From an uncultured Desulfobacterales bacterium (GTDB lineage: Bacteria > Desulfobacterota > Desulfobacteria > Desulfobacterales > UBA11574): a stretch of DNA of 43,053 nucleotides. Below are positions 1 to 43,053 of the stretch, in pieces; positions within the stretch are counted from its first letter, which is position 1; every line of letters starts with the position of its first letter. A program made the translations under genes and the position numbers. The stretch spans positions 1 to 43,053 of the forward strand of contig CALLDL010000110.1 in assembly GCA_937998305.1 (NCBI GenBank). Reading direction: 5' to 3'. The notes beneath the pieces were generated by a model. That model saw nothing but the letters and a program-made list of their open reading frames with translations, was not told the origin of the DNA and ran no database searches.

Positions 1-153
1 CACAATTTTATGTGCATCATCGCTTCTATTATAAGCTAATCTCTAATGGTTTTTTCAAATCAGGGAGCGTTTCGGGTTTATCATGAATGAACAGTCGACT
101 GTCTTTATTGCGAGCCGTTACGTTTTCATATACGCCATCATCAGTTTTATGTT

Positions 154-843
154 TCAAATCAACCCTGCGTCGAACATCGCCTTTGCAACCGCAAGATCTT
201 CTTTTTTGGTAATCTTAATGTTAAATTTACTGCCGTTTATAATTTTTACATTCTCCCCCAACCTCTCCACAAGCGATGCATCGTCAGTGCCGACATATCC
301 ATCTCGCCGTGCAGTTTCATGAGCTTTTAATATAAGATCATATTGAAACGCCTGGGGCGTCTGGGCAAGCCAAATATTTTCTCTGGGAAGTGTTGTTTCG
401 ATAATATCCGCTTTGTCGACACTTTTTAATGTGTCACTGGCCGGGGTGCCAAGAATGCAAGCGCCGAATTTTTTTGAACTGAGAATACATTCCTTAAGGT
501 CTTCAGGATGAACAAACGGACGTACCCCGTCATGGATGACAACGGTTTCTGTATCTTTGTCTATCGCTTGAAGTCCGTTATATACAGAGTCTTGGCGCTC
601 GGCTCCGCCGCAGACAAGATTTATCTGGTTTTTAAGGTCGAGTAATGAAAGGATTTCTGTTTGACAATAATCGATGTCTTCTTCTGGAACGACAAGAAAG
701 ATTTCTTCTACCAAGCTGCATGAATCAAAAGCCATTATCGAATGCGCTAAAACCGGTCGTCCCGAAAGATCCAGGTACTGTTTTCGCATCGTACCCTTCA
801 TCCGGGCACCTTTGCCTGAAGCTACAATAATCGCAGAAACCAT
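154..843 (-). CDS. ispD: 2-C-methyl-D-erythritol 4-phosphate cytidylyltransferase
   Basis: IspD transfers CMP from CTP to methylerythritol phosphate, the third step of the MEP pathway to isoprenoid precursors, in the cytosol. The 229-residue protein has the normal family length. Its N-terminus carries the nucleotide-binding loop VASGKGARMKG followed by KQYLDLSGRPVLAHS, and later the motifs VVIHDGVRPFV and TPQAFQYDLI, which are typical of the family. The ATG start gives the expected short lead into the first beta strand. No ispF follows within the window, although the left edge is only about 150 bases away. An AT-rich inverted-repeat element lies upstream and separates it from the HPr-domain gene, so it may have its own promoter. 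Identification is firm. Confidence 0.95.
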   Translation of the reverse strand: MVSAIIVASGKGARMKGTMRKQYLDLSGRPVLAHSIMAFDSCSLVEEIFLVVPEEDIDYCQTEILSLLDLKNQINLVCGGAERQDSVYNGLQAIDKDTETVVIHDGVRPFVHPEDLKECILSSKKFGACILGTPASDTLKSVDKADIIETTLPRENIWLAQTPQAFQYDLILKAHETARRDGYVGTDDASLVERLGENVKIINGSKFNIKITKKEDLAVAKAMFDAGLI

Positions 844-928
844 ATTAGCACCTTATTTGTGATTTCTTTGCCTTTTATGGCAAGACTTTTTCGTATCCAT
901 TCATGAAGTAATTGAGATAGTGAAAATT

Positions 929-1142
929 CGAAATAACAAATCTCAAATAACAAGCAAATACCAATGACCAAAATCCCAAAAAACAAACCAGTAGATGATC
1001 TTGAAGAAAGGCAAACGAATTGAAAAAGATTTTTTCATCAATACTGAAAAAATTGAAATTGTTTAGTTCTTTAGTATTTGGAATTTGGAACTTGTATTTT
1101 GGAATTTATTTGAAATTTGATGCTTGTGATTTGTTATTTCCG
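929..1142. repeat. AT-rich imperfect inverted-repeat element
   Basis: The intergenic stretch between ispD and the next gene holds an imperfect palindrome of about 214 bp. The left arm begins CGAAATAACAAATCTCAAAT and the right arm, read on the minus strand, begins CGGAAATAACAAATCACAAG. Both continue with related AAT/CAA-rich words. No ORF lies inside. It resembles a non-autonomous miniature element. The motif CCGGTTTATCCGGGTTAG follows directly at about 1140, and a near copy occurs at about 11507. Confidence 0.55.
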
Positions 1143-1221
1143 GTTTATCCGGGTTAGGCTCTTGTTTTACAAATATCGATCTGATTTCTCAATTCATCGA
1201 TCGTCAATATTCAATTTTCGA

Positions 1222-2538
1222 TCATTTTAGGTAGCTCAGCTCTTTAGGCAGAGGAACACCCTTTCCCATGGTATCCTCACCATAATTGACACTGGCAAGG
1301 ATTTTAATATCGTTCAGCGCCCGAACATCACCTTCAAAGATGACTTCGGTATAATTTTCTTTCTGAATTTTGCCTCCCGCCCATTGGATATCAAGCACAC
1401 TGCTGGCATCAAACCGGTCTTCGCCGACACACAGTTCCACCTGTCCACCAAAATGCTGAACAGTCTTTGCCACCAAAAGGCTGGGCCGGCTATGGAAACC
1501 AAGACTCACGGGAACACCCACCTTAATGGAAGCGCGCTCAACATTCTCGTTCAGAATGTCTCGGGCCAATTCTCTACCTCTTGTAAGGAAATGGCATATA
1601 TAGTAAAGGCCGTAATTAATGGTTCGATCAAGAAGTTCCTCGGGATCAATTAAAGATGATAATCGATCTTGAACCTTTTTATAGATATTTTTGTATCCTG
1701 CCTTATGGAGATGACGCTCATAAAAATGGAGGAGCCTTCCCATCAGTTGAAGAAGATGAAATACGACTGAAAAAAAACCCCGTAAATCTTTAAGTTTTTT
1801 ATTACCGAATCTATATCCACCATGAATCACATAGGTATCAAAAGAAGATTGAAGGCTATGAACAAGCATTTCAAAACGCCTCATGTTAACTTCATTGACT
1901 TTTTCCGGAACAATCTTCAACATCTCTTTCAGGTCGTATGGCTCATAAAATTTTAGGTCATCAAAACTTTCCGAGATGCTTAGAAATTCACTGGCAATTT
2001 GAACAATATGTTTTTTTTGCTGATCCTTATCGATATCGTCGATATCATAATCAAGCGTCTCCCCGGTTATGATGCCTGGAAAATCATCCATATCATATCT
2101 ATCTTCATGCGGTAACGGTATGTTAAGCCTTTGAGCCTCTTTTATAATAACCGGCGCCAATTTGGTGAGGGATTTTCTCAAAAAATATAGTGTGGCGGTC
2201 CCCTGTTCTTCAAATGTTTCGCCCTCTGGAAGTCCATAAAAATCAAGCCGATTTAAAATATGAGTCTGCGAGTATCCACCAAGGCTTAAATGCCGGACAG
2301 CCGCTGAAAGTTCTCTGTAAAAATATAAGTTTGTGTTGTTTTTAGCACCATGAAAGTCAAGAAAATCTTCAAGAACCTGAGAAGAACCGATGAGTTTTGA
2401 AAAGAGCATTTTTGTAAAAAGATACCGAGATGAACTAAAATTAGAAATATAAATGCAACACTTCAAGTAATCGTGAGAAAATATCCTAACCTTCTCTGAA
2501 AAAGATATGTCACAAACCGTCTTCTGAAATTTCATCAT
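1222..2538 (-). CDS. Large protein with C-terminal HPr-like phosphocarrier domain
   Basis: This 438-residue protein has two parts. About 330 N-terminal residues look mostly helical and charged, and I do not recognise a family. The last 100 residues form an HPr-like fold: the segment LGFHSRPSLLVAKTVQHF matches the HPr active-site region, with a histidine (about residue 349) and arginine in the GxHxRP arrangement, followed by a serine-containing helix (DASSVLDIQWAG). In PTS phosphorelays the histidine is phosphorylated by enzyme I. No enzyme I or PTS permease gene is in the window, so a regulatory or scaffold role is as likely as sugar transport. An AAGGAAA sequence precedes the ATG. The gene starts about 75 bases after the RNase P RNA on the same strand and may be co-transcribed with it. 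The domain call is good; the function of the whole protein is unknown. Confidence 0.75.
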   Translation of the reverse strand: MMKFQKTVCDISFSEKVRIFSHDYLKCCIYISNFSSSRYLFTKMLFSKLIGSSQVLEDFLDFHGAKNNTNLYFYRELSAAVRHLSLGGYSQTHILNRLDFYGLPEGETFEEQGTATLYFLRKSLTKLAPVIIKEAQRLNIPLPHEDRYDMDDFPGIITGETLDYDIDDIDKDQQKKHIVQIASEFLSISESFDDLKFYEPYDLKEMLKIVPEKVNEVNMRRFEMLVHSLQSSFDTYVIHGGYRFGNKKLKDLRGFFSVVFHLLQLMGRLLHFYERHLHKAGYKNIYKKVQDRLSSLIDPEELLDRTINYGLYYICHFLTRGRELARDILNENVERASIKVGVPVSLGFHSRPSLLVAKTVQHFGGQVELCVGEDRFDASSVLDIQWAGGKIQKENYTEVIFEGDVRALNDIKILASVNYGEDTMGKGVPLPKELSYLK

Positions 2539-2611
2539 CTACATCATTTCCTTCTGGGTTTCACAAACCGCCCTAATGGTTTTTGATACATATAAAAAAG
2601 GTCTGTAAAGT

Positions 2612-3004
<393 letters not shown>

Positions 3005-3006
3005 TA

Positions 3007-3035
3007 TTTGTAATTATTTTTTCATCTGTTGTTAA
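3007..3035 (-). promoter_or_regulatory. Putative sigma70 promoter of rnpB
   Basis: On the minus strand TTAACA (-35) and TACAAA (-10) are separated by 17 bases. The predicted start lies within a few bases of the 5' end of the RNase P RNA, which supports the assignment. It is based on sequence resemblance only. Confidence 0.55.
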
Positions 3036-3089
3036 ATGGAAATACTTCTTCCCATGATTTATTTTTGAGACGGCCTGCAAATAAATATA

Positions 3090-3797
3090 TTACTCTTTCA
3101 AATATATTATTCTATGACAGTTGGGGCAAAACTTAAGGCTGTCACATCGAAAAAGCTCATTGTACAGTTGGGGCGGAAGATTTACATTGCATCCATAGCA
3201 TACAGCATCTTTTACCGGTACAACAGCAAGCCCTCCTTGGTGTTGTTCTTTTATTATTAAATATTTTTTTAATAATTGAGGATCAATAAGGCCGGAAATA
3301 TTTTTCCTATCCATATCATGTTCATCAAGTTTCTTTTTGTTAATGCCGGCTTCATGTTCGATGTTTTCTTTTTCGCTTTTTATGCGATCAGAAAATTGCA
3401 AATATTCATCCTGTTTTTTTGCAATAATCTCCTCTGTTTCATCCATACGGTCCAAACATTCTATCATTTTATCTTCAATCGAGGAGTTTTTTGACTTCAC
3501 GGCTTCAATTTCTTTTAACAATGACTGATATTCTTTGTTCGTTTTTACTAATCTAAGTTTTTCCTGGCTATTTTGATTTTTAACAAGGTTAATTTTAACC
3601 TCAGATTCATAGTCCCGATACTGTTTTGTCAATTCACCGAGAACAGACTCTTGGTCTTTTATGGTTTGTTCAATTTCTTTGAGGCTTGAATCAAGGTTTT
3701 CCAGTTTTTTTGACACATCATTTAATGTTGATTTAATTCTTACGGTTTCTGTATCGAGATGCTGTAGTTTCACCAATATTTTAATCTGTTCCTTCAT
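3090..3797 (-). CDS. Coiled-coil protein with C-terminal C4 zinc ribbon
   Basis: This 235-residue protein belongs to the widespread bacterial family with a long helical hairpin and a C-terminal C4-type zinc ribbon. Residues 1 to about 180 are rich in K, E, Q and L in heptad-like spacing, predicting a coiled coil. The C-terminus has two Cys pairs, CYGC and CPNC, separated by about 24 residues (with another Cys between), suited to bind one zinc. Such proteins are thought to bind nucleic acids or the translation machinery, but no reaction is assigned. It lies between the Nif3-like gene and rnpB on the same strand, an arrangement I recall from other delta-type proteobacteria. The family call is firm; the function is unknown. 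Confidence 0.85.
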   Translation of the reverse strand: MKEQIKILVKLQHLDTETVRIKSTLNDVSKKLENLDSSLKEIEQTIKDQESVLGELTKQYRDYESEVKINLVKNQNSQEKLRLVKTNKEYQSLLKEIEAVKSKNSSIEDKMIECLDRMDETEEIIAKKQDEYLQFSDRIKSEKENIEHEAGINKKKLDEHDMDRKNISGLIDPQLLKKYLIIKEQHQGGLAVVPVKDAVCYGCNVNLPPQLYNELFRCDSLKFCPNCHRIIYLKE

Positions 3798-3914
3798 GTC
3801 GTTTTACACCATTTATCTGTCCAATAACTGTTGACAATTAGTATTTGCCTCTTCAAAATTCTAATCCCTTATCTGAAAACAAGATGATTTCAAAATTGAA
3901 CGAATTCAGCACTA

Positions 3915-5036
3915 TTATAATACCATAAAAGGTTCTTTTTCAAGTTTATATGCTTCTATTTTGACATCGATGTCTGTTTCAGACAAAATCTTTTCAAGCC
4001 GATTTGCAAGCTCATCAACGATTAAATGCTCTGATGCAAAATGCCCGATGTCGATGAGACCCAAATTTTCTGCTTCCACTGTTCTGGCATCATGGTATCC
4101 TAAATCTCCGCTAACATAAACCTGGGCTCCGGATGTTACAAAGTGATTTACAAAACTTGAACCACTCCCCGAACATACAGCAACAGTTTTTATAATCAGA
4201 TCAGAATTTCCTGCAACCTTTATGTAATCAAGGCCTAGTTTTGTTTTAATCGACGCAGCAAAAGACGTAAGATCCATACTTTTATCAAGCTTTCCAATGC
4301 GCCCGGAACCTTGTGTGTCTTCGGATGTTAATAACGGATAAACATCGTATGCCATTGTCTCATAAGGATGGTTTTTCTTCACATGATCAATAACACCAAA
4401 CAAATCATTTTTCCGCACAACAGTTTCGATTCTGACCTCATCGGTATGAGAAATTTCGCCGATTTTGCCGGCAAACGGTTTGGACAAAGGTCCCGGCTTG
4501 AACGTACCTTTACCTTTACTTCTAAACGAACAGCAGCTATACGAACCGATATCACCGGCCTTTGTTTCAAAAAATGAAGTAATAACATCCTGTTCATATG
4601 GCACCGGAACATACACCACCAGTTTAAACATTTCATCTTTTTTGGCATGTCCCAATACTTTTAAATTTCTAAGCCCAAGACGACGAGCCAGGACATCATT
4701 AAGACCATCCATTGCGTTGTCAAGATTGGTGTGGGCTGAAAATATCGCCATCCGGTGCTGAGATGCCATCTGAATGATGGAACCCAGAGGCTTGCTAAAA
4801 TTGATCGATTTTAGAGGACGAAATATCAGAGGATGGTGTGTAATTAAAAGATCAACACCGTTTCTGCAAGCGTCTTGAACAACATCAGGAGTTGGGTCCA
4901 GAGCAATCCGGATAGTCTGAACCGGCCAGTTCTTATCTCCAATCTGCAGCCCAACATTATCCCATTCTTCAGCAAGCCGGCTTGGAGCATATAATTCCAT
5001 GACCTCGATAATATCGGCGATCGTTGTTTTCGTCAT
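3915..5036 (-). CDS. Nif3-like dinuclear metal-centre protein
   Basis: This 373-residue protein is a Nif3/YbgI/YqfO family member, a hexameric ring protein with a two-metal site. The metal-binding signatures are present: LLITHHPLIF near residue 65, AHTNLDNAMDGLN near residue 100, and GDLGYHDA with IGHFASEH near the C-terminus. The length and the central region (about residues 130-230, with VYVP and HPYETMAYDVYPL) indicate the long YqfO-type form with an inserted PII/CutA-like domain. Proposed roles include a GTP cyclohydrolase-like or other hydrolytic activity, but no physiological function is settled. It probably shares a transcript with the downstream zinc-ribbon gene (117-base gap). The upstream side holds a hairpin repeat. 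Confidence 0.9.
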   Translation of the reverse strand: MTKTTIADIIEVMELYAPSRLAEEWDNVGLQIGDKNWPVQTIRIALDPTPDVVQDACRNGVDLLITHHPLIFRPLKSINFSKPLGSIIQMASQHRMAIFSAHTNLDNAMDGLNDVLARRLGLRNLKVLGHAKKDEMFKLVVYVPVPYEQDVITSFFETKAGDIGSYSCCSFRSKGKGTFKPGPLSKPFAGKIGEISHTDEVRIETVVRKNDLFGVIDHVKKNHPYETMAYDVYPLLTSEDTQGSGRIGKLDKSMDLTSFAASIKTKLGLDYIKVAGNSDLIIKTVAVCSGSGSSFVNHFVTSGAQVYVSGDLGYHDARTVEAENLGLIDIGHFASEHLIVDELANRLEKILSETDIDVKIEAYKLEKEPFMVL

Positions 5037-5133
5037 AAATTGCTAACCCATTTGTACGTGTCCACGGGGAAGCAAATCCTGTGAAAACGTACGCTCATTT
5101 TTGCTATGCTAAATGGATAAATACCATTCCAAC

Positions 5134-5280
5134 TACAAGCCATCTCAAAAATGCAGATTACGTTCAAGGGCAAGGCGCGAACCGATGAAAAAGCGTAGCA
5201 TACATGGGAGTATGTGAGCATTTTGAAGAGGTTCGCAACGCCGTAATTGGGCGTTAAATGTATGTTTGTGATGGCTTGTA
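5134..5280. repeat. 147-bp palindromic element with TA-ended inverted repeats
   Basis: The ends are TACAAGCCATCTCAAA on the left and, read on the minus strand, TACAAGCCATCACAAA on the right. Internally GCGCGAACC faces GGTTCGC and GCATAC faces GTATGT, so the whole element can fold into one long imperfect hairpin. Open frames crossing it are fortuitous. It lies between the CAT tRNA terminator and the Nif3-like gene. The TA-ended termini with CCATC resemble, but are not identical to, the ends of the 172-bp family elsewhere in the window. Confidence 0.7.
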
Positions 5281-5282
5281 AT

Positions 5283-5316
5283 AAAAAAAGCGTGGCCATT
5301 GTTATAGCCACGCTTT
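5283..5316 (-). terminator. Intrinsic terminator after the CAT-anticodon tRNA
   Basis: A 10-bp perfect stem (AAAGCGTGGC with GCCACGCTTT, loop of 10 bases) is followed on the minus strand by a run of T residues. It lies about 170 bases downstream of the tRNA and ends the transcript before the hairpin repeat. Confidence 0.8.
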
Positions 5317-5483
5317 AAATTCCTCATATTTATTAACTCCCATAACTCATAAGCAATACCGAGGGGTATGTGGCTGAGTAATGTTAAGCCCCATGTTGCT
5401 AATAAGTCTATCCTGTAAAATTACACTCGGATGGTTTGTTTTTGTCACGATTTTAACCCTACGTTTTTTTACTTTCAAACTGA

Positions 5484-5556
5484 TGGGCCCACCTGGAATC
5501 GAACCAGGGACCTACCGGTTATGAGCCGGTGGCTCTGCCAGCTGAGCTATGGGCCC
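5484..5556 (-). tRNA. tRNA with CAT anticodon (Met, or Ile2 read with lysidine)
   Basis: The minus strand folds as a complete 73-base cloverleaf. The acceptor GGGCCCA pairs with TGGGCCC, the anticodon stem ACCGG/CCGGT has the loop CTCATAA, and the T stem CCTGG/CCAGG has the loop TTCGATT. The CCA end is not encoded. The anticodon CAT fits elongator methionine or the isoleucine tRNA whose C34 is modified to lysidine; I cannot separate these by eye. The first pair is a matched G-C, which argues against an initiator. Confidence 0.93.
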
Positions 5557-5576
5557 AAACATTCACATAAAGACTG

Positions 5577-5607
5577 ATTACCTAATCGCTAAAAATGATT
5601 TTGTCAA
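5577..5607 (-). promoter_or_regulatory. Putative promoter of the CAT-anticodon tRNA
   Basis: The minus strand shows a perfect TTGACA -35 box. TAGGTA follows after 17 bases, or the better-matching GGTAAT after 19. The tRNA begins about 20 bases further on. Confidence 0.5.
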
Positions 5608-5752
5608 GCGTTTACCGGGTATTAAAGCTGGGAAAATAATCATCCTCTAATTGATACTACCTGAATAAGGATTATAAAGATTCTCATTGATTTTCATACA
5701 AGGTATTAAACGAACCCACCTAACATATTCATCGACGCGCTTGCTCGTAAAA

Positions 5753-7516
5753 TTATTGGGTCTGTTCGATAAAACTTTTCAGTTTCCGGCTTCTCGTGGG
5801 ATGCCTGAGTTTTCTTAAAGCTTTGGCTTCTATCTGTCTGATCCTTTCGCGTGTTACGGCAAAGTCCTGTCCAACTTCTTCGAGGGTATGATCCGCCTTT
5901 TCACCAATTCCGAATCGCATACGCAGTACTTTTTCCTCGCGGGGGGTTAACGTCGCAAGAACCTTTCTTGTCTGCTCGGCAAGGTTTAGACTGACTGCTG
6001 CATCTGAAGGCAGCATAAACTTCTTATCTTCTATAAAATCTCCGAGATGGCTATCTTCTTCCTCACCTATGGGCGTTTCTAATGAAATTGGCTCTCTTGC
6101 AATTTTTAAGACTTTTCGAACTTTGGATAAGGGGATTTCCATTTTTTCCGATATTTCCTCAGGCGTCGGCTCTCGTCCAAGCTCCTGCACTAGGTATCTG
6201 GATGTTCGAATAAGCTTGTTTATTGTTTCAATCATATGAACAGGAATTCGGATGGTTCTTGCCTGATCAGCAATTGCTCTCGTTATGGCCTGTCGAATCC
6301 ACCACGTAGCATATGTACTGAATTTGTAACCACGTCTATATTCAAATTTATCAACTGCCTTCATCAGGCCGATATTTCCCTCCTGGATCAAATCTAAAAA
6401 TTGTAAACCTCGATTGGTGTATTTTTTGGCAATACTGACAACCAGTCGTAAATTGGCCTTGGTCAGTTCACTTTTCGCAAGTTTAGCTCTAAAACGCCCT
6501 TCATCTACACTTGACATGATCCTTTTTAAAGATCGGTTCTTGGCCTTAAAAGTATACTCCCGAGCAACAATGTGGTCTTTTATTGTCTTCAACTCGGCAA
6601 AAAGCAAGGCACCTTCTTCCTTTGAAAGGTCACAACGTGAACAGACCCACCGGGAAAATTTGGTCTTGGTCGTTAAATTGGTTCGAAGTTCTGTAACCGA
6701 TACGCCAAGGGAATCAGCACACATCACAATTATTTTATTCATGGAATCGAACCATTCAATATTTTCCCTGATAAGTTTCTCAATCTTATCAATAACTCCA
6801 CCCTCAAAACGCCATTCCTTAAGCAAATCAAATATTTTATTATTCCTGCGAGTGATGCACCTTCTGATACGACGCTGTTCATCAGATTTAAGGCTTGATG
6901 CAAAAAGTTTCTCCCGATATACTTTATTTTCTTCATGAATGGACCGTATAGCACGTACTGTTTCTAAAAACCTTTCGATCTGAATCGTTTCGTCAATATA
7001 TGCACCGGTGTCGTCCATATCCCTGACATCTCTTAATACTTGTTTTAGTCGTATCTCCCTGTTTTCTATTTTAATTCCAAGTCCCATAATGCATTCTACG
7101 GCGATGTTTGTATCTATCTGGGCCTTTAAAATCTCCTGTTCTCCTGCTTCTATCTCCTTGGCAATAACAACCTCACCTTCTCTGCTTAAAAGGGTTACCA
7201 ACCCCATCTCACGTAAATACATTTTGACAGGATCAGTTACAGAGCCAAAGTCAGGTGCGGGAGTCGCGGATATTTTAACCTTTTTTGTTCGAGTTAACTT
7301 GTTCTTTTTTTCATCTATGATTTCAATATCAAGATCATTTAACATGATAAGCGTTTCATCAATTTGCTCCAATGAAAGGGCATCATCCGGAAGCGCTTTG
7401 TTTATCTCATCATAAGTTAGAAAACCCTTCTTTTTTCCTTTTGAAATAAGCTTGTCCAGCATTTTTTTTGTAATATTTTTACTTTTTTTCTTTTTTGTAG
7501 CTGCTTTCTTTGCCAT
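5753..7516 (-). CDS. rpoD: RNA polymerase primary sigma factor RpoD (sigma70)
   Basis: This is the housekeeping sigma factor that directs core RNA polymerase to -10/-35 promoters. From the chosen start it has 587 residues. Region 1.1 lies within the first 80 residues after a lysine-rich tail, and a non-conserved region sits in the middle. Region 2 ([26 protein letters not shown], then [14 protein letters not shown]), region 3 and region 4 ([36 protein letters not shown]) are all intact. An upstream in-frame ATG adds eight residues (to 7540). I prefer the ATG at 7516 because TAGGAG lies eight bases before it and the protein then begins [10 protein letters not shown]. It follows dnaG by 36 bases, forming the classic dnaG-rpoD pair without rpsU. 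Confidence 0.97.
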
Positions 7517-7524
7517 GTATTTAG

Positions 7525-7530
7525 CTCCTA
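7525..7530 (-). promoter_or_regulatory. Ribosome binding site deciding the rpoD start
   Basis: TAGGAG on the minus strand stands eight bases before the ATG at 7516. No comparable site precedes the upstream ATG at 7540. Confidence 0.7.
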
Positions 7531-7552
7531 CAGGCTCCATTTGATTTTGTGT

Positions 7553-9400
7553 TTATTTCAATAACGCCATCTTCTTTTTTTCAGATAGCACTGCCATTTT
7601 TTGTTTTTTACTCAACAGTTTTGAAAGTAATTCAAAGTTGTTGTTATCTTCAGCCTCCTTTATTTTTTTTATCAGAGTATCTTCTTTTTTATTACGTATC
7701 GACTCGAATCGGTTTAAAATATTGAGGCATCCATCATAATCCCACTTATTCTCTCCAATTGCCATGGAAGCTACAATGCCCCTTTCTTCGTCGTCTTCAA
7801 TTAAGTTGATAACGTCATCGATTTTTATATCCGAACAATCTTGATGTGCCAGGATTAAATCTCCAATCGCTTTTAAGTGGTTATCCTCAAAAAGATCAAG
7901 TATGCCTCGCTCACCAATTTCGGATAAAACCGGCGGAAATTGAAGCATCATTGAAATAATCTGCTGCTCCAGCCTTGTCCACTTGCCATGAAATGATTTT
8001 CTTTTATCCGCTTTCCGAAAACCGTTTTTTCTGTGGTTGCGAGCAAAGTCATTGTTAAAAAATGTATCCCTTTTGGTGCTGCTTCTATTTCGAAAAGATA
8101 GTTCCCTCACCTTCTCCAAAAGAGCGTTTTCTTCAATCCCAACACGTTCAGCAAGCTCCTTTATATACAAAGATCTTGCCACACTGTCATCAATGGATGC
8201 CAGCGTTTCTCTCATCTCTGAAATCACACGAATCTTTCCTTCAACGGTAAGTCCGTATTTCTCTATCAAAGTATCTATGAGAAAAGATATAAGGCTCTTT
8301 GCACTTTTAGCAATATCAAAAAATGATTCGTATCCGAATTCAAAAAGATATGAATCAGGATCATGTCCTGAAGGTAAAAGCATAATATTTGCATCGACTT
8401 CGGCGTTCATAAATATTCCTAGACTTCTCAGCGCAGCTTTCATACCCGCATCATCAGAGTCAAAAACGAGCACCACATGGCCATCCTTGCCGATAACGTT
8501 TCTGAGAATATGAACATGATCCGTAGTAATAGAAGTCCCCAATGTTGCAACAGAATTTTGAATACCATTCTGATGCAAGGCCAACAGATCAAAATACCCC
8601 TCAACAATGTAAATTGTTTCAGTCTCTCTGCATTTTTGCCTGGCCCGGTGAAGACCGTATAAAGAAGAACTTTTGTTGTAAATCGGCGTTTCCGGAGAGT
8701 TCAGATATTTCGGCAAATCATCAGTCAATACTCGTCCGCCGAAACCTATCACATGCATGTTCACATTAAATATTGGAAATATTATTCGGTTTCTGAAACG
8801 ATCATAAAAACCGTTTTTGTTTTCTCTTTTAACAATCAACCCGGCTTTTTCTACAATATCGAGGGGGATCTTCTTTTTATTGAAAAAATTGTTGATATTA
8901 TTCCAACCTTCTGGAGCATATCCAAGCCTAAATATTTCCATCGTCTCTTGGCTTATTCCCCTTTGCTTAAGATATAGCAACGCCTGTTTTCCTGAAGGAG
9001 CACTAAACAGATTGTTGTGGAAAAATTCCATCGCCTGTCTATTTATTTCAAGCAGTTTTTCCCTTTCGCTCCTGAGCCTTTTTTGATCTTTTGACATCGT
9101 TTGAACCGGAACATTGATCCCATATTGTCTGGAAAGAATCCGTGCAGCTTCTGGAAAAGAAATACCATCACGTTTCATAATAAAACTAAAAACATTCCCT
9201 CCAGCAGCACAGCCGAAGCAATAAAATATCTGTTTTTGAGGACTTACGGTAAAGGACGGGGTTTTTTCAGAATGAAACGGACAAAGACCGACATAGTTCT
9301 TCCCTGTTTTTTTCAGCAGCACGCTTTCCGAAACGACTTCAACAATATCGGCTGCATGTCTAATCTCTAAAACCTTATCTTCAGGAATAAAAATTGTCAA
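7553..9400 (-). CDS. dnaG: DNA primase DnaG
   Basis: DnaG makes the RNA primers for chromosome replication. The CHC2 zinc finger is near the N-terminus (CPFHSEKTPSF then FYCFGCAAGG). The central core contains GFGGRVLTDDLPKYLNSPET, and the TOPRIM domain shows IVEGYFDLLAL and VLVFDSDDAGMKAA with the metal-binding acidic residues. The C-terminal 150 residues are the helicase-binding region. The frame is open further upstream to an ATG at 9442, but I place the start at a TTG (9398-9400). It has GGAGG nine bases before it and yields MTIFIPEDKVLEIR, matching the usual primase N-terminus. The product is 615 residues. It is transcribed ahead of rpoD. Confidence 0.95.
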   Translation of the reverse strand: MTIFIPEDKVLEIRHAADIVEVVSESVLLKKTGKNYVGLCPFHSEKTPSFTVSPQKQIFYCFGCAAGGNVFSFIMKRDGISFPEAARILSRQYGINVPVQTMSKDQKRLRSEREKLLEINRQAMEFFHNNLFSAPSGKQALLYLKQRGISQETMEIFRLGYAPEGWNNINNFFNKKKIPLDIVEKAGLIVKRENKNGFYDRFRNRIIFPIFNVNMHVIGFGGRVLTDDLPKYLNSPETPIYNKSSSLYGLHRARQKCRETETIYIVEGYFDLLALHQNGIQNSVATLGTSITTDHVHILRNVIGKDGHVVLVFDSDDAGMKAALRSLGIFMNAEVDANIMLLPSGHDPDSYLFEFGYESFFDIAKSAKSLISFLIDTLIEKYGLTVEGKIRVISEMRETLASIDDSVARSLYIKELAERVGIEENALLEKVRELSFRNRSSTKRDTFFNNDFARNHRKNGFRKADKRKSFHGKWTRLEQQIISMMLQFPPVLSEIGERGILDLFEDNHLKAIGDLILAHQDCSDIKIDDVINLIEDDEERGIVASMAIGENKWDYDGCLNILNRFESIRNKKEDTLIKKIKEAEDNNNFELLSKLLSKKQKMAVLSEKKKMALLK

Positions 9401-9409
9401 AAAGACCAA

Positions 9410-9414
9410 CCTCC
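9410..9414 (-). promoter_or_regulatory. Ribosome binding site selecting a TTG start for dnaG
   Basis: GGAGG on the minus strand lies nine bases before the TTG codon at 9398-9400. This supports a rare start codon for the primase. Confidence 0.65.
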
Positions 9415-9696
9415 ATCGAGATAAAAATGGTATGACTGGCAATAAAGGAACCGATCATTATGGGAGGTTCTTAAATGAGAAGAAGCCAAAAAACTGTAAT
9501 GGTTTGTTTGCATCGATATAATTGAACATATTTATCTTTATTTTACATAAAAGTTAAATCTAAAACTCAGGTTTATTGGATTTTTAAAAGTCTTTTGATG
9601 ACCAAAATCCCTGACTCGTCATTGAACAACCCAAAAAAAACTTTTTTAGAAACCGTCAAATATGATCAATTATCTTCTATTTTATTTTAACTATTT

Positions 9697-9725
9697 ACGA
9701 TAACTATTATTTGTTGGTTTGTCAA
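9697..9725 (-). promoter_or_regulatory. Putative promoter of dnaG-rpoD
   Basis: The minus strand has a perfect TTGACA followed after 17 bases by TATCGT. Transcription would start about 290 bases before the dnaG start, leaving a long untranslated leader. Confidence 0.45.
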
Positions 9726-9777
9726 GATAATTATATTTTATCCTGTTTATTCAATTATTTGATGCGTCGGTTAGTTT

Positions 9778-10509
9778 TTATTGTCTGGCTATAACAGTCT
9801 CAATGGCTTCTTTAAGATTTAAGCTGCCACTGTATAAAGCTCTACCGGTAATGACCCCAACGACACCGACGGCTTCTAATGGCAATAGTTTTTGAATATC
9901 CTTTAAAGAAGAAACCCCACCTGAAGCAACTACCGGTGTGGAAACTGCTTCAGCAAGACGACGGGTTTCATTGATGTTTGGGCCTGTTTTCATTCCATCT
10001 CGATAGATATCTGTAAAGTTGATAACAGCAACGCCACAATCTTCAAATTGTTTTGCAAGGTCCACAGCATCCACTTGGGTTGTTTTAGTCCACCCCTCAA
10101 TGGCAACCAACCCTCCACGCGCATCAATGGCGACAACAATCTGGCCGGGAAAGGCTTTACAAGCATCTTTTACGAGTGTCGGATTTTGAATGGCTTCAGT
10201 ACCAATAACAACCCTCTTGACCCCAATTTCGAAAAACATTTTGATAGTTCTTTCGTTCCTAATTCCACCGCCAACCTGTATATCTGCATTTACACTATCT
10301 ATGATTATTTTTATTGAATCGAGATTCTGAGGACTTTTTTCAATGGCACCGTCAAGATCAACGACATGAATAATTTCAGCTCCCTCATCTTCCCATCTCT
10401 TTGCCATAGCCGCAGGATTATCGGAAAAGACCGTTTCTGCATCCATACGCCCTTGGGAGAGCCGCACACACTTTCCATTTTTTATATCAACGGCAGGGAT
10501 AATAAGCAT
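9778..10509 (-). CDS. hisA: ProFAR isomerase of histidine biosynthesis
   Basis: HisA converts ProFAR to PRFAR, an internal redox isomerisation in histidine biosynthesis. The 243-residue (beta/alpha)8 barrel begins MLIIPAVDIKNGKCVRLSQG, with the catalytic Asp at position 8. The second catalytic Asp lies in VVAIDARGG, and the phosphate-binding loops are VQVGGGIR-like (IQVGGGIRNERT) and VVASGGVSS. The frame extends 22 residues upstream, but that extension overlaps the preceding lipoprotein gene and is not conserved in character, so the ATG at 10509 is preferred. It starts four bases after the lipoprotein stop, indicating one transcript. No hisH or hisF follows here, so the his genes are scattered. 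Confidence 0.95.
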   Translation of the reverse strand: MLIIPAVDIKNGKCVRLSQGRMDAETVFSDNPAAMAKRWEDEGAEIIHVVDLDGAIEKSPQNLDSIKIIIDSVNADIQVGGGIRNERTIKMFFEIGVKRVVIGTEAIQNPTLVKDACKAFPGQIVVAIDARGGLVAIEGWTKTTQVDAVDLAKQFEDCGVAVINFTDIYRDGMKTGPNINETRRLAEAVSTPVVASGGVSSLKDIQKLLPLEAVGVVGVITGRALYSGSLNLKEAIETVIARQ

Positions 10510-10513
10510 CGCT

Positions 10514-11227
10514 TTATCTACTTTCCAATGTTTCGGTTTCAGCAGGAATATAAAAGTCTTTAAGCATGTCTTCAAGGCCGGAAATTGCCATCTCCTTTGC
10601 GGTAATCCATTTGGCCTTTCTTCTTAAAAAGAGGCCCAGCTGAAAAAGGTCATCGGACAATACTTGTTGCGTTTCATCGAAGTGAGCGCTCCATAACACC
10701 CGGCCATCCTCAACACGGATAAGGTGTATATCAAACGCTACAGAAGCTGCCAAATCGACTGAATATTCACCACCGACTCTTTCTCTGAAACGATAAATGT
10801 ACCCGGCAAAAACCGCATCGGCATTTAGTGCACGTCCTATTTCAAGTTGCAAGTTTCGTTCCTGCAACGTTTTATTGCTTCCCGCCAGCAGTCCTGACAT
10901 AACTCCTTGGGCCTGGCTACTGGGTATCAGTTGAATACCTTTTCGACCTTTTAATAAAATAAACGAATGTTCAGTAAGCATACCAGCTGCACTTTCTGCC
11001 ACTTCTCCGGTAGTGAACACCTTTCCGCACACCGGACAACGACCGTTCGCACTTTCTCCAAATACTGAAGCCATATCCTTAAAAGGAAGAATCAATATTT
11101 TTTCTATTCCATACAGATTTGGCGGTTTTTCCTTTACAATATTATCTCCACCGCATGCTGAAAAAAACACTATACCTGTCAAAATAAAAACCTTAAGCAA
11201 CACGTTATATGTTTGTAATGGCTTCAT
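10514..11227 (-). CDS. Putative outer-membrane lipoprotein
   Basis: This 237-residue protein begins with a lipoprotein signal peptide: a positively charged start, a hydrophobic stretch and the lipobox FFSAC, with Cys at about residue 25. After the lipid anchor comes a segment like those in small periplasmic assembly or efflux lipoproteins (IEKILILPFKD, later LNADAVFAGYIYRFRERVG, and EDGRVLWSAHFDET), reminiscent of the CsgG/GNA1162-type fold. A CPVCGK motif near residue 68 is unusual for this group and could be a disulfide or metal site. It lies between hisB and hisA and almost touches hisA, but a role in histidine synthesis is unlikely. Export and anchoring are well supported; the function is unknown. 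Confidence 0.7.
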   Translation of the reverse strand: MKPLQTYNVLLKVFILTGIVFFSACGGDNIVKEKPPNLYGIEKILILPFKDMASVFGESANGRCPVCGKVFTTGEVAESAAGMLTEHSFILLKGRKGIQLIPSSQAQGVMSGLLAGSNKTLQERNLQLEIGRALNADAVFAGYIYRFRERVGGEYSVDLAASVAFDIHLIRVEDGRVLWSAHFDETQQVLSDDLFQLGLFLRRKAKWITAKEMAISGLEDMLKDFYIPAETETLESR

Positions 11228-11234
11228 CGGCTAA

Positions 11235-11545
11235 AATTCTTGATACTTTAATTATGAATTTTGTATATTTTATGGCAAAATATCCAAATTGAGTAATTCC
11301 TTAATCACAAACGATTGACGATTTCCGTTTATCGGAGCGAAACGTAGATCCCGACTTATCGTAGAAGATTGAATATTTAATGACAAGAGTGATAAAATAT
11401 TCGATATAATTTAAATTTCAGGTGATTGTAACAAAATATCGGTGAAGTATTAATAAAAAGATAGCAAGAGGCGATATCACAAATTTTCAATCGTCATTTT
11501 TCAATTTGGCTCCGGTTTCTCCGGGTTAAGAAGGGGTAAGTATGA
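11235..11545. other. Intergenic region with degenerate inverted repeat
   Basis: Between the lipoprotein gene and hisB there is no convincing gene. The region carries words such as GATTGACGATTTCC near 11308 and, inverted, CAATCGTCATTTTTC near 11490. The motif CTCCGGTTTCTCCGGGTTA follows at about 11506, nearly the same as one at about 1140. It may be a decayed relative of the palindromic element near 929-1142. Confidence 0.35.
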
Positions 11546-12133
11546 TTACAACACACCCTTTGATGAACGAACATCTCTTATCCGGCCATCAAAAGAAGCA
11601 GCCTGCTCCAAAGCCCTTCCGACAGCTTTGAAAATAGATTCATTAATATGATGTTCATTATCACCGTAAAAAACATTAACATGAAGGTTCATTCCGCACC
11701 GGATTGAAAACGCCCTTAAAAATTCCTTGGTGAGAGATGTGAAAGCATGTCCATCGGATGTTGCTTTTGACGGAACATTGTAAACCAAAAAAGGACGCTT
11801 GGACAAATCGACGGCTACAGAAGCGAGTGCGTCATCCATCGGAGTTACAGCATGGCCGAATCGTTTTATCCCTTTTCTGTCGCCTAAAGCACTGTCAAAC
11901 GCATCCCCCAGAATAAGCCCAACATCTTCTATTGTGTGATGGAAATCAACATCGATATCCCCATCAGCGTCAATGGATAGATCAAAAAAGCCATGAACGG
12001 CAAAGAGTGTCAGCATATGATCAAAAAACGGGATTCCCGTCGATATTTCATTTTTGCCGCTACCTCCCAGCTTTAGCACAATACGAATTGATGTTTCTTT
12101 TGTTTTCCGTTCAACTTCGGCTGTACGCTCCAT
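11546..12133 (-). CDS. hisB: Imidazoleglycerol-phosphate dehydratase
   Basis: HisB dehydrates imidazoleglycerol phosphate to imidazoleacetol phosphate in histidine biosynthesis. The 195-residue protein is the monofunctional form, without an N-terminal phosphatase domain. The duplicated metal-binding motifs are present: FFDHMLTLFAVHG and DFHHTIEDVGL in the first half, and GDNEHHINESIFKAVGRAL in the second. The conserved end SSKGVL is also present. The ATG at 12133 is preceded by AAGGGG. A strong promoter-like sequence lies about 80 bases upstream. Confidence 0.96.
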   Translation of the reverse strand: MERTAEVERKTKETSIRIVLKLGGSGKNEISTGIPFFDHMLTLFAVHGFFDLSIDADGDIDVDFHHTIEDVGLILGDAFDSALGDRKGIKRFGHAVTPMDDALASVAVDLSKRPFLVYNVPSKATSDGHAFTSLTKEFLRAFSIRCGMNLHVNVFYGDNEHHINESIFKAVGRALEQAASFDGRIRDVRSSKGVL

Positions 12134-12209
12134 AAGATTAATGCCCCTTGCTTATTCGTTCATTGTTGCGCCGAACAGATTCTACAACCATACAAACTTA
12201 ATTGTTTGA

Positions 12210-12238
12210 ATTGTAGATTGGATTGTTGAATTTATCAA
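12210..12238 (-). promoter_or_regulatory. Putative promoter of hisB
   Basis: The minus strand has TTGATA and TACAAT separated by exactly 17 bases, each differing by one base from consensus. It lies between the tRNA-Ala terminator and hisB. Confidence 0.6.
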
Positions 12239-12300
12239 TACGTCTTTTTCTTATAACAAATTTGTATAAAAAACAACTTACCTGTTTACAAAACCACAAC

Positions 12301-12343
12301 AAATTAAACAAGGACTTGAAGAAGTTTTTCAAGTCCTTGTTTT
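12301..12343 (-). terminator. Intrinsic terminator of tRNA-Ala
   Basis: A 15-bp perfect stem (arms 12306-12320 and 12328-12342, seven-base loop) lies directly after the tRNA. A T-rich tail follows on the minus strand. Confidence 0.8.
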
Positions 12344-12351
12344 AATTGAAA

Positions 12352-12424
12352 TGGAGATGAAGGGGATCGAACCCTCGACCTCGGCATTGCGAACGCCGCG
12401 CTCTCCCAGCTGAGCTACATCCCC
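12352..12424 (-). tRNA. tRNA-Ala, anticodon CGC
   Basis: The minus strand forms a complete 73-base cloverleaf. Acceptor GGGGATG pairs with CATCTCC and includes the G3-U70 wobble that identifies alanine tRNAs. The anticodon loop is TTCGCAA, reading codon GCG. The CCA end is not encoded. Confidence 0.95.
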
Positions 12425-12441
12425 ACAAAAACGATTATTTT

Positions 12442-12470
12442 TTCATATCAAACCCCAAAGAATCGGTCAA
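12442..12470 (-). promoter_or_regulatory. Putative promoter of tRNA-Ala
   Basis: TTGACC and TATGAA on the minus strand are separated by 17 bases. The tRNA begins about 18 bases after the -10 box. Confidence 0.55.
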
Positions 12471-12523
12471 TTTAAAAAAAATACCCAACACTGGACTCAT
12501 CGGCATGAGATGTTCAAAAATAT

Positions 12524-12552
12524 TTGACCCATACAGTTTTTATGCATATATA
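12524..12552 (+). promoter_or_regulatory. Putative promoter of the YcaO gene with duplicated TATTTGACCC
   Basis: TTGACC is followed after 17 bases by TATATA, a good sigma70 promoter about 70 bases before the start codon. The ten-base word TATTTGACCC that holds the -35 box (12521-12530) is repeated at 12555-12564, across the expected transcription start. The repeat could be a regulator site. Confidence 0.55.
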
Positions 12553-12618
12553 AATATTTGACCCTTAGGATTTTACCTTAACCTAAATTGAGAAAATGTG
12601 TTTTAAAAAGGAACAACT

Positions 12619-14349
12619 ATGACCAGTAAAATTATTTTAAAAGATGCTTTCAAGCGTTTTACGCTGGACCAGGACAAGATATTGCCACCCGAAGAGACGG
12701 TTATCCGCTTTAAAAATAAATTGAAAAAAGTTGATCTTGATATCCTTGAATATACGGTAAGAATCGATAAAGGGAGATTGGACCTCCCGGTTTATTTCAG
12801 CAGTTGTGGCAGAGATGCCATCGAAATAATCGGAACGAAAAAGCAGATGGGAAAAGGTGCTACACCCCATCAGGCTGAAGCAAGCGCTGTTATGGAACTG
12901 GCTGAAAGGTTCAGTTTTTTCAGTTTTTGCAAAAATCCCGAAAATTTTTTTGTTGAAAAATATTGCAACCTTAAAGAAAATGTAATCCCGTTTGAGATGA
13001 TTGCCCAATCCGTCCACGACAATTCAGAAGATCTAAATATCTCAAGAAAAATATTTGAAGACCTGCCGCTAAAGTGGACAAAGGCGTTTAATTTAACCCG
13101 AAATCAAGAAATTCTTATTCCTTTTAATTGGTTCTATACGATTAATGAATTCAATGGTCCATCTGCCGGCAATTGTGTGGAAGAAGCCCTAAGCCAAGGC
13201 ATCTGTGAAATTGTAGAGCGACATGTATCTTCGATAATCAGTCAAAACCACTTAAAAGTACCTGCAATTCGGGCAAATTCAGTAACCGATCCAATGGTTA
13301 TTGAAATGATAGGAAAATACAGGAAAGCCGGGATTAGCATATTCATTTCAGATTTTTCACTGGATATGGGAATACCCAGTGTCGGTGTGCTGGCATATGA
13401 CCCCTCGACGTTTCCGGAAAGAAGTGAAATCGTCTGGACAGCCGGAACAACACCTGATCCGGAAAAGGCGTTAAGCCGGGCACTTACGGAAGTGGCTCAG
13501 CTTGCCGGAGATTTTGATACTGCCTCCAAATATGTGGCCAGTGGTCTTCCCAAACCGACGAAAATTGAAGACGCCGAATTTATCATCAACCCCGGAGAAA
13601 GAATCGATATTAACACGCTTCCCGAACTTTCAAACGAAAATATTAAAATTGAAGTTGAAAACTGTATATCTGCTTTGGCAAAAAAGGGTATGGAAGTGAT
13701 TGTGGTGGATACCATGCATTCCCTGCTTGATATACCGGCTTTTTATACCATCATACCCGGCGCTCATTTCAGGGAAAGATCTCTTGGAACCAGTGTGGGG
13801 ATGTTTTCAGCCAAAATTATAACCGAAAATCAAACGCCTCATGTTGCCATTAAAGAACTTAAAAAAATCGAACGTCTACTTCCGACAAGGTATTATATTA
13901 AATTTTACCTCGGATCATGTCACCTCGCCCTCAATGATCCTGCAACAGCGCTGGGATATTTTACACAGTCTCTTGAACTTGATCCTACAGAACAGGATGT
14001 GCCCAGCATCTATTCATACATGGGTGTCTCCTTCAATGAGATGGGTGAATATCTGAAAGCGCTTGATGTATTAAAAAAGGCTGAAACGCATGATAACGAA
14101 AGAACGGATATTTATAACTCAATGGGCTTCAGCCATTTTAAACTCAAGGAACACGAGCAGGCCATAGAGTGTTTCAAAAAAGTGTTGCAGCTCGACCCGG
14201 GTTCCGCCATCGATTATGCCAATATTGCCACAAATTACAGGGATATGGGGCAAAAAGAAAAGGCCATACAATATTATGAAATGTCACTGGCCATGGACCC
14301 TTCAATAGAGTTTGCAAGAGAGAATCTTTTGAAACTGGGCCAAAACTAA
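12619..14349 (+). CDS. YcaO domain protein with C-terminal TPR repeats
   Basis: YcaO enzymes use ATP to activate amide backbones, forming azolines, thioamides or similar modifications. This 576-residue protein has a YcaO domain at about residues 40-400. ATP/magnesium-binding acidic motifs are visible: S89xxxE93 within KGATPHQAEASAVMELAERF, E189xxxQ193xxxE197 near GNCVEEALSQGICEIVERH, and E291 in RALTEVAQL. Residues from about 425 to the end form roughly four tetratricopeptide repeats. The overall plan and length resemble E. coli YcaO rather than the RiPP cyclodehydratases, whose C-terminus is usually proline-rich. No TfuA, E1-like partner or precursor peptide gene is beside it. It is a single-gene unit, convergent with parA. 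The domain call is firm; the substrate is unknown. Confidence 0.85.
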   Translation: MTSKIILKDAFKRFTLDQDKILPPEETVIRFKNKLKKVDLDILEYTVRIDKGRLDLPVYFSSCGRDAIEIIGTKKQMGKGATPHQAEASAVMELAERFSFFSFCKNPENFFVEKYCNLKENVIPFEMIAQSVHDNSEDLNISRKIFEDLPLKWTKAFNLTRNQEILIPFNWFYTINEFNGPSAGNCVEEALSQGICEIVERHVSSIISQNHLKVPAIRANSVTDPMVIEMIGKYRKAGISIFISDFSLDMGIPSVGVLAYDPSTFPERSEIVWTAGTTPDPEKALSRALTEVAQLAGDFDTASKYVASGLPKPTKIEDAEFIINPGERIDINTLPELSNENIKIEVENCISALAKKGMEVIVVDTMHSLLDIPAFYTIIPGAHFRERSLGTSVGMFSAKIITENQTPHVAIKELKKIERLLPTRYYIKFYLGSCHLALNDPATALGYFTQSLELDPTEQDVPSIYSYMGVSFNEMGEYLKALDVLKKAETHDNERTDIYNSMGFSHFKLKEHEQAIECFKKVLQLDPGSAIDYANIATNYRDMGQKEKAIQYYEMSLAMDPSIEFARENLLKLGQN

Positions 14350-14390
14350 CCGGCTTTCTTATTGTATTAATATGTTGCCTTACGGTTAGA

Positions 14391-14562
14391 TAGTGATCTT
14401 CCATAAATGAGGATTTTTGTTTAATATCAAGGCATGCGAAAAAAATAACCGCAGGTGCCCCGCAGGAAATGCCCTTGGGGTGCATATGTGTAATATTCCG
14501 AGGATTATTTTTTAAGCATAACTCAGAGATTGGGCAAAAAGACCATTTATGGATGGGCACTA
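14391..14562. repeat. 172-bp dispersed palindromic repeat, copy 1
   Basis: The ends are degenerate inverted repeats (TAGTGATCTTCCATAAATG left; TAGTGCCCATCCATAAATG right, read on the minus strand). The core GGTGCCCCGCAGGAAATGCC, followed by CTTGGGGTGCAT, forms a strong hairpin, and outer arms AAAATAACC/GGATTATTTT extend it. It lies between the convergent YcaO and parA genes. Its right end contains the last four sense codons and the stop codon of parA. Copies 2 and 3 are at 21049 and 25752. Confidence 0.85.
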
Positions 14563-15338
14563 GATAGCAATTCTTTGGCAAGACTGGTGTAGTCTGACGA
14601 ACCATAGCTGCCTTTCCTAAAGAAAACCACAGGTTTTCCAACACCGGCACTCTCGGCGATGGTGGTATTACTTCTTATCACCGTGTTAAAAAGCATATCA
14701 GCATATCTTTCATCATTTTTCAATTTTTCCAAAATATTATGACTGATCCGGGTCCGCGTGTCAAATAGTGTCGCCACAATCCCGGTCACATTTAGGTCTG
14801 TATTAATATTTTCCTGTATAGCAAAAATGGTGTCAAAGAGTTCGTCCAGTGCACCATAAGCATACGGATGTGTCTGGCATGGCACAACAACCTCTTTAGC
14901 ATATGCCAACACATTTACGGTTAACAATGAAAGACTTGGGGGTGTATCAAGAAATATGAAATCATATTTCCCGGCAATGGATTCAAGGGCCTCCTTTAAC
15001 CTGTTTTCACGTCCAATCTTATCAACAAGTTCGATTTCTGCACCGGAAAGATCTACATGGGATGGTATAAGATCAAGCCCTTCCCATCTTGTGGGCATGA
15101 TGACCTCGGCTGCTTTAATCGATTTGCTGTCCATTATGAGATCGTATACGGTCAGCATCTTTTCATCAACATCGACACCAAGCCCTTTTGTCGCATTAAA
15201 TTGTGGATCCATGTCCACAACCAGAACCGTTTTTTCTTCCTTACACAATGCCGCTGCAAGGTTTATCACCGTTACTGTTTTACCGACACCGCCTTTTTCA
15301 TTTGCCACAGCAATGATTCTGGTCCGGCGATCACTCAT
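14547..15338 (-). CDS. ParA/Soj-type ATPase
   Basis: ParA-like proteins are dimerising ATPases that position chromosomes, plasmids or protein complexes. The 263-residue protein has the deviant Walker A motif NEKGGVGKTVTVINLAAAL, the switch region VVDMDPQFNATKGLG, and Walker B FIFLDTPPSLSLLTVNVLAYA. The ATG at 15338 is chosen because AAGGAGGTG lies eight bases ahead; an in-frame GTG three codons upstream overlaps that site. The last residues (SAHP) and the stop codon lie within a 172-bp repeat, so the original C-terminus may have been changed. No parB and no parS-like site is visible. It starts 21 bases after the dynamin-like gene, so the two are co-transcribed and may work together, for example in placing the GTPase at a membrane site. 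Confidence 0.88.
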   Translation of the reverse strand: MSDRRTRIIAVANEKGGVGKTVTVINLAAALCKEEKTVLVVDMDPQFNATKGLGVDVDEKMLTVYDLIMDSKSIKAAEVIMPTRWEGLDLIPSHVDLSGAEIELVDKIGRENRLKEALESIAGKYDFIFLDTPPSLSLLTVNVLAYAKEVVVPCQTHPYAYGALDELFDTIFAIQENINTDLNVTGIVATLFDTRTRISHNILEKLKNDERYADMLFNTVIRSNTTIAESAGVGKPVVFFRKGSYGSSDYTSLAKELLSSAHP

Positions 15339-15344
15339 AATTAA

Positions 15345-15353
15345 CACCTCCTT
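15345..15353 (-). promoter_or_regulatory. Ribosome binding site deciding the parA start
   Basis: AAGGAGGTG on the minus strand is close to ideal and lies just before the ATG at 15338. It would overlap the upstream alternative GTG. Confidence 0.7.
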
Positions 15354-15359
15354 CGTTCA

Positions 15360-17729
15360 TCACTTGTCATTGGTTGTTGGTTGCTCAGATTTCGCGCCCG
15401 TATTTTTATGTAAGTTCATCTTAGATGGTGTTGATAGCGATGAAGGATCATCGCCATGGATTTTCTGAATAGCGATATGCTTATCGGCAGAATCGATAGT
15501 TTCAATCTTTTCTCTAAGACCATTTATTTTTTCGCCCAATTCATTATAATTAAAGGCCATGGTTTTCATCATCTCAGACGCCTGCTCTCTGTCAATAATC
15601 TTGTTGTTTATCAGGTCGACAATACTTGAAAGATCTGCCCTATAAACCTGAAAGCGATCAAGAAGAGTTTCATACAGACTGTTTGATTCGGCCTCAACAA
15701 GCTTGTATATATATTGAAATTTTATGTTTTCCTGATAATCCTTAAGATGAGAGATCACCGACTTCTCCATTTCATGCTTCACGCGTAAAACACCATCTCT
15801 CAATGCAAGTATCTCCCCTTCGTTTTTTCCTTGAATCGGTTTTTTTAATAACCGTTTAAAGATTTTAACCACTTTATAAAGACCAAGACGCATTGTTGCT
15901 TCCGTCTTCATCTTCGCTGTATACCGCATGTAAGCAGCCACAGGAGGAAGTGTTAATCCTGTTATAGATTTTATCGTACTGATATCAGGCAGATCGATCT
16001 TTTTTATGTTCTCGTTGGAGCGGTTTATTCCCAACTTATCCATCATACCGTTATATGTAGCAATAGCATCTTGCACCATGACATCGAATGGGCCTGTAAT
16101 CGACTCGAGATGTTCATGAATACGTGTTTCCTGTTTTGTGACAAAACGAATAACTTCAGGGTTTATGGTTTCAGCCATAAACGTGTCGAAGGCCTGTTTG
16201 AAATCCTGAAATATCTGATAAAGTGTGTTTGAAAAACCCGAAGTCTTAAGATCATCTTCATATTGTTGATACGGAATGGAATAGCTTTTAATAAACTCCG
16301 CGATATCATGTATTACATTTCCTGATCGGATATCAAAATAACGATCGATTTCTAGTTTTAGTTCACGTTTGATCTGTTGAGTCGAGCCATCGAGGGTGTT
16401 TTTTACCACAGATTTAATCTGATTTACCCTAATCTGATGCTTTTTTACATTTTCAACGATTTCATTTGCACTCTCTGTATTCCTTGTAAGAATATTCTGA
16501 TTGAAAGAGATCCAATGCTCTAAGCCTGATGAAATAATATGAAGGCGTTCTATATGATTTTTTAACAAGAGCTCATAACTTCCACGGGTCAGCTTATTGT
16601 AAAAAGATGTTTCAAAACGAGCTGTTTCGGAGTCTGAAAAGGCAGAAAGCTCTTTCTCTCCTTCCCATTGCTCCAATCTCAGCCGATCTTTTAGTAACAG
16701 CGTTAAATTCTGGGCTTTGAACAGATTGAAAAGTGCTGACAGAGAATAAATTTCAGGAGAAGGCGTTATCATCATAAGCTCTTCTTTTACTTTTTCTATC
16801 AAGGCGTCAAGGTCATGTAGCGAGTCATGTTCACTAAAATCACAGTTGATAATAAAGAGAATGTTATCCAAAATCCCCATTTTTTTTATCAATGATAAAA
16901 ATTTTATATCCGCTTCTCGAAGTCCAGTTCTACTGCTGATCACATAGATGATGAGATTCGTTAACAAAAGATAATCTTGAATCATAACCAGGTGGAGGGG
17001 ATTTGGGGAATCACTCCCTTGGCAATCTGCAATTTCGATATTACTTTCAATGCCGCCGGAATCGATTTCCAGATGAACATCCTTCAAATAGACTGCCATG
17101 GTCCCGTCACTCACAAAGTTCCAATGATCCCCAAACAAATTGTCTTCAAACTGCCTTACATTAACTTCGAAGGAAATCAGATCCTTTACTTTCTCAAATC
17201 CTTTAAGGTATGACGATAAAAGGACACTGTTAACATTGCGGGTGCCGTTGGCGATAAGATGTTCAGGCCCCAGAGAAGTCAGTGCTTTTTGAAGATCCAT
17301 TCTCTCTTTTTTATCCCGTATATCAAACTTGTCATCTTCAGTCCGCCAGTCCAATGACGGAAAGAGAGCCAGTGCCTGATCCATATCCGCGTTAATTTCA
17401 TCCCAGGATTTAAACAACAGTTTTGCCCTAAGTTTTTCTCCACTACGAACTCGAGTAACGATAGAAGTAACAACTCCGGCCCCCCGTTTTAAATACTCGC
17501 CCTTGAAAAGTGAGTTGATGAATGTGCTCTTGCCGGATTTGATAGGTCCCACAACGGCGACACGAATAATCTCTTCCGACAATTGTTTGTTAATACTCGC
17601 ATTTGTTTTCTCCCAAACAGCAAAGGAATTGTCTGATATACCGGGTATCGACTTGGCATTGGAAAAAAAGCTTGAAATATCCTCACTGATTTTAAGTAGG
17701 TCCCTTTTAATCGAGTTATAAGTATTCAT
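15360..17729 (-). CDS. Dynamin-like GTPase
   Basis: This 789-residue protein has an N-terminal GTPase domain of the bacterial dynamin-like type. G1 is GPIKSGKST at residues 61-69, G2 a threonine near 88 in the glycine-rich AGVVTSIVTRV, G3 is D235-C-Q-G238, and G4 is N295-C-D297. The GTPase is followed by long helical stretches, with a segment near residues 590-620 (ITGLTLPPVAAYMRY) that could dip into a membrane, and a final helical region. Such proteins bend, tether or repair membranes after GTP-driven assembly. It begins the transcript that continues into parA. A non-coding region rich in repeats lies upstream. I see no clear ribosome binding site before the ATG. The family call is good; the cellular role is not known. 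Confidence 0.82.
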   Translation of the reverse strand: MNTYNSIKRDLLKISEDISSFFSNAKSIPGISDNSFAVWEKTNASINKQLSEEIIRVAVVGPIKSGKSTFINSLFKGEYLKRGAGVVTSIVTRVRSGEKLRAKLLFKSWDEINADMDQALALFPSLDWRTEDDKFDIRDKKERMDLQKALTSLGPEHLIANGTRNVNSVLLSSYLKGFEKVKDLISFEVNVRQFEDNLFGDHWNFVSDGTMAVYLKDVHLEIDSGGIESNIEIADCQGSDSPNPLHLVMIQDYLLLTNLIIYVISSRTGLREADIKFLSLIKKMGILDNILFIINCDFSEHDSLHDLDALIEKVKEELMMITPSPEIYSLSALFNLFKAQNLTLLLKDRLRLEQWEGEKELSAFSDSETARFETSFYNKLTRGSYELLLKNHIERLHIISSGLEHWISFNQNILTRNTESANEIVENVKKHQIRVNQIKSVVKNTLDGSTQQIKRELKLEIDRYFDIRSGNVIHDIAEFIKSYSIPYQQYEDDLKTSGFSNTLYQIFQDFKQAFDTFMAETINPEVIRFVTKQETRIHEHLESITGPFDVMVQDAIATYNGMMDKLGINRSNENIKKIDLPDISTIKSITGLTLPPVAAYMRYTAKMKTEATMRLGLYKVVKIFKRLLKKPIQGKNEGEILALRDGVLRVKHEMEKSVISHLKDYQENIKFQYIYKLVEAESNSLYETLLDRFQVYRADLSSIVDLINNKIIDREQASEMMKTMAFNYNELGEKINGLREKIETIDSADKHIAIQKIHGDDPSSLSTPSKMNLHKNTGAKSEQPTTNDK

Positions 17730-17868
17730 TTCAACCCAAAATTCAAGTTAGTTAACACAGAAAACGTCCATGACAACAAAAACAACCAAAACAATCTACA
17801 TCACTTAAAAATAAGCAATGATATAAATCAATCGTAACAAAACCCTGACCCACCTTAGTGCTCTAATT

Positions 17869-18123
17869 CATAAATACGATGACGTATTTTTATCTGGACA
17901 TTATCCCGTATAAGCGGAAGTCCAAAAGTTTAAAGTTTGAAGTGCCTAAAGTGAGCTAAAGTTGAGGAACGCGCTTTCAGTGCGAACAATTATAATTAAA
18001 ATTGATAGAATACCTTAACTTTAAGCACTTTAGTTCACTTTAGGCACTTTACACTTTTGCATACATAGAATGAATAAACCAAGTTATAAATACGTGACCG
18101 TATTTACGAATACATGTACTTAG
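17869..18123. repeat. Long inverted-repeat element, full copy
   Basis: The two arms of about 100 bp are related along their length. Each outer end has the small palindrome AAATACGxxxACGTATTT or its near form. Each arm then carries the word AAAGTGCCTAAAGTG or close to it (left 17935-17955; right, inverted, about 18025-18052). No ORF lies inside. The right arm (18012-18123) is repeated as a solo copy at 35465-35576. Confidence 0.65.
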
Positions 18124-18450
18124 ACAAAGGGGCAAACAAGCTTTGATGAGTGTCAAAATACATAAATAAGAACAAAAATCAACGGATATTCAAGCTGTTT
18201 ATTACAACGTATCAAGTGAATTGTCAAAGCGATTTCCTTTGCTCAATCTTATTGTTTTGGCGACTTCCTTCTGTGTTCAAATTCAGAAACATGTAGCTGA
18301 GCTGATGTTATTAATTGCTTAATAATGTCATAAGTTTATTTGTTTTTAGTGTTCATCTTTATAATACCTTGTAACATATAAGGTTTTATGTTATAAACAT
18401 CGGAATGATTTTTTAGATAGACTACTAAACAATGAAGGAAAATTAGATCC
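18124..18450. other. Intergenic region upstream of a small ORF
   Basis: No gene is recognised here. A perfect TATAAT stands at 18360-18365, with only a poor -35 match before it. The inverted repeat AACATA/TATGTT follows near 18374-18393. These could be the promoter and a control site of the small cysteine-containing ORF. Confidence 0.3.
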
Positions 18451-18594
18451 ATGTCGGAAAAACATCCTGAATGTCCACTGTATAATCCATTAAATTGCAA
18501 AGAATATTACAATCCCAAGCTCTGCGCATTTGTAAAAAAAGATAAAGTTTGTCTCAAAAAAAAGAAGCCAAAATCCAAAGCGAAATCGAAATAA
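18451..18594 (+). CDS. Small cysteine-containing protein, 47 residues
   Basis: The ORF encodes 47 residues. It starts MSEKHPECPLYNPLNCKEYY and has four cysteines at positions 8, 16, 26 and 34. It ends in a lysine-rich tail (KKKKPKSKAKSK). AAGGAA lies about 14 bases before the ATG, and a TATAAT box lies about 85 bases upstream. Four cysteines in this spacing could bind a metal or form disulfides, and the basic tail could touch nucleic acid or acidic lipids. It seems to resemble short hypothetical proteins of Desulfobacterales, but I cannot verify that. It stands alone between the dynamin-like gene and the AlgH gene. A coding role is likely but not proven. Confidence 0.55.
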   Translation: MSEKHPECPLYNPLNCKEYYNPKLCAFVKKDKVCLKKKKPKSKAKSK

Positions 18595-18891
18595 AGCCGT
18601 TTCACGACGCAATACAACGCTGTATTCTCTAATGGCGTGATGTTGCGACAATTCGGAATTTTAAGATCTGGAGTGGTTAAAATTTTCGCCTTCCCCTCCG
18701 GAGCGTAGGCCTTACGGGCCGGAGTCTTGAATTTGAAAATAAATGAATATTTTTCAAAGGTTTCATCTATGAAAGTATTTTCCTTGGTATCTTAAAATCT
18801 TAGTGGCAATGAGCGGGGGTTGAGAAAAGCTTTTTCAATAAATTTACAAAAATTACAAGTAAGGCGCTATATAAGGAAAATGGCAAACAAT
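18595..18891. other. Intergenic region with a GC-rich palindrome
   Basis: No gene is recognised. At 18696-18724 a compact palindrome has outer arms CTCCGG/CCGGAG and inner CGTA/TACG. A second small hairpin, AATACA/TGTATT, lies near 18613. Either could stop transcription of the small ORF, though neither has a T run. Confidence 0.35.
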
Positions 18892-19461
18892 TTATGCATG
18901 CCCGGAGATATTCATAATTAAAGCCGGATCTACGCCTATCTTTTTTAACGATGCTTCCCATCTTTCTTCAATCGGCATATCAAAAATAATATCTTCATCA
19001 ATAGGAGAGGTCAGCCATGCATTTGCTTTGATCTCTGATTCTATTTGTCCCGGTCCCCAGCCAGCACATCCAAGAGCAATTAAATATAACTTCGGCCCCC
19101 TGCCCATAGCAACATATTCTAAAATGTCTCCGGTATTGCTTAAGGCAAGCGTAGGTGTAACCATAAGAGACCCTTTCCAGCCGAATGGAGGGCCATGAAG
19201 GATAAAGATTTCACCCACATGGACCGGCCCTCCGATGTGGATTGGAGTGGATTCAACATCTGGGATAAACTCCATATTGAGCTCATTAAAAATGTCTTTT
19301 ACCATCAGAGTAGGATGGACTCTGTTGATAACAATGCCCACAGTTCCTGCTGGAGTATACTCGCAAATACATGTAACAGTTTGATAAAAATTATGATCAA
19401 CCAATAAGGGCATGGCCATTAGCAACTGCCCTTTAAGAGAATCTATGGAATTATTTTCCAT
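18892..19461 (-). CDS. AlgH/YqgE family protein
   Basis: This 189-residue protein belongs to the AlgH/YqgE (DUF179) family. The signature regions are present: GQLLMAMPLLVDHNFYQTV at the N-terminus, then GTVGIVINRVHPTL, IHIGGPVHVGEIFILH and the glycine-rich ALGCAGWGPGQIESEI. Length and order match the family. The biochemical role is not established; in Pseudomonas the name comes from alginate regulation. It is a single gene, divergent from the glycerate kinase gene. Confidence 0.93.
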   Translation of the reverse strand: MENNSIDSLKGQLLMAMPLLVDHNFYQTVTCICEYTPAGTVGIVINRVHPTLMVKDIFNELNMEFIPDVESTPIHIGGPVHVGEIFILHGPPFGWKGSLMVTPTLALSNTGDILEYVAMGRGPKLYLIALGCAGWGPGQIESEIKANAWLTSPIDEDIIFDMPIEERWEASLKKIGVDPALIMNISGHA

Positions 19462-19579
19462 TTTCTACTCCGCTTTTTTCTCAGCGATAAATTATCCGAG
19501 CCTTGAATGAGTGAAAACTTTTTAAAGGATACGTTTATCTTCGATTCTTGTCAAGAACGCTGGACCAAACATTTTATAT

Positions 19580-19608
19580 TTGACAGCTGAAACCGTTCAA
19601 CATAATAA
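19580..19608 (+). promoter_or_regulatory. Putative promoter of the glycerate kinase gene
   Basis: TTGACA is followed by TAATAA after 17 bases, or by CATAAT after 15. It lies about 75-100 bases before the start codon. Confidence 0.4.
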
Positions 19609-19683
19609 TTTCATATAAATTTATTATATAGAATCCTTCAAAATTATCTGTGCAAGATTCAATTTGTTTTATACAGGTCTCTT

Positions 19684-21027
19684 ATGAATTCGGAATCAAA
19701 AACAATTTCATCGATGAGAAAAGATGCTGTCGAAATCTTTTATAAGGCTCTAAAAGCTGTGCAACCCGGTATCGCCATCAAGCGACACTGCAAGTTTGAC
19801 GGTAAAACTCTTTTGATTGGTCATCGTTCATATCATCTTGCTCGATATAAAAATCTATATGTATTGGGCGCAGGAAAAGCCACAGCACCAATGGCTGCAG
19901 CCATAGAAGATATGATTGATGAAAAAATTACAGACGGCATTATTACTGTAAAATTCGGTCATGTGGCTGATTTAAAGTATATCAATCTCATAGAAGCGGG
20001 CCATCCGATACCTGACGAAAATGGAATACGAGGCGCATCTGCCATCCTAAATTTTGCGAAAAATGTAGAAAAAGATGATCTTATATTATGCCTCATTTCA
20101 GGAGGAGGATCCGCATTGATGCCGTTCCCCTATGACGGCCTTACCCTTAAGGACAAACAGGATACCATCAAAATACTCCTTTCCTGCGGTGCTACCATTC
20201 ATGAAATCAATACGATAAGAAAGCACATTTCTAAAATAAAGGGGGGGCGACTTGCGCAGGCGGTATATCCTGCCACACTTGTTACCCTAATACTTTCGGA
20301 TGTTGTGGGGGATGATCTCGACGTTATCGCATCGGGCCCCACAGTACCGGATTCAAGCTCTTTTTACGACTGCGGGAATATTTTCGACAGGTACAACATT
20401 ATCGACAAAATACCCAAAAATATACTGAATCATATTGAATCTGGTATTTCAGGTGATATTGATGAAACGCCAAAACCGCATGATCCTGTTTTTGATAGAA
20501 CTTATAATTTGATTATCGGAAATAACGTTGAATCCTTAATGTCCGCCAAAGAAAAAGCCGAAAACTTAGGGTATAATGTTCTTCTACTATCTTCAATGAT
20601 CGAGGGAGAAACCCGATTTATCGCTCAAGTCCATGGAGCCATCGCCAGAGAGATCATTAAAACCGGCAATCCCCTCCCTTTACCGGCCTGCATACTTTCC
20701 GGCGGTGAAACCACGGTAACCATTACAGGCAATGGTCTGGGAGGACGGAATCAGGAGTTTGCGCTATCTGCATCAATAGATATTTCCGGCAAAAAAAATA
20801 TCGTTATGCTGAGCGGCGGTACTGATGGTACAGATGGTCCTACAGATGCAGCCGGGGCTTTTTCGGACACCTTTACGCTTAAACGTGCCGAAGAAATGGG
20901 ATTGGATCCGTATCGTTTTCTGGCAAACAATGACTCATATCATTTTTTTCAAAAACTTGGAGACCTATTCATAACCGGTCCAACCAATACCAATGTCATG
21001 GATTTGAGGATTGTACTCGTCACTTAA
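19684..21027 (+). CDS. Glycerate 2-kinase (MOFRL/GckA-TtuD family)
   Basis: The 447-residue protein matches the GckA/TtuD type of glycerate kinase, which phosphorylates D-glycerate to 2-phosphoglycerate using ATP. The first domain shows LGAGKATAPMAAAIE, EAGHPIPDENG, LISGGGSALMPFP and the catalytic-region lysine in HEINTIRKHISKIKGGRLA. SDVVGDDLDVIASGPTVPD follows. The C-terminal MOFRL domain has LSGGETTVTITGNGLGGRNQEFAL, GGTDGTDGPTDAAGAF and the end LFITGPTNTNVMDLRI. It is a lone gene with a promoter-like site upstream, and a copy of the 172-bp repeat lies directly after its stop. It could serve serine-cycle, glyoxylate or sugar-acid metabolism; the window does not say which. Confidence 0.93.
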   Translation: MNSESKTISSMRKDAVEIFYKALKAVQPGIAIKRHCKFDGKTLLIGHRSYHLARYKNLYVLGAGKATAPMAAAIEDMIDEKITDGIITVKFGHVADLKYINLIEAGHPIPDENGIRGASAILNFAKNVEKDDLILCLISGGGSALMPFPYDGLTLKDKQDTIKILLSCGATIHEINTIRKHISKIKGGRLAQAVYPATLVTLILSDVVGDDLDVIASGPTVPDSSSFYDCGNIFDRYNIIDKIPKNILNHIESGISGDIDETPKPHDPVFDRTYNLIIGNNVESLMSAKEKAENLGYNVLLLSSMIEGETRFIAQVHGAIAREIIKTGNPLPLPACILSGGETTVTITGNGLGGRNQEFALSASIDISGKKNIVMLSGGTDGTDGPTDAAGAFSDTFTLKRAEEMGLDPYRFLANNDSYHFFQKLGDLFITGPTNTNVMDLRIVLVT

Positions 21028-21048
21028 TTTTGTACTAAAAAATTATTA

Positions 21049-21219
21049 AGTGTCCATCCAGAAATGAGGATTTTTGTTCAAGATCAAGGCATGCGAGAAA
21101 TATAACCGCAGGTGCCCCGCAGGAAATGCCCTTGGGGTGCATATAATTGATATTCCGAGGATTATTTTTTGAGCATAACACAGAAATTGGGCAAAAAGAC
21201 CATTTATGGATGGATACTA
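21049..21219. repeat. 172-bp dispersed palindromic repeat, copy 2
   Basis: This copy is closely similar to copies 1 and 3, with the left end AGTGTCCATCCAGAAATGAG and right end, inverted, TAGTATCCATCCATAAATG. The central hairpin GGTGCCCCGCAGGAAATGCC is identical to that of the other copies. It lies between the convergent glycerate kinase and histidine kinase genes, ending 15 bases short of the latter's stop codon. Confidence 0.88.
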
Positions 21220-21234
21220 TTTAAGCCAGCGCGA

Positions 21235-23682
21235 CTATGGTTCCTTACCTAATATCTCTCTGATTTTACGAGATAGCTGTATCACATTAAACGGTTTCTG
21301 TATAAAACCATTACAGCCTCGATCTATTATTTCAGCCGCTAGTCCATCTATGCTGTAACCACTGGAAAGAAGAACTCTGATTTCAGGATCTATCTTTTTG
21401 AGCCTGTCATACGTCTCGCCCCCTCCCATGCCAGGCATTATCATGTCTAAAATAACCATAACAATTCGGTTTCTGTTTTTCTGATAGACGTCAATCGCCT
21501 CTTTGCCGCTCCTTGCCAAAAGGGGCATGTAACCCAGACTTGCCAAGATCTGGCTGCAAACATCGATAATCATGTCTTCGTCATCAACTAGAAGGATTGT
21601 GCCAGTGCCCTTCAATGTTTTTTGATTCATCAGCATGTCTTGCTTAACTTCCTTTGTAGACGCCGGCAGAAAAATATTAAAGGCGCTTCCCTTATCGATC
21701 TTACTGTAGACGTTAATAATACCGCCATGATTCTTTACGATGCCGTATGCAGAGGCTAGACCTAAACCTGTACCTCTACCGATATCCTTAGTCGTAAAAA
21801 ACGGATCGAATATCCTTTTCTTAATATTATCATCCATTCCTGTTCCGGTGTCTGTAACGGATATCTTTACATAATTGCCACCTTTTAGAGAAAAATATCG
21901 GGTATAATTATTATCAAGTGTTACGTTTTCTGTTTGAAGATATAACTCCCCTCCTCCAGGCATTGCCTGGCTGGCGTTCACATAAAGATTTAACAGCACC
22001 TGCTCAATTTGGCTTGTATCGGCTTCCACTCTCCAAAGATCTTTTTGATAGTTACTATAAATTCTGATCTCTTTTTTGGTTCTATTAAACATCTCCGAAC
22101 TTTTTCTCATCACATCATTAATAACGATGGGTTTGACTTCATATTTACCGCCTTTTGCTAGCCCTAAAAGCTGCTTTGTGAGATCTGCTCCACTTTGAAC
22201 ATACTTTTCAATGTTTTTTAATCTTTCATGGTGCGGATGGTCGGAACTCAAATCAAAAGCCATAAGCGATGTGTTCCCTAATATTCCCATGAGCAAGTTG
22301 TTGTAATCATGGGCGATACCTCCAGCCAGTGTGCCGATGGCTTCCATTTTCTGGGCCTGATGGATTTGTGCTTCCAGCTTTTTCTGCTCACGAATATCTC
22401 GTAAATTAACGACACTACCTGCGGGTTGGTCTTCTCTATCATAGAATATGGCGCTACTAATACTAACTGGAACAACATCACCTGACTTCGTGTTTTGGTG
22501 TGTTTGTATGGCCAATAGATTCTCTCCGGCAAGAAGTTTCTTTATCATTTCATGAGTTTCGGGATGATCTTTCTTGGGGATGAACATATCCATTCTTTTA
22601 CCCAAACACTCCTCTATAGTCCACCCAAAAACATTGGTAAATGTGGGGTTCAGATAGGTCACCTTCCCCGCCTTATCATAAACGATAACCGAATCAGGGT
22701 TTGCTTCTAACACTGTACGATATTTATTCTCACTCTCTCGAAGGGCTTCTTCAGCCTGTTTGCGGATTGAAATCTCTTTCTGTGCTTTTTCGTACAACCG
22801 GGCATTATCGATTGCTATTGCAGCAGATCCGGCCAGTGGCTCCAGTAGCGCCAAGTCTTTTTTGTTGAAGCGTTCGGTTTGACTATCCACAACCTGGAGA
22901 ACACCGATCACATCTCCCTTAACCCGCAATGGGACAGAAAGGATGGATCGCATATCCCGTCCTATCAATAGGTCAACCTCTTTATAGTGTCTCTCATCAT
23001 CTGAGGTTTCCGGGGCTATTAAGCTTTCACCGTGTCTTGCCACCCATCCGGCAAGACCTTCTCCAGATGCCAAGCGCCAACCAATCAACGTTTCTCCATA
23101 CGTTCCGGCGGCTTGTTTGCAAACGAGTTCCTCGGTTCCTTCCTCTATAAGCCATATAGAGCATCCCATCACATCCATCAAACGCCGGACTTCTTCTAAA
23201 ACAGTAACAAACACCTGATCTAACTTGAGGCTGGAATTAAACATCTGAGTCGCCTTATGGTGCAAGCTCAACTCACTATCCCGAAACTTTAATGCCTCTT
23301 TGGCGCTGAGCTGGGCTGTTACATCATTTATGATGACGATGCTATTATCGTCTTTCTTGCCGGAAAATAAAAATCTTGCGCTAACAATATGTTCATTCAA
23401 TCCCAGAGGGTATTCTTCATCTATGGCTTCCAGCTTATCCTTTGCTGTTTTCATAGTTTTAATTACCCTTGAACGGTCATCTATCGAAAACATCCGGGTG
23501 AAATCTGATCCTATCAAGTTTTTCATAGAAACATCGCAAAAGGAAAGTGCTGCCGAATTGGCATAAATGATTCTTCCTTGAAAATCGACGATTAAAATTC
23601 CTTCCGAAATCTTTTCTAATATAAAATCAATTAGTTTTTTATCCGCCAAAAATTCCTTAATTTTTTCTCTCATGTCACGCAT
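21235..23682 (-). CDS. Cytosolic hybrid sensor histidine kinase (PAS-GAF-PAS-HisKA-HATPase-REC)
   Basis: This 815-residue signal protein has no transmembrane segment. In order: a PAS domain (about 15-130, [18 protein letters not shown]), a GAF domain (about 155-300, [15 protein letters not shown]), a second PAS (about 315-430), and a HisKA helix pair with the phosphorylated His in [11 protein letters not shown]. An ATPase domain follows with N box [14 protein letters not shown] and G boxes DTGTGM and [11 protein letters not shown]-terminal receiver domain carries the phospho-acceptor Asp in [11 protein letters not shown]. The layout suits sensing of redox, a small ligand or a cofactor in the cytosol. 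No partner regulator with an output domain is adjacent, so phosphate probably passes to a protein encoded elsewhere. It is a single gene. Confidence 0.93.
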
Positions 23683-23963
23683 ACCCTCTAAACGGATTTA
23701 TCTTTCTATATTTACAATATCTTTAACTTGAGTAACTATATCTTTGGTAACTATAAAATAATATTGTCTACTAAATCAAGACTCAAATAATGATATTAAT
23801 TTTTTGATATAAATGACAATAATTTTACAATCATTTGATAAAAACTTTGGAAATTCTATGGGCAGGGTTGACATCTCCTTTTTAGGAAAATGCTTGAATA
23901 ATACATTTTTGAATAATAGGATGAAAACAAATATTGAATATATATTTTACGAAACGTTAAATT

Positions 23964-24404
23964 ATGCGTGCAGTGATACAAAGAGTAACGTCAAGTTCTG
24001 TAACCGTAGGGGATGAATTGGTTGGTAAAATCGGTAAAGGACTTTTAGTGCTTTTAGGGGTTGCAACATCGGATAAAATCGATGATGCCAAATACCTAGC
24101 AGACAAGATTGTTAACTTAAGAATTTTTGAAGATGAAAACCATAAATTGAACCGTTCTTTATTTGACATGGGTGGTGAAATGCTGGTCGTTTCACAGTTC
24201 ACTTTGCTGGGAGATTGTAAAAAAGGGCGACGCCCCTCATTTGTGAAAGCTGCACCTTTTGAACTGGCCAATGAACTGTACCAGCAATTTATTGAACGCG
24301 TACGTCAGAAAGGCGTTACTGTAAAAACCGGTCGTTTTCAGGCCAGGATGGAAGTATCTTTGATCAACGATGGACCGGTAACGCTTATCGTGGAAAGCAA
24401 ATAG
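23964..24404 (+). CDS. dtd: D-aminoacyl-tRNA deacylase
   Basis: Dtd hydrolyses D-aminoacyl-tRNAs (and mischarged glycyl-tRNA-Ala), recycling tRNA and protecting translation. At 146 residues it has the usual length. It begins [18 protein letters not shown] and carries the active-site motif [25 protein letters not shown], and the Gly-cisPro region [12 protein letters not shown] at the end. The ATG at 23964 matches the normal N-terminus. A direct repeat TTGAATAATA (about 23894 and 23909) precedes it, but I cannot assign a clear promoter. Confidence 0.96.
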
Positions 24405-24536
24405 TCAATAAACTCGGATTCCGACGATTCGGAACGAACTATGCACTTTGTTTTAAATTTTGTGTTTATTTTGGCAAAACTTTTTCCATTCTGCCAAATA
24501 TTTTTGGTTCAGGCTTGTCTATATTAGGTTTTATGA

Positions 24537-25754
24537 ATGCTAAAATTAGCCTTTAAATTCACCTCCTGCCTTCTTCTTTTTCTTCTACCTTTTGTTAAAA
24601 CAACGAATCTTTATTGCGGGAGATTGGATGATTTAGAGCATCTTATCGGCGACCGGGACGCCGTCCTGGTCGCCGATCCAAAAGGTCATATTGTTTTTTC
24701 AAAAAATGTGGATATTCAGCTCATTCCTGCATCGGCACTGAAGATATTCACCGCGCTTGTGGCCATTCATTATCTTGGCCTTGATTATAAGTTTTTCACA
24801 GAATTTTACATGGACCGTCATTCAAATATCAAAATAAAAGGCTATGGCGATCCGCTTCTCATCTCAGAAACTGTTGTGGAAATGATCCATCACCTTTCCA
24901 TGAAACTTTGTGCCAAATACAGCATTATTAACGATCTTATCCTTGATGATTCATATTTTGGCGTGCCAACCGTGATCCCCGGGGTAAATGTATCATACGA
25001 ACCTTATGATGCTCCTAACGGCGCTTTGTGTGTAAATTTCAACACGGTTAATTTCAAACGCAACAAAAACGGCGTTTATGTCAGTGCTGAATCGCAAACG
25101 CCGCTGTTGCCGTTTATACTATCCAGGGTTAAGGCTTCTCAAATGGATCACGGAAGAATTGTGCTTTCCAGCCAAAGAAATGAGATTACGCTTTATGCCG
25201 GACATCTTTTTTTATACTTCTTAAAAAAAGAAGGGATTCGGTTAAACGAGAGTATAAGGTTGGGAAAGGTTCAAAAAGAAGCAGATAAACTCATCTATAG
25301 ATATGTTTCCAGTTATTCATTAATTCAGACCCTATCGAAACTTCTCGAATATTCAAACAACTTTCTTGCCAATCAGCTGCTCATTACCGTTGGGGCAAAA
25401 GTATATGGCCCTCCCGGGAATTTAGAAAAAGGGGTTCGTGCCGCTTTGATGTACGCAAAAAACATCCTTGAAATTGATCATGTTCAAATTGAAGAAGGTT
25501 CCGGAATATCGAGAAAAAATCAGATTTCAGCAAGGGACTTCTATAAAATACTCAATGCATTTAAACCGCATTATTTTCTTATGCGGCAAACGGATAGAAT
25601 GTACTATAAGACCGGAACCCTTAAGGGAATCCATACCAGATCCGGCTATATCAAAAAGAAAAATGGAGAGTTGTATCCTTTTGTTTTGATGATAAATACC
25701 CCAGGCAAGTCTCCGGAACCGATGATGGATATAATTCAGCGTGAATTGCACTAG
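24537..25754 (+). CDS. dacB: D-alanyl-D-alanine carboxypeptidase/endopeptidase, S13 family
   Basis: This 405-residue penicillin-binding protein of the DacB (PBP4) type trims or opens peptidoglycan cross-links in the periplasm. A hydrophobic N-terminal stretch of about 20 residues should act as the export signal. The three active-site motifs are present: SxxK as SALK in LIPASALKIF, SxN as SNN in LEYSNNFLANQLL, and KTG in YYKTGTLKGIHTRSG. The region between the first two motifs is shorter than in E. coli PBP4. The stop codon TAG is the first triplet of a 172-bp repeat copy, so the natural C-terminus may have been altered; the last residues before it are IIQRELH. The symbol is by family only. 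Confidence 0.88.
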   Translation: MLKLAFKFTSCLLLFLLPFVKTTNLYCGRLDDLEHLIGDRDAVLVADPKGHIVFSKNVDIQLIPASALKIFTALVAIHYLGLDYKFFTEFYMDRHSNIKIKGYGDPLLISETVVEMIHHLSMKLCAKYSIINDLILDDSYFGVPTVIPGVNVSYEPYDAPNGALCVNFNTVNFKRNKNGVYVSAESQTPLLPFILSRVKASQMDHGRIVLSSQRNEITLYAGHLFLYFLKKEGIRLNESIRLGKVQKEADKLIYRYVSSYSLIQTLSKLLEYSNNFLANQLLITVGAKVYGPPGNLEKGVRAALMYAKNILEIDHVQIEEGSGISRKNQISARDFYKILNAFKPHYFLMRQTDRMYYKTGTLKGIHTRSGYIKKKNGELYPFVLMINTPGKSPEPMMDIIQRELH

Positions 25755-25923
25755 TGTCCATCCATAAATTATGATATTTGTTCAAGATCAAGGCATGCCC
25801 AAAAAATAACCACAGGTGCCCCGCAGGAAATGCCCTTGGGGTGCATATAGTTGATATTCCGAGGATTATTTTTTGAGCATAACGCAGAGATTGGGCAAAA
25901 AGACCATTTAGGGATGGACACTA
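25752..25923. repeat. 172-bp dispersed palindromic repeat, copy 3
   Basis: This copy has the cleanest ends: TAGTGTCCATCCATAAAT on the left and its near-exact inversion on the right (one change), both ending in TA. The central hairpin is the same as in copies 1 and 2. It fills the whole gap between the convergent dacB and folE2 genes. Its first three bases are the dacB stop codon, and its right end is two bases from the folE2 stop. Confidence 0.9.
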
Positions 25924-25925
25924 AA

Positions 25926-26711
25926 CTATAGATAGGGGTCATGCCCGCTTGTTATAGAAGCATAGGCACTATGGTTATGGATAGATTCGAAATTTTCAGC
26001 ACTCACGGAAAACCAAGTTATATTGCTGTCTTTTTTCAGTTTATCAGCAACATCTCTCACAATATCTTCAACAAATTTGGGATTCGAAAAACCTTTTTCT
26101 GTAACATGTTTTTCATCTACCCGTTTCAGTACCGAATATACTTCACATGATGCGGCATCTTCCACCAGCTCAATCATATCTTCAATCCAGATAAATTTGT
26201 TAAAGCGTGTGCTAAGACGAACTTGACCGCGCTGATTGTGGGCGCCTGATTCACTGATTTCTTTTGAACAGGGACAAACGGAAGAGATGGGAACAACGAC
26301 TACGGATACGAGGTCAACCTTACCTTCCGGGTCGCTTGATCCTAAAAAACTGCAGATATAATCCATTAAACCGGGAGATTTGCTGACCGGAGATGTTTTT
26401 TCAATGAAATAGGGAAAGGTTACTTCAATATTGGCTGAAGCTGCATTAAGATACTCTTTCATCTCCTCAAGAATAACGGAAATCTTTTTTAAGGAAACTT
26501 CCGGTCGGAACAGATGCAACATTTCCACAAAACGGCTCATGTGAGTCCCTTTGTAATTGTGGGGCAAATCAACATACATGTTTATGGAAGCAACCGTATG
26601 TTGAATGTTGTTCCTTCGATCAAGGACGGTTATGGGATATTTAAGATCCTTTATCCCCACCTTATCAATTGGAATGTTGCGATAATCGAATTGATTTTGG
26701 ATATCTTTCAT
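25926..26711 (-). CDS. folE2: GTP cyclohydrolase I, type IB
   Basis: FolE2 converts GTP to dihydroneopterin triphosphate, the entry to folate and to queuosine precursors, using a metal more flexibly than the zinc enzyme FolE. The 261-residue protein shows the type IB features: THMSRFVEMLHLF near residue 58, VVVPISSVCPCSKEIS with the conserved cysteine, SGAHNQRGQVRLS, and a C-terminal ESIHNHSAYASI. Its ATG overlaps the stop codon of the upstream ttcA-like gene (ATGA), so the two are translated together. It is the last gene of the long psd to folE2 run. Confidence 0.95.
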   Translation of the reverse strand: MKDIQNQFDYRNIPIDKVGIKDLKYPITVLDRRNNIQHTVASINMYVDLPHNYKGTHMSRFVEMLHLFRPEVSLKKISVILEEMKEYLNAASANIEVTFPYFIEKTSPVSKSPGLMDYICSFLGSSDPEGKVDLVSVVVVPISSVCPCSKEISESGAHNQRGQVRLSTRFNKFIWIEDMIELVEDAASCEVYSVLKRVDEKHVTEKGFSNPKFVEDIVRDVADKLKKDSNITWFSVSAENFESIHNHSAYASITSGHDPYL

Positions 26712-27439
26712 TTTGGCAAATAATCCATATTCACATGATGCATGGCTCTGAAAATATTCCCTTTGACTTTCTTGTTATTCCTATAAAGCTGTTTTAGAAT
26801 CTTTTTTATTTCATATCGCTTGGAGGTTTTTGTGCTGGGGCAAGGATTATTAAAAATCGGGAAACCCTTTTCCTTGGCAAAACGCCCTATAACATCTTCG
26901 TCAACAAGGGCAAGCGGCCTTATCACTGAAAATTTTCCCTGAAAAAAAGACTGGGAAGGCAGCATGCTGCTAATCTCACCAGCATAGAAAATATTCATAA
27001 ATAAAGTTTCAATGATATCGTCTTTATTGTGTCCTAGGGCGACTTTGTTGCATCCGAGTTCATCGGCAATTTCAAAAAGTCGTTTCCTGCGCAACCTCGA
27101 ACATAAAAAGCAAGGATTTTCCCGATTTTCGGAACTGTGGGCCAAAACCCCATAATCTGTATGTTCAACTCTGAGTTCAAAGCCTATTTGACTGCAATAT
27201 TCTGCCAAAGATTTACTGAACCCTCCGTCAAATCCCAAATCAACATGCACTGAATACAGCTCATAATTTATGGGAATGCGTTTTAGGCGCTCACTTAATA
27301 TCCACTTCAGGATAAAACTATCTTTACCTCCTGAAAGCCCGACCAAAATTCGATCTCCATGGGAGATCATATCATATTGATGCAAGGCTTTCCCGACATT
27401 CCTTTTTATCGCCTTGTAGGCATAGCTGTACTTTGGCAA
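26708..27439 (-). CDS. TtcA-like tRNA 2-thiolation ATPase
   Basis: This 243-residue PP-loop ATPase is of the TtcA type, which 2-thiolates cytidine 32 in tRNA using an iron-sulfur cluster. The PP-loop is ILVGLSGGKDSFILKW. The CxxC motif is in NPCFLCSRLRRKRLF, followed by KVALGHNKDDIIETLFMNIF and a third cysteine in FNNPCPS, the same three-cysteine layout as E. coli TtcA. The start is a TTG at 27439, with AGGAGG about 12 bases upstream; the next in-frame ATG would remove the first helix. Its stop overlaps the folE2 ATG. Some relatives act on other substrates, so the exact tRNA position is an inference. Confidence 0.85.
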   Translation of the reverse strand: MPKYSYAYKAIKRNVGKALHQYDMISHGDRILVGLSGGKDSFILKWILSERLKRIPINYELYSVHVDLGFDGGFSKSLAEYCSQIGFELRVEHTDYGVLAHSSENRENPCFLCSRLRRKRLFEIADELGCNKVALGHNKDDIIETLFMNIFYAGEISSMLPSQSFFQGKFSVIRPLALVDEDVIGRFAKEKGFPIFNNPCPSTKTSKRYEIKKILKQLYRNNKKVKGNIFRAMHHVNMDYLPK

Positions 27440-27455
27440 AAAAAGTATCGGCCTC

Positions 27456-27704
27456 CTATGGATTTTCCTCTTTTTCCTCTTTTTCCTCTATTTCTTCTTT
27501 TATTTCTTCTTCTTTATCTTCTCTAATGGTGATCTTGCCTGCGGCGATTTCACGTAGAGAAACCACAATGTCTTCATTTTTGGGCGAACTGACCAGATAT
27601 TCAGACCCTTCACGGATCTGTCTTACACGTTTGGCCGCCATGTTTACCAGTAAAAATCGGTTTTTTACCCGCTTTAAACAATCTTCTATGGTTATACGTG
27701 CCAC
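27456..27704 (-). CDS. rpoZ: RNA polymerase omega subunit
   Basis: Omega assists assembly of RNA polymerase and is a ppGpp contact in many bacteria. The 82-residue protein begins MARITIEDCLKRVKNRFLLV, then has MAAKRVRQIREGSEYLV and VVSLREIAAGKIT, all typical of the family. The last 22 residues are a run of Glu and Lys encoded by a simple TTTTCC/TTC repeat, a low-complexity tail. It lies 13 bases after greA, in the long operon. Confidence 0.93.
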   Translation of the reverse strand: MARITIEDCLKRVKNRFLLVNMAAKRVRQIREGSEYLVSSPKNEDIVVSLREIAAGKITIREDKEEEIKEEIEEKEEKEENP

Positions 27705-27717
27705 AAAAAACCTCCGT

Positions 27718-28185
27718 TTACAATATTTCTATTAATTCATAAAATCTTTTTCCACCCGGAGCTTCCAAGACAATCTCGTCTCCGGATTTTTTCCCTAAAA
27801 TCGCTTTCCCGAGTGGCGAAGACACAGAAATTCGACCTTCTTCGATATTCGCTTCATCGGGTCCAACAAGTTGATATTCAACCTTTTTTGAAGTATCAAT
27901 ATTTTCAAGTAATACAGAACTGGCAAATACTGCCCGATCTTTGGGAAGCTTTTGAGGATCAATAATATCCGCCATGGATATTTTATATCCCAATTCATTC
28001 AATTTTCCCTCTATAAATGCCTGCCGGTCTTTGGCAGCTTCAAACTCGGCATTTTCAGTAATATCCCCGTGAGCACGGGCTTCCTCAATGGCTTTTATAT
28101 TTCTGGGTCGTTCGACCTTTTTAATATATTCCAGTTCTTTTTTAAGGGCCTCATACCCTTCTCGCGTAATTGGTACTCGTTCCAA
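27718..28185 (-). CDS. greA: Transcription elongation factor GreA
   Basis: GreA rescues backtracked RNA polymerase by stimulating cleavage of the nascent RNA. The 155-residue protein is nearly the standard length. The N-terminal coiled coil carries EARAHGDITENAEFEAAKDRQ, with the acidic tip residues needed for cleavage. The C-terminal domain has ISVSSPLGKAILGKKSGDEI and ends in FYELIEIL. It starts two bases after the asd stop codon and is followed closely by rpoZ. Confidence 0.96.
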   Translation of the reverse strand: MERVPITREGYEALKKELEYIKKVERPRNIKAIEEARAHGDITENAEFEAAKDRQAFIEGKLNELGYKISMADIIDPQKLPKDRAVFASSVLLENIDTSKKVEYQLVGPDEANIEEGRISVSSPLGKAILGKKSGDEIVLEAPGGKRFYELIEIL

Positions 28186-28187
28186 AT

Positions 28188-29219
28188 CTACTCCCCTGAT
28201 AGATATTCTTTTGTCAGAATTTCGGCGATTTGTATCGCATTAGTCGCTGCGCCCTTTCTGATGTTGTCGGCGACAACCCACATATTGATACCATTTTCTA
28301 TTGATTCATCGTCACGAATACGACCTACAAGTGTCAAATCCTGTCCGGCGGCATCAATAGCGAGTGGATAACGATTGTTCTCCGGATCATCAACGACCTT
28401 TACGCCGGGTGTTTTTTCAAGAAGCGCCCTCACCTCTATGGCAGAAACATTCCTTTTTGTCTCGATATTAATCGATTCCGAATGTCCGAAAAAGACCGGT
28501 ACACGAACGGTGGTTGCCGTAACCCCTATGGTATCGTCTTCCAGGATTTTTCGCGTTTCATGGATCATCTTCATCTCTTCTTTTGTATATCCGTTTTCCA
28601 AAAATACATCGATATGCGGGAGGCAGTTAAATGCAATGGTGTGAGGATATACTTTATTTTCATGTTTTTTAAAGTTAAGAATCGCCCGGGTCTGGGAATC
28701 AAGTTCGTCAATTGCCTTTTTGCCGGTCCCTGAAACTGCCTGATACGTTGACACCACAATCCGTTTGATACCGTATTCTTGGTGCAATGGATGTAATGGA
28801 ACGACCATTTGAATTGTAGAACAGTTAGGATTCGCGATAATTCCTTTGTTTCTAAACTGTGCGATGGCATGCGGATTGACTTCGGGAACCACCAGTGGAA
28901 CCTTGGGATCCATCCGCCATGCACTTGAATTATCAACAACCACACATCCATCATTTGCGGCAAAAGGTGCAAATTTTTCACTTGTTCCACCACCGGCTGA
29001 AAAAAGGGCGATATCGATTCCTTTAAAAGAAGTCTCGGTCAACTCTTCAACGGCAATGTCATGTCCTTTGTATTTGAGCTTGCGCCCGACAGAACGCCTG
29101 GATGCCAAGAATTTTATCGACTTGATTGGAAAGTTTCTCTCTTCAAGGCAGAAAATCATTTGATTTCCCACGGCTCCTGTTGCCCCTGCTACGGCAATGT
29201 TAAATTTTTTATCCGTCAT
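28188..29219 (-). CDS. asd: Aspartate-semialdehyde dehydrogenase
   Basis: Asd reduces aspartyl phosphate to the semialdehyde, the branch point to lysine, diaminopimelate, methionine and threonine. The 343-residue protein has the NADP-binding AVAGATGAVGNQMI at the N-terminus and LFSAGGGTSEKFAP. The catalytic cysteine lies in NPNCSTIQMVVPL, and VRVPVFFGHSESI follows further on. Its ATG overlaps the leuB stop (ATGA), showing translational coupling. Confidence 0.96.
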   Translation of the reverse strand: MTDKKFNIAVAGATGAVGNQMIFCLEERNFPIKSIKFLASRRSVGRKLKYKGHDIAVEELTETSFKGIDIALFSAGGGTSEKFAPFAANDGCVVVDNSSAWRMDPKVPLVVPEVNPHAIAQFRNKGIIANPNCSTIQMVVPLHPLHQEYGIKRIVVSTYQAVSGTGKKAIDELDSQTRAILNFKKHENKVYPHTIAFNCLPHIDVFLENGYTKEEMKMIHETRKILEDDTIGVTATTVRVPVFFGHSESINIETKRNVSAIEVRALLEKTPGVKVVDDPENNRYPLAIDAAGQDLTLVGRIRDDESIENGINMWVVADNIRKGAATNAIQIAEILTKEYLSGE

Positions 29220-30292
29220 TGTCTGCTGTTCCCGTTAATATAACTTATCACAAGATCTCCAACTTCTTGTGTTGAGTATCCCATTTTACCTGCGGCGACA
29301 TCTTTTAAATCATCACGCAAAACTCGAATAACGCTCTCTTCTATCAAAGAGGCGGCCATGGGTTCCCCTATAGTTTCAAGCATGATCTGCGCCGCTGAAA
29401 TGGCAGCAATTGGGTTTATGATATTTTTACCGGTATACTTAGGGGCGGATCCGCCGATAGGTTCGAACATTGAAATTCCTTCAGGATTAATATTTGCTCC
29501 CGCGGCAATACCCATCCCTCCCTGAATCATTGCGCCCAGATCAGTGATAATATCACCAAACATGTTATCGGTAACAATAACATCGAACCATTCCGGATTT
29601 TTAACCATCCACATACAGATAGCATCAACGTGTGCATAATCTGTTTCAATATCAGGGTATTCTTTTGCAACCTCATTGAACGTACGTTCCCACAATTCAA
29701 ATGCAAAGGTCAGCACATTGGTTTTTCCACACAGTGTCAGTTTTTTTCTTTGGTTTCTTTTTCTGCAATACTCAAAAGCATATCTGATACACCGTTCTAC
29801 CCCTTTTCGGGTGTTTATCGATTCCTGTATGGCCACTTCATCTGCAGTGCCGTGTTTTAAACAACCACCGGCACCGGCGTACAGTCCTTCGGTATTTTCT
29901 CGAACCACAACAAAGTCGATATCAGGCGGCCCCTTGTCTTTTAACGGTGTTTCTACACCTTCATAGAGTTTAACAGGCCTCAAGTTGATATACTGGTCAA
30001 AATAAAACCGAAGCTTTAAAAGGATACCTTTTTCAAGAATGCCCGGTTTTACATCCGGATGCCCGATAGCCCCTAAATATATTGCATTTGATTCGGCGAT
30101 CGAGTCCAGAATATTATCAGGTAAAATCTCTCCAGTCGCCTTATAATGTTCCCCGCCCAAATCATAATGGGTAAAGTTAAGTTTGAAGTCGAATTTGTCT
30201 GCCAAAGTTTGAAGGACCTTGATGCCTTCTTCAACAACTTCGGGTCCGGTACCGTCACCTGGAATTACAGAAATATGATATTCTTTTGTCAT
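29216..30292 (-). CDS. leuB: 3-isopropylmalate dehydrogenase
   Basis: LeuB oxidatively decarboxylates 3-isopropylmalate in leucine biosynthesis. From the ATG at 30292 the product is 358 residues and begins [19 protein letters not shown]. The substrate-binding region [13 protein letters not shown] has the expected arginine, and the metal-site segment [15 protein letters not shown] has its aspartates. The NAD-binding [14 protein letters not shown] follows. The frame extends six residues upstream to a TTG, but no good ribosome site supports it. Related isocitrate or homoisocitrate enzymes look similar; the adjacent asd suits an amino-acid role. leuA and leuCD are not in the window. Confidence 0.88.
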
Positions 30293-30374
30293 ATGAATAA
30301 ATCCAATCAAGTAGTCTTAATGTTTCTGGTTGTCATTGTAAAAATGATTTTTAATAGATTCCGCTTAAAAGTGA

Positions 30375-31151
30375 TTAAGATCCGTGCTCATTTGCATCGC
30401 TGGTTTCCGATACTGTTTGGCTCGCTTTTTTATGGTGTTTAATATTAATTAAAGGGCCTGAAACAACATAAGTCAGTGCCAAAAAAAATAGAGCAACGGA
30501 TGGCTGGGCGGCGATGAAGATCAATATCAAGATGATTGCCACCAGAACATTGAAATTCATTTTTTTAAACAGCTCAGGTTTTTTGAAACTATTATATTTT
30601 ATTGTGCTTACCATTAAAAAAGAAAGTACATACAGCATCACAAGAATGAGGATGGGATTAATTTTTCCTTCGATACCAAGTTTATGACAAAATAAAACGG
30701 CCGTTGCTGCCATACTAGCTCCGGCAGGAATTGGAAGCCCCACAAAGTGATTGCTGCTTATTACGTCCACCTGCGAATTAAAACGAGCCAATCGAAGGGC
30801 TCCACAAGCCATAAATAGAAATGCTGCCAGCCATCCGATTCTTCCTAATGGCTTTAGAGACCACAAATATATCATTAATCCCGGTGCAAGACCAAAAGAT
30901 ATAAGGTCGGCCAGGGAATCGTATTCAAGGCCGAATTTGCTGGTGGTATTCGTAGCTCTGGCGATTTTACCATCCATGATATCAAATAATACACTGATAA
31001 TAATGGCTACCGCCGCAGCGACAAATTTTCCGTTTATTGCGGCGATAACAGCATAAAATCCGAAAAAAAGATTGAGCGATGTAAATATATTGGGAAGGAT
31101 ATAAATTCCTCGATGCGATTTTTCTTTATTATTTCTTTTTGTTCTTATCAT
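30375..31151 (-). CDS. pssA: CDP-diacylglycerol-serine O-phosphatidyltransferase
   Basis: PssA makes phosphatidylserine from CDP-diacylglycerol and serine at the inner membrane. From the ATG at 31151 the protein has 258 residues and several membrane spans. The CDP-alcohol phosphatidyltransferase signature DGKIARATNTTSKFGLEYDS follows near residue 60, with the expected aspartates. The upstream open frame (to 31256) overlaps psd and is not used: the ATG overlaps the psd stop codon as ATGA. Together with psd it forms the phosphatidylethanolamine pathway. Confidence 0.95.
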   Translation of the reverse strand: MIRTKRNNKEKSHRGIYILPNIFTSLNLFFGFYAVIAAINGKFVAAAVAIIISVLFDIMDGKIARATNTTSKFGLEYDSLADLISFGLAPGLMIYLWSLKPLGRIGWLAAFLFMACGALRLARFNSQVDVISSNHFVGLPIPAGASMAATAVLFCHKLGIEGKINPILILVMLYVLSFLMVSTIKYNSFKKPELFKKMNFNVLVAIILILIFIAAQPSVALFFLALTYVVSGPLINIKHHKKASQTVSETSDANEHGS

Positions 31152-31819
31152 ATCAAATCTCCCAAAACAGATGTCCCGGCTTTTAACTTGTCTCCCACCG
31201 CCACTTTCAAATTTATCTCGGGAGGAAGATATACATCTAAACGTGATCCAAAACATATTAAGCCAAAACGCTGTCCCCGGGTGATAATATCACCCTTCTG
31301 TAATTTACAGATGATGCGCCTTGCAATCAGTCCTGCTATCTGGACCGTACAGATATTTTTCCCTCCTTCGGTTTCTATGAAAATTGCATTGTGTTCATTA
31401 TGATTTGATGCCTTATCCAAATTGGCGGAAAAAAATTGGCCAGGAAAATAGTGAATCTTTGTTACCTGTCCTTCATGGGGAATACGATTGACATGAACAT
31501 TAAAAATCGACATAAAGATGCTGACTTTCATGCACGAACCTTCATAAAATCGACTGTTATCGACCAAACCCGCCGAAATAACCTTTCCATCAGCCGGTGA
31601 AACAACACATCCGATATAATTGGGGATAATGCGGTCCGGATCCCTGAAAAAATAACAAATGAAAAAGGTCACAGTAATACCCATCAGAGACAACGTGACG
31701 AGCCCCAAAAGCGCGAATACAGCAGTTGTAAAAACAGAAGCAAATATAAAAGGATACCCAGCACTTGCCAACGGAAAGGCAGAGTTGCTGGGTACGTCAG
31801 ACCAAAAAAAGTTGCTCAT
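31148..31819 (-). CDS. psd: Phosphatidylserine decarboxylase proenzyme, short form
   Basis: Psd decarboxylates phosphatidylserine to phosphatidylethanolamine. The 223-residue protein is the short type. Two hydrophobic stretches lie near the N-terminus, then VSPADGKVISAG, FMSIFNVHVNRIPHEG and GLIARRIICKLQKGD. The self-cleavage site is the GS pair in ICFGSRLDVYLP near residue 190, where the serine becomes the pyruvoyl group of the alpha chain. It is the first gene of the run that continues with pssA, leuB, asd, greA and rpoZ. Confidence 0.95.
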   Translation of the reverse strand: MSNFFWSDVPSNSAFPLASAGYPFIFASVFTTAVFALLGLVTLSLMGITVTFFICYFFRDPDRIIPNYIGCVVSPADGKVISAGLVDNSRFYEGSCMKVSIFMSIFNVHVNRIPHEGQVTKIHYFPGQFFSANLDKASNHNEHNAIFIETEGGKNICTVQIAGLIARRIICKLQKGDIITRGQRFGLICFGSRLDVYLPPEINLKVAVGDKLKAGTSVLGDLI

Positions 31820-31993
31820 TTTGTATGCCCTGATTGTTCTTACTTAATACAACAAAAGACTAAACTATTTTATTTATCAAAATTGATTCCCTATTGTCAA
31901 TAATAACCGTAATGATTGTTCTTTTTGTTTCAAATTAAGGCGTTTTTCTGATCAATTGAATTTATGGCAAAGCGGCAGACACCTTAAAACAGG

Positions 31994-32680
31994 TTATGAT
32001 TTCATTAAGTTCAATTCTGCATCAGATTTTCGGATATAATACGGCGATATTTTTTCAATATCATCCGTATCGTTCTTTTCGAATTTTGCCATGCTAAGGT
32101 AGGCCAAGGTTGAAGCTCTAATCGTATTTTGAATCAACGGGGCAAAAGACGCAAATTTACCCATTTTTTCCAATATTATTTCTTTATATAGCAAAGCGCC
32201 ATTGCCCACAAACAAGCAAGATTCGCTAAAATCATCAACAGCTTTATCAGGAGGTGCCACGCGTTCTTTTGTTTGGTTTTTTAAATGACCGTTTAGGAAC
32301 CTGTAACGGGAAAAATAAACCTCTCCTTTACGCGCATCTAAAATCGGACATATAAGATCGCGAGAATAAGACACCTGAAGTGCAAGCGCTTCCAGGCTTG
32401 AAACACCGACAACTGGTTTTTCTAATACCACGGCAAGCCCCTTGATGGTACTGATACCAATTCTCAAGCCTGTAAAGGATCCAGGACCTCTGGTTACTGC
32501 AAATCCATCCAGATCAGAAAAATTAAGGCCTGACATTCTAAGGGCCGCCTTTATCATATCCATTAAATGTTTAGAATGTGTTTGTTCTCTGTATAGTGTG
32601 AACTCCGAGAGCAAAGACGTTTTATCCACGATTGCGACACTGCAGCTGGTTGTCGCCGTATCAACAGCAAGTACCCTCAT
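31994..32680 (-). CDS. tsaB: tRNA threonylcarbamoyladenosine biosynthesis protein TsaB
   Basis: TsaB is the partner of TsaD and TsaE in making t6A at position 37 of ANN-decoding tRNAs. The 228-residue protein starts MRVLAVDTATTSCSVAI, then has EQTHSKHLMDMI, FAVTRGPGSFTGLRIGIS and GVSSLEALAL, all typical. Like other TsaB proteins it keeps the ASKHA fold but not a full ATP site. It follows lon by 15 bases on the same strand, so it is probably co-transcribed. Confidence 0.95.
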   Translation of the reverse strand: MRVLAVDTATTSCSVAIVDKTSLLSEFTLYREQTHSKHLMDMIKAALRMSGLNFSDLDGFAVTRGPGSFTGLRIGISTIKGLAVVLEKPVVGVSSLEALALQVSYSRDLICPILDARKGEVYFSRYRFLNGHLKNQTKERVAPPDKAVDDFSESCLFVGNGALLYKEIILEKMGKFASFAPLIQNTIRASTLAYLSMAKFEKNDTDDIEKISPYYIRKSDAELNLMKS

Positions 32681-32695
32681 ATTATTTATCAGCCA

Positions 32696-35071
32696 TCAAC
32701 CTTCATCAATTGCAAGGGAAAGAACTTTTTCCATGTTTTTTACAGGAACAAAATTAATTTTTCGCTTTACATTCATCGGAATTTCAGCCAGATCCTTTTT
32801 GTTTTTTTCAGGAATAATTATTGTACGAATCCCGGCCCTCAATGCACCCAATGCTTTTTCTTTCAAACCGCCTATAGGAAGCACTCTTCCCCTCAATGTA
32901 ATTTCTCCGGTCATGGCAACATCTTTATTGACCGGTTTGTTTACCAAAACAGATATAAGTGCTGTCGCCATTGCGATTCCGGCAGACGGCCCATCTTTGG
33001 GGATTGCGCCGGCCGGAACATGAATGTGAATGTCCTTATTTTCAAGAATATTTTTTTTGACCCCGAAAGAAACAAGGTTGGCACGGGCATAACTCAGGGC
33101 CGCCCGGGCAGACTCCTGCATAACTTCCCCGATTTGGCCAGTGACGATGAGTTCCCCCTTTCCATCGATTAATGATGCCTCTACATAAAGCACCTCGCCA
33201 CCGGCCTGTGTCCAGGCCAGACCGGTGGATAACCCCACCTGGCTATTTTCCTGATCCATTTCAGGAAAATATTTTGGAACCCCCAGGTAGCTTTGCAGAT
33301 TATTTTTTGTGATTCGAAACGGACCTTTATCACCTTCGGCGATTTTCCGTGCTACCTTGCGACAAAGGTTGCCGATTTCGCGTTCAAGGTTCCTCAACCC
33401 AGCCTCGGAAGTGTATTCAGATACGATTTTAGATAATGAGCCTTTACTGATGGACAGGGTTTTCGACTTTAAACCATTTTCCTTTATCTGACGCGGTATG
33501 AGGTGTCTTTGGGCAATGGTCTTTTTTTCATCCTCCGCATATCCGGAAAGCGTAATCACCTCCATCCTGTCAAGGAGCGCTGATGGAATCGTATCTGTAA
33601 AGTTGGCAGTGAGGATAAACATAACCTTGGAAAGATCAAAGGGTATATTAAGGTAGAGGTCGCTAAACGACGAGTTCTGTTCAGGATCCAAAGCCTCTAA
33701 AAGCGCTGAGGAAGGATCACCTCTGAAGTCAGAACCAAGCTTGTCAATCTCATCCATCATGAAAACAGGATTGTTTGCACCGCTCTGTTTAAGACCCTGA
33801 AGGATTCGTCCCGGCATAGCACCTATATAGGTACGTCGGTGACCTCTGATTTCAGCTTCATCCCGTATGCCACCGAGGGAAATCCGGATAAATTTTCGTT
33901 TCACTGCGCGAGCTATGGCCTGACCAAGGGATGTCTTCCCAACACCTGGTGGGCCAACAAAACATAAAATCGGACCCTTCATTTTAGGGTTAAGTTTACG
34001 CACACTAAGGTATTCAAGAATACGATCTTTCACATGTTTTAGACCAAAATGGTCTTTATCCAGAACCGTTTTTGCATTCTTGATATCAATGACGTCTTTA
34101 GTGGTTTTACTCCATGGCATCTCAACCAGCCAATCCAGATATGTGCGAACAACAGAAGCTTCTGCAGAGTCAGAATGCATTTGGTCCAGACGTTTCAGCT
34201 GCTTTAAGGCTTCTTTGTCTGCACCTTTTGACATCTTGGCCCTTTTTATCTTCCTTCTATAATCATCTATTTCCTTTAATTTTCCGTCGTCATCTCCGAG
34301 TTCCTTGTGGATGACCCGAACCTGTTCCCGTAAAAAATAGTCTCTTTGACTTTTCGAAATTTCATCTTTTACATCAGACTGGATTTTAGCCTGCATGGAG
34401 GACAATTCCACTTCTCGCGAAAGTAGCTCATTAACTTTTTTAAGACGCTCAACAGGATTGATCAGTTCGAGCAAAATCTGGGATTCATCAATTTTTAACT
34501 TCAGGTTTGAAGCCACAAGATCTGCTAGTTTCCCCGGATCATTCACACTCTCTAGAATAACACCGACATCGTTGTTCATCTCACCACGCAGCGCCAATAT
34601 CTTTTCGGAATGTTCGATAACATTACGCATCAATGCTTCCATCTCGATATTGATCTCATCAACCGCCTGATCGGGAATCCTTTCAATTTTTACACGATAT
34701 ATGGATTTCTTTGAAACATATTTAATAATCCTGGCCTTTTCGATACCCTGCACAAGGGCTTTGACGCGTCCATCAGGTAGTTTTAGCATCCGCAGGATCT
34801 TGCTTACAGTTCCAACCGTAAATATTTGTTCAGGGTTCGGGTTTTCGATATTTGGATCTTTTTGCGCGGTTAAAAACAAAAATCCGTCTTTTTCCATGGC
34901 CTCCTCGACAGCACGTACCGATTTTTCACGGCCGATAAAGAGGGGGAGGAGCATGTCGGTAAAAATCACAATATCCCGAACGGAAATCAAAGGAAGCGTA
35001 TCGGGAATCACTGCATCTTTTTCATCTTCATCAATAATGCTGATAAGATCATCTTTGTCGGTTTCAGCCAT
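32696..35071 (-). CDS. lon: ATP-dependent protease Lon
   Basis: Lon degrades misfolded and regulatory proteins. The 791-residue protein has the N-terminal substrate domain (LPLISVRDIVIFTDMLLPLF), the AAA domain with Walker A GPPGVGKTSLGQAIA and Walker B VFMMDEIDKLG, and the C-terminal protease domain. The catalytic Ser is in PKDGPSAGIAMATA and the catalytic Lys in LPIGGLKEKALGA. TAGGAG lies just before the ATG. The 500 bases upstream hold two repeat elements and no clear heat-shock promoter that I can see. Confidence 0.97.
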   Translation of the reverse strand: MAETDKDDLISIIDEDEKDAVIPDTLPLISVRDIVIFTDMLLPLFIGREKSVRAVEEAMEKDGFLFLTAQKDPNIENPNPEQIFTVGTVSKILRMLKLPDGRVKALVQGIEKARIIKYVSKKSIYRVKIERIPDQAVDEINIEMEALMRNVIEHSEKILALRGEMNNDVGVILESVNDPGKLADLVASNLKLKIDESQILLELINPVERLKKVNELLSREVELSSMQAKIQSDVKDEISKSQRDYFLREQVRVIHKELGDDDGKLKEIDDYRRKIKRAKMSKGADKEALKQLKRLDQMHSDSAEASVVRTYLDWLVEMPWSKTTKDVIDIKNAKTVLDKDHFGLKHVKDRILEYLSVRKLNPKMKGPILCFVGPPGVGKTSLGQAIARAVKRKFIRISLGGIRDEAEIRGHRRTYIGAMPGRILQGLKQSGANNPVFMMDEIDKLGSDFRGDPSSALLEALDPEQNSSFSDLYLNIPFDLSKVMFILTANFTDTIPSALLDRMEVITLSGYAEDEKKTIAQRHLIPRQIKENGLKSKTLSISKGSLSKIVSEYTSEAGLRNLEREIGNLCRKVARKIAEGDKGPFRITKNNLQSYLGVPKYFPEMDQENSQVGLSTGLAWTQAGGEVLYVEASLIDGKGELIVTGQIGEVMQESARAALSYARANLVSFGVKKNILENKDIHIHVPAGAIPKDGPSAGIAMATALISVLVNKPVNKDVAMTGEITLRGRVLPIGGLKEKALGALRAGIRTIIIPEKNKKDLAEIPMNVKRKINFVPVKNMEKVLSLAIDEG

Positions 35072-35162
35072 TCTTTCTCCTATAACTCTAATGTAACATC
35101 TTGGAATTTCTGCAATTTAACGAAAATATAGTACATTTATTGAAGCTTGAACGCTTGTCTCG

Positions 35163-35321
35163 AATATGGAATAATGGAATAGTGGAATGCTGGAAGGTCG
35201 GTTTTTAAAAAGATATTATCCATTTTTAGTTTTATCGTCAACACAAATTCTACCATTAATCCAACATTACATTATCCCAGAACCCATTATTCCATTGTTC
35301 CAGCATTCCATCATTCCAATT
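35163..35321. repeat. TGGAAT-rich inverted-repeat element
   Basis: The left arm (35163-35195) and the right arm (35283-35321, inverted) are both built from the word TGGAAT repeated every eight to nine bases, so they can pair in several registers. No ORF lies inside. It is in the gap between recC and lon. Confidence 0.55.
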
Positions 35322-35464
35322 GGGACGAAGCCCCTAACCTTTATGAAACCATTAATATAATAAAGCACAATTTCGGTTTGACAATGTTTATATGTATAAA
35401 TTCATTACCTCTTTAAATTAAGGTTTTTGACAGCCTCTTTTCTCCGAATTTCATGGGTATCATC

Positions 35465-35576
35465 ACCTTAACGTTAGGCACTTTAGTTCACTTTAGACAC
35501 TTTAAACTTTTGCATGCATAGAATGAATAAACCAAGATATAAATACGTTACTGTATTTAAGAATATATGAACTAAG
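35465..35576. repeat. Solo right arm of the long inverted-repeat element
   Basis: This 112-bp segment matches 18012-18123 along its length with scattered changes. It includes CACTTTAGTTCACTTTAG, GAATGAATAAACCAAG and the small palindrome AAATACGTTACTGTATTT. The left arm seen in the full copy is absent. It ends eight bases from the recC stop codon. Confidence 0.75.
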
Positions 35577-35583
35577 TGATTGT

Positions 35584-38500
35584 TTATAAAATTATTTCAT
35601 TACAATGATCCAGCAAGGGTGAATAAATATTCATTGAGATTTTTTCAAAATCTTTATCCAAAGGATCATTTTTGCCAAAGCAACGCTCAAAATACGGATC
35701 TTTTGACTCTCCTCGTGAAAAATCGCTCCCACTCCATTTTCTATTTGCAGCCTTCAAGGCTGACTGCTGTGTCCGATTCTTCAGCAATATCTTACAAACA
35801 TATTCAAAGGACGATACAGGGAAAAAGTGCAGCGGCTCTGACATTCCTTTCCAGTAAATATTGAGCAGGTATTTTAGAATATCTAAAGCACTTGAAACAT
35901 GTGTAAATTCCCAGGCGGCATCTTTGCATAGCAAAAAGCTCTGCATAGAGCGTTTATCTTCAAGTAAAGCACAAATAATAACATGATATATCCATGTATT
36001 TAATAAGTATTTGGGTTTTGTATTTGCATATATGGTTTTGATCAGACCGTTTTCGTAAACATCCGTAACAGGATCGAATATCCTAAAGCCTGCAATGTCA
36101 AGTTCAACATCAAGGTCTTCAAGGCGGTGGCCTTTGGTGTGGTCTTTAATTTTTCGAACAAAATCTTCGGCATCCAAACTCAATTCATTGTAAATATATT
36201 CTCCCACTTTCCCATGAGGGAGTTCTCCGGAGGCCTTTATTAGAGGATAAATATCTTTCAGACTTGATCCTGAGAGTCTTGTTGTCACAAGTTCCTGATC
36301 CAGCATATATTTTCCAAGATGATCTAAACGGAAATTTTCTCTTTCATCAAGGACATCTGCGCTATCATGCAGATATATTCCCAGACGTTTTTCAAGTAGA
36401 TATTTTGCAGGATTATTGAAAAAGATGCTTAACGCCTTAATGGAAAGGTCTTTCCATTCTTTGTCGGGTTCGGGCAGCTTTGTTGAAATCAAAGGAAGCG
36501 CTTCTTTACGGTCAAACATTTTTGAGCTTGCGATAAAATTCTCGTAAGAGTAGCTGAACAGCTTGCTGTTGTTTTTAAAATATTCCGTTGAAAATGCTTG
36601 AAGCCGGTGAAAAATGGCCACCTCTTCTTCTGAAAATCCAAATCCCTCGTTGATACAATCTATGAGTTCACTCACAAGGACAGAGGGTGGAATCCTGGCG
36701 TTATCCTGGATGCTCTGGCCTACATAAGTGATATAGAATTTATTTCTTGCGGATAGAAGGGCTTCCAGAAAAAGATACTTGTCGTCATTTCTTCTGTTTC
36801 GATCGCCAACCCTAAAATGTTTTGCCATAAGATCGAATTCAAGTGTTTTTGTCTCGCGTGGGAAGGCACCGGTGTTCATCCCCACAAGACAGACGACTTT
36901 AAACGGGATACTTCTCATGGGGAGCATCGCGCAAAACGTCACACCGCCGGAAATAAATCCCCTGCGAAGCTGTTTATCCTCAAGAAGACTCCCTATAAAA
37001 GATTTTGCGACATCGATTTTTATGGATTTGTCAAAGCCGGACAATGTTTCTTTTTTAGACATATCCTCCAAAATACTTCTGAGAATCCGGATCTCTGGTT
37101 CTGAGTCTTGCTCTGGGGTAAAAAACTGTTCGATAATATCTGAAAAAACAATACTCCAGCCACTTAATGTTCTGGCCTGATTTAGATAATCCACACTGTT
37201 AATCAGCCGGTCTAAAAACCCTATAAATTTACCCAGAATCTTTACCTCACCGCCCTCGATATGATCGTAAGGAAGAATTCCGGAGAACATTTTACATCCG
37301 AAACCCGGCATTGCATATCCTAAAAGTAGTCTTTCAATTCCGGCCTTCCAGGTGTTTTCCGAAAAAACCGGGAGACCAAGCTTGCGGCGGTGTTCTGCAT
37401 CGATTCCCCACCGGATATTGGTTTCTTTGATCCAGCGTTCCAAGATTTCGATTTCCGATTCGGATATGGCGAATTTTTCTTTAATTTCCGGCAGCTCAAG
37501 CAATGCCATGACACGGTTTGCACTCAACCGGCTGTTTTCAAAATCGAGTATCGACATGAATCCTTCAATAATGCGACTTTCTTTCATGATGCTCTGGTCC
37601 GCAATTGTGAATGGAATCCGCTTTTTTTCATCTATCTCTGCTCCGAACACGGCCTGAACAAATGGCGCATATAAATGGATATCGGGTGTCATGACAATGA
37701 TGTCTTTGGGCAACAGATCCGGATCTTCTTCAAACATGGCAAGAAGATTATCGTGAAGAACCTCAATTTCCCGCATTGGACTGTGGCAGGATTGAATCTG
37801 AATAGAGGAATCAATCGTAGGGGGTGGGTCATGGGTGTTGGGTGAAGGGAAAGAAAACCGTCTGCTTTTTAAATTTAAAATATCCGACTGGATTTTCTCA
37901 AGTATTGTATGGTCTTGATTCTCTTTGAACAGTTCGAAAACCTGACTGTCGAAATCACTAATCAGTGAAATAAAATTTCTACCCAAAGTCCCCATGGAAG
38001 CCAGCAGCCGATGTCCTTCTTCAAGATAAAGATCTTCTGAGATGTCATTCGATCGAGTATGTTTTTTCCTTATCTTTATAGTCTCCCGACCGGAAACGAT
38101 ATCTCCCCAGTACTCTTTACACGGGTTCATTAGAAAAAGGTTCACCTGAGAATGGCGTGATATTTCAACAAAGGCCTTAAGATGAAAAAGTGGCAAATAA
38201 GATATCCCGAATATGGAAACACGGCTGGGGAAATGGTCTGTCTGACGTGGTGATTTTCTAATCTCTTCCAAAAAAGCCTTCCAGAGCCCGGCGCGATGCA
38301 AGTTTTCCTTTCCGAACGAAAGCTTGCGCCATAGATATGCCTGCCAGTGATGGTCCCTTCCTTTTTCCCAATTGAATATCATCTCGGGTCTGAAAACAAG
38401 ATACTGGTCAAACAGATCAGCGATTCTTTTCGAAATCTGAAACAGTTTCATCTCGGTGTTCTCATCTACAAGATAACGTTTTAAACTTTCAAAACCCGGC

Positions 38501-38817
38501 AAGTAGATACATTCAGGAAGAATATTCATGATCTTGAATGTCATTGTCAAAGGATCAAAGGAGGATTCCTCGGGTAGATCCGGGATCGTTTTTTTAAACA
38601 TTTCCTGTAAAAATGTGTTGGGAAAGGGAAAAAAACAGTTTGCGCAGATGCCGTTATGCCCGGCAAGTTCCATGGCCACCCAACGCTCCATTCCTCTGCT
38701 CTGAACGACAATAATCTCTGGAGAAAAAGTCGAAGAAAGCGGCGCTCTCACGATGAGTGCCAATTGTTCGGCAAGGGTTTTCATGCAGTTGCTCGTAAAG
38801 ATATTAAGACCGTTCAT
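35584..38817 (-). CDS. recC: Exodeoxyribonuclease V gamma subunit RecC
   Basis: RecC is the subunit of RecBCD that splits the DNA strands and recognises Chi. The 1077-residue protein is near the usual length. The N-terminus matches the family (IFTSNCMKTLAEQLA, then EIIVVQSRGMERWVAMELA and CANCFFPFPNTFLQEMF). VFGISYLPLFHLKAF and DIIVMTPDIHLYAPFVQAVF follow in the dead helicase domain, then CLVGMNTGAFPRE. The C-terminal PD-(D/E)XK-like region is present and the reading frame is intact. recB and recD normally follow recC, but here the gene ends beside repeat elements and then lon. They must be elsewhere or absent. Confidence 0.9.
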   Translation of the reverse strand: MNGLNIFTSNCMKTLAEQLALIVRAPLSSTFSPEIIVVQSRGMERWVAMELAGHNGICANCFFPFPNTFLQEMFKKTIPDLPEESSFDPLTMTFKIMNILPECIYLPGFESLKRYLVDENTEMKLFQISKRIADLFDQYLVFRPEMIFNWEKGRDHHWQAYLWRKLSFGKENLHRAGLWKAFLEEIRKSPRQTDHFPSRVSIFGISYLPLFHLKAFVEISRHSQVNLFLMNPCKEYWGDIVSGRETIKIRKKHTRSNDISEDLYLEEGHRLLASMGTLGRNFISLISDFDSQVFELFKENQDHTILEKIQSDILNLKSRRFSFPSPNTHDPPPTIDSSIQIQSCHSPMREIEVLHDNLLAMFEEDPDLLPKDIIVMTPDIHLYAPFVQAVFGAEIDEKKRIPFTIADQSIMKESRIIEGFMSILDFENSRLSANRVMALLELPEIKEKFAISESEIEILERWIKETNIRWGIDAEHRRKLGLPVFSENTWKAGIERLLLGYAMPGFGCKMFSGILPYDHIEGGEVKILGKFIGFLDRLINSVDYLNQARTLSGWSIVFSDIIEQFFTPEQDSEPEIRILRSILEDMSKKETLSGFDKSIKIDVAKSFIGSLLEDKQLRRGFISGGVTFCAMLPMRSIPFKVVCLVGMNTGAFPRETKTLEFDLMAKHFRVGDRNRRNDDKYLFLEALLSARNKFYITYVGQSIQDNARIPPSVLVSELIDCINEGFGFSEEEVAIFHRLQAFSTEYFKNNSKLFSYSYENFIASSKMFDRKEALPLISTKLPEPDKEWKDLSIKALSIFFNNPAKYLLEKRLGIYLHDSADVLDERENFRLDHLGKYMLDQELVTTRLSGSSLKDIYPLIKASGELPHGKVGEYIYNELSLDAEDFVRKIKDHTKGHRLEDLDVELDIAGFRIFDPVTDVYENGLIKTIYANTKPKYLLNTWIYHVIICALLEDKRSMQSFLLCKDAAWEFTHVSSALDILKYLLNIYWKGMSEPLHFFPVSSFEYVCKILLKNRTQQSALKAANRKWSGSDFSRGESKDPYFERCFGKNDPLDKDFEKISMNIYSPLLDHCNEIIL

Positions 38818-38989
38818 TGGATGTATACCTCGGTTGAGATCATACTATAAGGATTTTTAAATATAAAGAGATTTTCGTTTCGATAACACATCGTTTGTTT
38901 TTAATTTCGCTCTGTTAAAGGCAAAAGAAAAATGACTTTGAACAAATACCTTGACTTTAATGCTGTTTTTTAATTACTTGAATAGATCT

Positions 38990-39190
38990 GTTCAGGTGCT
39001 CGTTTGAGTTTAATAGGGAACCCCGTGAAATTCGGGGACGGGCCCGCCGCTGTAATCCCACCTTTTTCCAAATTTTATTGGAAAAAGGAACCCTTTTGGC
39101 CATGGCGTACCACTGTTCTTGTAGGAACGGGAAGGTCGCTAATAGGGCAGGAAAGTCAGAAGACCTGCCTGGACAGAGGCTGAAGCCTTC
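38990..39190 (+). promoter_or_regulatory. Cobalamin riboswitch
   Basis: The conserved elements appear in order: CAGGTGCTCG, then AATAGGGAACCCCGTGAAA with CGGGGACGGGCCCGCCGCTG, the B12-box-like ACCACTGTTCTTG, and GGAAAGTCAGAAGACCTGCC. A helix insertion (CCTTTTTCC/GGAAAAAGG) lies in the peripheral part. It precedes genes for B12 import and salvage, which fits adenosylcobalamin-dependent repression. The boundaries are approximate. Confidence 0.95.
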
Positions 39191-39236
39191 GAGGATATGA
39201 GGTGTCAAATGATCTTGAGGATAAAAAGGGACATTC

Positions 39237-39269
39237 CCGGATCGATGTATTTCGGTCCGGTTTTTTTTT
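39237..39269 (+). terminator. Intrinsic terminator in the riboswitch expression platform
   Basis: CCGGATCGA pairs with TCGGTCCGG (nine pairs, one wobble), followed by nine T. It is about 50 bases past the conserved aptamer and before btuF, so premature transcription stop when cobalamin is bound is the likely control. Confidence 0.85.
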
Positions 39270-39542
39270 GAGTAAAGGAATGATGTAATAGTTTAGTCCT
39301 TTGAAACAAATCGATTTCATAGAGGCTTCAGGTATGATTAAATTTTTGACTGGAAGCTGTCTGAGTGGATTGGGGATCGTTTTGAAAGAACCATAGACGA
39401 TTTACCTTTGTTGATGAAACCCTCTGTTAAAGCAGAGACTTTTATTAAGAGCCCAGATGGGTTCTTTCATTACGAGTTCTTTCAGCAAAAATTTAATTAT
39501 ACCTGAAGCGGTAATGTTTTTAAAAAGGCTAAATGCTACGAA
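39270..39542 (+). other. Long structured leader between the riboswitch terminator and btuF
   Basis: No clear gene is present. Potential stems are AAAGGA/TCCTTT (about 39274-39297), CTCTG/CAGAG (39422-39437), and a long-range GAAAGAACC (39384-39392) with GGTTCTTTC (39460-39468), the latter echoed at 39476-39483. A 20-codon frame starts at 39334 but has a weak ribosome site. Confidence 0.4.
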
Positions 39543-40451
39543 ATGATAAAATTTAGATACATAACGATCGTTTTCATGTTGACGGGATTGCTGTTAATTT
39601 CAGCGAGAGCACCATCTGTTGCCAAAACCGTAACAGATCAGTTGGGACGGCACGTCACGGTTCCGGATAAACCTCAGCGAGTAGTATCGCTTGCCCCGAG
39701 TATCACGGAGATTGTTTTTGCTTTGGATCAAGGTCACCGTTTACAAGGCGTGACAACGTACAGTGATTTTCCCCCTGAAGCCGTAAAACTACCCAAGGTC
39801 GGTTCTTATGTTCATCTCGATCTGGAGAAAATAGTGGCCTTGAAGCCGGATCTTTGCATTGCAATCAAGGACGGCAATCCAAGAGTGATCGCACAGCGGC
39901 TCGAGTCTTTGAAAATACCCGTATATGCAGTGGACCCCAATAATTTAGAAACCATCATGAAAACAGTTCTGGAAATCGGCACACTTCTAAATGCCAAAGA
40001 TCGAGCCAATCAACTGGTGCAGAACATGGATTTGAGGATTCAAAAGGTAAAGTTTCTGGTTGCAAAGACCACACATCGTCCCAGGATCTTTCTTCAAATC
40101 GGTGTTTCGCCCATCGTGTCCGCGGGGACCCACACCTTTATCCACGAACTCATTGTTATAGCCGGAGGGACCAACCTTGCGGCGGGCCCCATACCGTATC
40201 CCCGGTTTAGTCGTGAAAAGGTTCTGGCACTCTCACCGGAAATCATTATCATCACTTCCATGGCACGAAGTGCGGTATTTGAAAAGGTCAAGGCAGAATG
40301 GGAAAAATGGCCCAATATGCCCGCAGTTCGAAACCAGCGCATTTATGTTGAAGATTCCAATTTTTTCGACCGTCCCACGCCCCGGCTGGTGGACGGTCTC
40401 GAACTATTAATAAGGCTTATCCACCCGGAGCTTATTGACAAAATCCAGTGA
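39543..40451 (+). CDS. btuF: Periplasmic cobalamin-binding protein
   Basis: BtuF binds vitamin B12 in the periplasm and hands it to the BtuCD transporter. The 302-residue protein has a cleavable signal peptide of about 27 residues. Next come VTDQLGRHVTVPDKPQRVVSLAPSITEIVFAL, which opens the class III binding fold, then KVGSYVHLDLEKIVALKPDL and the C-terminal NQRIYVEDSNFF. The cobalamin riboswitch upstream separates it from iron-siderophore relatives of the same fold. Its stop overlaps the btuC start. Confidence 0.9.
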   Translation: MIKFRYITIVFMLTGLLLISARAPSVAKTVTDQLGRHVTVPDKPQRVVSLAPSITEIVFALDQGHRLQGVTTYSDFPPEAVKLPKVGSYVHLDLEKIVALKPDLCIAIKDGNPRVIAQRLESLKIPVYAVDPNNLETIMKTVLEIGTLLNAKDRANQLVQNMDLRIQKVKFLVAKTTHRPRIFLQIGVSPIVSAGTHTFIHELIVIAGGTNLAAGPIPYPRFSREKVLALSPEIIIITSMARSAVFEKVKAEWEKWPNMPAVRNQRIYVEDSNFFDRPTPRLVDGLELLIRLIHPELIDKIQ

Positions 40452-41458
40452 ATACCAAAACCCCTATTCTCATCAAACGAGTCGTAACAGCTTCATCTTT
40501 GCTGATACTATTACTTGGTTTTGCCATGGTTCTGGGAATTTCCATGGGATCTACAGATAGTGGAATCAAGGATGTTTTTCAAAACTTGCTGGGTACAAAA
40601 GAACCGGGATCCATGCTGTATACGATTATCTGGCAAATCCGCTTTCCAAGGGTGCTTCTGGCTGCTCTGGTGGGCGCTGCACTTTCTCTGGGAGGTCTTG
40701 TTTTTCAGGCCTTGCTTCGCAACCCGCTGGCAGAACCGTATATTCTCGGTATTTCAGGAGGTTCGGCTATCGGCGCAATTATCGGCATCCTTATGGGCTT
40801 TTCCCGGTTCCCGGGTGTAAGTCTTACAGCTTTTACCGGAAGTATCGCTACACTTCTTTTAATACTGGCCATGTCTTCCGGACAAACGATCCTGAAAAAA
40901 GATGCACTTTTGCTTTCAGGAGTAATGGTGAATGCATTTTGCGCGGCAGTGATTATGTTTTTAGTTTCCATGACCCAGGATTCCAGACTCCACAACATCA
41001 TTTTCTGGCTGATGGGGGATCTTTCCATGGTAGATATGAAACATGTCGGGATTCTTGCTGCAACACTCTTACCCTGTTTTTTTCTTGTTTTCTGGCTTTC
41101 CAACCCAATGAATCTGCTTCTCATGGGCAAGGAAATGGCACAAACACTGGGCGTAAACATAAAAGTGGTAACGTTTACGCTTCTGGTAGTGACCTCATTT
41201 ATGGTAAGCGCAACAGTGTCATACTGTGGCCTTGTGGGATTTGTCGGTCTTGTCATGCCGCACCTGCTTCGGCTTGTTTTTGGTCCGGATCATCGGGTGC
41301 TGGTCCCGGCATGTGTATTTGGCGGAGGCACCTATATGGTTTTTTGTGATTTACTGGCACGAACGCTTCCAGAACAGGGAGAGATGCCTGCAGGTGTTAT
41401 AACTGCCATAATCGGTGCACCGCTGTTTATCTATTTATTGAAAAGATCCAGCAGATGA
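40448..41458 (+). CDS. btuC: Cobalamin ABC transporter permease
   Basis: This 336-residue FecCD-family permease has about ten membrane helices. It begins with a GTG codon overlapping the btuF stop (GTGA). Family motifs include IRFPRVLLAALVGAALSLGG, FQALLRNPLAEPYILGISGG near residue 95, and GLVGFVGLVMPHLLRLVFG with the segment that contacts the ATPase. The end TLPEQGEMPAGVITAIIGAP is typical. Substrate is assigned by the riboswitch and neighbours. Confidence 0.92.
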   Translation: MNTKTPILIKRVVTASSLLILLLGFAMVLGISMGSTDSGIKDVFQNLLGTKEPGSMLYTIIWQIRFPRVLLAALVGAALSLGGLVFQALLRNPLAEPYILGISGGSAIGAIIGILMGFSRFPGVSLTAFTGSIATLLLILAMSSGQTILKKDALLLSGVMVNAFCAAVIMFLVSMTQDSRLHNIIFWLMGDLSMVDMKHVGILAATLLPCFFLVFWLSNPMNLLLMGKEMAQTLGVNIKVVTFTLLVVTSFMVSATVSYCGLVGFVGLVMPHLLRLVFGPDHRVLVPACVFGGGTYMVFCDLLARTLPEQGEMPAGVITAIIGAPLFIYLLKRSSR

Positions 41459-42255
41459 ATAGGGCAATTACTGCAAAAAATCTGAGTCATTCATTTGGAG
41501 AAGACCTGGTTCTTAAAAATGTTTCCTTTCAGGTTCCAAAGGGAGATTTTTTTATTATCATCGGTCCCAACGGCTCAGGTAAAACCACATTGATGAAAAT
41601 AATATCCGGACTTCTAAAACCTCGAAACGGTGAGTTAAAGATCCTGAATCGCTCCATCGATCAGTATCATCGCAAAGCTTTAGCACGGACTATTGCATTT
41701 GTTCCTCAGATGACTTTTGCAGATTTTCCCTTTACTGTAACCGAGATTGTGCTCATGGGGCGTTCACCCTATCTTGGCATGCTTGGACTCGAGGAAGAAA
41801 ATGATCTGGAAATTGCAAATCAAGCCATCGCTTTTACCGGTTTGGAAAATCTGGCGCATCGAAAACTGGACCAGCTAAGTGGCGGAGAGCAACAACGGGT
41901 CTTTATTGCAAGGGCCATTTGCCAAGAGCCCGATATTATACTTCTGGATGAGCCCACAGCATCTTTAGACCTCGCCTACCAGGTTCGAATAATGGACTTG
42001 ATGGAACAACTTAAAACAGAAAAAGGCATTACCGTTGTGATGGTATCCCACGATGTCAATCTTGCAGCCATGTATGCCGATCATTTGCTTCTGCTGCATA
42101 ATGGCCAGGTTCTGTGTCAGGGGCTTCCGGATAAAGTGATCACCTACAAGACTTTGGAAGCAGCTTATGGATGCACACTTCTGGTGGACGAAAGCCCTCT
42201 CGGCAAAAGTCCACGGGTGACATTGGTTCCCCGGAAATATTCAATTAGGGAGTAA
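41455..42255 (+). CDS. btuD: Cobalamin ABC transporter ATP-binding protein
   Basis: This 266-residue ABC ATPase powers the BtuC permease. Walker A is IGPNGSGKTTLM, the Q-loop is in AFVPQMTFADFPFTV, the signature is LSGGEQQRVFIARA, Walker B is IILLDEPTASLD and the H-loop is VMVSHDVNLAA. The ATG overlaps the btuC stop. It has a C-terminal extension of about 40 residues typical of the FecE/BtuD group. Confidence 0.93.
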   Translation: MNRAITAKNLSHSFGEDLVLKNVSFQVPKGDFFIIIGPNGSGKTTLMKIISGLLKPRNGELKILNRSIDQYHRKALARTIAFVPQMTFADFPFTVTEIVLMGRSPYLGMLGLEEENDLEIANQAIAFTGLENLAHRKLDQLSGGEQQRVFIARAICQEPDIILLDEPTASLDLAYQVRIMDLMEQLKTEKGITVVMVSHDVNLAAMYADHLLLLHNGQVLCQGLPDKVITYKTLEAAYGCTLLVDESPLGKSPRVTLVPRKYSIRE

Positions 42256-42258
42256 TTT

Positions 42259-42777
42259 GTGAAAAAAACAATTCTTGTTATCGGTGGATGCAGGAGCGGC
42301 AAAAGCAGCCATGCGCTTCATTTGGCGGAGCAGATTCCCGGACAAAAGATCTTTCTCGCAACCTGCATGCCCAAGGACAAAGAAATGGAGCAGCGGGTGT
42401 TACGCCACCAACAACAACGAAGCAGTGCCTGGGAAACCCTTGAAGTGCCGGTTTTTATACCTGAAGCCATCCATAAAAACAGTATAGAAGGACATGTGAT
42501 CCTTGTGGACTGCCTGACGCTGTGGATCAACAATCTTATCTTGGACGACGATAAGCCGAAAAACATTGACAACCATATTCAAAAGCTGACCCAATCCATT
42601 GAAAAGGCCGAATGCCCGGTGATTTTGGTATCAAACGAGGTGGGAACCGGTATTGTCCCTGAGAACAAACTGGCCAGGCTGTTTAGAGATATTACTGGAT
42701 TTGCCAATCAGAAAGTAGCAGCCTGCGTAGACCAGGTCATATGGATGGTGGCAGGTATTCCTGTGAAAATAAAATGA
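42259..42777 (+). CDS. cobU: Adenosylcobinamide kinase / guanylyltransferase
   Basis: CobU phosphorylates adenosylcobinamide and then adds GMP, preparing it for joining to the lower ligand. The 172-residue protein has the P-loop IGGCRSGKSSHALHLA near the N-terminus, ATCMPKDKEMEQRVLRHQ with the histidine that takes GMP, VDCLTLWINNLI and SNEVGTGIVPENKLARLFRD. The start is GTG at 42259, with GGAG six bases ahead. It lies three bases after btuD, and its stop overlaps the cobS ATG. Confidence 0.95.
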   Translation: MKKTILVIGGCRSGKSSHALHLAEQIPGQKIFLATCMPKDKEMEQRVLRHQQQRSSAWETLEVPVFIPEAIHKNSIEGHVILVDCLTLWINNLILDDDKPKNIDNHIQKLTQSIEKAECPVILVSNEVGTGIVPENKLARLFRDITGFANQKVAACVDQVIWMVAGIPVKIK

Positions 42778-43053
42778 AACGTTTAATCGCTGCATTACAA
42801 TTTTTAACCATCATACCTTTGGGAAAATCGGCAATTTATGACCCCAAAGGTATGATCCCGTTTTTTCCTGTTGTGGGTATCATTATCGGTGGATTGTTGT
42901 CTATTTTTGATCATATCGCCCTAAATTTCTGGCCGACACCGATAACCGCAGTTCTCGACGTTGTTTTACTTGTTGTTATTACGGCCGCACTTCACCTGGA
43001 CGGACTGGGAGATACTGCCGACGGTGTTTTAGGACATAGAGGCAGAGAAAAAG
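42774..43053 (+). CDS. cobS: Adenosylcobinamide-GDP ribazoletransferase, cut by the window edge
   Basis: CobS joins adenosylcobinamide-GDP and alpha-ribazole to make cobalamin (5'-phosphate) at the membrane. The first 93 residues are visible. They start MKRLIAALQFLTIIPLGKS, contain a hydrophobic segment (FFPVVGIIIGGLLSIF) and the conserved HLDGLGDTADG. The ATG overlaps the cobU stop (ATGA). The rest lies beyond the right edge. Confidence 0.93.
   Translation, partial: MKRLIAALQFLTIIPLGKSAIYDPKGMIPFFPVVGIIIGGLLSIFDHIALNFWPTPITAVLDVVLLVVITAALHLDGLGDTADGVLGHRGREK

What the first reader, a model, noticed from the sequence alone, without database searches (positions are those of the whole stretch)
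14547..17729. ParA-type ATPase co-transcribed with a dynamin-like GTPase
A deviant-Walker ATPase and a large dynamin-like protein lie 21 bases apart, with no ParB, Min or chemotaxis partner. A spatial-patterning ATPase paired with a membrane-remodelling GTPase would be a simple two-protein system for placing membrane fission, repair or tethering. I do not know this pair as a described system.
Basis: partly seen in the sequence, partly recalled or inferred. Interest (0 to 1): 0.55.

Follow-up and report, generated by a model that had tools for sequence, protein, structure and literature searches.

The report
ParA ATPase, dynamin, hidden third partner
A bacterial positioning-type ATPase is really encoded next to a dynamin in many sulfate-reducing bacteria, but its evolution follows a short tag on a third, unnamed membrane protein that probably binds DNA, which points to that protein as its true partner.

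Summary
PAR (14547-15338, minus) is a Soj-like ParA ATPase 21 nt behind DYN (15360-17729, minus), a full-length BDLP-type dynamin. In an even sample of 194 genomes of the order, PAR is in 71 and DYN in 154; they are neighbours in 62 of the 64 genomes with both, and in 15 of 15 where the flanking yqgE has moved away. PAR is not the chromosomal ParA: the genome has a separate parA-parB. But it is no closed two-protein system: 90 DYN genomes lack PAR, 7 PAR genomes lack DYN. Loci without DYN led to a third protein, HTM: N-terminal peptide MGKxSLxKST, a DNA-binding-like region (H1-like or helix-turn-helix), one transmembrane helix, unknown C-domain. HTM sits beside PAR, DYN or the pair in several lineages. 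Its peptide is intact in 36 of 36 PAR-carrying genomes read, including 7 without DYN, but in only 5 of 28 lacking PAR (families: 22/22 against 3/17). I read HTM as PAR's activating partner, as ParB's N-terminal peptide is for ParA, and DYN as the co-encoded membrane effector. PAR-HTM contact is inferred, the DYN step more so.

The parts
14547..15338 (-). PAR: Soj-like ParA ATPase, 263 aa, deviant Walker A (K15, K20, D44). Distinct clade, not the chromosomal ParA
15347..15351 (-). GGAGG ribosome-binding site, 8 nt before the ATG of PAR
   Evidence: sequence
15339..15359 (-). 21-nt gap between the DYN stop (TGA) and the PAR start; the two reading frames are in phase
15360..17729 (-). DYN: dynamin-like protein, 789 aa. 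GTPase domain about 55-340, long helical neck/trunk, tip about 583-605, disordered tail 749-789

Best explanation
PAR is an orphan ParA-type ATPase switch whose conserved partner is HTM, a membrane-anchored protein with a DNA-binding-like N-terminal region, encoded elsewhere in most genomes (here G000:C120). HTM's first ten residues (MGKxSLxKST) are the activating peptide and are proposed to dock in the hydrophobic pocket at the PAR dimer interface that takes ParB's N-terminal peptide in canonical ParA. HTM would link nucleoid and membrane. PAR's ATP cycle would control where or when HTM and the co-encoded dynamin DYN gather at the membrane, and DYN would do the membrane work. Shown by sequence: the gene pair and its conservation; PAR's own clade and intact ATPase residues; the hydrophobic pocket; the loss of Soj's DNA-binding arginines; HTM's architecture; the tracking of the peptide with PAR. 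Inferred: physical PAR-HTM binding, DNA binding by HTM, and any action on DYN.
For: Peptide present in 36 of 36 PAR+ and 5 of 28 PAR- genomes with a readable N-terminus (64 of the 75 fetched, out of 134 with HTM). By family, 22 of 22 PAR+ against 3 of 17 PAR- (p 4.5e-8), and the contrast holds inside families f23 and f115. It follows PAR within DYN+ (p 2e-8) and within DYN- (p 3e-4), not DYN within PAR- (p 0.62). M1, G2, L6 and T10 are invariant in 36 of 36. In PAR- genomes that keep a long basic N-region the first residues have drifted. Linkage: PAR-HTM co-directional without DYN (L068, L069, L082/L227, L223, L242); HTM convergent behind DYN-PAR (L061, L064, L065, L075, G375); HTM directly upstream of DYN without PAR (L170). 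ATPase residues 60 of 60 and the pocket hydrophobic at five of six positions, the sixth mostly Ala. DYN-PAR adjacent in 62 of 64.
Against: HTM is also in 75 of 123 PAR- genomes and was not found in 12 of 71 PAR+ genomes. The peptide pattern was written after seeing the data, 59 of 134 HTM genes were not read, and 11 of the 75 fetched had an unreadable N-terminus. On the HTM tree only 3-4 independent contrasts lie on well-supported branches; none goes against, but the test cannot reach significance. Linked arrangements are few and some are related by descent: 4 of 134 genomes in the order sample have HTM near PAR or DYN. Nothing shows contact: the fused DYN-PAR prediction had pTM 0.44 against 0.77 for DYN alone, and PAR-HTM was not modelled. 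DYN is absent from 7 of 71 PAR genomes. DYN shows no segment that sorts sharply with PAR.
Confidence: 0.48

Rival explanations
1. One reading: PAR and DYN alone form a two-protein system; PAR makes a nucleoid-based pattern that places the dynamin.
For: Adjacent and co-directional in 62 of 64 genomes, kept when the upstream block is rearranged (15 of 15; three loci with all flanks changed). Good ribosome-binding site and short gap. Gene distances correlate (r 0.92).
Against: DYN without PAR in 90 of 154, PAR without DYN in 7 of 71 including exact deletions of DYN at the native locus (L222, L225). No PAR-specific motif in DYN. No sign of a complex. The arginine needed for non-specific DNA binding in M. 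xanthus ParA (R238) is Thr in 54 of 60 PARs, and the neighbouring Soj arginine is lost in all 60.
Confidence: 0.12
2. PAR and DYN are unrelated in function and merely share a transcript kept by descent; PAR works with HTM on nucleoid or membrane organisation, DYN does general membrane maintenance.
For: DYN is older and wider than PAR (33 of 198 in the phylum sample against 4 of 198) and sits elsewhere beside dprA/tgt, RNase Y or GGDEF genes. Losses are unlinked, and most correlation of distances is shared descent (partial r 0.36 given YqgE).
Against: DYN-PAR adjacency outlasts that of DYN with YqgE (62/64 against 41/56). HTM is found directly upstream of DYN in a lineage without detectable PAR (L170). 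In G053 DYN is gone and PAR carries a stop (L148).
Confidence: 0.3
3. PAR is a second chromosome-partition ParA that uses the genome's ordinary ParB.
For: The ParB-binding pocket is largely kept and ParB is present in 59 of 60 relatives.
Against: ParB sits with its own ParA, about 40% identical to PAR. PAR is absent from many ParB-bearing genomes, its DNA-binding arginines are replaced, and HTM rather than ParB carries a peptide that follows PAR. ParB's own peptide here is the different VLGRGLDALL.
Confidence: 0.07

Closest known systems
ParABS / Soj-Spo0J chromosome segregation
   Same: ParA fold and deviant Walker A; pocket for an N-terminal activating peptide; a partner with DNA-binding features and a conserved basic-hydrophobic N-terminus
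   Different: no ParB; the partner proposed here is membrane-anchored with an unrelated architecture; Soj's DNA-binding arginines replaced; dynamin in the operon
Orphan ParA positioning systems (PpfA, ParC, McdA; review PMC9178275, passages read)
   Same: ParA without ParB, encoded with or near a cargo
   Different: cargo or neighbour is a dynamin; adaptor candidate is a transmembrane protein with H1-like or HTH N-terminus. Partner details of those systems are partly recalled
Bacterial dynamin-like proteins (Nostoc BDLP, SynDLP, C. jejuni DLP1/2, IniA)
   Same: full-length BDLP-type fold: 2j69 Z 21.4, rmsd 4.8, 598 residues aligned
   Different: single gene, not the side-by-side dynamin pair described for most bacterial DLPs (PMC6104087, abstract and passages read); followed by a ParA gene
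E. coli CrfC, a dynamin-homologue nucleoid partition factor (PMC6374313, abstract read)
   Same: precedent for a dynamin-like protein acting in nucleoid partition
   Different: CrfC model gives only 17.4 bits against a cut-off of 1146; no ParA partner in the abstract

Membership tests
Dynamin-like proteins (BDLP type) | dynamin GTPase motifs G1-G3 | tested here: met
   G61, G66, K67, T69 of G1, T88 and D235-C-Q-G238 invariant in 46 of 46 aligned sequences; Dynamin_N 50.1 bits over a cut-off of 27. G4 is atypical (N295-C-D297)
Dynamin-like proteins (BDLP type) | full-length BDLP architecture: GTPase, neck, trunk and tip | tested here: met
   AF2 model pLDDT 81.5, pTM 0.77; BDLP 2j69 598 residues aligned, Z 21.4, rmsd 4.8; Foldseek E 1.5e-17
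Dynamin-like proteins (BDLP type) | GTP-dependent membrane binding and remodelling | not testable with these tools
   needs protein
ParA/MinD deviant Walker A ATPases | KGGVGKT with signature lysine, catalytic Asp | tested here: met
   K15, K20 and D44 in 60 of 60 PAR sequences
ParABS partition system | own ParB encoded beside the ParA | tested here: not met
   no ParB beside PAR in the neighbourhoods examined; the ParB of the genome is at C33 with another ParA
ParABS partition system | non-specific DNA binding through the arginine equivalent to M. xanthus R238 | tested here: inconclusive
   that site is Thr in 54 of 60, Ala in 4, Lys in 1, Asp in 1; Arg in 21 of 21 Soj. R195 is kept and R222 and R197 are new nearby, so DNA binding is doubtful but not excluded
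ParABS partition system | parS sites | not tested
   no search was made
MinD | C-terminal membrane-targeting amphipathic helix | tested here: inconclusive
   PAR ends at about the same place as Soj, without an obvious extension; no dedicated predictor was run
CrfC | matches the curated CrfC model | tested here: not met
   17.4 bits against a cut-off of 1146
Orphan ParA system with a peptide-bearing adaptor | an adaptor that activates the ParA through a short N-terminal peptide | tested here: inconclusive
   HTM peptide follows PAR (36/36 against 5/28); binding not tested

The most novel reading that the evidence does not exclude
A three-part machine: a membrane-anchored nucleoid tether (HTM) carrying a ParA-activating peptide, a ParA switch that no longer relies on Soj-type DNA binding (PAR), and a dynamin (DYN) directed to nucleoid-membrane contact sites. 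It would be a bacterial way to aim a dynamin in space.
Probability: 0.25. Interest if true: 0.85.

Novelty: new variant of a known kind. Interest (0 to 1): 0.62.

Why it matters
How bacterial dynamins are placed in the cell is largely open, and ParA-type ATPases are the standard bacterial positioning devices. A ParA conserved behind a dynamin, with an unnamed membrane protein whose ten-residue N-terminus comes and goes with that ParA, gives a concrete binding test (a short synthetic peptide on one purified ATPase). It also adds an unnamed protein family (134 of 194 genomes of the order) that looks like a nucleoid-membrane tether.

Tried and rejected
Rejected or unhelpful. (1) Defence-system reading: the best PADLOC hit of DYN is LeoA (29 bits), and PAR's are weak P-loop hits; conserved chromosomal synteny speaks against a mobile defence locus. 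PHROGs gave only generic ParA for PAR and nothing for DYN. (2) A clamp-binding-like QALALF at DYN 118-123 (the CrfC idea): 40 of 68 sequences match a loose form of it, but it lies in a helix of the GTPase region (109-122 in the model) and the CrfC model fails; left open as weak, not pursued. (3) A PAR-specific segment in DYN: the best columns differ only partly between PAR+ and PAR- sets. (4) Fused DYN-PAR structure prediction: pTM 0.44, linker and tail disordered; the tool gives neither PAE nor coordinates, so this is weak evidence. (5) Distance correlation: high (0.92), but YqgE behaves almost the same; the YCAO control had only 7 rows and is uninformative. (6) Presence-only association of PAR and DYN is modest (odds ratio 3.4, p 0.005, no correction for descent); likewise PAR and HTM (odds ratio 3.1, p 0.001). 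(7) First HTM tree had rows cut at the wrong domain; redone, where the careful search did not finish, so the tree used there is not the careful one. (8) In the HTM count G332 has no clear start; it was kept as 'no peptide'. G346 (MQGRKSTQKAT) is a near miss counted as absent. N-termini that run off a contig or into masked bases (11 of 75) were dropped. (9) Literature searches for a ParA-dynamin pair listed none; for an H1-like membrane ParA partner found no paper.
Full report
OBSERVATION. The two genes exist at the stated place. DYN (15360-17729, minus, 789 aa) has a dynamin GTPase domain. Its predicted structure (46-row alignment, pLDDT 81.5, pTM 0.77) aligns over 598 residues with Nostoc BDLP (Z 21.4, rmsd 4.8) and well with SynDLP, mitofusin and IniA. 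PAR (14547-15338, minus, 263 aa) starts 21 nt behind the DYN stop, 8 nt after a GGAGG. Its nearest solved relative is 8ray, which one search finds named in the M. xanthus ParA-ParB paper PMC12462528 (passages and section 8 read).

IS THE PAIR CONSERVED? Among 60 relatives, 51 have DYN, 30 have a PAR orthologue at 63% identity or more, and the next ParA in line is at 42%. In genome contigs, 56 PAR-like loci were found; of the 54 true orthologues DYN is directly upstream in 50, or 51 counting L036, where only a DYN fragment fits on the contig. In an even sample of 194 genomes of the order, PAR is in 71 and DYN in 154. Both are in 64, and 62 of these have DYN then PAR on one strand (61 plus G281). 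As a yardstick, yqgE, the usual upstream neighbour, is next to DYN in 41 of 56; in the 15 where it is not, DYN-PAR is intact in 15. So the link is stronger than general synteny.

NOT A CLOSED TWO-PROTEIN SYSTEM. DYN occurs without PAR in 90 of 154 genomes, often at the same locus (YqgE, DYN, YcaO), and in other classes of the phylum (33 of 198) beside dprA-tgt, RNase Y-YmdB or YcaO-GGDEF. PAR is in 4 of 198 of the phylum sample, one of them outside the order. On the DYN tree the PAR label changes about 11 times, best read as an early pair with many losses of PAR. PAR without DYN: 7 of 71 (G012 at a contig edge; G053, G400, G391, G324, G310, G376). In L222 (G400, 98% complete) and L225 (G324, 98%) DYN is gone from an otherwise native locus and PAR is open; in L148 (G053) DYN is gone and PAR has a stop. 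In G056 and G369 the two genes lie apart.

WHAT KIND OF ParA. All 60 PARs keep K15, K20 and D44. The hydrophobic ParB-peptide pocket mapped in M. xanthus (V116, L150, L152, L155, L187, L192) is I102, L136, L138, V141, A173, I178. The arginine whose change abolishes non-specific DNA binding there (R238) is Thr in 54 of 60 PARs and Arg in 21 of 21 Soj; the neighbouring Soj arginine is lost in all 60 PARs; R222 (60 of 60) and R197 (56 of 60) are new. Mean net charge is -9.6 against -1.6. Canonical nucleoid binding is doubtful but not excluded. The genome has a separate Soj-ParB pair (C33).

THE THIRD PROTEIN. Neighbours of PAR in DYN-less loci showed a shared gene. A profile search of held loci found it behind PAR (L068, L069, L082/L227, L223, L242), convergent with PAR behind DYN-PAR (L061, L064, L065, L075), and directly upstream of DYN, same strand, in L170, a genome of another class without detectable PAR (later G375, and G322 where PAR is missing). 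I call it HTM: N-terminal peptide, then a K/A-rich histone-H1-like or helix-turn-helix region, one transmembrane segment and a C-domain of about 170 residues (the transmembrane and H1-like labels are read from the sequence, not from a predictor). Only weak transposase-type HTH matches appear, with no Pfam family for the H1-like forms and no convincing solved relative (best E 0.065). It is in 134 of 194 genomes including the window's genome (G000:C120) and in 59 of 71 PAR+ genomes.

THE PEPTIDE FOLLOWS PAR. I read HTM in 75 of 134 genomes: the 30 best-scoring, further contexts, and 40 chosen by hand across PAR+ and PAR-; 64 have a readable N-terminus. Peptide (pattern M-x?-G-[KR]-x-[SNTD]-L) present: PAR+ 36 of 36, PAR- 5 of 28 (Fisher 7e-13). 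The pattern was fixed after looking. By family: 22 of 22 against 3 of 17 (p 4.5e-8). Of the three exceptional families (f16, f40, f123), f16 and f40 also hold PAR+ rows in this set, and f123 holds the PAR+ genome G372, so PAR may have been lost recently there. Two families show the contrast inside (f23, f115). Split by DYN: PAR+DYN+ 29/29, PAR+DYN- 7/7, PAR-DYN+ 4/17, PAR-DYN- 1/11. PAR- genomes that keep a long basic N-region often keep only a degraded start. On the HTM tree, contrasts on supported branches are too few (3-4) for significance, none opposite.

MECHANISM. ParB activates ParA with a short N-terminal peptide in a pocket at the dimer interface (PMC12462528, section 8). HTM has the right form: an invariant basic-hydrophobic N-terminus on a protein with DNA-binding features. 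I propose that PAR's ATP cycle is driven by HTM at nucleoid-membrane contacts and that DYN, probably made from the same transcript, acts there on the membrane. The PAR-HTM step is supported by co-variation and some linkage only; the DYN step by gene order only. A one-chain DYN-PAR prediction gave pTM 0.44 and no ordering of the DYN tail.

LITERATURE. Searches for a ParA-dynamin system and for an H1-like membrane ParA partner found none; only open-licence PMC papers are held. The review PMC9178275 (passages) lists orphan ParAs and has no occurrence of 'dynamin'. PMC6104087 (abstract and passages) says most bacterial DLPs come as side-by-side pairs. PMC6374313 (abstract) covers CrfC.

VERDICT. 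A real, conserved gene pair; a distinct ParA clade; probably a ParA-type system with an unrecognised membrane adaptor and a dynamin in the operon. New variant of a known kind.

Noticed in passing
window 18451-18594 (+): Small conserved gene, 47 aa, four cysteines and a Lys-rich tail, between yqgE and DYN on the opposite strand; at the same place in many loci of the order, also where DYN is lost (L222, L225). No Pfam match.
   Followed up: partly
window 12619-14349 (+): YcaO-TPR protein, convergent with PAR; YcaO also lies near DYN in another class, with a GGDEF gene between them (L183, L185).
   Followed up: partly
L154 (G000:C220) and L155 (G000:C4): Two further ParA-like proteins of the window's genome with long C-terminal extensions (about 362 aa); partners not examined.
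   Followed up: no
L171, L174, L179, L181: In another lineage DYN lies between dprA/topA and tgt, a housekeeping context; meaning unknown.
   Followed up: no
L057 (Desulfosarcina cetonica): DYN is split into two reading frames beside an intact PAR.
   Followed up: no
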